A stretch of 44,685 nt of DNA. Origin: a marine bacterium B5-7 (GTDB taxonomy: Bacteria > Pseudomonadota > Gammaproteobacteria > Arenicellales > CAJQKF01). This document shows positions 1-44,685 of the stretch, piece by piece. The position numbers were made by a program, and so were the translations under genes. The DNA is taken from assembly GCA_021604525.1 (NCBI GenBank), contig BQJD01000031.1:1-44685 (forward strand). The letters are read 5' to 3'. Numbering within the stretch: the stretch's first letter is position 1; every line of letters begins with the position of its first letter. The notes beneath the pieces are model-generated. The model made no database searches and was not told the DNA's origin. It was given only the letters and a program-made list of their open reading frames with translations.

Positions 1-18
1 TTTGGCATGGCTTCGGTT

Positions 19-88
19 TTATGGCGCGTTTCTGGTTATCGCGCCATTATGGATTTATTTGGCGCAATTAGGATTATCGCGCCATTAA
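19..88. repeat. Short GGCGCGATAA-type repeats at the broken end of hsdR
   Basis: The 14-mer TTATCGCGCCATTA occurs at 36-49 and again at 74-87. An inverted partial copy, TTATGGCGCG, lies at 19-28, and a related TTTGGCGCAATTA lies near 58-70. The block starts about 40 bp from the point where hsdR homology stops. It could be a transposon end, a palindromic intergenic repeat or a recombination scar. No transposase is visible and the family is not recognised. Confidence 0.5.
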
Positions 89-127
89 CCCCGGTGTGCA
101 ACTACCAAGACGGGTGCAAGACCAGGA

Positions 128-474
128 GAGGATCAGGTAGCGCTCGGGCTTCGCATCATGCTCGCAGAACTTATCCGGTTGCGCAGGTGCTCGATGAATC
201 CCCGGTTGCCATGGATGTCGGTGTGGAGATGGCGGAAAGACCTAAGCAACGCTCCCTCTGCATCAAAGTAGCGCGGGTTGAATTCCCGCACCTTGGCGTC
301 CAGCAGGTCGTCGAAGAAGAGGGAGCGGTTTTTGGCGCGGTCGGCGGGCGGCACGTCCGGATCAAACCCGCGCCGCTGCTCGGCTTCCTCGCGGCCCACA
401 ACGGTCCATCCGATGGCCTCGGCGTATTCGAGGATCCGGGCTTGGACGGTTTTGTGTTCTCCGGGGGTGGGCAT
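128..474 (-). pseudogene. hsdR: Truncated, frameshifted type I restriction subunit HsdR (N-terminal stub)
   Basis: The frame opening at 474 (MPTPGEHKTVQARILEYAEA..., with RSLFFDDLLDAKVREFNPRY further on) is the typical N-terminus of HsdR, the motor/nuclease subunit that normally has about 800-1100 residues. The original frame holds HsdR-like sequence to about residue 100 (GNRGFIEHLRNR) and then ends in unrelated residues. Shifting frame at 175-176, as if one G were lost, recovers DKFCEHDAKPERYLIL down to about 128, which matches the expected continuation. Homology then stops. The PD-(D/E)xK nuclease and helicase domains are absent. The start lies 3 nt after the HerA stop, so it was the last gene of the operon. 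The frameshift alone could be a sequencing error, but the loss of the rest cannot be explained that way within this window. Confidence 0.8.
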
Positions 475-477
475 GGG

Positions 478-2238
478 TTACTTCTTTGACGCTTGGATTG
501 CCTGTTTCCTCCAACTCGCAACGGCATCAGAAAGCTTTGCCACTTCCTTGTCCTCGCCCCACTTATCCCAAAAGGGAACGGTTCCGCTGTTTGGCTTATT
601 CTCCGGTTGTTGAATTCTGACCCGAGTGGGTAGAAGGCTCGCATCACCAACGACCAACGCCTCTCCGGTGTCAAGGACCGGCAGGAGGTCACTAAATCCC
701 CCAAGACTGTCAGGCAATAAGCGCCGGACAACATTCTGGTCGTCTCCGTTTGTGAGTCGCATCGCGACCAAGTTGTTGCACTGACTCAAAACCGTTCGGT
801 TCACCTCGGACGGACGTTGACTAATAACCACGAGTCCGACGCCGTATTTTCGCCCCTCTTTGGCGATGCGTTCGAACGCATCCACCGCAAAAGCCTCTCC
901 TCCGCTGGATGACTGGCGCTCGGGAATATATAGGTGTGCTTCATCGCAAAACAGGGCGATGGGGTGCCTGTTCTCCGTTAGTGTCCATTGCTGAATTGAA
1001 AAGATTAGTTTCGCGACCAAGCTGATGATCAACGGAAGCATATCGGATGGAACTTCCGAGAAATCCACAATCTTAACGCCTCCTAACTTATCTGCTTGGT
1101 CCTTAGTCCCCGCTACCAGAGCTGCAACGAGCTTATCGAGCCAATCGAACTCCATAGTCTCCTTCGGAGCTTGAAACAAAAAGCCAAGCCGACGATCCGT
1201 TTGCTTGTTTTTCAGCCTCTCAACAAGGCGGCTCAGTTTTCCGTGAAACGGCCCCTGCTTCTCGCTGCGAGCGCCGGGAATCATTTCACTATCTAGTTCT
1301 TCCAGGCGTGCGATGACGTCTGCGATCGAAAATGGAATCGGACTATCGATAGTAAAGTTATTGAGAACTTCATCGTGTTTGCCTTTGGTCAGATAGTCGC
1401 GCTTCGCTTCGATGATAGTCCGCGACATGAGCATCGCTTGGTTCGGTGCGTTTTGATCACTTCGATCGACGAACATCGAAACCATCGCCTCGTAGGCCAG
1501 CAACCAATACGGGAGGTGAACAATCCCGTCCTTTAGTGCGCTCTTGGCATCGAGGTCCTTTGGGCTAGCAATCCGAAGATGCCGGATGCCGTCCGCTTTC
1601 AAAGGGCGATATTCACCATGAATATCGAAAACGATACCGTTGGCATTGGGCAATCCGGCCATGCACTCGAGCACGCGGGCAGTAGTCCAAGATTTACCCG
1701 AACCGGTGCTTCCCACTATGATGGCGTGGCGTTGGAAAAATTTATTCCCATTGAGGAATGCCTCCGCCTTATCATCCAGAGTGTAGTGACCAAGCGACAA
1801 CCTCTCCCCGTCGGATGCGATATTGGCAATCACTTGCATGAAGTTCGTCAATGATTCTCCTTCGACAGCAAAGCAATTGGCGTCTATTTCTGGAACTGTC
1901 TCCAAAGTCCGAAGAAAAACGTTGGATTCGGCGCCCAGCTTGTCGACCATCGTGCCGATCAACGTGATTCTTACCAAGTTGAGCTCTGTGGGCAATTTAA
2001 GGTCGCCCTCATCGCCTTCAACATCACCAATCTCTTTCGCTTCTACGGCGTTGCGGGTGATTTTCTGAATAATCCCAATCAGATGTTGGCCTGGGTGGCT
2101 GCTTTGGAGGACAGCCAGTCGATTGACCTGCAATTTCCGGAGGCGCTCAACATCAGCCACGTGGACAATGACGATTGCCGTATCGACTGATTTCACTCTG
2201 CCAAGGGCGTCCGTATCGTTGTATTTGAAGATGCTCAT
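478..2238 (-). CDS. HerA-like ATPase (DUF87), partner of the SIR2 protein
   Basis: A 586-residue FtsK/HerA-superfamily ATPase. The N-terminal ~150 residues fit a HAS-barrel-like domain. Walker A is GSTGSGKS at 176-183. Walker B is IALFCDEAH at 427-435. A conserved SQRPSEVNRTVLSQCNN stretch at 473-489 fits the sensor/arginine region of HerA proteins. Such ATPases form hexameric rings. When encoded beside a SIR2 protein they form the SIR2-HerA antiphage system, in which the complex depletes NAD+ on phage infection. That function is taken from the family, not shown here. Its ATG (2238-2236) overlaps the SIR2 stop as ATGA, implying translational coupling. The same operon carries hsdM and hsdS upstream and the hsdR stub downstream. 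A role in DNA end processing is the alternative, but the SIR2 neighbour argues for defence. Confidence 0.85.
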   Translation of the reverse strand: MSIFKYNDTDALGRVKSVDTAIVIVHVADVERLRKLQVNRLAVLQSSHPGQHLIGIIQKITRNAVEAKEIGDVEGDEGDLKLPTELNLVRITLIGTMVDKLGAESNVFLRTLETVPEIDANCFAVEGESLTNFMQVIANIASDGERLSLGHYTLDDKAEAFLNGNKFFQRHAIIVGSTGSGKSWTTARVLECMAGLPNANGIVFDIHGEYRPLKADGIRHLRIASPKDLDAKSALKDGIVHLPYWLLAYEAMVSMFVDRSDQNAPNQAMLMSRTIIEAKRDYLTKGKHDEVLNNFTIDSPIPFSIADVIARLEELDSEMIPGARSEKQGPFHGKLSRLVERLKNKQTDRRLGFLFQAPKETMEFDWLDKLVAALVAGTKDQADKLGGVKIVDFSEVPSDMLPLIISLVAKLIFSIQQWTLTENRHPIALFCDEAHLYIPERQSSSGGEAFAVDAFERIAKEGRKYGVGLVVISQRPSEVNRTVLSQCNNLVAMRLTNGDDQNVVRRLLPDSLGGFSDLLPVLDTGEALVVGDASLLPTRVRIQQPENKPNSGTVPFWDKWGEDKEVAKLSDAVASWRKQAIQASKK

Positions 2239-3272
2239 GAGATTACCAGTTTTAGTAATTCACCCAATTGCCATGTCGGAGACCCAGCGATTTCTTCACC
2301 CGTAGGGAATTCCGCGCTGTATATGCGGCAGCCACCAGGGGACTCCTCAATTGCCAAATACTTCCCGCATTTCCCGCTTCGCAAGAACGCCTTTGCAGTC
2401 GCAGAAATGGTCTTGGTTAAGAGAACAAGCGGGACGTCTTTGCTGCGACACCTTTCAACGAGGGTTGTTTGAAGGTGCGTGTCGTTAAATCCATAACCAA
2501 TGCAAAGATAGGCATCCGCGTTTTGCAGAGCCTTGTCGGCTTCAGATTTGATGGAATGGAAGGGCTCGTCGTGAGTAAGCCGATATTTCTCAATTCCTGG
2601 AGTGACAATTACCGGCAAAACGTTTGGTGGTCGTGAGGCCGAAACAGGGAGACCAAACACGACACCGTCGCTGTCCCGAAACCAGTCAAACGAACCATGC
2701 ACTTTCCAGACATTCACCGTCCGGGATGGCGTGTTTCCGACGTGGATACGAGGCTTTCCGCTATTGGCTCGTGCCCGAATGTGCCCGTAGTTGAATCCGG
2801 TGTAGTGGATCAGTTTTCCAGCGTCCGCAGCGTATTCGGCGATTCGATCGTAGTTCGGAGTAACGACATGGATGTCGGTCCGAGTGCTGTTGAATAGATG
2901 GAGGAAGAGCTTGGTGAGCGGGAAGAGATAGTGATCAACAATCGCCCTTTCAAATACCTGATGATCAAAGGGAGCAAGATAGTCCCAAGTCGATTCGACA
3001 ACGAGAGCGGTCAGAGTTTCTGGTAGGCGAACTTCGTCGAGTGCAGTTTCAAGGTCAGTGGTGGTCAGCTTCGACTGAAACTCGGCCCATTTGGTTGCCT
3101 CTTCTGGTTTAGCGGTCCCTGGACAAGCGACCTTCTCTAAGTGAGCCTTCAGCTGCGGCATGCCCGGAATTCCGTATGCCGCAGATGCACCGCTCCCGAG
3201 AATGATCACCGGAGATCTGCTCACGCATTCTTGGGCGAGTTCGAGCAGTGATTTTTTGGGTTCTGTGCTCAT
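2235..3272 (-). CDS. SIR2-like NAD+-hydrolase domain protein (defence effector)
   Basis: A 345-residue SIR2-family protein. The nucleotide-binding signature VIILGSGASAAYGIPGM lies at 22-38. The catalytic Asn is in TPNYDR (N140) and the catalytic His in KVHGSFDWF (H192). CIGYGFNDTHL at 257-267 closes the Rossmann fold, as in defence SIR2 proteins (ThsA, Dsr, SIR2-HerA). No separate DNA-binding or membrane domain is visible, so activity probably depends on the HerA ring encoded next. The start overlaps the hsdS stop and the stop overlaps the herA start, both as ATGA. This fixes the gene inside the restriction-modification operon. The inferred role is NAD+ depletion on infection. A deacetylase role is less likely given the context. 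Confidence 0.85.
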   Translation of the reverse strand: MSTEPKKSLLELAQECVSRSPVIILGSGASAAYGIPGMPQLKAHLEKVACPGTAKPEEATKWAEFQSKLTTTDLETALDEVRLPETLTALVVESTWDYLAPFDHQVFERAIVDHYLFPLTKLFLHLFNSTRTDIHVVTPNYDRIAEYAADAGKLIHYTGFNYGHIRARANSGKPRIHVGNTPSRTVNVWKVHGSFDWFRDSDGVVFGLPVSASRPPNVLPVIVTPGIEKYRLTHDEPFHSIKSEADKALQNADAYLCIGYGFNDTHLQTTLVERCRSKDVPLVLLTKTISATAKAFLRSGKCGKYLAIEESPGGCRIYSAEFPTGEEIAGSPTWQLGELLKLVIS

Positions 3273-4507
3273 GCTGTGATCTCGAGTTCGTGAACGCGGG
3301 TTTTCGCGGTCATCAGTTCATGAAGGAGGGTGCGGAAGAGGTCTTGGAGTTGGAAAGTCTTTTGCTTCGCCAACTCCATTTTTCGGTTCAAAGCGGTCAG
3401 GAGTTCTGCAATCTGTTTCTGCTCTTCCATATCGCCTGGGATCGGAATCTGAAACCCCTCGAGACGGGTTGGACTCACGTTCGGTTGGTTCGATCCTTCC
3501 GCCATATACCTCAAGGGAGCGATGAAGTAGGGTGAAAAGATGATCTGGAAAAGGTAGTCCTTCCTAAGTCGCGGGTCGGTAATTTCGAATCTTCCAACGC
3601 GCTGATTAAGGAGGGCGGGAAGGTGTTGCTCTTCGATGAAGCAATACTTCATTCCCTCTTTGATAATCGGACGAGTTAGCGAAAGAATCAAGTCACCGGC
3701 CTTGAGTGCATACGCACTTCTTTCCTTTAGGAAGGACGTCGGCAGATATTTGTCGTCCTTGTCGATGAGGAAGCCGGTCGAGACATTGCTAATCCGGATC
3801 AGCCAGACACCGTCCGGAACGTAATCGGCGCTCTTGAAGGCGTAGCCATTGAGCACGCGCGCATACTTTCCGAGTGGCACCACCTCCCAGCTTTCGGGAA
3901 CGGGGCCGATTTCGGTTTGTTTTTGGGGCTCAAAGCGGAGGCCTTCAGTGAAGAGCTTGTGCATGAGGGCCTTTTTCAGCTCGGTGGTGGTCTGAATGAT
4001 CCGCTCCTGCGCTTCGATCGCCCGCTGCACCGTTGAAAGGATGTGCGCGATCTTCTTCTGCTCGGGGAGTGGGGGCACTCTAAGCTCAAAGCTCCCGAAG
4101 TTTGTTTTGTTGAGGATGGGAACCGTCGTTTTGACCGCACGCTTCTCGAGCTTGTCGCGGTTTTCATGGAAGCAGTAGTAGACGAATTCGGGATCACTCT
4201 CCGTGTTGCAGATGAGAGCGTTAATTTGCTGGTTTGTGGCCGACTGGTCGTTTCCAACCAACCCCAGTTTGCCGACATTGCCAATGCAACCAACCAGCAC
4301 AGCGTCCTTAGGAAGAGCGCGGCATTTTTCGAATCCGAGTTTGGTAAGCCGTTTGTGGGCGGTGCGAATGTATTTCCCGTTATCGAGATCGGCGGGAGAA
4401 ATCAGATTGTACTCACCGTCATAGAAATCCTTGCGCTTCGTGCTCGGAGTGCGTCCGGTCACAATTTCACCAAGGTCTTTGACCTGTCTGTCGCGCCAGT
4501 CGCTCAT
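3269..4507 (-). CDS. hsdS: Type I restriction-modification specificity subunit HsdS
   Basis: A 412-residue protein with the duplicated HsdS plan. Target-recognition domain 1 covers about residues 5-150. A conserved helical spacer follows (PPLPEQKKIAHILSTVQRAI, then KKALMHKLFTEGL). Domain 2 covers about 205-350 and is followed by a second helical repeat (EEQKQIAELLTALNRKMELA). Both domains look full length, so a bipartite target is expected; the sequence recognised cannot be read from here. The ATG overlaps the hsdM stop as ATGA. With HsdM it should form a methyltransferase. With hsdR broken, it may now only direct methylation. Confidence 0.93.
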   Translation of the reverse strand: MSDWRDRQVKDLGEIVTGRTPSTKRKDFYDGEYNLISPADLDNGKYIRTAHKRLTKLGFEKCRALPKDAVLVGCIGNVGKLGLVGNDQSATNQQINALICNTESDPEFVYYCFHENRDKLEKRAVKTTVPILNKTNFGSFELRVPPLPEQKKIAHILSTVQRAIEAQERIIQTTTELKKALMHKLFTEGLRFEPQKQTEIGPVPESWEVVPLGKYARVLNGYAFKSADYVPDGVWLIRISNVSTGFLIDKDDKYLPTSFLKERSAYALKAGDLILSLTRPIIKEGMKYCFIEEQHLPALLNQRVGRFEITDPRLRKDYLFQIIFSPYFIAPLRYMAEGSNQPNVSPTRLEGFQIPIPGDMEEQKQIAELLTALNRKMELAKQKTFQLQDLFRTLLHELMTAKTRVHELEITA

Positions 4508-6066
4508 ACCCCGATCTTCTCCAGAATTTCCTTCAAGGCTTTATCCGTCTCCCGCGCCTCTGCCTCGATGACTTTCAGTTCCTCGACGATCTCCGCGATG
4601 GGCCGGTAGGTTTCGGCATCTGAGGTGTGGATGTAGCGGCTGGGGGAAATGTTGTAGTCGTTTTTCGCAAGCTCCTTGTGATCGACGATGCGGCTGAGTT
4701 TTTCCTCTTCCTTCCAGCCGATGAGGGTGTCGGCAATGCGCTGGATGCCAGCGTCGGGGATGAAGTTCTTGGGGTCGCCCTTTTCGAAGACCTGGCTGGC
4801 GTTGACGAGGAAGACCTTGCCCTGTCGGGTCTTGGGCTTGGCGCGGTTGAGGAAAAGGACGATGCCGGGGGCGGTGGTGTTGTAGAAGAGGTTTTCGGGC
4901 AGGTAGAGGACGCTTTCGATGAGGTCGTGATCGATGAACCACTGGCGGACGGTCTTTTCTTTGTTAGTGCCGGCATTGCCCGATCCGCGGGAGGCGGCGC
5001 CGGTGTCGAGGACGACGGCGGCGCGACCGTCTGCATTGAGACTGGCGTGCATGTGCTGGACCCAGCCCCAGTCGGCGGAGGATTTGCCGGGGAAGCCCGC
5101 CCCGGCGGGGAAGCGGTCGAGTTCGTCGTTGTCGTAGTCGGCTTCGGTGAACCAGTTCTGGTTCCACATTGGGTTGGCGACCACTCTGTCGAAGGTGCGC
5201 AGCTTGCCGACGTGTCGAAACTTGGGGTTCTTGAAGGTATCGCCGATTTCGATTTCGCCTTCCATGTCATGAATTATCAGGTTCATGTTGGCCATGGCCC
5301 AGGTGTCGGCGATGTATTCCTGGCCATAGAGTTTGAGCGGTGCGAAAGTGCGCTTCTTCTTACCCTTCGTCTGCTCTTCCATCTCGATTTCGCACTTGAT
5401 CAACAGGCCGCCGGAGCCACAACACGGATCATGGATTTCCATACCGGGCTGCGGCTGAAGCACTTTTGACATGATCGTGCCGACTTCCGGTGGAGTATAG
5501 AACTCACCTGCGCTCGATCCGCCGCCCTCGGCGAATTTGCGGATGAGATATTCGTAACTTTTGCCGATGATGTCAGCCTCGACATCCTCCAACCCCAGGC
5601 GCTTGATGCTGATGGCCTCGATGAGGTTGGAAAGGCGGTCGTCGTCGATATCTCGCTGACCGTGGGTGGTGGCATTGAAGTCGACGCGATCGATGATGCC
5701 TTGCAGCAGTGGATTCTCCCTGGCGATGGCCCGCATGTGGGTGGTGACGCCTTCGCCGATTTGATCTGCAATTTTTCGGATGACGGACCATACCGACTCT
5801 TCCGGATCCTCGGGCGCTAGCGGCAGGTAGAAACGCACCAGCTTGTGGTCACGCTTTGCGAGTTGAAAAGCCTTCTTGCGCGAGCCGACTTCCTTGGCGA
5901 TGCGATTCAACTCATCATCGAATACGTCGCAGAGTCGTTTGGTGAAAATTAGCGGAAGGATGAAATCCTTGTACTTGGGCGCGTCCTTGGCACCGCGAAT
6001 AGAGCAAGCCGCATCCCAGATCCACGATTCGAGGGATTTGTCTTGAGTCTTTCCGTTCGCAGCCAT
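4504..6066 (-). CDS. hsdM: Type I DNA methyltransferase subunit HsdM (N6-adenine)
   Basis: A 520-residue HsdM. An N-terminal helical HsdM_N domain covers about residues 10-150. The SAM-binding motif I is DPCCGSGG at 213-220, after GEFYTPPEV. The catalytic motif IV is NPMW (298-301), a variant of NPPF/NPPY retained in a subset of type I methylases. It transfers methyl groups from S-adenosylmethionine to adenine within the HsdS-defined site. It is the first gene of the operon, and AAAGG a few bases before the ATG may be the ribosome site. Overlap with hsdS (ATGA) couples expression. Length and motifs indicate an intact enzyme. Confidence 0.93.
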   Translation of the reverse strand: MAANGKTQDKSLESWIWDAACSIRGAKDAPKYKDFILPLIFTKRLCDVFDDELNRIAKEVGSRKKAFQLAKRDHKLVRFYLPLAPEDPEESVWSVIRKIADQIGEGVTTHMRAIARENPLLQGIIDRVDFNATTHGQRDIDDDRLSNLIEAISIKRLGLEDVEADIIGKSYEYLIRKFAEGGGSSAGEFYTPPEVGTIMSKVLQPQPGMEIHDPCCGSGGLLIKCEIEMEEQTKGKKKRTFAPLKLYGQEYIADTWAMANMNLIIHDMEGEIEIGDTFKNPKFRHVGKLRTFDRVVANPMWNQNWFTEADYDNDELDRFPAGAGFPGKSSADWGWVQHMHASLNADGRAAVVLDTGAASRGSGNAGTNKEKTVRQWFIDHDLIESVLYLPENLFYNTTAPGIVLFLNRAKPKTRQGKVFLVNASQVFEKGDPKNFIPDAGIQRIADTLIGWKEEEKLSRIVDHKELAKNDYNISPSRYIHTSDAETYRPIAEIVEELKVIEAEARETDKALKEILEKIGV

Positions 6067-6184
6067 GTGCCTTTATCCCTGTTTCTCTACTACCGATTGA
6101 TCAGTGTCTTGCTTTATAACCACCATGCACACCCTCTGCGTGATTAAAATGATTTTTATTGTATTAAAGATCGATATTGAACCT

Positions 6185-6203
6185 GCCTGTCAGTTTATCA
6201 GGC
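6185..6203 (-). terminator. Weak hairpin at the end of the AAA ATPase gene
   Basis: GCCTG/CAGGC arms flank an 9-nt loop and overlap the stop codon of the ATPase gene. No U-run follows directly, so intrinsic termination is doubtful. The rest of 6067-6184 is an AT-rich spacer that must hold the hsdM promoter. No clear -35/-10 pair stands out. Confidence 0.25.
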
Positions 6204-7409
6204 TAACCCGTTAAGTTGAGCCAGTAGCGGCTCAAGATTATCCCACGGTAAAACATGTCCTCTTTCACGCTGTTGCTGGACGCTTCCTCCGTGAATGAGC
6301 CATGGAGTGATCTGAAGATCGCTGAGTTGATTTCTCCAGTAGTCGAGACCGGCGAAATAATCCGATGCAATCGTTGCGCCAGACTTTATTTCAATGGCAT
6401 GAAGGCATCCCGGTGCAGTTTCCACAAGAGCATCAACTTCGTTCCCTTGTTTATTGCGTAAAAAATGCAGGCTGGGTTTGTGGCCGCGATTCATCTGCGC
6501 TTTGAGGAGTTCTGTCATTGCCCAGTTTTCAAATAACGCGCCACGCTGCGGGTGTGCTGTCAGGTGAGCGGCCTCGCGTATGCCAATCAGCCAGGCGGCG
6601 AGTCCCGGATCGCAAAAGTACAGCTTGGGGCTTTTAATCAGTCGCTTGGACAGGTTGGCAGACCACGGATGTATCAGAAACACGAGATAGCTGGCTTGCA
6701 GGACGGTCAGCCATGTCTGCGCGGTCGCGCGTGTAACGCCCGTATCGGCTGCCAGTGATGTGATATTGAGTAGCTGCCCGCAGCGTCCGGCGCATAGTTG
6801 TACAAAACGCTGGAATGCCGTTATATCCTGGATGTTGAGAATGGCGCGTACATCGCGTTCCAGGTAGGTGGCTACATAGTCCTGCAGCCATGTGGTTGCC
6901 GCCACGGGACGGTCGTATATGGGCGGGAACAAACCCGCATGCAACAACGCGCCCACACTTTGGGGGGCGCGTTTCGCCGTCTGTAACTCACCGAGCGTGA
7001 ATGGCAGTAACGTTAATAGCGTGCTACGTCCCGCCAAACTCTGCGTAATCGACTCGATCAGTTCAAACTGGCTTGAACCGGTCAATATATATTGACCCAT
7101 GGAGCGATCGGCATCCACCGTACTCTGGAGGTAAGAGAACAGCGAAGGCACGCGTTGCACTTCGTCGAGGATGGCTCCGCCCCGTGCCTGGCGCAAAAAC
7201 CCTCTTGGGTCTTCGTTGGCAAATGCCCGATTATCCGGATCTTCGAGGGAAAAGTAGGGGAAGTTCGGGCGTAGCAGGCGGGATAGCGTTGTCTTGCCGG
7301 ACTGGCGTGGTCCCGTGATCGTCAGGATTGGATAGCTACGTAACCTTTCCTCGGCAGTTTCCTGCATCAGGCGGGGTACCGGGTGTCGGGGTATGACAGG
7401 TTTGGCCAT
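6198..7409 (-). CDS. ATP-binding protein, AAA_14 + DUF4143 family
   Basis: A 403-residue member of the COG1373-type ATPases. Walker A is in TITGPRQSGKTTLSRLL (about residues 30-46). Walker B is in GGAILDEVQRVP (about 77-88), and ILTGSSQFEL is the sensor region. The C-terminal half (FENWAMTELLKAQ...LHFLRNKQGNEVDALVE...AIEIKSG) is the DUF4143 part. That pattern of D and E/K residues resembles a PD-(D/E)xK nuclease fold. These genes are common in accessory regions and their cellular role is mostly unknown. The gene stands alone, pointing the same way as hsdM, and lies at the edge of the defence locus. Confidence 0.85.
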   Translation of the reverse strand: MAKPVIPRHPVPRLMQETAEERLRSYPILTITGPRQSGKTTLSRLLRPNFPYFSLEDPDNRAFANEDPRGFLRQARGGAILDEVQRVPSLFSYLQSTVDADRSMGQYILTGSSQFELIESITQSLAGRSTLLTLLPFTLGELQTAKRAPQSVGALLHAGLFPPIYDRPVAATTWLQDYVATYLERDVRAILNIQDITAFQRFVQLCAGRCGQLLNITSLAADTGVTRATAQTWLTVLQASYLVFLIHPWSANLSKRLIKSPKLYFCDPGLAAWLIGIREAAHLTAHPQRGALFENWAMTELLKAQMNRGHKPSLHFLRNKQGNEVDALVETAPGCLHAIEIKSGATIASDYFAGLDYWRNQLSDLQITPWLIHGGSVQQQRERGHVLPWDNLEPLLAQLNGLA

Positions 7410-7546
7410 GACTAATTGTATAGCGAGGTGATCAATTGGTCAAAATAGAACTTGGCTTATTAACTATCAATACCAGCGATTAAAACGTCGTGGTTCTCGG
7501 TTCGGGCGAAAATATCGATAAGACGTTGGATGTCCATGGGTGAGCA

Positions 7547-8893
7547 CTACTCGCCGCGATGCTCAAGCGAGACCAGTATCTTCGGATAGTAGGCGCCGAG
7601 GGTGATGGCGCGCAGCACCATGAATAGCATCAGGCCAAGCCAGAGCCCGTGGTTTCCGAAAGCCGGAACCGTGAATTGCAGTATCAGCAGGTATCCAATG
7701 GTGGATAACAGCATGGCGTTACGCATCTGCGCGGTCTGGCTGGTACCGATAAATATGCCGTCGAGTTGAAAGCTCCACACCGAGATGATCGGTGCAACCA
7801 CCAGCCATGGCAGGTATTCGGCGGCATCGTTTTGTACCGTCGCCTGATTGGTTAATAGGGCGATGAGCTGATCGCCGAACAGCCAGTAGCCGAGTACTGC
7901 GATGATGGCGGTCAGCCCGGCCCATTGGGTGGATCGCTTGACCGCATTTTTAAAGCGCTCGACTCTACCGGCGCCGAAGGCGCTGCCGCCCAATGCTTCA
8001 ACGGCGTGGGCGAAGCCGTCCAGTGCATAGGCGGTGATGTTCACGAATGTCATCAACACCGCGTTGGCGGCCAGTATGGCATCGCCGAAGCGGGCGCCAA
8101 GCGCGGTGAAGTATGAAAACGAAAACACCAGGCACAGGGTGCGAATGAAGATATCGAAGTTGGCGCGCATCAACACCCCCAGCGCCTTGGTGTCACTCAG
8201 TCGGCTCCAGTCGAAAGGATGGGCGCGAAGCTGATCCTTTAGCAGATATATACCGAATACAACGGCGCTGTATTCGGCTATCAGCGACGCCATGGCTACA
8301 CCGGTCACACCCAGCTCAAGTACCGGCACGAACAGGAAGTCCAGCGCAACATTGGTGAGGTTCAAAACAAGTTGCAGGTAGAGTGCGCCGCGGGTGTCCT
8401 GCAGGCCGATGAGCGCACCGGTCATGGCATAGATGCAAAGGGTTGCGGGCGCGCTGAAGATACGAATGCTGACGTATTGCGATGCCAATGATTCCACTGC
8501 ATCACTGCCGGCAAGAATGCCGAAGGCGAGACGATCCAGCGGTACCTTGAAGATGACTACCAGCGAGCCGAACGCAAGACCCAGCAGCATGGCCCGCAGC
8601 AACGTATCGTGAACTTCGCGACTATCACCGCGTCCATGGGCGCGGGCGACGAAACCGGTGGTGCCCATGCGCAGGAAACCGAAGCCCCAGTAAAGGAAAC
8701 TGAATACCAGTGCGCCGAGGGCGACCGCGCCGATGTATTCCGGCCCGTCGAGATGACCCATGACAGCCGTATCCACCGCGCCGACCATGGGCACGGAAAT
8801 ATTCGACAACATGATTGGCGCGGCCAGTCCCCAGACCGTGCGATGGGTTATCTCGTCTGTTGTTGTATTGGTCACGGGCTTATTGAATGTCAT
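7547..8893 (-). CDS. MATE-family efflux transporter, DinF-like
   Basis: A 448-residue inner-membrane protein with about 12 hydrophobic segments in two MatE halves. The opening region HRTVWGLAAPIMLSNISVPMVGAVDTAVMG and GLQDTRGALYLQLVLNLTNVALDFLFV in the middle are typical of the DinF branch of MATE exporters. They move organic cations or metabolites out in exchange for H+ or Na+. No LexA box was recognised in the short gap (8894-9014) shared with the divergent ABC exporter. Substrate unknown. Confidence 0.9.
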   Translation of the reverse strand: MTFNKPVTNTTTDEITHRTVWGLAAPIMLSNISVPMVGAVDTAVMGHLDGPEYIGAVALGALVFSFLYWGFGFLRMGTTGFVARAHGRGDSREVHDTLLRAMLLGLAFGSLVVIFKVPLDRLAFGILAGSDAVESLASQYVSIRIFSAPATLCIYAMTGALIGLQDTRGALYLQLVLNLTNVALDFLFVPVLELGVTGVAMASLIAEYSAVVFGIYLLKDQLRAHPFDWSRLSDTKALGVLMRANFDIFIRTLCLVFSFSYFTALGARFGDAILAANAVLMTFVNITAYALDGFAHAVEALGGSAFGAGRVERFKNAVKRSTQWAGLTAIIAVLGYWLFGDQLIALLTNQATVQNDAAEYLPWLVVAPIISVWSFQLDGIFIGTSQTAQMRNAMLLSTIGYLLILQFTVPAFGNHGLWLGLMLFMVLRAITLGAYYPKILVSLEHRGE

Positions 8894-8985
8894 TCATGAA
8901 AGGGGAATCAACCAAGCTGCATCTCAGGTCGCGAGATAGTGAGTGATTGATTACAGAAAGACAATCGCTGCTCGCTCATGGTCGG

Positions 8986-8991
8986 TATAAT
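8986..8991 (+). promoter_or_regulatory. Possible -10 element (TATAAT) for the ABC exporter
   Basis: A perfect TATAAT lies 24 bp before the TTG proposed as start of the ABC exporter. No convincing -35 hexamer is present 16-18 bp upstream, so this is a weak call. Confidence 0.3.
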
Positions 8992-9014
8992 CGACACCCA
9001 TTCGCTACCGTCTG

Positions 9015-10940
9015 TTGACGTTGGCAACGCCGGATATTCCATCACTACCTTCATCGACACGTTTCACTGTGCTGACAAGATTTTTTCAATGGCTTGAGGG
9101 ATTGTCGGATCCCTTTCCGGACAATCTGCCGGATCGCCCACCGAATACCCTCATCGCCTTCATTGTTCACTATGCAAGGCCCTTCTGGCCGCTGTTGCTG
9201 GCGGCGTCGATTCTGTCGGCCATTGTGGCGCTCCTGGAAGTATTGCTGTTTTCGTTCGTCGGCAATCTGGTGGACTGGCTGAGCAACTCCGATCAGGCTA
9301 CATTTTTTACGGATCATCGTTGGCGATTAATCGGCATGGGCGTGCTTATCATTGTGATTTTGCCGTTGCTGAAACTTGGCTACGAATCAATCCATCATCA
9401 AGGGTTGTTAGGCAACTTCGCCATGCGAACCCGCTGGCAGGCGCATCGCTATCTGTTGCGGCAAAGCGTTGAGTTCTACCAGAACGACTTCGCCGGTCGG
9501 GTGGCGGCCAAAGTCATGCAGACTGCTCTGGGGATACGCGACACGGTGTTAAGGGCTACCGAAGTGTTGCTGTATGTCGGTGTCTATTTCACCGGAGCGG
9601 TGGCGTTGTTTGCATCCAGCGATTTAAGACTGTCCGCGCCGATGCTGCTGTGGCTGGTCGGCTATCTGTTTACTTTGAGATACTTTGTGCCACGTCTGCG
9701 CGATGTTTCCCGCGAACAGGCCGAAGCGCGTTCAGCGGTTACCGGGCGAGTGGTGGATAGTTACACCAATATCACTACGGTCAAGATGTTCGCCGAGACC
9801 AACTATGAAGATCGCTATGCCCGCGAGGGTATGGATGTCTTTCTCGATAGCGTTCATCAACAGATGAGATTGTCGACTCGCCTGACGATAACGCTGAACA
9901 TGCTGAACGCTCTGCTGCTGTTCTCGGTGGCCGGCACCGGGATCTGGTTGTGGCAGATTAGTGCGATATCCACTGGCGCTATTGCCTTCACCGTCGGTCT
10001 GGTACTCAGGTTGCAGGGGATGTCGCAATGGATCTTGTGGGAGGTCGCCGGAATATTCGAAAACATTGGCGTGGTGCTGGACGGCATCACCACCATCTCT
10101 CGCGACCGTGCGGTGAACGATGCGCCCGATGCCCAGCCCATTACCGTGTCACGCGGTGAGATCGAATATCGCGATATTCATTTTAATTACGGCAAGCTTC
10201 TTGGCGACTCGCAACGTGGTGTTATCGACAATCTGTCACTTCACGTTGCCCCGGGAGAAAAGGTCGGTATCGTCGGGCGCTCCGGCGCTGGTAAATCAAC
10301 CATCGTGAGTTTGTTGCTGCGATTCTACGATCTTGAGTCAGGCAGTATTCTGATTGATGGGAAAGACATTGCCAGTGTCACCCAAGAAAGCCTTCGCGCC
10401 AACATCGGCATGGTCACCCAGGATACTTCGTTGCTGCACCGTTCGGTGTTCGAGAATATCCGCTACGGGCGTGCCGATTGCGGTATGGATGAGGTGGTCG
10501 CCGCCGCCCGACGCGCCCATGCCTACGACTTTATTCTGGGACTTGAGGATCCCAAGGGTCGACGAGGATTCGAAGCCCATGTCGGTGAGCGCGGCGTGAA
10601 GCTGTCCGGCGGCCAGCGCCAGCGTGTTGCCATAGCCCGGGTGTTGCTAAAAAATGCACCGATTCTGGTGCTTGACGAGGCCACCAGCGCCCTCGATTCC
10701 GAGGTCGAGGCGGCGATTCAGGAGAGCCTGTACAGCCTGATGTCTGGCAAAACCGTCATCGCCATCGCCCATCGTTTATCCACCATAGCCGCTATGGACC
10801 GTTTGATTGTCATGGATGAAGGGCAGATTGTTGAAGAGGGCACCCATCGCGAATTACTCAACGAAAACGGCTTGTATGCGGCGCTTTGGGCACGTCAGTC
10901 CGGTGGATTCATTGCCCATGATCTGGTGGTCAATCAGTAG
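9015..10940 (+). CDS. ABC exporter with fused membrane and ATPase domains (MsbA/multidrug type)
   Basis: A 641-residue half-transporter. Six membrane spans occupy about residues 50-340. The nucleotide-binding domain has Walker A GRSGAGKS at 421-428, the signature LSGGQRQRVAIARVLL, Walker B ILVLDEATSALDSE and an AIAHRLSTIAAMDR switch region. It works as a homodimer in the inner membrane, exporting a lipid or drug; the substrate is not deducible. The start is uncertain. TTG at 9015 is the longest choice, but family alignment remembered around FFQWLEGL fits a GTG at 9069 equally well, and neither has a clear ribosome site. The gene is divergent from the MATE exporter. Confidence 0.92.
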   Translation: MTLATPDIPSLPSSTRFTVLTRFFQWLEGLSDPFPDNLPDRPPNTLIAFIVHYARPFWPLLLAASILSAIVALLEVLLFSFVGNLVDWLSNSDQATFFTDHRWRLIGMGVLIIVILPLLKLGYESIHHQGLLGNFAMRTRWQAHRYLLRQSVEFYQNDFAGRVAAKVMQTALGIRDTVLRATEVLLYVGVYFTGAVALFASSDLRLSAPMLLWLVGYLFTLRYFVPRLRDVSREQAEARSAVTGRVVDSYTNITTVKMFAETNYEDRYAREGMDVFLDSVHQQMRLSTRLTITLNMLNALLLFSVAGTGIWLWQISAISTGAIAFTVGLVLRLQGMSQWILWEVAGIFENIGVVLDGITTISRDRAVNDAPDAQPITVSRGEIEYRDIHFNYGKLLGDSQRGVIDNLSLHVAPGEKVGIVGRSGAGKSTIVSLLLRFYDLESGSILIDGKDIASVTQESLRANIGMVTQDTSLLHRSVFENIRYGRADCGMDEVVAAARRAHAYDFILGLEDPKGRRGFEAHVGERGVKLSGGQRQRVAIARVLLKNAPILVLDEATSALDSEVEAAIQESLYSLMSGKTVIAIAHRLSTIAAMDRLIVMDEGQIVEEGTHRELLNENGLYAALWARQSGGFIAHDLVVNQ

Positions 10941-10988
10941 GTTATCGTTTAACCGGTTTGCTGAGATATACTGTGGTAAACCATTTTC

Positions 10989-11007
10989 ACCGCGACTTGA
11001 TCGCGGT
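10989..11007. promoter_or_regulatory. Perfect 7-bp inverted repeat before the DUF3187 gene
   Basis: ACCGCGA (10989-10995) and TCGCGGT (11001-11007) are exact inverted copies around a 5-bp spacer. They end 16 bp before the preferred ATG. The site could be a small RNA hairpin near the ribosome site or a dimeric operator. Confidence 0.35.
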
Positions 11008-11023
11008 CGCACGGTCAACGAAC

Positions 11024-12016
11024 ATGCGCTTCACTTTTCTTTGTTTGACGCTCTTCGCAGCACCTGTTGTGCTGGCGCAGGATTATGTCAACGACGCCGC
11101 ATTGAACGACGGCTACAACATCATTAATCGCAATCCCTTTGCCAGTCTCTACGGCGTGTCCTCACAGCAACCGGGCCAGATACCGGCGGCGGGTGAATTA
11201 AGCGGCGCGTTTCAGCTTGAATTCGCCAATAATTTTGCTTCCTCAACGGCTGCCGGCGACACGGTCGTGCTTGATGGCGAGAGCATCTATGCAACCCTCG
11301 ATATGCGCCGTGGTTTTGGCAACGGCTGGTCGGGTGGATTGGAGATTCCACTGGTGAATCATAGCGGCGGCTTTCTCGATGGCATTATCGAGAGTTGGCA
11401 TGACCTGTTCGGCATCGACGATGATCGCGATGCAACGCAGAAGGACCAACTCGACTACCGTTACAGTCGCGGTGCTACAACGCTGGCGGATGTGGATGAT
11501 TCAGTCACCGGCTTCGGTGACGTTCGTCTGAACATTGGAAAATCACTGATCGAGGGAGACGAGACTGCGGCATCCGCCTGGTTTCAGGTCAAGCTGCCCA
11601 CCGGCGACGCAGAAGATCTTACCGGCAGCGGGGCGTTTGATGTTTCCGCGCGTCTCCAGGGAAGCCAGCGGCTCGGTACCTATACCACCCTCTACGGTGG
11701 CGCCGGTATTGCCTGGTTAGGCGAAGGCGATGTGCTGGCCGATCAACAGGAGGATTTTGCCGGTAGCTTCACCGCCGGCCTGAGCTGGCAGCGCTGGTCG
11801 CGCGTGGCTTTGAAAGTACAGCTCGATGGTCAGACCTCGCTTTATAGCGATGCTCCCGATCAGGTCGGTAGCGATGCGGCGCAGCTCAGCTTCGGCGGCA
11901 GCTTTTACATTGGCAAGCGCACCATATTCGATCTTGCCGTGGTCGAGGATGAAATCAACGGCGATGCGTCACCTGACTTCGGCATTCATATGCGAGTTCG
12001 ACGAATCAGTCAGTAA
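11024..12016 (+). CDS. DUF3187 family envelope protein
   Basis: A 330-residue protein. The ATG at 11024 is chosen because it puts a signal peptide at the very start (MRFTFLCLTLFAAPVVLAQD, cleavage after Ala-Gln or nearby). The longer frame from 10958 would bury it. The mature part opens with NIINRNPFASLYGV and is rich in alternating hydrophobic strands ending in an aromatic/basic tail. This suggests an outer-membrane beta-barrel, and it matches the DUF3187 family from memory. No enzymatic motif is visible. It follows the ABC exporter on the same strand but with its own leader. Function unknown. Confidence 0.75.
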   Translation: MRFTFLCLTLFAAPVVLAQDYVNDAALNDGYNIINRNPFASLYGVSSQQPGQIPAAGELSGAFQLEFANNFASSTAAGDTVVLDGESIYATLDMRRGFGNGWSGGLEIPLVNHSGGFLDGIIESWHDLFGIDDDRDATQKDQLDYRYSRGATTLADVDDSVTGFGDVRLNIGKSLIEGDETAASAWFQVKLPTGDAEDLTGSGAFDVSARLQGSQRLGTYTTLYGGAGIAWLGEGDVLADQQEDFAGSFTAGLSWQRWSRVALKVQLDGQTSLYSDAPDQVGSDAAQLSFGGSFYIGKRTIFDLAVVEDEINGDASPDFGIHMRVRRISQ

Positions 12017-12042
12017 TGGTCAAATAGTTATCTGGTGCCTGC

Positions 12043-14727
12043 CTAGTTAAGATGACGCCGTACCTGCACCACGCTCATGTCGTCGGTGTTTCGAACCACA
12101 CGAAAGCCCAATCGTTCAACCAGCCCCAGCATCTTTTGATTACTCGATAAAACCTCGCCCTCCATGATATCGATGCCGCGATCGCGAGCCACCGACATCA
12201 AACGGCGCATCAACTGCTGGCCAATGCCCTGACGCTGGCGTTGATCCGATACGGTCAAGGCAAACTCACACGATTGCATATCCGGATTGGCAATGTAGCG
12301 GGCAACGCCCAGCATCGCGGCGTCATCTTCACCGTCATTGATCACGGCCACCAGCGCCATCTCCCGGTCGTAATCGATCTGGGTGAAGCGTGCCAGCATG
12401 AGCGGCGTCAACTTTTCGAGCCTTTGCATGAACCGGAAGTAGCGGCTTTCCTCGGATAAATTTTCCACGAAGGTCTGCTCGATACGCGCATCTTCCGGGC
12501 GGATGGGTCGAACCATTACGTCAGTGCCATCGGGTAGTTGCCACACACTTTCCAGCTCCGATGGATAAGGATGAATGGCCATGTGCCCGTAGCGGCCAAT
12601 GGTGTGCGACAACGGTGCCACCACCACCCGTGCATCGATGGCGATCACACCGGTGTCGTCGACCAGCAGCGGATTGATATCCAGCTCGCGAATCTCGGGT
12701 AATTCACAGGCGATTTCCGATACCCGCTGCAGTGCTTCCACCAATGCTTCGTGATCGGCGCGGGGCAGATTACGAAAATGATCGAGGAAGCGAGCCATGC
12801 GGGTATGGCTGATCAACTCGCGGCTCAGGTAGTCGTTGAGTGGCGGCAATGTCACCTGATTGTCGGCAAACACCTCGACGGCGGTACCGCCAGCGCCAAA
12901 GCTGATCACCGGCCCAAAAACCGGGTCACGGGCAATCCCCAGCATGATCTCTCGGGCATTGGGACGGTCCAGCATCGGCTCGATGGTAACTCCATCGATA
13001 TGGGCGTCGGGAGCCACGCGTTTGACCGATTCCATCATCTCGCGATAAGTGGTTCGAACCGAACGCGGTTCACGAATGTTCAAACGGACACCGCCGACAT
13101 CGGATTTGTGTGTGAGGTCGGGTGAATTAATTTTCATGGCTACTGGCAAGCCGAGGGTTTCCGCCGCGACCAGTGCATCGGCTGCGGATACGACATTGAT
13201 CGAAGGTGCCGCAGGAATGTGAAATGCCTTGAGTATGGCGCGTGATTCGGGTCCGCTGAGTATGCTGCGGCGCTCGCCAAGAGCATTTTCAATTATCAGC
13301 CTTGCACCTTCCACATCCGGCTCACGTTGGGGTGATAACGGTCCCGGCGCTTGCAGCAGCGCTGCCTGGTTGCGGCGGTAGCTGGCCAGATAGCCAAAGG
13401 CATCGACACCCGCTTCAGGGCTCTTGAACTGGGCGATCCCTGCGCTGGCAAACAACCGGCGGCCGGGGTCCACCATCTTCTCGCCCATCCAGCAGGCCAA
13501 CACGGGTTTATTTTGTTTGGCGGAGACTTCGATCACCGCCCTGGCGCATTCGGTCGGATCGGTCATTGCCTGGGGTGTCAGCAGCACCAGCACACCGTCG
13601 ACGCCGGAATCGCGCAGTACGATATCGGTGGCGGCCCGGTAACGTTCAGGGTTGGCATCGCCGAGAATATCTACCGGATCGCTGTGTGACCAAAATGGTG
13701 GCAGAACCTTGCCGAGCGCTGTAACAGTGGCTGCACCGAGTTCCACCAACGGTATGTTGATATCGCTGGCCCGGTCGGCTGCCATTACACCCGGTCCACC
13801 GCCGTTTGTGATGATGGCGAGACGCGGTCCTCTAACCCGGGTGCCCGATGCCAATATGGTGGTCGCGGCCAGCAGTTCACTGACTGAATGCACTCGAACG
13901 GCACCGGCGCGATGAATGGCAGCGTCGAAAACCTGATCGGATCCCACCAATGCGCCGGTATGCGACACGGCGGCGCGAGTGCCCAGATCGCTGCGCCCGG
14001 CCTTGACCACGATGACCGGCTTCAAGCGTGCGGCAACGCGCAGACCGCTCATGAAACTGCGGGCGTTGGTGATGCCTTCGACATATAAAAGAATACTTTT
14101 GGTTTGTGGATCGACCGCCAGGTAGTCGAGCATCTCGCCGAAGCCGACATCGGCAGTGGCGCCAAGCGATGCCACCGCCGAAAAGCCGAATCCTTCGGCA
14201 TCCGCCCAGTCCAGCAGGGCCGTGCAGAACGCGCCGGACTGCGCCACCAGGGCGACATGACCGGGACGCGCGCCGCTTTTTGCGAAGGTCGCGTTGAGAC
14301 CGATCGAGGGACGCATGACGCCGAGGCAATTGGGTCCCACCAGGGCGATACCGTAGGTACGGGCGATGTCCACCACTTCCCGTTGACGGGCCAAGCCTGC
14401 CTTGCCGATTTCGGCAAAACCGGCCGACAGCACTATGGCCGCCTCGACACCGTATTCTCCGCACTCACGCATCACCGCCGGTATTTTTGCAGAGGGAATG
14501 GCGATTACGGCGAGATCCACCGGGTGATCGATGCTCGTAACTGAATCAAATGCGGTGTGTCCCTGAATCATCTGGTGGTTTGGGTTGACCGGGTAGAGCG
14601 TACCCTTGAAGTCACCGTCGATGAGATTTTTAAGAATCTGGTAACCGACACTACCTGGTTCATCGCTGGCACCGATAACGGCAATTGACGACGGTTCAAA
14701 AACTTTATTCAGATAATGACCTTTCAT
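12043..14727 (-). CDS. pat: Pat-type protein lysine acetyltransferase: CoA-ligase-like domains fused to GNAT
   Basis: An 894-residue PatZ/YfiQ-like protein. A CoA-binding Rossmann domain comes first (FEPSSIAVIGASDEPGSVGY). Succinyl-CoA-synthetase-like and ATP-grasp-like domains follow (VSHTGALVGSDQVFD; PVAMKINSPDLTHKSDVGGV). A GNAT domain forms the last ~150 residues (ALTVSDQRQRQGIGQQLMRRLM). Family members acetylate lysines, classically inactivating acetyl-CoA synthetase, and the large domain senses metabolites. The ATG at 14727 is preferred because MKGHYLNKVFEPSSIAVIG is the normal family start; a 51-residue extension to 14880 would run into the divergent promoter region. A true ADP-forming acyl-CoA ligase activity is the alternative. 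The divergent neighbour is an HDAC-like deacetylase. Confidence 0.88.
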   Translation of the reverse strand: MKGHYLNKVFEPSSIAVIGASDEPGSVGYQILKNLIDGDFKGTLYPVNPNHQMIQGHTAFDSVTSIDHPVDLAVIAIPSAKIPAVMRECGEYGVEAAIVLSAGFAEIGKAGLARQREVVDIARTYGIALVGPNCLGVMRPSIGLNATFAKSGARPGHVALVAQSGAFCTALLDWADAEGFGFSAVASLGATADVGFGEMLDYLAVDPQTKSILLYVEGITNARSFMSGLRVAARLKPVIVVKAGRSDLGTRAAVSHTGALVGSDQVFDAAIHRAGAVRVHSVSELLAATTILASGTRVRGPRLAIITNGGGPGVMAADRASDINIPLVELGAATVTALGKVLPPFWSHSDPVDILGDANPERYRAATDIVLRDSGVDGVLVLLTPQAMTDPTECARAVIEVSAKQNKPVLACWMGEKMVDPGRRLFASAGIAQFKSPEAGVDAFGYLASYRRNQAALLQAPGPLSPQREPDVEGARLIIENALGERRSILSGPESRAILKAFHIPAAPSINVVSAADALVAAETLGLPVAMKINSPDLTHKSDVGGVRLNIREPRSVRTTYREMMESVKRVAPDAHIDGVTIEPMLDRPNAREIMLGIARDPVFGPVISFGAGGTAVEVFADNQVTLPPLNDYLSRELISHTRMARFLDHFRNLPRADHEALVEALQRVSEIACELPEIRELDINPLLVDDTGVIAIDARVVVAPLSHTIGRYGHMAIHPYPSELESVWQLPDGTDVMVRPIRPEDARIEQTFVENLSEESRYFRFMQRLEKLTPLMLARFTQIDYDREMALVAVINDGEDDAAMLGVARYIANPDMQSCEFALTVSDQRQRQGIGQQLMRRLMSVARDRGIDIMEGEVLSSNQKMLGLVERLGFRVVRNTDDMSVVQVRRHLN

Positions 14728-14890
14728 GACAATGCGGACTGTTGATGATCTCCGATGTGAGGTAAACGACTTCCAGTGCAAGCCTACGCCGATTTGCTTG
14801 TCTTTATGTTGCGTTGCATCACTATCTGTTTCAAGAGTATCGCCTATATTTCCTATTAACAATTGCAGCGCAACACACAAGGATGCCCCA

Positions 14891-15814
14891 ATGGTCGTCG
14901 CCTATATCTCACACCCCGACTGTCTGCTCCATGAGATGGGGTCTCATCATCCCGAGGATCCCAGCCGGTTAAATTTTATCAACGATCGTTTGATTGCCTC
15001 GGGGCTGGCCATGGTCTTGCAGCAATACGATGCGCCGGAGGCGACTCGGGAACAAATCCTGCGGGCTCACGATGGCGAATATCTTGATCGTCTGCTGGCG
15101 GCATCGCCACTTGACGATCTCCTCTGGGTGGACGAGGACACGGCGATGAACCGCTACACCACACGAGCCATGTTGCACGCTGCCGGTGCCGGAGTCATGG
15201 CGGTGGATATGCTGATGGATGGACGTGCATCACAGGTATTTTGCGGGGTCAGACCGCCGGGCCATCACGCCGAACGCGGTCGGGCCATGGGGTTTTGTTT
15301 TCTCAACAATATTGCCATCGCCGCCCTGCATGCCCTCGACGCCCATGGCCTTGAGCGCGTCGCCATCGCCGATTTCGACGTTCACCACGGTAACGGCACC
15401 GAAGATATCGTTGCCGGCGACCAACGTATTTTGTTCCTGTCGACTTTCGAGCACCCGTCCTATCCGCATTCCGGAATTACGACGTCGACACCGAATATCG
15501 TCAACGTGCCGCTGCCGGCGGGCACTGATGGCACGTCTTATCGTGAGGCGGTAAAAACGAATTGGCTGCCGGCCCTTGAAGACTTTGCGCCACAGATGGT
15601 GTTGATCTCCGCCGGCTTCGATGGTCATCAGGCGGACATTATGGCGCACTTCAATCTGCGCGAGATGGATTACACCTGGATCACCGCCAAGCTCAAGGCG
15701 GTGGCCGATCATCATGCCGGCGGGCGTGTGGTTTCCATGCTGGAGGGTGGCTATCACCTGCACGCACTGGCGCGTGCGGTCGAAGCACACATCAAGGTGT
15801 TTCTGGATAGTTAG
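14891..15814 (+). CDS. Histone-deacetylase family protein (AcuC/HDAC-like)
   Basis: A 307-residue arginase/deacetylase-fold enzyme with the full active site. RPPGHH supplies the catalytic pair H125-H126. DFDVHHGNG supplies zinc ligands D163 and H165. SAGFDGH supplies D244, and LEGGY supplies the transition-state Tyr (Y288). Expected reaction: Zn-dependent removal of acetyl groups from lysines or acetylpolyamines. The ATG at 14891 is chosen because AAGGA lies 7 nt upstream and the family starts at MVVAYISHPDC; a longer frame from 14726 overlaps the divergent gene. Facing the Pat-like acetyltransferase across 163 bp, it is a likely eraser for the same modification, as in acuA/acuC of Bacillus. 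Confidence 0.92.
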   Translation: MVVAYISHPDCLLHEMGSHHPEDPSRLNFINDRLIASGLAMVLQQYDAPEATREQILRAHDGEYLDRLLAASPLDDLLWVDEDTAMNRYTTRAMLHAAGAGVMAVDMLMDGRASQVFCGVRPPGHHAERGRAMGFCFLNNIAIAALHALDAHGLERVAIADFDVHHGNGTEDIVAGDQRILFLSTFEHPSYPHSGITTSTPNIVNVPLPAGTDGTSYREAVKTNWLPALEDFAPQMVLISAGFDGHQADIMAHFNLREMDYTWITAKLKAVADHHAGGRVVSMLEGGYHLHALARAVEAHIKVFLDS

Positions 15815-15825
15815 TAGTGGAATAA

Positions 15826-15880
15826 TTGCCGATAACTGTTTTTTCAGGCATTCTTGCCAAAATAAAACAGATATCGGTAA
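15826..15880. promoter_or_regulatory. Long inverted repeat before tupB (candidate tungstate-regulator operator)
   Basis: Arms TTGCCGATAACTGTTTT (15826-15842) and AAAACAGATATCGGTAA (15864-15880) are inverted copies with 2 mismatches in 17 positions, 21 bp apart. The right arm ends 3 bp before the tupB ATG. The core CCGATANCTGT recurs upstream of the divergent regulator gene (19287-19297). This suggests a protein-binding site. An RNA hairpin over the tupB start is the alternative. Confidence 0.55.
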
Positions 15881-15883
15881 ATT

Positions 15884-16591
15884 ATGCAGGATTTTGCAGA
15901 GTCTTTTGCTATTGCCTTCACGCTGGTAGTGCAGTTAGATCCGGACCTCATGGAGATTGTCGGGTTGTCTTTGAAGGTCAGCCTGAGTGCGGTCGCTGTA
16001 TCGGCGCTGATCGGTCTGCCGCTTGGCGCGGCCCTCGGCATGGCACGTTTTCCCGGCCGTAGCGTCTTCATTGTGCTGGTCAATGCACTGATGGGCATGC
16101 CGCCGGTGGTGGTGGGTCTGCTGGTTTACCTGATGCTCTCCAATGCCGGGCCGTTTGGCTGGATGCGACTTTTATATTCGCCGGGTGCGATGATTATCGC
16201 CCAGACAATCCTGATCACTCCCATCATCGCCGCATTGACTCGCGACATTGTCGAACGTTTGCATGAGGAATATGCGGATTACTTCCGCTCGCTTGGCGTA
16301 TCGAGCGCAGGTTGTCTCGGCGCGCTATTGTGGGATGCCCGCTACAGCCTTTTGACTGTCGGTCTTGCCGGTTTTGGTCGGGCTATCGCAGAGGTCGGCG
16401 CGGTGATGATTGTTGGTGGCAATATCGATCATCTCACCCGGGTGATGACGACCGCAATTGCGCTTGAAACCTCCAAGGGGGATCTGGCATTGGCGCTGGC
16501 ACTCGGTGTCATTTTGCTGGCGTTAGCGCTTACGGTTAATGCTTCAGTGATGCTGCTGCGCGGTACCGCGGTTCGTACCGCCTACGCCTGA
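15884..16591 (+). CDS. tupB: Tungstate ABC transporter permease TupB
   Basis: A 235-residue BPD-type permease with five or six membrane helices. The cytoplasmic EAA-like loop is ERLHEEYADYFRSLGVSSAGCLGALLWDARYSL, and GRAIAEVGAVMIVGGNIDHLTRVMTTAIALE follows, which is characteristic of the TupB/WtpB branch. It forms the inner-membrane channel with TupC. First gene of tupB-tupC-tupA; the ribosome site is weak. The long inverted repeat ends just before the ATG, suggesting tight control. Sulfate/molybdate permease is the alternative, but the TupA sequence favours tungstate. Confidence 0.88.
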   Translation: MQDFAESFAIAFTLVVQLDPDLMEIVGLSLKVSLSAVAVSALIGLPLGAALGMARFPGRSVFIVLVNALMGMPPVVVGLLVYLMLSNAGPFGWMRLLYSPGAMIIAQTILITPIIAALTRDIVERLHEEYADYFRSLGVSSAGCLGALLWDARYSLLTVGLAGFGRAIAEVGAVMIVGGNIDHLTRVMTTAIALETSKGDLALALALGVILLALALTVNASVMLLRGTAVRTAYA

Positions 16592-16608
16592 TCCAAAGGC
16601 GATCTTCG

Positions 16609-17313
16609 ATGCTTCCCCTGGTCACTAAAAATCTCGGCTTCAAGGTAAACGGCGCGATATTGATCAACGATCTGTCGATGACCCTTGATGCGGATGGAGT
16701 CAGCGTCGTGATGGGCCCAAACGGCGCCGGCAAGAGTGTGTTGTTACGTTTGTTGCACGGCCTCATGGAGCCGACCAGTGGAACCATCCGTTGGGCAGGA
16801 CAGGCGCCGGATGAATGGCTGCGTCGCCGTCAGGCGATGATGTTCCAGCGACCTATACTGTTGCGACGATCGGTCCGCGCCAATATGGATTTTGCCCTGC
16901 GACAACGCGCTCGTGGAAATCAACGTGAAAAGATCGATGCTTTGCTCGGGCACGTCGGCCTTAAGGATCTGGCGGAGCGTCCGGCACGACGTCTGTCGGG
17001 CGGCGAACAGCAACGTCTGGCATTGGCCAGAGCACTGGCACTTGAACCAGAGGTTTTGTTCATGGATGAGCCGGCGGCGAGTCTCGATCCAGCCTCGACC
17101 GTGACCATTGAGACAGTGGTCAGGGAGCTGAAGGAGAGCGGTACCAAGGTGGTATTCGTGACCCACGATGTTGCCCAGGCACGACGTATCGCCGATGACA
17201 TCGTGTTCTTGCATCGTGGTCGATTACTCGAGCAATCCGATGCCGTGACATTTTTCGAGCAACCCTCAAGCAGCGAGGCTCGTCAGTATCTTGACGGCAA
17301 GATCATTATTTAA
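16609..17313 (+). CDS. tupC: Tungstate ABC transporter ATPase TupC
   Basis: A 234-residue ABC ATPase. Walker A is GPNGAGKS (about residues 36-43). The signature is LSGGEQQRLALARALALEPE. Walker B is VLFMDEPAASLDP, and the switch is VTHDVAQARRIAD. It powers the TupB channel. It starts 17 bp after tupB, so it is co-transcribed. The short length, with no C-terminal TOBE/MOP extension, fits TupC rather than ModC. Confidence 0.88.
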   Translation: MLPLVTKNLGFKVNGAILINDLSMTLDADGVSVVMGPNGAGKSVLLRLLHGLMEPTSGTIRWAGQAPDEWLRRRQAMMFQRPILLRRSVRANMDFALRQRARGNQREKIDALLGHVGLKDLAERPARRLSGGEQQRLALARALALEPEVLFMDEPAASLDPASTVTIETVVRELKESGTKVVFVTHDVAQARRIADDIVFLHRGRLLEQSDAVTFFEQPSSSEARQYLDGKIII

Positions 17314-17397
17314 ATGCGTCGCTGAGTTCACTGCTGCAGGGCATCAACTTATCAATAACCCTACCACTTCATCCAACAATAATTGAGGAGATTTTTC

Positions 17398-18249
17398 ATG
17401 ACATACACCGTTCGAAAACCCTTGCGATTGATTGCCGTCACCGCGTTGGCCGGTTTCATAACCGCAGCGTCATGGGCCTCGATCGTTGCCGCTGATGACG
17501 ATTCGATCATATTGCAATCAACCACATCAACTCTCAACTCGGGTCTTTACGATTTTCTGTTGCCTGAGTTCACAGCTAAAACCGGTATTACGGTTAACGT
17601 GGTGGCGGTCGGAACCGGCCAGGCCATCAAGAACGCCGTTAACGGCGATGGCGATGTACTATTGGTACATGCCAAACCGGCTGAGGAAAAATTTGTTGCG
17701 GATGGCTTTGGTGTCGAACGGTTCGACGTGATGTACAACGACTTTATCGTGGTAGGGCTACCGTCGGATCCGGCCGGCTTGCGTGAGGCTAAAACTGCTA
17801 CCGATGCGCTAACCCGCATTGCCAAAGCCGACGCGCTGTTTGCATCGCGCGGCGATAACTCGGGCACGCACAAGAAGGAGATGAGTTTATGGAAATCCGC
17901 CGGCATCGACCCGACCACGGCGAGTGGCGAGTGGTACCGGGAAACCGGTTCGGGAATGGGCGCGACGCTCAATGCCGCAGTGGGTATGGGTGCTTATACG
18001 ATGACCGATCGGGCTACGTGGATCAGTTTCAAGAACAAGGGTGATTACATCATCGTGCTTGAAGGCGATGATGCACTGTTTAATCAGTACGGAATCACAT
18101 TGGTGAACCCACAAAAACATCCGCACGTTAATGTCAAAGCGGGCCAGGCATTCATCGACTGGATATTGAGCGACGAGGGCCAGGCTAAAATTGCCGCGTA
18201 CACCCTCGACGGTCAGCAATTGTTTTTTCCCAATGCCGGAACGAAATAG
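17398..18249 (+). CDS. tupA: Periplasmic tungstate-binding protein TupA
   Basis: A 283-residue binding protein with a signal peptide (LIAVTALAGFITAASWASIVAAD). The mature start IILQSTTSTLNSGLYDFLLP carries the TTST oxyanion-binding run typical of TupA. Further family stretches are GDGDVLLVHAKPAEEKFVADG, SRGDNSGTHKKE and YTMTDRATW. The ATG at 17398 has GAGGAG 7 nt upstream; the TTG at 17383 lies inside or before that site and is rejected. Unusually the binding protein is last in the operon, after an 84-bp gap. Confidence 0.92.
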   Translation: MTYTVRKPLRLIAVTALAGFITAASWASIVAADDDSIILQSTTSTLNSGLYDFLLPEFTAKTGITVNVVAVGTGQAIKNAVNGDGDVLLVHAKPAEEKFVADGFGVERFDVMYNDFIVVGLPSDPAGLREAKTATDALTRIAKADALFASRGDNSGTHKKEMSLWKSAGIDPTTASGEWYRETGSGMGATLNAAVGMGAYTMTDRATWISFKNKGDYIIVLEGDDALFNQYGITLVNPQKHPHVNVKAGQAFIDWILSDEGQAKIAAYTLDGQQLFFPNAGTK

Positions 18250-18302
18250 TATTTCATCCAGGATAGATCAAGCTGTGCTCATCCACCATTTGATGTGACT
18301 GG

Positions 18303-19199
18303 TTAGCCGTTAAAACATACCGTGCCGAGACCGCTGATGTCGTAACCGCCCAGCGCCTCGGCACGCTCGGCAAAGGCCGGCGTGGTACAGAAGCGTACAA
18401 ACATCTGAAAGTCCGGCTCAAACCAGGCGCGCCGATCCACTAGCAGATCGAAGCGCTCGTGGATAACCGGTGTGAAGCCAAGGCTGTAGCGGCGGGCGAT
18501 GCCGTGCAAACCCAGCGTCACATCTGCGGCGCCCTCAAGCACAGCCGTTACCGCATCGGTCTCGGTGTGGGCTACGGATACGAATGTAATTTCATCGAGC
18601 CCGATACCATGATCGGCAAGCAGTTTTAATAACAGCACCTGACTGCCAGCCGAGCCTTGTCTCGGCACCACCCGCAAACTGCGAAGGCTTTCGATACTTT
18701 CAATGGCTGATGTCCCGCGATGCGAGATACGCTGTGGATCAAATACCAGTCCGCGTTCACGCCAGGCAAATTCGATCAGCACCACCGGTTTGCCTTCAAA
18801 TTGCTCGGCAATCGTGGTTACGTTCCAGGTGTTGTTATCCGGTTCATACAAGTGCATCGAGGTCGCTACACCGCCACCCGCTCCGAATCGCTCGATGCCA
18901 TCGAGGCTGCCGTCAAAGTAGCTTGCCAACCCGCAGCCGGATTCTTTCAATGCCCATTCCAGCAGCGGATCGTGGCTGCCCAGAAAAACCCCGGGCAGTG
19001 CTAGTGCCGTTGATATTGTCGGGCCACTGTGATGCCCCGCCAGCCATGCCTCCACTTCACGCCTTGGAAACAGCAGTTTGCCGGTGGCGCGTGTGCATGG
19101 CACATCGCCGGAAGCTGCCAGATCGTATACTTTGCGTTCCTTGATACGCAGATAATCTGCGAGCTCGCGAGTAGTGAAATATTCGTTATCGGAAGTCAT
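18303..19199 (-). CDS. HTH_17 + periplasmic-binding-like domain regulator (tungstate/molybdate type)
   Basis: A 298-residue one-component regulator. Residues 6-56 form an excisionase/MerR-like helix-turn-helix (YFTTRELADYLRIKERKVYDL...FPRREVEAWLA). The remainder is a PBP-like sensor domain: LALPGVFLGSHDPLLEWAL, GAGGGVATSMHLYEPD, PRQGSAGSQVLL and GAADVTLGLHGIA. The same architecture is often found beside molybdate or tungstate genes, where the sensor domain probably binds the oxyanion in the cytoplasm. It converges on tupA with a 53-bp gap. Candidate operators with a shared CCGATANCTGT core lie before tupB and before this gene. Confidence 0.8.
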   Translation of the reverse strand: MTSDNEYFTTRELADYLRIKERKVYDLAASGDVPCTRATGKLLFPRREVEAWLAGHHSGPTISTALALPGVFLGSHDPLLEWALKESGCGLASYFDGSLDGIERFGAGGGVATSMHLYEPDNNTWNVTTIAEQFEGKPVVLIEFAWRERGLVFDPQRISHRGTSAIESIESLRSLRVVPRQGSAGSQVLLLKLLADHGIGLDEITFVSVAHTETDAVTAVLEGAADVTLGLHGIARRYSLGFTPVIHERFDLLVDRRAWFEPDFQMFVRFCTTPAFAERAEALGGYDISGLGTVCFNG

Positions 19200-19286
19200 G
19201 ATCAGGCGAGTTTACCTTGCCGATCCGTATACCGCGAAGATCAATACATATTATCGTGGGTGATGGTGCGCATGTCGGTGTCATAA

Positions 19287-19315
19287 CCGATACCTGTGCG
19301 GCACGATAACTGCAG
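19287..19315. promoter_or_regulatory. Second occurrence of the tup operator-like motif
   Basis: CCGATACCTGT (19287-19297) and CGATAACTGCAG (19304-19315) repeat the core of the inverted repeat before tupB. The two copies here are in direct orientation about 16 bp apart. They lie 88 bp before the regulator start and about 64 bp before the DAHP synthase start. They could serve autoregulation or, less likely, aromatic synthesis. Confidence 0.4.
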
Positions 19316-19378
19316 ACAGGTTAGAATCCGAAGCCCGTTTTTCCGGCTACACAGCCTTTAAGTTCCAGCAATAAATTT

Positions 19379-20404
19379 ATGCCTACCGACGACCTTCGAA
19401 TCGCAAAAGTTCATTCCCTGGTACCGCCTGCGGTACTGCATGAAGAATTACCCGCCACGGATGCTGTGCAGCGGTTTGTCGCCGATGCTCGTGATCAGGC
19501 GGCCAAGGTGCTGTTCGCCAACGACCCGCGACTGTTGGTGGTTGTGGGTCCGTGCTCGGTTCACGATCCGCTGGCGTTGGTCGATTATGCCGAGCGATTG
19601 AAGCCAATAGCCGATGAGGTGGCTTCCAGATTAGTGCTGGTGCTGCGGGTGTATTTCGAGAAGCCGCGAACCGTGGTCGGCTGGAAGGGGTTGATTAACG
19701 ATCCTGACCTCGACGGCAGTCACCGAATCAACACGGGTCTTCGACGCGCCCGCGAAGTGTTGCTCAAGGTGGCGAACATAGGCTTGCCGGCCGGCACCGA
19801 GTTTCTCGACGCAACCTTTGGCCAGTACTTTACCGATCTCATTACCTGGGGGGCAATCGGCGCGCGTACGGTTGAAAGCCAGATCCACCGTCAGCTTGCC
19901 TCGGCGCTGTCGATGCCGGTCGGTATTAAAAATCGTACCGATGGCGATGTTAAGGTTGCTGTCGATGCGATTCGCGCGGCGCGTCATCCACATCTGTTTC
20001 CTACCATCAACAAGCAGGGAACGGCAGCAATCATGGAAACAACCGGAAACGATCAGTGTCATCTGGTGCTGCGCGGTGGCGATAAACCGAACTATGATCA
20101 TGACCATGTAACCGACGCGATACGGCAGTTAAGCGGTGCCGGTATGCCAGAGACCATCATGGTCGATTGTTCCCATGCCAACAGCAGCAAGAAACCAGAA
20201 AACCAACCCGAGGTCGCCTTTGATGTCATCAACCAACGGCGTGAGGGTACCGATGCGCTACGTGGTCTGATGATCGAGAGTCATATTGAATCCGGTCGGC
20301 AGGATATCGGCAGCGAGTTGATCTATGGGAAAAGCATTACCGATGCATGCCTCGGTTTCGACGATACCCGTCGGTTGTTGCTGGATCTTGCCGGGAAGAT
20401 ATAG
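19379..20404 (+). CDS. 3-deoxy-7-phosphoheptulonate (DAHP) synthase, class I AroF/G/H type
   Basis: A 341-residue enzyme that condenses phosphoenolpyruvate and erythrose 4-phosphate, the first step of aromatic amino acid synthesis. Hallmarks are VVVGPCSVHDPLALVDYA, RVYFEKPRTVVGWKGLINDP, GARTVESQIHRQLAS, GIKNRTDGD, LRGGDKPNYD, VDCSHANSSK and MIESHIESGRQD. Conserved metal ligands (Cys in GPCS, His in DCSH, Glu in IESH) are present. Whether it is the Phe-, Tyr- or Trp-inhibited form cannot be told. The ribosome site is weak. GNAT gene 20415 follows after 10 bp. Confidence 0.95.
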   Translation: MPTDDLRIAKVHSLVPPAVLHEELPATDAVQRFVADARDQAAKVLFANDPRLLVVVGPCSVHDPLALVDYAERLKPIADEVASRLVLVLRVYFEKPRTVVGWKGLINDPDLDGSHRINTGLRRAREVLLKVANIGLPAGTEFLDATFGQYFTDLITWGAIGARTVESQIHRQLASALSMPVGIKNRTDGDVKVAVDAIRAARHPHLFPTINKQGTAAIMETTGNDQCHLVLRGGDKPNYDHDHVTDAIRQLSGAGMPETIMVDCSHANSSKKPENQPEVAFDVINQRREGTDALRGLMIESHIESGRQDIGSELIYGKSITDACLGFDDTRRLLLDLAGKI

Positions 20405-20414
20405 TTTATTCGTT

Positions 20415-21011
20415 ATGTATGAATTGCCGTCCCACTATAGATATGCCACGCCCGAAGACGCCATTGATCTGGCGCAGCTTATAAACATTGCAGGTGAAGG
20501 CTTGCCATTGTATCTATGGACGCAAATGGTGGAAGGCTCGCTTGACCCGTTCGAGTTGGGTCGGCAACGAGCGATGCGTGACAGCGGTAGCTTCTCCTTC
20601 AGAAATGCCGTGGTGCGCGAACATGAAGGACAAGTGGTTGCCTGTCTGATCGGCTATCCTCTTCCTGATGCGCCGGCGCAGACTGATTACAGCGACATGC
20701 CACCGATGTTCGTGCCGCTACAGCAGCTCGAGGATCTCGCTCCGGGTACCTGGTATCTGAATGTATTGGCTACCTATCCCGAATTTCAGGGTAGGGGGTA
20801 TGGTTCGGAATTGTTAAATCTGACGCGGGGGTTATCGATGGAAACGGGAAAATCCGGCGTCAGTATTATTGTCTCCGATGCCAACCCGGGTGCGCGACGA
20901 CTCTACGAGCGCTTCGGTTGCAAGGAGGTCGCGCGTCGTCCGATGGTGAAGGAAAGCTGGGTGAATCCGGGGCGAGAGTGGGTGTTGCTGGTAGAGACAT
21001 CAAGCCGATAG
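20415..21011 (+). CDS. GNAT-family N-acetyltransferase
   Basis: A 198-residue acetyltransferase. The acetyl-CoA site is in WYLNVLATYPEFQGRGYGSELLNLTRGLS (Q/RxxGxG/A motif QGRGYG). VSDANPGARRLYERFGCKEVARRPM is the usual C-terminal GNAT block. The ATG at 20415 (MYELPSHYRYA) is chosen over the upstream frame that overlaps the DAHP synthase gene. It lies 10 bp after that gene and is probably co-transcribed. The substrate is unknown; the insertion SLDPFELGRQRAMRDSGSFSFRNAVV suggests a small-molecule amine rather than ribosomal protein. Confidence 0.85.
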   Translation: MYELPSHYRYATPEDAIDLAQLINIAGEGLPLYLWTQMVEGSLDPFELGRQRAMRDSGSFSFRNAVVREHEGQVVACLIGYPLPDAPAQTDYSDMPPMFVPLQQLEDLAPGTWYLNVLATYPEFQGRGYGSELLNLTRGLSMETGKSGVSIIVSDANPGARRLYERFGCKEVARRPMVKESWVNPGREWVLLVETSSR

Positions 21012-21033
21012 CAGGGCTTCAATCTGCTATCGG
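21005..21033 (+). terminator. 10-bp perfect stem-loop at the GNAT stop codon
   Basis: CCGATAGCAG (21005-21014) pairs exactly with CTGCTATCGG (21024-21033) around a 9-nt loop, and the left arm contains the TAG stop. No U-run follows, so it may protect the 3' end or terminate weakly. Confidence 0.45.
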
Positions 21034-21063
21034 CCTGATGGAGGGGTTTCGTCCCTTAAGTCA

Positions 21064-21080
21064 CACTGCCAATGGCAGTG
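21064..21080 (-). terminator. Small hairpin just after the stop of the secreted protein gene
   Basis: CACTGCC/GGCAGTG arms with a 3-nt loop directly follow the TAA of the minus-strand gene. There is no U-run. With the facing hairpin at 21005-21033 it separates convergent genes. Confidence 0.35.
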
Positions 21081-21818
21081 TTAAAACGGTTCATTATCAC
21101 AAATCGGGTTGCCGAATTGCTTGGTACCCGGAATGTTGAGGGTGAAAGGCTCTGAGTTTTTGAATGTGGCAACCAGATTGCTGCTGTTCATGCTGACGAA
21201 TTTTATCGTACCGCGAATCAGGCCGAAATCGCATCCCGTGGGGACGATGTCCGTTTCCATTTCGCCTACCGCCAACGGGCCGGACTTGAACAGGCTCTGG
21301 AAAGTTGAAGTGAATATCCCTGGTCCCGCATGGGCTTTCTGCATCAAGGCATTCAACGGGTTCGGTTCCACCTCATTATTCACATCCTCATAACAGATAA
21401 TTCCGCTCGTAGAATCTTCGCAGGGTTGATTACCGAAATCGAAAAAGAACTCGAATATCCATTTACCATTGCCGACTTCCTGTGCAAAGGCCTGACCTTC
21501 GGCCAGGTAGTAAAGCTCTCCACCGGCATGGGCATCAGGAAGATAGACCTGCATCAGTTTTTTAAGAACGTCCTCTTGCTCGGCATATTGCCGGGTACCC
21601 AGCGCATCCGACTTATCGATCATGACAGATTGCGTGCCGCTGGTGGCGGCGCTACGCAGGGGCGGCGGGGGTGTAGTTACCGTCGTGGTTTGCGCATGGG
21701 CCGGCAGGACCACACTTTCAACCACCGGCCTGGTCCAGGTTGGCTGGAGTTTGGATAAGGTGACTGCACCACCGCCCAATGTGAGTGACTTGATCAGTCG
21801 TCGGCGATTCTCTTTCAT
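21081..21818 (-). CDS. Exported protein of unknown function with twin-arginine-like leader
   Basis: A 245-residue protein. The leader begins KENRRRLIKSLTLGGGAVTLSKL and is followed by TWTRPVVESVVLPAHAQT. The RRRLIK start resembles a Tat signal although the hydrophobic core is short. The WTRPVVESVVLPAHAQ segment is one I recall ahead of several unrelated secreted proteins, so it may be a shared leader. A low-complexity threonine/proline linker follows (TTTVTTPPPPL). The mature part has four cysteines (PCEDS, IICYED, PTGCDF, PICDN), consistent with two disulfides. GGGAGGAAAA precedes the ATG as a strong ribosome site. It stands alone. No enzyme motif was recognised. Confidence 0.7.
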   Translation of the reverse strand: MKENRRRLIKSLTLGGGAVTLSKLQPTWTRPVVESVVLPAHAQTTTVTTPPPPLRSAATSGTQSVMIDKSDALGTRQYAEQEDVLKKLMQVYLPDAHAGGELYYLAEGQAFAQEVGNGKWIFEFFFDFGNQPCEDSTSGIICYEDVNNEVEPNPLNALMQKAHAGPGIFTSTFQSLFKSGPLAVGEMETDIVPTGCDFGLIRGTIKFVSMNSSNLVATFKNSEPFTLNIPGTKQFGNPICDNEPF

Positions 21819-21960
21819 GGTTTTTCCTCCCTTTAGATTTCTTTTTTAACAGTATGAAACCACGGTATCTTAAGTCTATCGTGTACTAAATATCAATTTT
21901 GCCGGTCAAATGCTTACTCTGTGAATTATTTGGCTAACTCTTGTGATGCATGATGTGCCG

Positions 21961-22659
21961 TCAAAGCAGCTTGAAGATGGACTTTGGAATGATGCCGGCG
22001 AAATCGATAAAGTTGACGGCGAAGTGCGCCAGCATGATTGCGGGCAATGAGCCAGTGGCAAGATAAGCAGTCATAAAGACTGAGCCGATGATGGTTGTGA
22101 TCAGGACAGCATTCAAGCCGAGACTCCAGTGGATCAGACCGAATGCGATTGATGACACGACAACGATCACAAGCCGGTTTGTGGTGTAGCGGCGGAGAAA
22201 TGCCAGCATGTATCCGCGAAATACCAGCTCCTCGACAATTCCCACCAGCAGCAGTCCGAAGGTCAGGTCGATCCAGTCCCAGACCGGGCTACCAATCGGC
22301 GGCATCCCACCCAGTGCCTGGTAGCCAGGCCAAGTGGATGTCACTGCATAGCCGTTCTGGTCGATCAGCGTGCCAACCAGGGTGACAATAAGAAACGTAC
22401 CCAGAAACTGGATTGTCCCGGGATACGTGAGACCGAGATCGCGGGGGTGCAGCCTGCCGCGAGTCAGCAGCCAGGCGATGATGGCAAGTGGTAACAGTTT
22501 GACGCCCGTATAGTCGATAAGCAGCCACAGGCGCCAGTCGTCGACGAATATGTTGGCGAAATCGTTAGCGTAAAACGGGAAGACCAGCACCAGCATCATG
22601 GGCAGGCTCAAGGCCCATTGATCCTTGGGCGACATTACCTCAGGTGCGTGGGTTATCAT
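21961..22659 (-). CDS. CPBP-family intramembrane metalloprotease
   Basis: A 232-residue membrane protein with about seven hydrophobic segments. It has the three CPBP (CAAX/Abi) motifs: EELVFRGY with the EExxxR catalytic pair, FGLIHW, and HFAVNFIDF. Family members cleave prenylated or other membrane substrates, or confer self-immunity to bacteriocins. No bacteriocin gene is near. It lies downstream of ileS on the same strand with a 39-bp gap and could be read through from it. Confidence 0.85.
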   Translation of the reverse strand: MITHAPEVMSPKDQWALSLPMMLVLVFPFYANDFANIFVDDWRLWLLIDYTGVKLLPLAIIAWLLTRGRLHPRDLGLTYPGTIQFLGTFLIVTLVGTLIDQNGYAVTSTWPGYQALGGMPPIGSPVWDWIDLTFGLLLVGIVEELVFRGYMLAFLRRYTTNRLVIVVVSSIAFGLIHWSLGLNAVLITTIIGSVFMTAYLATGSLPAIMLAHFAVNFIDFAGIIPKSIFKLL

Positions 22660-22698
22660 CGTATCAGCACACGATGAAAGTTTCGCGTCGATTCATTG

Positions 22699-25600
22699 TC
22701 ATATCTTCGATAGTCGAATCACCCAGCGATCCTCATCCAGGCTGCGCTCACTCGTGAACTCGCCAATAAACTCATCTCCACCCCAATCGCTTGCCAGCGT
22801 TTCGCTCATCAGGTAATCGCGATAGGCGTCGAGTGCCGCCACGACTCGTTCGCTGCCCTCGATGCGTAGAACAATACGATCAGAGATTTCAAGGCCAGCC
22901 TGTTTACGAGCATCCTGCACCGTGCGCACCAACTCGCGGGCGACGCCTTCAACCAACAGGTCTTCGCTTAGGGTGGTGTCGAGTGCGACCAGATAACCTG
23001 ACTCCTCGGCGCACGCGTAACCTTCGGCGGACTCAGTTTCGACCAGGACGTCCGCAGGTGCAAAGGAAATTTCCTGATCGCCTATGGTCAACATATACGT
23101 CTCATCGTTGGCATGGGCACGCACCAGTGCGGTGCTATCGCATTCGGCCAGGGCGGTTCGAATGGCAGGCACCAGCTTGCCGTACCGTTTGCCGAGTTCC
23201 GGCAACTTGGGTTTGATGCGGTAGTTGACCAGCTCCGCATCGGGTGCCAGAAATTCAATATTCTTGATATTCAATTCGTCGCGAATCTGTTCGCCATGCC
23301 GTTCAACTGCTGCGCGGGCGCGGCCATCGGGAACCCGAACCAGCAGTCGCGACAGGGGCTGGCGCACCCGGACTTTACTCGCTTCACGCGCCGAGCGACC
23401 AAGGCTGACGATGTTCTGCACGATATCGAACCCAAAGATGAGTTCGCTATCGATTTGGCTGGTATCGGCCTTGGGCCAGTCGGTCATGTGTACAGAAGGC
23501 AGTGTGTCGTCGCGCTGCGTGATGACCAGATTCTGATACACGGCCTCGGACAGGAACGGCATGAATGGCGCCATCAACCGATGAACGCCATCGAGACATT
23601 CGTATAACGTTAAATACGCAGCCTGTTTATCGTTGCCGGCTTCGGCCTTCCAGAAGCGACGTCGATTACGACGGATATACCAGTTGGATAGTTGATCCAC
23701 GAACGATTCGATTGCACTACCGGCGGCTTGGGCATCATAGCGTTCCATCGCGTCGGTGGTATCGACAATGGTCTGATTCAGCAGGCTCAACGCCCAGCGA
23801 TCTATCTCGGCACGTTCATTAATTGGAACATCCATCGACAAGTCAATTTTGTCGAGCTCTGCATACATGACGAAGAACGCGTAAGTGTTCCAGAACGTGT
23901 TGACGAATGATGCGGCGACATCGGCAACGATGTTGACCGAGATGCGTTTTTGAACCTCCGGTGCAAGTCGTGCAAGAAAATACCAGCGCAGCGGATCGGC
24001 GCCGATGGTATCGAATACGTCGTAGGGATTGACGATATTGCCCTTGGACTTCGACATCTTCTTGCCTTCCTCGTCAACGATGTGTGACAGGCATACGCAG
24101 TTGCGATAGGCAACACTGTCGGAGACCAGCGTGGCGATTGCATGCAGGGTGTAGAACCAGCCGCGCGTCTGGTCGATGGCCTCGCAGATGTAGTCCGCCG
24201 GGAAGTGCGATTCAAATGTTTCCTTGTTCTCGAAAGGATAATGCCACTGGGCATACGACATGGCGCCGGAGTCAAACCAGCAGTCGATGACTTCCTGCAC
24301 CCGGGTCCAGGTTTTGCCGTCAGCTTCAAACGTCACGTCATCCACTGCCGGTCGATGCAGATCGAGATCACCCAACGCGCGGCCGGTGAGTTCTTCAAGT
24401 TCCTGAAGCGAGCCGATACAACGATAATTGCCTTCACCGTCTGTCCATACCGGCAGCGGTGTGCCCCAAAAGCGCTCGCGTGATAGCGCCCAGTCGATGT
24501 TGTTTTCCAGCCAGTTACCGAAACGGCCGTCGCGAATGGTTTGCGGTACCCAGTTGATGGTGCGGTTGAGCTCGACCATACGCTCGGCGACGTCGGTGGT
24601 GCGGATGTACCAGGCATTTTTGGCGTAGTAGATCAGCGGGTCGCCGGTGCGCCAACCGAACGGATAGTTATGTAGATAGCGTTCACTCTTGAACAACAAT
24701 CCGCGATCTTTCAGCAGGTCGATGAGGATCGGATCGGCGTCCTTGAAAAATTTACCCGCAACCGGCGTGACCTCGGCTTTGAAGTAACCGTCCAGGCCGA
24801 CGCCGTGGACAACCGGCAGACCGTTGCGCTGACCGAGTTCAAGATCGTCAACACCATAGGCGGGCGCAATATGAACAATGCCGGTCCCATCTTCGGTGCT
24901 GACAAAGTCTGCAGTGAGTACCCGGCAGATATCGCCTTCAGCTTCGAGATAGTCAAACAACCGCTGATAACGCAGACCAACCAGGTCCGATCCCTTGACC
25001 GTGCGGATGACTCGCGCCTGTCGTTCGCCGAGTACGGCTTCTTGCAGGGTGGCGGCGACAATCAGGGTTTCGCCTTCGCTATCGAGGTAGACGTAATCGA
25101 TATTTTCACCGACTGCCAATCCCATATTGGATGGCAGTGTCCAGGGCGTAGTGGTCCATACAAGGAACGACGTGTTGTCGTCATCGAGAAGACGAAAACG
25201 TACTGTGACCGACGGGTCCTCAACCTCCTTGTACCCTTGTGCGACTTCATGGGAAGACAATGTCGCACCGATACGTGGATCGTAAGGGACGACCTTGTAG
25301 CCCTGGTAGATCAGGCCCTTGTCCCAGATAACCTTGAGAAGGTTCCACACCGATTCGATGTAGTTGTTATCGAGCGTGTAGTAGGCTTCTTCCATGTTGA
25401 CCCAAAAGCCCATGCGCTCGGTCATTTTTTCCCAGTCGCCGATATAACGCATCACCGACTCTCGACATCGACGGTTAAATTCTGCTACGCCAATTTTTTC
25501 TTCAATCTCTTTTTTATCGAAGATGCCGAGTTCTTTCTCGATCTCATGCTCGACCGGCAACCCGTGGGTATCCCAACCGGCCTTGCGCGGCACATGGTAG

Positions 25601-25833
25601 CCCTGCATCGTTTTGAAACGAGGGTAGATATCCTTGAAGCTGCGCGCCAGCACATGATGAATGCCGGGTTTGCCATTGGCGGTGGGTGGGCCTTCGTTCC
25701 AGGTGTAAATTTGTCGGCCGGCACTCATCTCGAGGGTACGCTTGAAAATATCCTCATCGCGCCAGAAGTCGAGGATCTTCTGTTCGAGCCCGGGTCCGTT
25801 GTAGCGTCCACTGACCGGTTGAAATGCCATCAT
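22699..25833 (-). CDS. ileS: Isoleucyl-tRNA synthetase, type 2 (IleS2), with rearranged GIHH signature
   Basis: A 1044-residue class I synthetase that charges tRNA-Ile. The first signature reads GPPTANGKPGIHHVLAR, with GIHH at 57-60 where most synthetases have HIGH. The first and third positions are thus swapped. The CP1 editing domain keeps TTTPWTLPSN (about 210-245) and GTGIVHIAPAYGVDD (about 310-335), which remove mischarged valine. KMSKS lies at 592-596. Length and GPPTANG mark the eukaryote-like type 2 clade, which resists mupirocin; the GXHH variant is reported to give hyper-resistance. M1 or M2 may start; GGAG precedes both. A T-box riboswitch controls it. It does not sit beside lspA as proteobacterial ileS usually does, which supports transfer. 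Whether a type 1 ileS exists elsewhere is unknown. Confidence 0.97.
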   Translation of the reverse strand: MMAFQPVSGRYNGPGLEQKILDFWRDEDIFKRTLEMSAGRQIYTWNEGPPTANGKPGIHHVLARSFKDIYPRFKTMQGYHVPRKAGWDTHGLPVEHEIEKELGIFDKKEIEEKIGVAEFNRRCRESVMRYIGDWEKMTERMGFWVNMEEAYYTLDNNYIESVWNLLKVIWDKGLIYQGYKVVPYDPRIGATLSSHEVAQGYKEVEDPSVTVRFRLLDDDNTSFLVWTTTPWTLPSNMGLAVGENIDYVYLDSEGETLIVAATLQEAVLGERQARVIRTVKGSDLVGLRYQRLFDYLEAEGDICRVLTADFVSTEDGTGIVHIAPAYGVDDLELGQRNGLPVVHGVGLDGYFKAEVTPVAGKFFKDADPILIDLLKDRGLLFKSERYLHNYPFGWRTGDPLIYYAKNAWYIRTTDVAERMVELNRTINWVPQTIRDGRFGNWLENNIDWALSRERFWGTPLPVWTDGEGNYRCIGSLQELEELTGRALGDLDLHRPAVDDVTFEADGKTWTRVQEVIDCWFDSGAMSYAQWHYPFENKETFESHFPADYICEAIDQTRGWFYTLHAIATLVSDSVAYRNCVCLSHIVDEEGKKMSKSKGNIVNPYDVFDTIGADPLRWYFLARLAPEVQKRISVNIVADVAASFVNTFWNTYAFFVMYAELDKIDLSMDVPINERAEIDRWALSLLNQTIVDTTDAMERYDAQAAGSAIESFVDQLSNWYIRRNRRRFWKAEAGNDKQAAYLTLYECLDGVHRLMAPFMPFLSEAVYQNLVITQRDDTLPSVHMTDWPKADTSQIDSELIFGFDIVQNIVSLGRSAREASKVRVRQPLSRLLVRVPDGRARAAVERHGEQIRDELNIKNIEFLAPDAELVNYRIKPKLPELGKRYGKLVPAIRTALAECDSTALVRAHANDETYMLTIGDQEISFAPADVLVETESAEGYACAEESGYLVALDTTLSEDLLVEGVARELVRTVQDARKQAGLEISDRIVLRIEGSERVVAALDAYRDYLMSETLASDWGGDEFIGEFTSERSLDEDRWVIRLSKI

Positions 25834-25862
25834 GTCACTCCGAGTTGAGCAAATCCGGGCGC

Positions 25863-25902
25863 AAAAAAACCCCGGAATCGCCGTTAAGGCTGATTCCCGG
25901 GG
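25863..25902 (-). terminator. Intrinsic terminator of the ileS T-box
   Basis: CCCCGGGAATC (25902-25892) pairs with GATTCCGGGG (25879-25870), with one bulged G, and is followed directly by seven T residues (25869-25863). GGCGA...TCGCC around the T-box provides a competing antiterminator helix whose 3' arm overlaps the foot of this stem. The ileS ATG follows 29 nt later. Confidence 0.93.
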
Positions 25903-26180
25903 CGAGATTCATTCGCGGTACCACCCGGTTTCGCCACCTCCTCGCGGATTGCGGCCTTGGTAAGTGACGCACCAGATCGGCGTTATCACTTTAATCCGAT
26001 ATCGAGGATCAAACGTTCGAATCTACTGATTCGCCCGGGATAATTCTTGATGGGCGAATGTTCGGTCGAATGCTCCAGGGTGATTTTCATCGACTGCCGG
26101 CCGGGGCTTGCACCATCCCCCGGTCGCTCGAATCGCGGCAGGACTCGATTACTCTTCCCTATCAACGCTTTGAATTCAAT
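25863..26180 (-). ncRNA. T-box riboswitch, isoleucine specifier (AUC), upstream of ileS
   Basis: Read on the minus strand, the leader has all parts of a transcriptional T-box. Stem I opens with GGAAGAGTAATCGA (S-turn AGTA) near 26159. CTGCCG and CCGGGG pair with CCCCGG and CGGCAG around the apical GATGGTGCAAGCC. The specifier loop TGAAAATCACCCTGGAG has the codon AUC at 26084-26082, flanked by GAA and A as usual. AGTAGA...GAACG near 26027 fits the stem II/IIA region. The T-box GGGTGGTACCGCG lies at 25926-25914, and its UGGU bulge would pair with the ACCA end of uncharged tRNA-Ile. A strong terminator follows. Uncharged tRNA-Ile should favour antitermination and raise IleS. Confidence 0.95.
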
Positions 26181-26186
26181 GCGCGG

Positions 26187-26214
26187 ATTTTACTCGCATC
26201 GTGGAAGGATTCAA
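26187..26214 (-). promoter_or_regulatory. Sigma-70-like promoter for the T-box/ileS transcript
   Basis: On the minus strand TTGAAT (26214-26209) and TAAAAT (26192-26187) are separated by 16 bp. They predict a start near 26180, about 20 nt before stem I of the T-box. The placement relative to the riboswitch supports the call. Confidence 0.6.
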
Positions 26215-26344
26215 GAACATCAGCAAACTTTCGCATGGATGATAAAAGTACCCGGCAACAATCCGATGCGATCGCAAAGGTAATTCAGGCCGCCATCCAT
26301 GTCATGTATATTTATAGCGATATTCACAAGGAACCGTATAGTCC

Positions 26345-27070
26345 ATGCCGTTACCATTACTCGTTGCCATTCAGTTTCTCACTACGCTACCCGTTAACGT
26401 AAGGAGCATGCCGTCGCCTCAGGATACCGGTAGCTCGATCAACTGGTACGGCGTGGTCGGGCTTATGCTCGGCCTGATATTACTGGTTTCGGGTTACGTT
26501 CTGGATCACCTTTTTGCCCCCATGGTGACAGCCGCGATATTGCTGGCGCTGTGGGTCATTCTGACAGGCGCCCTTCATCTTGATGGTCTTGGCGATTGCG
26601 CCGACGGACTGCTGGCGGACTCACGCACCCGAGCTCTCGAGATAATGCGCGATCCCCGTGCCGGAGCTTTTTCTATAGTTGCAATCACTCTCGTGCTGGT
26701 GGTCAAGTTTGCAGCACTCATCGTGCTGATCGAATACGGTGAGTGGAGTGTTATCGTCGCTGCGCCAATACTTGGCAGGGTAGCAGTCCAGGCGTTGTTC
26801 CTGACCACTCCCTATGTACGCGAAAACGGATTGGCAAGCACGCTTGTCGCACATATGAATCGTGACCGCGTAAAATTTGCCTTATTGGTTGCGATATTGT
26901 TTTCATCGCTGCTGCTATGGAACGGTGTGTGGTGGGTATTGCCTTCTCTTGTCATTATGTTTGCAGGCATTCGGCATCTCATGATGAAAAAATTACTGGG
27001 TACTACAGGCGACAGCGCCGGGGCGCTGGTTGAAATTATCGAAGTCACAGTGCTATTGCTGGCTGTATAA
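26345..27070 (+). CDS. cobS: Adenosylcobinamide-GDP ribazoletransferase CobS
   Basis: A 241-residue inner-membrane enzyme joining adenosylcobinamide-GDP to alpha-ribazole, the last main step of cobalamin nucleotide-loop assembly. Family hallmarks are QFLTTLPV near the N-terminus, TGALHLDGLGDCADGL (acidic metal-binding motif) and EIMRDPRAGAFSI, with six to seven hydrophobic spans. AAGGA lies about 11 nt upstream. No cobU/cobT neighbour and no cobalamin riboswitch was found before it, so it is isolated from the rest of the pathway. Confidence 0.93.
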   Translation: MPLPLLVAIQFLTTLPVNVRSMPSPQDTGSSINWYGVVGLMLGLILLVSGYVLDHLFAPMVTAAILLALWVILTGALHLDGLGDCADGLLADSRTRALEIMRDPRAGAFSIVAITLVLVVKFAALIVLIEYGEWSVIVAAPILGRVAVQALFLTTPYVRENGLASTLVAHMNRDRVKFALLVAILFSSLLLWNGVWWVLPSLVIMFAGIRHLMMKKLLGTTGDSAGALVEIIEVTVLLLAV

Positions 27071-27705
27071 CCCACAGCGTTTAAGCAAGATGATGAATGG
27101 CTGACTGTAGCCATAATCGGATAGTTAGAAGCGAGGCGTAAACTACCGGTTACCACTAACCGCGATGATGTTGCGCAGTTTTATGTGTAAGTATTTACCT
27201 TGTCTCCGAATGGTTAATTAGTACCATCTCGCGTCTCGACACTGCGCCGATTTTTATGTAGGCATACCAGCCAGGTTTGACTTGAACTGTGTTGTATCAA
27301 TTACGCGTTCGCGTTTTATCAACCCGGATTTCAAGGATTGCAATTTATCGCTTCAGATGAGTGCGTCATTACATCGATATGGAAATTGCATGGTCTGTTC
27401 TGCAAGGCTTCGACCGAACTACATCAATATATCAGTTGATATCAATTCCCGGTCGTTAGTACCAATTACCTATTTCTCCCATTGCAGAACGGAGATAGGG
27501 TATGCACATCGGTTACATGGAAATTATTACATGGCTTTATCCAGTAACCGGATGTTACCGGTCAGAAACGAAAGGCCTCGTTGAAACAGGTAACGGTGAA
27601 GGGGGCGTGAGACTGGTGACATGGAGTTGCGACAGCGTCCCGCAACGGCAGTGAATAACTTACTGCTGTAACTAAAAATTGCAGGACATTGCGTGAGGGT
27701 AAATC
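27071..27705. other. Non-coding stretch before the Crp/Fnr gene
   Basis: No open frame here has protein-like composition. One hairpin (CGGTTA/TAACCG, 27147-27162) could end cobS transcription. An AT-rich dyad ATATCA-GT-TGATAT lies at 27429-27442 and may be a regulator half-site pair. The region just before 27706 (from about 27580) is G-rich. Nothing else is recognised. The length is unusual for this gene-dense window. Confidence 0.4.
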
Positions 27706-28422
27706 ATGTTGGCACATCGAATAGAACAGAACTTGGAATTCAACACCGAAAATCTTATTCAAAAACTCGGCAAAAGCCCGATGTTTTCGGCACTCAGTTA
27801 CGACGAACTCAGACTGTTTGCCGAACACGGCGAATTCGTTGAACTTCGTAAAAACCGCATGCTGATTCGTCAGGGCGACCATTCAAATGGTTTGTTTATT
27901 GTGCTTTCCGGAAAAGTCAGGGTATATCTTTCCGGCGGTGATACGTTTGCAGGTCAATCCAAGGAAATACTGCTGTCAATCGAGACTGAAGGAAGTTACA
28001 TAGGTGAGATATCACTACTTGATAATCAACCGCGAACCGCGTCGGTCAAGACCGTAGAGGATTCTTGTTTTCTGATGATCTCGCGTGAAACCTTTCAGAG
28101 CATTGTCGAACGTAATCCGGCGCTGTCGCTGTCGCTGATTCGCGGCATGACTGAACGTTTCAGATCAACAATCGACAGCGTCAAGCAGTTTGCCTTTAAT
28201 AGTGTATATGGGCGACTTGTCAGTGTACTGGTACAGTTCTCAACGGAAGATGGTGATCATCGTTCCATCATGGGTCGTCTGACTCATCAGAACATTGCCG
28301 ACATGATTGGCTCCTCGCGAGTTATGGTCAGCAAAATCATGAAAGATCTTGTTATTGGTGGTTATATCACCGTTGAGAAAGATCGCATGATTATCAATCG
28401 AAAACTGCCGGATCAATACTAA
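27706..28422 (+). CDS. Crp/Fnr-family transcription regulator
   Basis: A 238-residue regulator. A cyclic-nucleotide-binding-like domain covers about residues 25-140, with IRQGDHSNGLFIVLSGKVRVY and the phosphate-cassette-like GEISLLDNQPRTASV. A dimer helix follows. The Crp winged helix carries LTHQNIADMIGSSRVMVSKIMKDL near 185-208. No N-terminal cysteine cluster for an Fnr iron-sulfur centre is present, so oxygen sensing of the Fnr kind is unlikely. GAGGG lies before the ATG. The ligand and targets are unknown; the long upstream gap may hold its own control. Confidence 0.92.
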   Translation: MLAHRIEQNLEFNTENLIQKLGKSPMFSALSYDELRLFAEHGEFVELRKNRMLIRQGDHSNGLFIVLSGKVRVYLSGGDTFAGQSKEILLSIETEGSYIGEISLLDNQPRTASVKTVEDSCFLMISRETFQSIVERNPALSLSLIRGMTERFRSTIDSVKQFAFNSVYGRLVSVLVQFSTEDGDHRSIMGRLTHQNIADMIGSSRVMVSKIMKDLVIGGYITVEKDRMIINRKLPDQY

Positions 28423-28515
28423 GCATCAGTTACAGGAACCATCTTAAAATAATCCATTCGCCTCATCTCGGCAAAGCCCGTTACTGATGTCCGGTAACAA
28501 GTGTGAGACTTACCG

Positions 28516-28864
28516 TTACCGCTGGCAGACGGTGGTGACCAGACAGGTCGCCCCGTCAAGCCAACGTGGATTGATAGTGGCACCCCATCCCGGTAAATCG
28601 CCGATAGCCACATGGCCCGCATCCGTCTTATGAGTATTCTCATTGAATAACTCCTCCTGCCAGGGATAGGGCGATGCGGCTACAATTGAAAACTCGAGAT
28701 TATTTCCCTCATCTGGCAGTGCCTTCAGGTAGTACTTCGTAAACAGGGTTACCATCGACAGGTTGGTAGAGTACGGTGTGCAGGGCAGGCCGGCATCATT
28801 TGCCATCCGCGCAACTTCAAGCGCGTTGATCGGGAACGTCGCAGTTGGCATCTACCATCATTGC
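28516..28864 (-). pseudogene. Remnant of an enolase-superfamily (mandelate racemase/muconate lactonizing) gene
   Basis: The open frame from 28851 encodes NALEVARMANDAGLPCTPYST, then EFSIVAASPYPWQEEL, GHVAIGDLPGWGATINPRWL. This reads as the last ~100 residues of an MR/MLE enzyme: His/Thr barrel strand, PWQ block and GWG near the C-terminus. Just before it, in another frame, 28864-28841 encodes AMMVDANC, which fits the first metal-ligand strand normally some 150 residues upstream. The two pieces are joined by an internal deletion and frameshift. The N-terminal capping domain is missing. The rest of the gap (28423-28515 and 28865-28988) shows nothing clear. Confidence 0.65.
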
Positions 28865-28988
28865 GACAGCGTCAAGGCATCATAATAAATCGCTGACGTA
28901 TTGACCTTCCAGATAGGGCGGGCCATTCTTCGTCCATTCAGGTCAACTCGACCATGCCTTTAGCAACAATCCGGAGATGTTGGATATC

Positions 28989-30299
28989 ATGAGTAATCCA
29001 CGCTACGACGCCATCGTCATCGGCGCCGGTATCATAGGCGCAGCCGTGGGGCTGGAGCTTGCCCGAAAAGGTTTCAAAACACTTAACGTCGACAAGCAGC
29101 CGGCGGCGGGTTACGGTTCCACGGGTAACTCCTGCGCCATTATTCGCACCTATTATTCAACGATCGACGGCTGTGCCATGGCCTTCGAGGGCTACCACTA
29201 CTGGCGTGACTGGAACGAATATATCGGTAGTGACGATCCGGCCGGCATGGCGAAATTTATTGAATGCGGTACCTTGGTCATGAAAACACCGCACAACCAC
29301 CATCTTGCCGCAGCGATGCGGATGTCCAACGAACTCGGTATTCCCTTCGAGGAGTGGGATCCGGTACGCCTTGCCGAGCGTATGCCGTCGTGGGATCTCA
29401 AATCTTTTGCGCCTATTCGCGCTATGGATGATCCCAAATTCGGTACCGCCAGCGAAGATGCCCTTACCGGTGCGGTTCTTTGGCCGAAAGGCGGGTATGT
29501 AAACGATCCACAGCTTGCGACCCAGAATATTGCCCACGCAGCGCAACAGGCCGGCGGCGAATTCCTCTACAACGCCGAGATCGTTGAGATTCGAGCAACA
29601 GTGGATGGCCGGATTGCGGGCATCACCCTGGCCGATGGCAGCCACATCGATGCGCCAGTCGTTGTTAATGTGGCCGGACCCCATTCGGCCAGGATCAATA
29701 CTCTGGCCGGTATCGAGGGCACCATGAAAATCGGCACTCGTGCCCTTCGTCATGAAGTACCCCATGTGCCGACGCCGCCGGATTTCAAGCAGGAACGGTT
29801 CGCCATGGTCACCTCGGACAGCGACATCGGAGCCTATACCCGGCCGGCCAGTGGCGGACAGATTCTGATCGGCAGTGAAGATCCGCCATGCGATCAACGT
29901 CAGTGGGTTGACCCGGACAATTTTGATCGCCAGTTGAGTGACCAGGCGAGGGTTCAGGTCATGCGTTGCGCGCAACGCCTGCCGACCCTGGGCATCCCAA
30001 ATCGCATTGGTGGTGTAGTCGATCTATACGATGTTTCCGACGACTGGATTCCCGTCTATGACAAGAGCGATCTTGGCGGCTTTTATCTTGCCATCGGCAC
30101 CAGCGGCAATCAGTTCAAAAACGCACCGGTAGCCGGCAAGCTAATGGCGCATCTGATCGAGTCATGCGAGAACGGTCACGATCACGATGAGCAACCGTTA
30201 TCGATGCATCTCGATTATCTGGATCGCGATATCGATCTGGGCTTTTATTCGCGAAACCGTGCAGTTAATAAAGACAGCAGTTTCTCAGTGCTGGGTTAG
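28989..30299 (+). CDS. FAD-dependent oxidoreductase, DAO (sarcosine oxidase beta-like) family
   Basis: A 436-residue flavoenzyme. The dinucleotide-binding motif is AIVIGAGIIGAAVGLELARKG near the N-terminus, followed by NVDKQPAAGYGSTGNSCAIIR. That second stretch is the flavin contact region of DAO enzymes, where covalent or tight FAD sits. C-terminal LGGFYLAIGTSGNQFKNAPVAGKLM completes the FAD site. It oxidises an amine or amino acid; the substrate is unknown. ATG 28989 (MSNPRYD) is preferred over 28977, whose GGAG is too close. The last 4 bp overlap the convergent cytochrome gene. Confidence 0.88.
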   Translation: MSNPRYDAIVIGAGIIGAAVGLELARKGFKTLNVDKQPAAGYGSTGNSCAIIRTYYSTIDGCAMAFEGYHYWRDWNEYIGSDDPAGMAKFIECGTLVMKTPHNHHLAAAMRMSNELGIPFEEWDPVRLAERMPSWDLKSFAPIRAMDDPKFGTASEDALTGAVLWPKGGYVNDPQLATQNIAHAAQQAGGEFLYNAEIVEIRATVDGRIAGITLADGSHIDAPVVVNVAGPHSARINTLAGIEGTMKIGTRALRHEVPHVPTPPDFKQERFAMVTSDSDIGAYTRPASGGQILIGSEDPPCDQRQWVDPDNFDRQLSDQARVQVMRCAQRLPTLGIPNRIGGVVDLYDVSDDWIPVYDKSDLGGFYLAIGTSGNQFKNAPVAGKLMAHLIESCENGHDHDEQPLSMHLDYLDRDIDLGFYSRNRAVNKDSSFSVLG

Positions 30300-30991
30300 C
30301 GTTGACTTGTGGAGCCGTCAGACGACGATCGATCCGGTGTTGTGATGGAGTCGAGTGATACCCTGACCGGACCGTTGGCAACTGATGTTGTGCTTGCAGG
30401 TAATCCTGTGTCTGTATGGACGTAAAGCCGTCCGTTGATCATCGCCGATATGCGTGCGCCGCGACCTTTAAGGTCGTGCAATATCACCGCAACGATATGG
30501 AACAATACAAAAACCTCGATAACAAGCGCGCTGTCAGTATGCAGAGTGTAAGTTTGCATGCCGAGGATCGGATATGCCGCATTAAATAACAGTCCGCTGA
30601 CAGCGGATATTGTCAGCGTAAGCCATAACCCGAGGTATAACGGTTTCCAGAACGGATTGTGTGCAAACCAGCGGGGTAGCGGAAAGCGTCCAAATGACAA
30701 GTAGAATTTGAGCATTTGTACGATTGCACCGAACTCCGAACGGCGTGGCCAGAGTTCACGCCAATGACTCGATCCGGGCACGAACAGCAGTACGCCGCGT
30801 AGCAGCAGCGCGAGTACCATGATCTGACCGATGATGATATGCCAGTCGCGCCAGATATCCGGGTTTATCGCATCGTGGATCATAAGATACGCGCTCAAAA
30901 TCTGTACCATGCTGCCGAGTGCAATGATCCAGTGGCCAAGGCGCAGCAACGTCGACCATACGGGAACGTAAACAATAGGATCGGTTTTCAT
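30296..30991 (-). CDS. Cytochrome b561-like membrane protein (cytochrome b/b6 domain)
   Basis: A 231-residue inner-membrane protein with four main hydrophobic helices. Histidines fit two b-type haem sites: LRLGHWI (about H20), WHIIIGQ (about H51) and, in the last helices, LHTDSA and LFHIVAVILHDLKG. This matches the Ni/Fe-hydrogenase b-subunit/cytochrome b561 superfamily, which passes electrons between quinol and a partner. No hydrogenase is present. The C-terminal ~45 residues are polar and variable. It converges with the flavoenzyme gene with a 4-bp overlap, so they are not one operon. Confidence 0.82.
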   Translation of the reverse strand: MKTDPIVYVPVWSTLLRLGHWIIALGSMVQILSAYLMIHDAINPDIWRDWHIIIGQIMVLALLLRGVLLFVPGSSHWRELWPRRSEFGAIVQMLKFYLSFGRFPLPRWFAHNPFWKPLYLGLWLTLTISAVSGLLFNAAYPILGMQTYTLHTDSALVIEVFVLFHIVAVILHDLKGRGARISAMINGRLYVHTDTGLPASTTSVANGPVRVSLDSITTPDRSSSDGSTSQR

Positions 30992-31133
30992 AATGTGGTT
31001 CGCTTGCAGGTTGCGGGACTTATTGTTGATACTCTAAACAAATCGGCAGGCCAGACTGTAAATGATCATCTGCTATTGAATGATGGCTTGCATCAACGAT
31101 GAATACAGAAAGCATAATTGAAAAAAGATTAGC

Positions 31134-32018
31134 GTGAATTCTACTGTATCTTCAATCTGGATTATCGGCTGTGGCGACATTGGTCGACGCATTCTTAAAC
31201 ATTACGTTAGCACCGACGTTCGCCCGACCGCGTTGGTGCACAGTCGTTCCAGCATTACTGCCTGTCAACCGCTGGCCGGGCGCGTAGTGCAGACCGACCT
31301 TGATAGAGAAGACCAGGTTGCATCGCTAAACCTTGTAGATGCTTCAGTGATTTATCTTGCGCCACCACCACGTCAGGGGACGACAGACCCGAGAATTCGC
31401 CGTCTGCTGGATATTCATGGCAGCGCCATGAGAAGAATCGTCTTGATCAGTACCACCGGCGTTTATGGTGACTGCGCGGGTGAGTGGATCAATGAGCAAA
31501 CGCCGCCGGCGCCAAATACAGAACGTGGCAAACGCCGTTTGGATGCGGAGAATTCGGTCAGGCATTGGGCTGCCACCCGAGGTGGTGAATTTATTATTCT
31601 GCGGGTACCGGGAATATATGCCGAGGATCGTCTGCCGGAATCGCGATTGCGTCAGGGTCTGCCGGTCGTGCGTGAAGACCAGGCCGCTTACACTAACCGT
31701 ATCCATGCGGAGGATCTTGCGCGTATTTGTATTGCTGCGCTTGATTCATCCAGGACAGGTCTCGTGCTTAATGCGACTGACGGTAAGCCAACCACGATGA
31801 CAGAATATTTTAATCGTGTTGCCGATGCGCTAAAAATCGATCGGCCACCGCAGATATCACTCGCAGAAGCTGCAGAGCAGTTGTCAGCGGGCATGCTTTC
31901 ATACGCCAACGAATCCCGCAAGATAGATAATCGTGCGTTAATCGACGAGCTATCCATTACCCTCGACTATCCGGATATTGAATTTACCCTGTCGCGACTA
32001 GCGAAAGTTCGTCGTTAA
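31134..32018 (+). CDS. NAD(P)-binding SDR-type protein, YeeZ-like
   Basis: A 294-residue extended-SDR-like protein. SSIWIIGCGDIGRRILKHY is the N-terminal nucleotide-binding glycine motif. RIVLISTTGVYGDCAGEWINE resembles the active-site strand of epimerases; the usual YxxxK is not obvious. RVPGIYAEDRLPESRLRQG follows. This fits the YeeZ group of NAD(P)-dependent epimerase/dehydratases of unknown substrate. The start is a GTG at 31134 without a strong ribosome site. It lies between the cytochrome (divergent) and the antiporter (convergent). Confidence 0.82.
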   Translation: MNSTVSSIWIIGCGDIGRRILKHYVSTDVRPTALVHSRSSITACQPLAGRVVQTDLDREDQVASLNLVDASVIYLAPPPRQGTTDPRIRRLLDIHGSAMRRIVLISTTGVYGDCAGEWINEQTPPAPNTERGKRRLDAENSVRHWAATRGGEFIILRVPGIYAEDRLPESRLRQGLPVVREDQAAYTNRIHAEDLARICIAALDSSRTGLVLNATDGKPTTMTEYFNRVADALKIDRPPQISLAEAAEQLSAGMLSYANESRKIDNRALIDELSITLDYPDIEFTLSRLAKVRR

Positions 32019-32056
32019 TCATTTTAGACAAGCCGTCATGGTTCGCCAGATGCGTG

Positions 32057-33826
32057 TCAGCCATTATCGTCCTGATTCGCGCGGGCATCTTCGTTGAACA
32101 GTTCATTGAGTTCGCGAGCCGCATCGAGGGTCGTCTCGCGAAATGCATCGGCATCGTGCATCACCGACGCTTGCCGGTCCAGTGTACGCTGGTCGTGTTC
32201 TCTGAACCTGCGGACTGACAATTCAGCTTCCTCCCTTGAAAATCCGATGTTGCGAAGCAAATTTTCTGTAAGACTCAAGCTTGACAGCAGGGTGTCTCGT
32301 ATCACATGTTTTACGCCTAACTCACGCAACATAAGTTCGTGTCTGCGATTGCGTGCTCGCGCCATAATATTGACCGACGGATATGTTTGGCGCACCAGTC
32401 GGGCAATGCGTAATGAGTCTTCCGGATCGTCCACGGCAATAACGAAGGCACTGGCCGATCCGACTTGAGCATTTTGCAGAAGATCTAGACGAGTGGCATC
32501 GCCATAGTATATCTCGCTACCGAACTGACGGACGAAATCAACTTGAGCAGGACTTGATTCAAGAGCGGTAAAAGGAATTTTTCGCATCGAAAGAACACGT
32601 GCAATAATTTGTCCAAAACGGCCGAAGCCTGCGATAACAACCGGCATTCGCTCTCCTTCAATTTCATCGAAGCGTCTGGTTGGTTGTTTCATACCGAGCA
32701 GCCGGTCGCCAAGGGCTACGGCAAACGGCGTAGTGACCATGGACAAGGTAACCACCAGAATAGCCAACTCGACGTATTGTGTTGTCACAAGACCCGCAGC
32801 GCCCCCGGCGGTTAACAGAACGAAGGCAAACTCTCCTCCTTGAGATAGTATCAACGCCCCCCTGAATGACTCGGCGAACGACAGTTTGAATACTCGACAA
32901 AGTGGTAACAGAACGAGTGCTTTTATCGTCACCAAAGTCACTGCCAGAACAATGACTGAGAGTGGTTGTTCAGCGAGCAGACCGAGATTGACCGACATGC
33001 CGACGGCGATAAAGAATAGTCCTAACAGTAAGCCTTTGTATGGGGTTACATCGGTTTCAATCTGGTAACGATATTCCGAGTCCGCCACCATCATGCCGGC
33101 GATAAATGCACCAAGTCCCATGGACAAGCCAGCGACTTCCATCGCTGATGCTGCGCCAATGACGATCGCAAGACCGGCTGCTGCAAACAACTCATGAACG
33201 CCGGAACCGGCAATGAATCGTAGTGCCGGCCGCAGAAGGAAGCGTGCTGCAATCAGTGCGACTATCACAATAACGAGATATAGAGGATCAAAGCCATGAC
33301 CCATGTCCTCGCCACGTGCACTGGCAATTGCGTTGAGGATGGCTATAGCCGGAATCACAGCGATATCCTGGAGCAACAGCACGCCGAACGCTGCCCGTCC
33401 GTGGGGTCGATTCAGCTTTTTTTGCTCGCCAAGTAATTGCAGTACAAAGGCGGTACTCGATAACGACAGGGCAAAACCGATAATCAAGGCTGTTGCCAGC
33501 GACAGTCCAATACTCAGTAGCGTGATTACGATGATAACCGTGGTGATCATGAGCTGCAATGTGCCCAATCCAAACACCAATCGACGCATCACCCATAAGC
33601 GTCTTGGCTGCAACTCGAGCCCGATGATAAATAACAGCAATACCACGCCGAGCTCGGCAAATTGCAGAACCGCGTCGGGATCATCTATCAGGCCGAGTAC
33701 AGCAGGGCCGATTATCAACCCGGCAAGTAAAAATCCGAGCACGGATGACAGCCCGAGACGTTTGCCAAGCGGCACGATCACAATGGCCGCCACCAGAAAT
33801 ATCAGTATGTCGTTGAGCAAGGCCAT
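32057..33826 (-). CDS. CPA2-family monovalent cation:proton antiporter, Kef type with RCK domain
   Basis: A 589-residue protein. About 12 membrane helices (residues 1-380) form the Na/H-exchanger fold, with LGFLLAGLIIGPAVLGLI and GLELQPRRLW as in KefB/KefC. A TrkA-N/RCK domain follows, with the NAD-type motif VVIAGFGRFGQIIARVL (about 395-412) and YYGDATRLDLLQNA. The charged tail is variable. It probably exports K+ in exchange for H+ under electrophilic stress or pH change. No KefF/KefG partner is adjacent. Confidence 0.92.
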   Translation of the reverse strand: MALLNDILIFLVAAIVIVPLGKRLGLSSVLGFLLAGLIIGPAVLGLIDDPDAVLQFAELGVVLLLFIIGLELQPRRLWVMRRLVFGLGTLQLMITTVIIVITLLSIGLSLATALIIGFALSLSSTAFVLQLLGEQKKLNRPHGRAAFGVLLLQDIAVIPAIAILNAIASARGEDMGHGFDPLYLVIVIVALIAARFLLRPALRFIAGSGVHELFAAAGLAIVIGAASAMEVAGLSMGLGAFIAGMMVADSEYRYQIETDVTPYKGLLLGLFFIAVGMSVNLGLLAEQPLSVIVLAVTLVTIKALVLLPLCRVFKLSFAESFRGALILSQGGEFAFVLLTAGGAAGLVTTQYVELAILVVTLSMVTTPFAVALGDRLLGMKQPTRRFDEIEGERMPVVIAGFGRFGQIIARVLSMRKIPFTALESSPAQVDFVRQFGSEIYYGDATRLDLLQNAQVGSASAFVIAVDDPEDSLRIARLVRQTYPSVNIMARARNRRHELMLRELGVKHVIRDTLLSSLSLTENLLRNIGFSREEAELSVRRFREHDQRTLDRQASVMHDADAFRETTLDAARELNELFNEDARANQDDNG

Positions 33827-33991
33827 TTAAGTGATGCGTATTTCAAGTCAGGTGATGATCTGGCACAGCAATATACGTAGTTGAACCTGGTGCTTTGCTT
33901 TAGGCTGGTTTCAGTAAAACGAAAACGAATCAATCGAAATAAATTGACTGACGCAATACTGGGTGATGTGCGGAGCAATCGACGATAAATT

Positions 33992-34399
33992 TTAGGCGGA
34001 CGTAATTACCGCCGTTGCTTCGATTTCAACAAGCGCACGATCTTCGATAAGGGCCGACACTTCGACCATCGTCATGGCAGGGAAGTGTCGATCCATCACG
34101 CGTTGGTATGCATCGCCCAGCTCGCGCTGACGAGTGACGTATGATTGCTTATCGGTGATGTACCAGGTCAATCGAACAATGTCCGTGATCTGGCCGCCGG
34201 CCTGCATGACGATTGCAACCACATTGCCAAGTGCCTTCTCGCACTGGGCAATGAAGTCATCGGATTCAAACGCTTGTTCGTTGCTCCAGCCAATCTGACC
34301 GCCGGTGAATACTATGCCACCCGTTGATCCAGTGGCGAGCACGCCATTGGCATAACCTTTGGGAGCTTTCCAGTCGGGTGGCTGTATAAATTTCAACAT
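33992..34399 (-). CDS. Rid-family (YjgF/YER057c/UK114) protein
   Basis: A 135-residue trimeric-fold protein. Its GGIVFTGGQIGWSNEQ, RLTWYITDKQSY and VEVSALIEDRALVEIEATAVI blocks are typical. The Arg in the FPARS-type motif of true RidA imine deaminases is replaced: the sequence is FPAMTM. It therefore belongs to a branch without that residue, and ordinary 2-aminoacrylate deaminase activity is doubtful. It is the last gene of the 2-aminobenzoate operon, 48 bp after the ligase, so a role in enamine/imine handling of the pathway is inferred. Confidence 0.87.
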   Translation of the reverse strand: MLKFIQPPDWKAPKGYANGVLATGSTGGIVFTGGQIGWSNEQAFESDDFIAQCEKALGNVVAIVMQAGGQITDIVRLTWYITDKQSYVTRQRELGDAYQRVMDRHFPAMTMVEVSALIEDRALVEIEATAVITSA

Positions 34400-34447
34400 G
34401 GTAATTACCTGAAAATTTTTACTTAATGATGACGATGGACCTGTCGA

Positions 34448-36073
34448 TTACCTGCTATCAACCTGGCGAAGCCTGAAGCGTTGTATTTTGCCGGTCTGGG
34501 TTTTTGGCAAGGCATCGGTAAACACAATTGACCGTGGATATTTGTAGGGTGCGATCGTCGCCTTGACATAGTCCTGCAGGCGTTTGATTGTGTCGTTATC
34601 TGCAACGGCTCCTTCATTGAGCACCACGTGGGCTTCGACAATCGATCCACGCTCTTCGCTAGGTGCTGCGACCACGGCACACTCGAACACATCCTCATGT
34701 GACATCAATGCGGCTTCAACTTCGGGGCCGGCAATGTTATAGCCACCGGATATGATCATGTCGTCGTTGCGTGCGGCGAAATGAAAGTAGCCGTCGGCAT
34801 CCTTATAGAATGAATCGCCGGTTACGTTCCAGCCATCGGTCACGTAGTTATCCTGCCGGTCGTCATTGAGATATCGGCAGCCTGTAGGGCCGCGCACGGC
34901 GAGTCGACCGACTTCATCGGCAGGCAGTTCATTCATGTCATCATCGACAACCTTTGCCTGATAACCCCTCACAGGCAAACCGGTGCGACCCGGCGCGTGA
35001 TCGTCAAGACGATTACTGATGACTATATGCAGCATCTCGGTCGTGCCGATACCGTCCAGAATCGGTTTGCCAGTCTTGTTAACCCAATCATGATACACCG
35101 GTGCCGGTAATGTTTCGCCGGCCGAAACTGCAACCCGCAAGGATGACAAATCGGCGCCTTCATCCATCGCCGTCAACATGGCGCGATAAGCGGTAGGCGC
35201 GGTAAAACACACGGTCGCCTTGTAGTTCTCGATAATCTCAATCATGTTAGGCGGCGAAGCCGTTTCAAGGAGGGTCGCTGCGGCACCGAAACGCAATGGA
35301 AAAACTGCAAGTCCGCCAAGGCCGAAAGTAAATGCCAGCGGTGGTGAACCGACGAAGATATCATCGGAGGTCACATGCAACACTTCCTTTGCATAACCAT
35401 CGGCGATGATCAGCAGGTCGCGATGAAAATGCATGGTGGCTTTAGGTTCGCCTGTGGTACCCGAAGTAAAGCCGAGCAGTGCAACATCGTCTCGACCGGT
35501 TTTGACTGCATCGAAGAGGACCGGTTTGTTTAGAGCCGCACGATCGAGTTCGGCATCGTGATTGGCAGTACCGTCAAAGCCGATGACCCGATCGAGGAAT
35601 CGACTATCCTTTGCGCAAAGTACTAACTCGTCCATCAACCGTGTATCGCATAATGCCAGTGAAACTTCAGCCTTGTTTACTATTTGAGTTAGCTCAACCG
35701 ATCGAAGCATCGGCATGGTGTTAACCACAACAGCTCCTGCTTTGGTTGCTGCCAGCCAGCAAGCGACCATGGCGGGATTGTTGGCGGAGCGGATCAACAC
35801 CCGATGACCTGGTTTCACACCATGATCTTCGACCAGCACATGGGCCAGTCTATTGGACCAGTCTGCCAGCTCCTTGTAGGTCCGTCTGCGTCCGTTACCG
35901 ATCAAGGCGGTATGATCCCCAAAACCCTTTTCTACCATACGGTCGGTTAATTCAACCGCCACATTGATGTGATCGGGATAATCGTAATCATCCAGCAGAA
36001 AATCAGGCAACTTATCCTCTTTTGGCAGATTGTCACGGCTGAACGTGTCGCTATGTGCGGATGGTCCCAACAT
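34448..36073 (-). CDS. 2-aminobenzoate (anthranilate)-CoA ligase
   Basis: A 541-residue AMP-forming acyl-CoA ligase. The adenylate motif is LLGFTSGTTGEPKATMHFH. A8-like blocks are GRTGLPVRGYQAKVVDDD and the hinge ARNDDMIISGGYNIAGPEVE. The terminal catalytic Lys is in LPKTQTGKIQRFRL. It resembles benzoate/2-aminobenzoate-CoA ligases. With the fused monooxygenase in the operon, 2-aminobenzoate is the best substrate; benzoate is the alternative. ATG 36073 is chosen because it starts 1 nt after the acyl-CoA dehydrogenase stop and is preceded by a GGGGGA site. A longer frame runs into that gene. Confidence 0.88.
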   Translation of the reverse strand: MLGPSAHSDTFSRDNLPKEDKLPDFLLDDYDYPDHINVAVELTDRMVEKGFGDHTALIGNGRRRTYKELADWSNRLAHVLVEDHGVKPGHRVLIRSANNPAMVACWLAATKAGAVVVNTMPMLRSVELTQIVNKAEVSLALCDTRLMDELVLCAKDSRFLDRVIGFDGTANHDAELDRAALNKPVLFDAVKTGRDDVALLGFTSGTTGEPKATMHFHRDLLIIADGYAKEVLHVTSDDIFVGSPPLAFTFGLGGLAVFPLRFGAAATLLETASPPNMIEIIENYKATVCFTAPTAYRAMLTAMDEGADLSSLRVAVSAGETLPAPVYHDWVNKTGKPILDGIGTTEMLHIVISNRLDDHAPGRTGLPVRGYQAKVVDDDMNELPADEVGRLAVRGPTGCRYLNDDRQDNYVTDGWNVTGDSFYKDADGYFHFAARNDDMIISGGYNIAGPEVEAALMSHEDVFECAVVAAPSEERGSIVEAHVVLNEGAVADNDTIKRLQDYVKATIAPYKYPRSIVFTDALPKTQTGKIQRFRLRQVDSR

Positions 36074-36074
36074 G

Positions 36075-37232
36075 TCATCCCCCTGCCAGGGTATGCCTGG
36101 CGATAATGATTTTCTGAACATCGGATGCGCCCTCGTATATTCGCAAGGCGCGAATTTCCCGGTATAGCGATTCAACCATGGTACCGACTTTAACCCCGTT
36201 ACCACCGTGGAGCTGAACGGCTGCATCGATCACCTGCTGGGCAGATTCTGTGGCATACAGTTTTGCCATCGATGCTTCTTTTGAAATTCGTTCAGCACCG
36301 TTATCCTTGGTCCAGGCTGCGCGATAGACCAATAACGCGGCTGCATCCACTTTGACTGCCATATCGGCAATATGTCCTTGCACCATTTGCAGCTCCGCCA
36401 GCGGTGCACCGAACAGTTCGCGCTCGGCTACATGACCGATGGTCTCGTCAAGGGCACGCCGGGCAAAGCCCAATGCAGCAGCGCCTACCGTTGAACGGAA
36501 AATGTCGAGCACCGACATTGCGATTCGAAAACCTGCCCCCGCATTGCCTACCAATGAGCTTGCCGGTACACGACAATCAGTAAACGAAAGTCGCGCCAAG
36601 GGATGAGGCGCAATCACCTGAAGCCGTTCGGCGATTTGCAAACCAGGTGTCGATGCGGGAACGATGAACGCCGATATTCCTTTGGCGCCCGGCGCCTCAC
36701 CAGTTCGTGCGAAGACGATATATACGTCGGCAATGCCACCATTGGATATCCAGGTTTTCTCGCCGTTAAGAATGTACTCATCACCTTCACGACGCGCGTT
36801 CAATTCAATGTTGGCAACGTCGGAACCCGAACGTGGTTCGCTTAATGCGAAAGCGGCGATGGCTTCGCCACGTCTGATTGGCGGGAGCCACTCGCTACAC
36901 TGTGCTTCATTTCCAAAAAGGGATAATGCACCGCTGCCGAGCCCCTGCATGGCAAATGCAAAGTCGGAAATACCGGCATGGCGTGCCAGGGTTTCCCGGA
37001 TAAGACACAGGGTTCTGACATCGAGCTGCTGTGTACTCTCGTCCGGATCGATAGCGGCATGTTCCAGCCAGCCATCGAGACCCAGTTGCTTCACCAGACG
37101 ACGACATAATGCGTCGATGTCGGAATGATCGATTTCCGCGAGATGTTGTTTTGCCCATTGCTCCAGTCTTATCGCCAGATCGCGATGCGTTGAATCAAAA
37201 AATGGCCAGTTGAGAAAACTTGTATCGGCCAT
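36075..37232 (-). CDS. Acyl-CoA dehydrogenase of the 2-aminobenzoate operon
   Basis: A 385-residue flavoprotein. [19 protein letters not shown] and [17 protein letters not shown] are the FAD and substrate regions. [12 protein letters not shown] is the middle-domain block. [32 protein letters not shown] carries the catalytic Glu (IYEG). In this pathway it should oxidise the cyclic CoA ester formed after ring reduction, feeding beta-oxidation. ATG 37232 (MADTSF) follows the hydratase stop by 1 nt; a GTG at 37241 is less likely. Confidence 0.88.
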
Positions 37233-37233
37233 T

Positions 37234-38058
37234 TCAATCACCCCTGAATTCGGGTCTTTGCTTGTTTACAAAGGCATCATATGCACGTTTAAAGTCCTGG
37301 GTTTGCATGCAAATAGCCTGGGCCTGGGCTTCGGCTTCAATCGCCTGGTCGATGGACATCGACCACTCCTGTTCAAGCATGGTTTTGGTCATCATGTGGG
37401 CGAACCCCGGCCCGTCCGCAAGGCGCTTTGCCATGGACACTGCTTCTGCATCAATCTGTTCCGCGGTAACGATCCGATTATAGAATCCCCAACGCTCTCC
37501 TTCATCGGCTGACATGCTGCGGCCAGTGAATAACAACTCTGCGGCGCGACCCTGGCCGATGACTCGTGGCAGCAATGCACAAGCACCCATGTCGCAGCCG
37601 GCAAGACCCACGCGGGTAAACAGAAATGCGGTTTTTGCATCCGGCGTGCCGAGACGAATATCACTCGCTAATGCAATCATTGCGCCAGCCCCGACGCAGA
37701 CACCGTCAATCGCGGTGATAGTGGGTTTGCCTGAGCGAATCATGGCCTTCACCAGATCGCCGGTCATGCGTGTGAATTCCATCAGGCCTTTCATGTCGCG
37801 TTCAAGCAGCGGACCAATGATCTCGTGTACGTCGCCACCGGAGCAGAAGTTGCCGCCATTGGATATAAACACCACAGCACCAATGTCATCTGCATAGGAT
37901 AACTTGCGAAATAGATCGCGTAGTTCGGCATAACTTTCAAAGGTCAGCGGATTCTTCCGGTCCGGACGATTGAGAGAAATTGTCGCGACTCGCTCCGAGA
38001 CGCTCCAGTTGAAATGTTCAGCCGTATAATTGCTTAATGATTCAGACTGTATGGTCAT
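37234..38058 (-). CDS. Enoyl-CoA hydratase/isomerase family protein
   Basis: A 274-residue crotonase. Oxyanion-hole blocks are [17 protein letters not shown] and [20 protein letters not shown]. The usual catalytic Glu position reads [14 protein letters not shown], so an Asp may replace it, as in some ring-hydrolases of this superfamily. It acts on a cyclic or ring-opened CoA ester. Its start overlaps the MarR stop as TAATG. Confidence 0.88.
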
Positions 38059-38525
38059 TATTCATCCTCCTCGCATTGAATCCGGTCGAGCAGATCGATC
38101 ATCGTATCGACCTCATCGTCGTTATAGTCGGACAACAGTTCGGCAACCCAACCTTCATGTTCTGCAGCCATGCTGGCGAAACGACGATATCCGTCATCAG
38201 TCAGGCGAACCTTCAACGCACGCCGGTCGCCTTCGATAGTCGTGCGCGTAATCTGTCCATCACTCACCAGTCTATCGACGATACCGGTGACATTGCCGTT
38301 GGATACCATCAACTGCCGCGATAGTTCATTCATGCGCAGACCATCGGGTGCTTTGTATAGGGCAGCAAGCACGTCGAAGCGTGGCAGCGTGGTTTGATAG
38401 CGTTGTCTTAAACGATCACGTACCTCGGCCTCGATGATGCGCGATGCGCGAAGCAATCGTAACCACAATCGCAGGCGTTGCTTGATGTCCATATCGTTGT
38501 CATGTTTCTTCAATGCCGCGACCAT
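38058..38525 (-). CDS. MarR-family repressor within the catabolic operon
   Basis: A 155-residue winged-helix regulator: [44 protein letters not shown] is the recognition region. [20 protein letters not shown] is the wing. Its ATG overlaps the SDR stop as TAATG. A longer upstream frame would add 21 odd residues and is rejected. By analogy with aromatic-CoA regulators it should release DNA on binding a CoA ester. A candidate operator lies before the first gene. Confidence 0.9.
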
Positions 38526-39283
38526 TAGACCTCTCCTCCGGCGATAGCAATTGCCTGTCCATTGACGGCATCGGAGTTCGGTCCACAAAGCCAGAGTACC
38601 GCTTCGGCAATTTCTTTCGGCTGCACCAGTCGTCCTTGCGGATTGTTGGCAGTTAATGCCGCGAGTGCCTCCTTTTCAGTGCGTCCGGTTTTATCGACGA
38701 TGTTTTTGATAGACGCATCCACAAGCGGTGTATCGGTGAATCCCGGGCACAAGGCGTTGACTGTGATGCCGGTACGCGCCAGCTCAAGCGCAAGTGAACG
38801 CACCAGGCCGATGACACCGTGTTTGGCAGCGCAGTAGGGTGCAACGAACGGGTAGCCCTTCAAGCCTGCCGTGGAGGCGATGCAAATCAGGCGTCCGCTG
38901 CCGCGTTCACCCATCGCTCGTACAGCGTGTTTCAGCGTCAGGAACACGCCGGTTAGGTTAACTGCAAGCATGGAGTTGAAGTCTTCAATTGATGTTCTGG
39001 CGAATGGTTTACTGTCGGCGGCGCCGGCATTGGCAACTACTACATCAAGCGGGCCGCCATTCTCCTCAGCCGTTTTAAACAACTCCTTTACCGATTCGGG
39101 ATCGGTTACGTCGCACTTAAGTGGATGAATGGCGGGTGAGATTGCGGCCACATTAATCAGCGGTTGTATCCGGCGACCGACAATGGTGACGTTATAGCCG
39201 TTGTTGGAAAGTGCAATGGCGATTGCCTTGCCAACGCCGCTACCCCCGCCGGTTACCAGGGCATGTTGTTTGCTCTGTGTCAT
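38525..39283 (-). CDS. SDR-family 3-hydroxyacyl-CoA dehydrogenase
   Basis: A 252-residue classical [21 protein letters not shown] binds NAD(P). [13 protein letters not shown] is the NAG motif. The active site is S-Y-K within [24 protein letters not shown] (Ser, Tyr, Lys). It probably oxidises a hydroxy-CoA ester of the pathway. ATG 39283 overlaps the monooxygenase stop as ATGA; the longer frame to 39358 is rejected because it lies within that gene. Confidence 0.88.
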
Positions 39284-41562
39284 ACGCCATCTCCTTCGCG
39301 CTCTGCTAATCGATGGAGCTGATCGCGACCGGCCAGGTACGGCAGTGGCCAGTCGCATTGCTTGTCACCAAGAGCCGCCGCCTTATGTAATGTCCAGTAG
39401 GGGTTGGCGAGATGGGGTCGTGCCAGGCAGACAAGGTCGGCACGACCTGCAATCAGGATGGAGTTTACGTGGTCGGCTTCATAGATATTGCCAACCGCCA
39501 TGGTTGCCATGCCCGTTTCATTGCGAATGCGATCGGAAAATGGCGTCTGGAACATTCGGCCATACACTGGCTTCGCATCCGTTGATGTCTGTCCGGCAGA
39601 TACGTCGCAGATATCGACACCGGCTTGCTTCAGTTGTAATGCAATCTGAACCGCATCTTCGGGCACGATACCTGCATCACCAACCCAGTCATTTGCTGAA
39701 ATGCGTACCGACAAGGGTTTGTCTTGCGGCCATACTGCGCGAACCGCTTTTATAACTTCAAGAGGATAGCGCAGTCGATTATCAAGACTGCCGCCATATT
39801 CGTCGTCACGCTTATTGGTCAAGGGGGTGATAAAAGACGATAACAGGTAGCCGTGCGCCGCGTGAATTTCCAACATATCAAAGCCCGCACGGGTGGCGCG
39901 TTCAGTTGATGCGATGAATTCATCACGTACCTGATCCATATCCTCACGGGTCATTGCCCGGGGTGTCTGGTTACGCGGCGACCAGGGCACTGCGGATGCA
40001 CTCATGATCGGCCAGTTGTTGTCTTTTAGCGGTGCATCCATCTCCTCCCAGCCGAGTTGGGTGGAACCTTTTGAACCGGAGTGGCCAAGCTGGCAACAAA
40101 ACATGGCGGTGGTTTCGCGATGAATAAACTCGACAATTCGTTGCCATGCAGTTTCCTGCAAATCGTTATAAAGGCCGGTGCATCCCGGCGTTATACGACC
40201 GCTGGCGCTGACGCATGTCATCTCGGTGACCACCATTCCCGCACCGCCCTTGGCACGCTCACCATAGTGCACCAGGTGCCAGTCGCCCGGTATGCCGTCA
40301 CTGGCGCGGTACTGCGCCATGGGTGAAACCACGATACGATTTTTCAGGCGCATATCGCGAAGCTGATACGGTGCAAACATGGGCACGCGCACGGGTGCTG
40401 GCGGGGCACCGGCGGCTTGTTGAAAACGCTGTTCGGCATCTGCTAGCCACTTGGGATCACGCAGGCGCAGGTTCTCATGACCGATGCGCTGAGATCGAGT
40501 GAGCAGGGAATAATAAAACTGGTGTGGTTCAAGATCGAGATACCGTTCTATCTCCTCGAACCATTCGATTGAATTTCGCGCCGCCGACTGCAGCCGCAAT
40601 ACTTCCAGACGGCGTTCATTCTCATAGCGCTGAAAAGCATTGGGCAGGGTGCTGCCATCATGTAAATATTCCGCCAATGCAATGGCGCTTTCCATGGCGA
40701 GCTTGGTGCCGGAACCGATGGAGAAATGTGCGGTGGCAGCCGCATCACCCATAAGCACGACATTCTTGTACGACCATTTTTCGCACAGTACCCGTGGAAA
40801 ATTCAGCCACGCCGAACCACGCAGATGACTGGCGTTCGACATCAGGGACTGTCCATCGAGCCAGGGTGCGAAAATATCTTCGCATGCCTTGCACGATTCC
40901 TCTTGGCTCATGTCGCCGAAACCGAACTTGTCGAATGTATCTTCGCTGCACTCGACAATAAATGTGGCTGTGTCGGCATCGAATTGATAAGCGTGTGCCC
41001 ATACCCAGCCATGTTGTGTTTCAGTGAAGATAAAGGTGAAGGCATCATCAAACTTTTGATGGGTACCGAGCCACACAAATTTACATGCGCGCAGTTCGAT
41101 ATCGGGTTTGAAGTGTTTGGCGTATTGCTGCCGGGTTCGCGAATTCAGTCCGTCGCTGGCGACCACCAGGTCGTACTCTTCCGAGAGTTTGTTGATGTCG
41201 TCGACTTCGGTTTCAAAACGCAGATCAACACCCAGCTCGCGTGCCCTTTGCTGCAAGATGATGAGTAGTTGACGACGACCGATGCCGCAGAATCCGTGGC
41301 CGCCGGATACGAGTCGGGTATCACGGTAATGCACCGCGATGTCGTCCCAGTAGGCGAAGTTGCGGCGAATGGCTTCGGCGGATAGTTGGTCATTACCGGC
41401 CAGGTTATCGAGGGTCTCGCGCGATAGCACCACGCCCCAGCCAAAGGTGTCATCAGCGCGATTACGCTCAAATACGGTTACTTCGTGACGCGGATCGCGA
41501 AGCTTCATGGAGATGGCGAAATACAGACCCGCGGGTCCGCCGCCAAGACAAGCGATTTTCAT
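39280..41562 (-). CDS. 2-aminobenzoyl-CoA monooxygenase/reductase (fused flavoprotein)
   Basis: A 760-residue two-domain flavoenzyme. Residues 1-~375 form a PHBH-like monooxygenase: [19 protein letters not shown], a [22 protein letters not shown] block and [13 protein letters not shown]. Residues ~390-760 form an Old-Yellow-Enzyme reductase: [38 protein letters not shown], then [18 protein letters not shown]. This fusion matches the Azoarcus evansii enzyme that hydroxylates and reduces the ring of 2-aminobenzoyl-CoA; databases often label it bifunctional salicylyl-CoA 5-hydroxylase. It is the first gene of the operon. ATG 41562 is chosen over 41568 because GAGGG is then 9 nt away. Confidence 0.9.
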
Positions 41563-41624
41563 GACCATACGCCCTCAATAATTGTTGAACGTCGCCAGAT
41601 TAGACGTTTCGGAATAATATTTCA

Positions 41625-41649
41625 AGTCTAAAATATATATATTTAAACT
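41625..41649. promoter_or_regulatory. AT-rich dyad, candidate MarR operator
   Basis: AGTCTAAA (41625-41632) and TTTAAACT (41642-41649) are inverted with one mismatch around 9 bp of AT. A further TTAGAC half-site lies near 41600. The dyad sits 63-87 bp before the monooxygenase ATG, where the operon promoter must lie, and fits MarR-type sites. Confidence 0.5.
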
Positions 41650-41797
41650 AGATGGCTTAAAATTTCTTCGTTTATGCCTGTTCTGGTCCCGCAAATCGGG
41701 CCAGGAATAGCCCAAGGCTCCGCTACAATGGAGGACAAATTGGTCGCGTAATAACTAAAACCCGAGCATTTTGAATTTAATCAAATGGAGTGTTTCT

Positions 41798-42523
41798 ATG
41801 AAATTGCTTACGTCATTCACCACTGCCAGTGTGATGATCTTGTCGATGCTGACAACGAGTGCTAACGCGCAAGATATTAATCTGTTGCCCGAAGGTCAGA
41901 CACTTATCACCCTGTCTGTCACGGAGCGCGTGAAGGTAGAGCAGGATACATTGATTGCAACTCTGCGCATCGAGCGCGAGAACCAGGATGCCGAAACCTT
42001 GCAACGCGAGATCAATGCCGCGATGACTGATGCGCTGGATGCGGCGAAATCAGTGGATGCCATAAAAGTCTCAACCGGTCATTATTCGGTGTATCAATAC
42101 AATAACCAGCCCCAGGGTGGCAGAGCGGATAACCTCTGGCGCGGTTCCCAGGCCATCATTCTCGAAGGCATGGATACTCAAGCGATCCTGAAGTTGGCAG
42201 GTGAGATTCAAGCCATGGGCTTTGTGATGAGTCAGCTCAACTACACACTCAGTACCGAAAAGGCAGATGAAGTTCGCAATGGTTTGATGGAAACAGCTAT
42301 TAAGCGTGCTCAAGCCGATGCCCAACGTGCGGCCCAAGCCATGGGCAAGATGAATGTAGATATTGCCACGCTGAACATTAATGAATCCCTCGGCTACTCG
42401 CAGCCCGTGATGAGAGCGCGCGATATGGCGATGAGTGCGATGGCGGAGAGTGCCCCACCTGTCGCCGATGCAGGTGAGACGGAAGTGACATTGACCGTAC
42501 AGATACAGGCGGTTGCCAAATAA
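41798..42523 (+). CDS. SIMPL (DUF541) domain periplasmic protein
   Basis: A 241-residue exported protein. The signal peptide is MKLLTSFTTASVMILSMLTTSANAQD, and ATG 41798 has GGAG 8 nt upstream; TTG 41771 is rejected. The body is the SIMPL/DUF541 fold: TLSVTERV-like start, KVSTGHYSVYQYNNQPQ, YTLSTEKADEVRNGLMETAIKRAQADAQRAAQAMG. Family members bind outer-membrane or stress proteins; no enzyme is known. It is divergent from the catabolic operon. Confidence 0.85.
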   Translation: MKLLTSFTTASVMILSMLTTSANAQDINLLPEGQTLITLSVTERVKVEQDTLIATLRIERENQDAETLQREINAAMTDALDAAKSVDAIKVSTGHYSVYQYNNQPQGGRADNLWRGSQAIILEGMDTQAILKLAGEIQAMGFVMSQLNYTLSTEKADEVRNGLMETAIKRAQADAQRAAQAMGKMNVDIATLNINESLGYSQPVMRARDMAMSAMAESAPPVADAGETEVTLTVQIQAVAK

Positions 42524-42541
42524 AGGTGTAGCAGATACAAG

Positions 42542-42596
42542 AGGCTGCTTTCATTAAGGCCTGACGGCCTCAATCCTGTCGACAGGGAAGTAGCCT
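42542..42596 (+). ncRNA. Candidate three-way-junction RNA between the SIMPL and GDSL genes
   Basis: A 9-bp outer stem (AGGCTGCTT 42542-42550 with AAGTAGCCT 42588-42596, one G-U) encloses two tight hairpins: AGGCC-TGAC-GGCCT (42557-42570) and the palindrome CCTGTCGACAGG (42575-42586). It may be a 3'-end structure of the first gene, an attenuator before the second, or chance. Confidence 0.35.
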
Positions 42597-42651
42597 GTCG
42601 ATCTAACTTACGCGTTCACTTCGTGCCGGGTGTACAGGTAAACGAAAAGCT

Positions 42652-43299
42652 ATGCACGTCTTTAACCGAATCAAGCAAGACTTCTGGCATGGAGGGTATC
42701 GTTATGTATCATTCGTGTTGTTATCCTTATGCCTGTCGCTTGCTGGCTGCGAGCAGACCCATCCGGTTCTTGAGCCGCTACCACCTGGATCGACAGTACT
42801 GGCATTCGGTGACAGCCTGACTTATGGCACTGGGGCCAGTGCCAATGAAGACTATCCATCACGTCTTGCTAAACTTACCGGGTTGAACGTAATTAATGCA
42901 GGAGTGCCGGGGGAGACCAGTAGTGAGGGCCTGGCTCGACTGCCGGCGCAACTTGATCGTTATCGGCCGCGTGTAGTCATTCTGCTTCATGGTGGTAACG
43001 ACATCCTGCAAGGGCTCGATCCGCATGGCATAGAGAACAATTTAAAACAAATGATAGAACTTGCCCGCAATGCCGGCACACAGGTGCTGCTGATTGCCGT
43101 TCCACAACGGGGCTTGTTCCTGAAGCCGGCTCCGTTTTATGGTGACATCGCCAAGCAGATGGATGTTGTATTCGAGAAAGATATTATTTCCGAAGTACTA
43201 AAAGATGCGTCGTTGAAGTCGGATAGCGTTCACCCCAATGCAGAAGGGTACAAGCATATTGCGGAACAGACGTCATCCTATTTCAAATCGGCTAATTGA
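42652..43299 (+). CDS. GDSL/SGNH-family lipoprotein esterase (TesA-like)
   Basis: A 215-residue lipoprotein. An N-terminal basic stretch is followed by VLLSLCLSLAGC, where the lipobox LAGC puts the lipidated Cys at 33; Glu at +2 favours the outer membrane. SGNH motifs: FGDSLTYGTG (Ser55), INAGVPGETS, HGGND and DSVHPN with the catalytic Asp/His. It resembles TesA/arylesterases that cleave short acyl esters or lysophospholipids. Confidence 0.92.
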   Translation: MHVFNRIKQDFWHGGYRYVSFVLLSLCLSLAGCEQTHPVLEPLPPGSTVLAFGDSLTYGTGASANEDYPSRLAKLTGLNVINAGVPGETSSEGLARLPAQLDRYRPRVVILLHGGNDILQGLDPHGIENNLKQMIELARNAGTQVLLIAVPQRGLFLKPAPFYGDIAKQMDVVFEKDIISEVLKDASLKSDSVHPNAEGYKHIAEQTSSYFKSAN

Positions 43300-43812
43300 T
43301 AGGTGCCGGAACCTTAGATTGGTAAGTTTATTGTCCTCTATTTCCGTGTAATTATTTACGTTTTCATCAGTGCCACAAGCAGCGAGACTTTCGGCCACTT
43401 AAGGATGAGTGCGCCAGTCATGGACCGACAGCCGTAGCTGGATATGAACCGCTGGACGCGGAAAAGGCATATCACATCGGATATCAATGGTTGGTATCCC
43501 GATATGGCAGAATCTGGTAGGACTAAATTCCTATCACGGATGACGCGGTTGGCGCATTAATTTTCTCCTCCTGTTTGATGCTCCCCGAGGTTTTAATCCC
43601 GGGGGTCATCGTATACCGGGCTGTGTACAGGGTTTGCGAGTCTCGAACTTGCCTGTTGTTCAAGGATTTCAATAACCCTGCGGCAGTACGGCACTGCGGG
43701 CACCGAATTTTTTGGTGTTCGTGGTGCCGTTTATTAACGATGAGATTGCGGTTAAAACACGTGAGCTTTAACCGATCCAGTAATAAAACAGAAAAATTAT
43801 CAAGGAGGATTA
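43300..43812. other. 513-bp gap with two hairpins before a short hypothetical gene
   Basis: No protein-like frame is seen. Hairpin A, 43577-43610: GATG..CCCCGAG with CCCGGGG..CATC around an AT loop. Hairpin B, 43689-43729: CGGCAC/GTGCCG outside and CACC/GGTG inside, with a six-T loop, followed by TTTATT. They may end the esterase transcript or form a structured leader for 43813. Confidence 0.4.
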
Positions 43813-44211
43813 GTGTCTAATTCAAAAACACCCGCTCGTACAGCAAGTGAAATCAGTAACAACCCGTCTGACGATGCACCGCGTTATCGCAAACTGGCTG
43901 CGCACTTCGTTGACGAACTAACTAACGTATCCGTTTCCCCCAACGGCGCATGCAGACTCTATTTCACTACCTGGAGTGTCGATCAGGGATCCATCCCGGT
44001 TCGTGTCGAGTCTGAAGTTATTATGACAACTGATACGCTAAATCGCCTGGCAGATGTGTTGCCCCGTGTACTCTCTCAGCTTGCCGAGTCAAAAAATGTG
44101 TCATCGAGTGCTGCTCAAGACACAGAACGGAAAACTGTTGAACCCGAGTTGGATAAAGACGACGCATCGCATAATCGTGGAAGTGGATTGTTTCGCAACC
44201 GCAAGCACTGA
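43813..44211 (+). CDS. Short hypothetical protein, possibly DUF3467-like
   Basis: A 132-residue protein starting at GTG with AGGAGG 4 nt upstream, a strong translation signal. The middle part (FVDELTNVSVSPNGACRLYFTTW...VRVESEVIMTTDTLNRLADVLPRVLSQL) reads like a small beta-rich DUF3467-type domain. Both ends are polar and low in complexity, probably disordered. No signal peptide or membrane span. Function unknown. Confidence 0.65.
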   Translation: MSNSKTPARTASEISNNPSDDAPRYRKLAAHFVDELTNVSVSPNGACRLYFTTWSVDQGSIPVRVESEVIMTTDTLNRLADVLPRVLSQLAESKNVSSSAAQDTERKTVEPELDKDDASHNRGSGLFRNRKH

Positions 44212-44302
44212 AATATTTCATACGTACGGACAGCATGTGTTGATAGGGTTTGCAATCGATTAAAAGCACTCAAATTGATTATAAAAACAAATGGAAGAAA
44301 AA

Positions 44303-44685
44303 ATGCAAAGGATATGTATTGGTATCTGTCTGGCATTATCGGCCACGGTGGCGCAAAGCGATTGGATAAAGCCAACCGCGGAAGATTATAAAACTGTTTA
44401 CGCAAACGGCGGCACAGTTCGAGTGCAGACACCCGTATTCAGTCAGATAGTCGAATTCTCGTATCCGCAAGGATTCGAGCTCGTTTACGAGAATACAACG
44501 CCAGAAGGGTTCTACATTCAGGGGCACGTACTGGCAGGTGAAACCTCCAATGATTGGTCTCAGATGATCTCGATGAGTGGTTCGCGAGATTTGGTAAGTC
44601 GTACCAATATGGAACCCGAAGCCTATCTTGAAAAGATTGCGAGTGGGTTTGGAAAGGCATGTCCAGACAGCCTGCGTGTTGGCAA
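44303..44685 (+). CDS. Exported protein of unknown function, cut by the window end
   Basis: The frame is open from ATG 44303 to the last base. It encodes a short signal peptide (MQRICIGICLALSATVAQSD) and then DWIKPTAEDYKTVYANGGTV, EFSYPQGFELVYENTTPEGF and YIQGHVLAGETSNDWSQMIS, ending at CPDSLRVG. GGAAG lies 5 nt before ATG 44303, so this is preferred over ATG 44291. A periplasmic protein is likely. The family is not recognised. Confidence 0.7.
   Translation, partial: MQRICIGICLALSATVAQSDWIKPTAEDYKTVYANGGTVRVQTPVFSQIVEFSYPQGFELVYENTTPEGFYIQGHVLAGETSNDWSQMISMSGSRDLVSRTNMEPEAYLEKIASGFGKACPDSLRVG

Follow-up and report, generated by a model that had tools for sequence, protein, structure and literature searches.

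A long-Stem-I T-box leader before ileS in two orders of Gammaproteobacteria and its probable origin by transfer

In the available portions of open-access surveys, T-boxes are listed for Bacillota, Actinobacteria, Chloroflexota, Deinococcus-Thermus and a few Deltaproteobacteria, and the question thus arises how such a leader came to stand before ileS in a gammaproteobacterium and whether it may still act there. The locus lies in the window, by which we mean the whole analysed stretch of 44,685 nucleotides from the marine bacterium B5-7 (contig BQJD01000031.1 of assembly GCA_021604525.1). For this window a sequence-only reading had described a T-box leader on the minus strand of a probable gammaproteobacterium, and had proposed that leader and gene moved together and still work. 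Our comparison of sequences indicates that the leader is very probably a long-Stem-I T-box attenuating the transcription of ileS, and that IleS2 and its T-box were probably transferred from a Chloroflexota-like source, with the native ileS1 lost.

Regarding the host, its proteobacterial identity was checked, and it is gammaproteobacterial both by the rpoB tree and by the names of its close relatives. Its own rpoB falls among the rows of its order (30 rows, support 100), and the sister of E. coli is G238 (support 100), a genome of the same class as the host, from which it follows that the class is Gammaproteobacteria; among the 57 rows of the tree no other proteobacterial class is named, and Chloroflexota contribute one row, an outgroup on a long branch. 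The records of close relatives bear the names Gammaproteobacteria, Arenicellales and Woeseiaceae, and one record of family f172 the name Chromatiales.

Anatomy of the leader and its match to the host tRNA

The features of the locus are as follows.

26345..27070, plus strand: divergent cobS (PF02654, 162.8 bits); matches also adjoin the leader in G001 and G002
26187..26214, minus strand: sigma-70-like promoter TTGAAT-16-TAAAAT (-35 TTGAAT 26214-26209, -10 TAAAAT 26192-26187)
25895..26174, minus strand: T-box riboswitch (cmscan RF00230, model positions 1-219 of 219, thus the whole model; 84.2 bits, E 1.6e-18)
26072..26168, minus strand: Stem I with specifier loop (AGTA 26153-26150, GAA 26088-26086), from alignment and covariation
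26114-26107, minus strand: Stem I apical loop GGTGCAAG, from cmscan alignment and position check
26082..26084, minus strand: specifier codon ATC (AUC, Ile), which pairs with anticodon GAU
26022..26065, minus strand: Stem II region with GAA...AGTA (S-turn type) motif, from cmscan alignment
25897..25928, minus strand: antiterminator with T-box bulge UGGU (T-box sequence GGGTGGTACCGCG at 25926-25914)
25863..25902, minus strand: intrinsic terminator (arms 25902-25892 and 25879-25870, T7 25869-25863)
25838..25842, minus strand: probable ribosome binding site CGGAG, read from the sequence
22699..25833, minus strand: ileS of IleRS2 type, 1044 aa, signature GIHH (TIGR00392, 944.9 bits against a cut-off of 621.4, and tree)
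21961..22659, minus strand: gene of a CPBP-type intramembrane protease (PF02517, 73.4 bits), downstream of ileS; a match also adjoins ileS of G001

Promoter, loop E elements, specifier, T-box, terminator and T7 all lie where the sequence-only reading had put them, and the covariance model RF00230 is matched strongly and over its whole length, though under the Rfam gathering score. A scan of the window at that gathering threshold (93 bits) accordingly reports no T-box, as the window scores below it; the threshold is a curation cut-off and not a feature of the RNA, and a scan by E-value is needed here. The leaders of G003 (same family, 99.4 bits) and G007 (same order, 115.8 bits) score over it. 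The Stem IIA/B pseudoknot and the Stem III purine string were aligned by cmscan with inserts and with lower posterior in places. In the host's own genome of 4.41 Mb one T-box was found, namely that of the window. When 14 control genomes were searched in this way, five gave a T-box (Bacillus, Lactococcus, Corynebacterium, Thermus and Deinobacterium), and E. coli and Caulobacter gave none.

The promoter, with 9 of 12 matches, is weak taken alone, since the scan gives one site against 0.5 expected in shuffles; a similar hexamer pair with an equal 16-nt spacer is seen by eye at the same place in the leaders of G001, G002 and G003, which belong to the same family. A simple automatic terminator scan of the leader region reported no site, and it was folding that revealed the terminator hairpin (-19.6 kcal/mol). 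The antiterminator stretch 25895-25935 folds in isolation at -12.0 kcal/mol. As the 5' arm of the terminator overlaps the 3' arm of the antiterminator (25902-25892 against 25904-25897), the two structures are mutually exclusive.

The specifier was further compared with the tRNA of the host. A host tRNA-Ile has the anticodon GAU, the discriminator A and an encoded CCA, and the pairing of the AUC specifier with it, when checked, held; the specifier thus agrees both with this tRNA and with the downstream gene ileS. Because of the discriminator A and the encoded CCA, the UGGU bulge is complementary to the ACCA end of tRNA-Ile. From these parts and this match, together with the conservation, covariation and link to ileS described below, we infer the following regulation. 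RNA polymerase would start about 345 nt upstream of ileS, and Stem I would recognise tRNA-Ile(GAU) through the specifier and the apical loop. If the tRNA is uncharged, its ACCA end would pair with the UGGU bulge and hold the antiterminator, such that transcription proceeds into ileS; with charged tRNA, the leader would instead fold into the stronger terminator (CCCCGGGAATC...GATTCCGGGG-T7).

Conservation and spread of the leader

Many genomes in two gammaproteobacterial orders share a T-box before ileS. A T-box was found in 23 of 60 relatives (own genome counted), in 43 of the 109 genomes that represent the window's order and in 78 of 296 sampled genomes of a second order (77 in family f172, which holds Woeseiaceae, and one in f198), as well as in 2 of 369 genomes class-wide and 2 of 398 phylum-wide, the own genome included in both and the other phylum-wide match scoring 26.1 bits; samples of more than 40 genomes were searched with stricter filters, and absences in them are lower bounds. 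The weak match in G998 (26.1 bits) was set aside, as no ileS2 lies in the stretch taken. Each T-box-positive genome of the two orders carries exactly one T-box.

The loci fetched were the 64 better-scoring of 121 matches (43 from the window's order and 78 from the second), and all 64 contain ileS2. Within the window's order, 41 of the 43 genomes with a T-box have ileS2 on the strand and contig of the T-box, 48 to 700 nt after it; at the G488 locus the first codons of ileS are visible, and in G504 T-box and ileS2 stand on different contigs. The distance of 700 nt is that of G007 (L253:1-860, minus strand), where a glutathione-S-transferase-like gene, named by eye, intervenes. A T-box is present in 43 of the 60 genomes of this order with IleS2 and in none of the 49 without it. 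Thirteen upstream regions from 12 of the 17 T-box-less IleS2 genomes gave no T-box even at E up to 5, G496 being counted twice and two positive-control regions matching in the same search. G496 has two IleS2 copies on different contigs (L240, L252), neither with an upstream T-box.

All 64 fetched leaders have an AUC specifier (that of L182 read by eye); in the bulge, 62 of them have UGGU and the other 2 UGGC. The two with UGGC are leaders of family f6 (L086, L089), and their specifier remains AUC. Stem I was aligned for 59 of the 64, leaving out L084, L087, L094 and L173 with long inserts and L182, which was missed by the pattern. In this alignment 95.1% of cells are paired against 82.7% when shuffled, and the covariation score is 0.477 against 0.227, with 0 of 500 shuffles as high and slid structures reaching at most 0.154; the covariation is counted over sequences rather than over events, and part of it may stem from a few changes between the orders. 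Two-sided change occurs in 15 of 17 named pairs, with columns 7 and 112, for instance, being A-U in 31 leaders and G-C in 28, and RNAalifold, given no structure, finds double change in 18 of 20 pairs. The covariation of Stem I and the fixed AUC are signs of kept function in the sequences, not proof of it. As for the proposal that the leader still works, the covariation supports it at the level of sequence, which is distinct from an experimental result.

The downstream half of the leader is more variable. By a lenient test a terminator is present in 16 of 17 leaders of the window's order outside family f3, in 30 of 31 of the second order and in 4 of 16 of f3, and by a strict reading of the folds in 14 of 17, 21 of 31 and 1 of 16, respectively. 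The lenient match in the f3 leader L092 is plainly spurious. As most f3 leaders have no terminator (in the strict reading L090-L093, L095-L097, L099, L100, L172, L174, L175 and L177-L179), the mechanism is not uniform. In six folded leaders of genus g4, which belongs to f3, GCGCGC, which forms the antiterminator's 5' strand, is paired with a similar stretch directly before the start codon, and these single-sequence folds, to which covariation does not contribute, suggest that the g4 leaders may control translation; in three leaders folded from other f3 genera no such GCGCGC pairing at the start codon was seen by eye.

The IleS2 enzyme and the origin of gene and leader

With the query used, the IleRS of the window is the only full one found in its genome, other matches having 23-31% identity. 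A designation as MupA was rejected, as the MupA model gives 856.2 bits, far below its own cut-off of 1900. In the window's IleS, and in 39 of 39 gammaproteobacterial IleS2 rows, GIHH replaces HIGH; a swap of HXGH for G/AXHH has been associated with mupirocin hyper-resistance, according to the available part of PMC10485003. The enzyme also carries QWHYPFE and stands apart from IleRS1 in the tree, HYPFE being described in the part of PMC4861432 at hand as a signature of the eukaryote-like IleRS group. That mupirocin resistance drove the replacement of ileS is speculation, echoing a remark in the same part of that paper.

As to the native gene, the 109 genomes of the window's order comprise, by table reading, 60 with IleS2, 42 with only an IleS1-like match (about 30%), none with both and 7 with neither, and the IleS2 proteins of the 60 are 55-100% identical over matched stretches. 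Where both ribF and lspA were found in IleS2 genomes, they are joined directly (12 of 12), and the order ribF-ileS1-lspA is present in the three IleS1 genomes examined (G012, G011, G514) and in E. coli; in a thirteenth IleS2 genome, G014, lspA is present and ribF was not seen in the stretch taken. The ribF-lspA junction implies that the native ileS1 is cleanly missing where the foreign gene is present.

The 39 gammaproteobacterial IleS2 rows form a single clade with support 100 in both IleS trees, of which the first was built from 110 of 130 proteins, after removal of L361 and of 19 rows that were partial or near-duplicate, and the mixture-model tree from 65 of those 110, chosen by hand. This clade joins mainly Chloroflexota rows, together with one cyanobacterial and one Hyphomonadaceae row, by branches of support 92 and 90. 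The T-box core motif, with at most 2 mismatches, lies upstream of ileS in 17 of 22 Chloroflexota tree rows, one of the five rows without it offering just 202 upstream bases. Most simply, gene and leader would have been transferred together from a Chloroflexota-like source, and the native ileS1 would have been lost; the joint move put forward in the sequence-only reading fits the IleS trees and the loss of ileS1, and stays a deduction from them. The presence of the T-box requires 5 changes on the gammaproteobacterial IleS2 clade, which are most simply repeated losses, and the leader would have been lost or remodelled in some branches after its arrival. A single clade for the window's order is not rejected by the AU test (p 0.583). 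A later transfer between the two orders, read from the first IleS tree, was dropped, since the mixture-model tree and the AU test do not back a direction.

Several rows lie beside this clade. On a contig titled Leptolyngbyaceae cyanobacterium (L045:2671-2939) a T-box stands before ileS2 with 95.1 bits, over the gathering score, and its IleS is sister to that of a Hyphomonadaceae MAG without the T-box motif. L053 (Oceanococcus sp.) and L081 (Hyphomonadaceae) have IleS2 without the motif outside the gammaproteobacterial clade, and represent either further acquisitions or misbinned contigs.

Three other accounts of the locus have to be weighed. The contig might contaminate the bin and stem from a bacterium in which T-boxes are usual, and the bin does contain one foreign piece, a second rpoB fragment (C90:3274-4587, L346). 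We consider this extremely improbable, as the IleS of the window falls in the trees with those of its genus and family, and G001 likewise has cobS and CPBP genes on either side of leader and ileS. Furthermore, no second full IleRS was found in the genome, ribF and lspA have no ileS1 between them, and many assemblies contain the leader, one of them the single-contig G566 (f172, 4,059,891 bases). Contamination of the window's contig, a suspicion prompted by the second rpoB fragment, was rejected, since IleS and its neighbours belong to the host's own genus. The foreign fragment on C90 itself groups with G643 of f172. It is also very improbable that the leader is a relic, which arrived with ileS, no longer regulates and is kept only as promoter and untranslated region. 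Such a relic would agree with the T-box being undetected in 17 of 60 IleS2 genomes of the order, and hence dispensable, with at least 5 state changes on the IleS tree and with the moderate RF00230 score of the window, but Stem I is preserved by compensatory changes across 59 leaders, AUC is invariant in all 64, and outside f3 the terminator stems, although varying in sequence, remain paired with the T-run mostly kept.

The remaining account, which we hold to be unlikely though less so than a relic, is that IleS2 and the T-box are ancient in Gammaproteobacteria and vertically inherited, IleS1 having replaced them in other lines. The single 39-row clade spans two orders, and the rows of the window's order can be grouped without loss of fit, both as vertical inheritance would have it; the relatives' ileS1, however, sits in the E. 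coli-like ribF-ileS1-lspA place, which suggests that it is the older state in them, the distribution of IleS2 over the window's order is patchy (60 against 42, with none having both, among the 109), and the T-box occurs in just 2 of the 369 class-wide genomes, the host's own included. Returning to a transfer from a Chloroflexota-like source, a broader scenario has a chance somewhat short of even: that lineages of two orders swapped their native IleRS for a foreign, mupirocin-hyper-resistant type which brought its T-box along, an essential gene of Gram-negative bacteria thereby coming under a control of Gram-positive style, and that f3 rebuilt the T-box from termination to the hiding of the ribosome binding site. 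The locus would offer a clean natural case in which a regulatory RNA seems to have crossed phyla together with its gene, with loss or remodelling afterwards. In addition, T-box-directed drugs and mupirocin would be expected to affect these bacteria differently from other Gammaproteobacteria.

Relation to known T-box systems

The kind of regulator is known and its mechanism is standard; what is new relative to the surveys, as far as their available portions go, is the lineage, and that the T-box is part of the replacement of an essential gene. In open-licence literature, considered by titles and the beginnings of abstracts, no ileS T-box in Gammaproteobacteria is mentioned, and databases or other papers may list one. 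With the transcriptional T-boxes of Bacillota the leader shares Stem I, specifier, Stem II, the T-box bulge and the choice between terminator and antiterminator; unlike them, it belongs to a Gram-negative host with no other T-box found in its genome.

Geobacter and Pelobacter are of the deltaproteobacterial lineage. Their leuA T-box, described in the part of PMC2494555 available, is likewise from what were then Proteobacteria, but concerns another gene and another lineage. For isolated Gammaproteobacteria, a T-box-like element before hisS, possibly gained by transfer, was suggested in 2010 (PMC2965389, in its accessible part); that attenuator differs in its gene, was proposed from likeness of sequence, and was not presented there as a lineage-wide trait. 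The translational T-boxes of Actinobacteria (Nocardia farcinica, PMC7583486, in the part at hand) also control ileS, and the f3 leaders may act on translation too, whereas the leader of the window combines a terminator with a long Stem I.

The ileS T-boxes of Chloroflexota, represented here by Anaerolineae and in the available part of PMC2494555 by Dehalococcoides, share with the window both the RNA family and the type of gene. The genomes of 40 of 80 named loci were searched for T-boxes, the scan of the first loci covering 18 of 20 (L034 and L030 left out), and 16 of the 17 Chloroflexota genomes searched carry 2 to 21 T-boxes and one none, whereas the gammaproteobacterial positives have one each.
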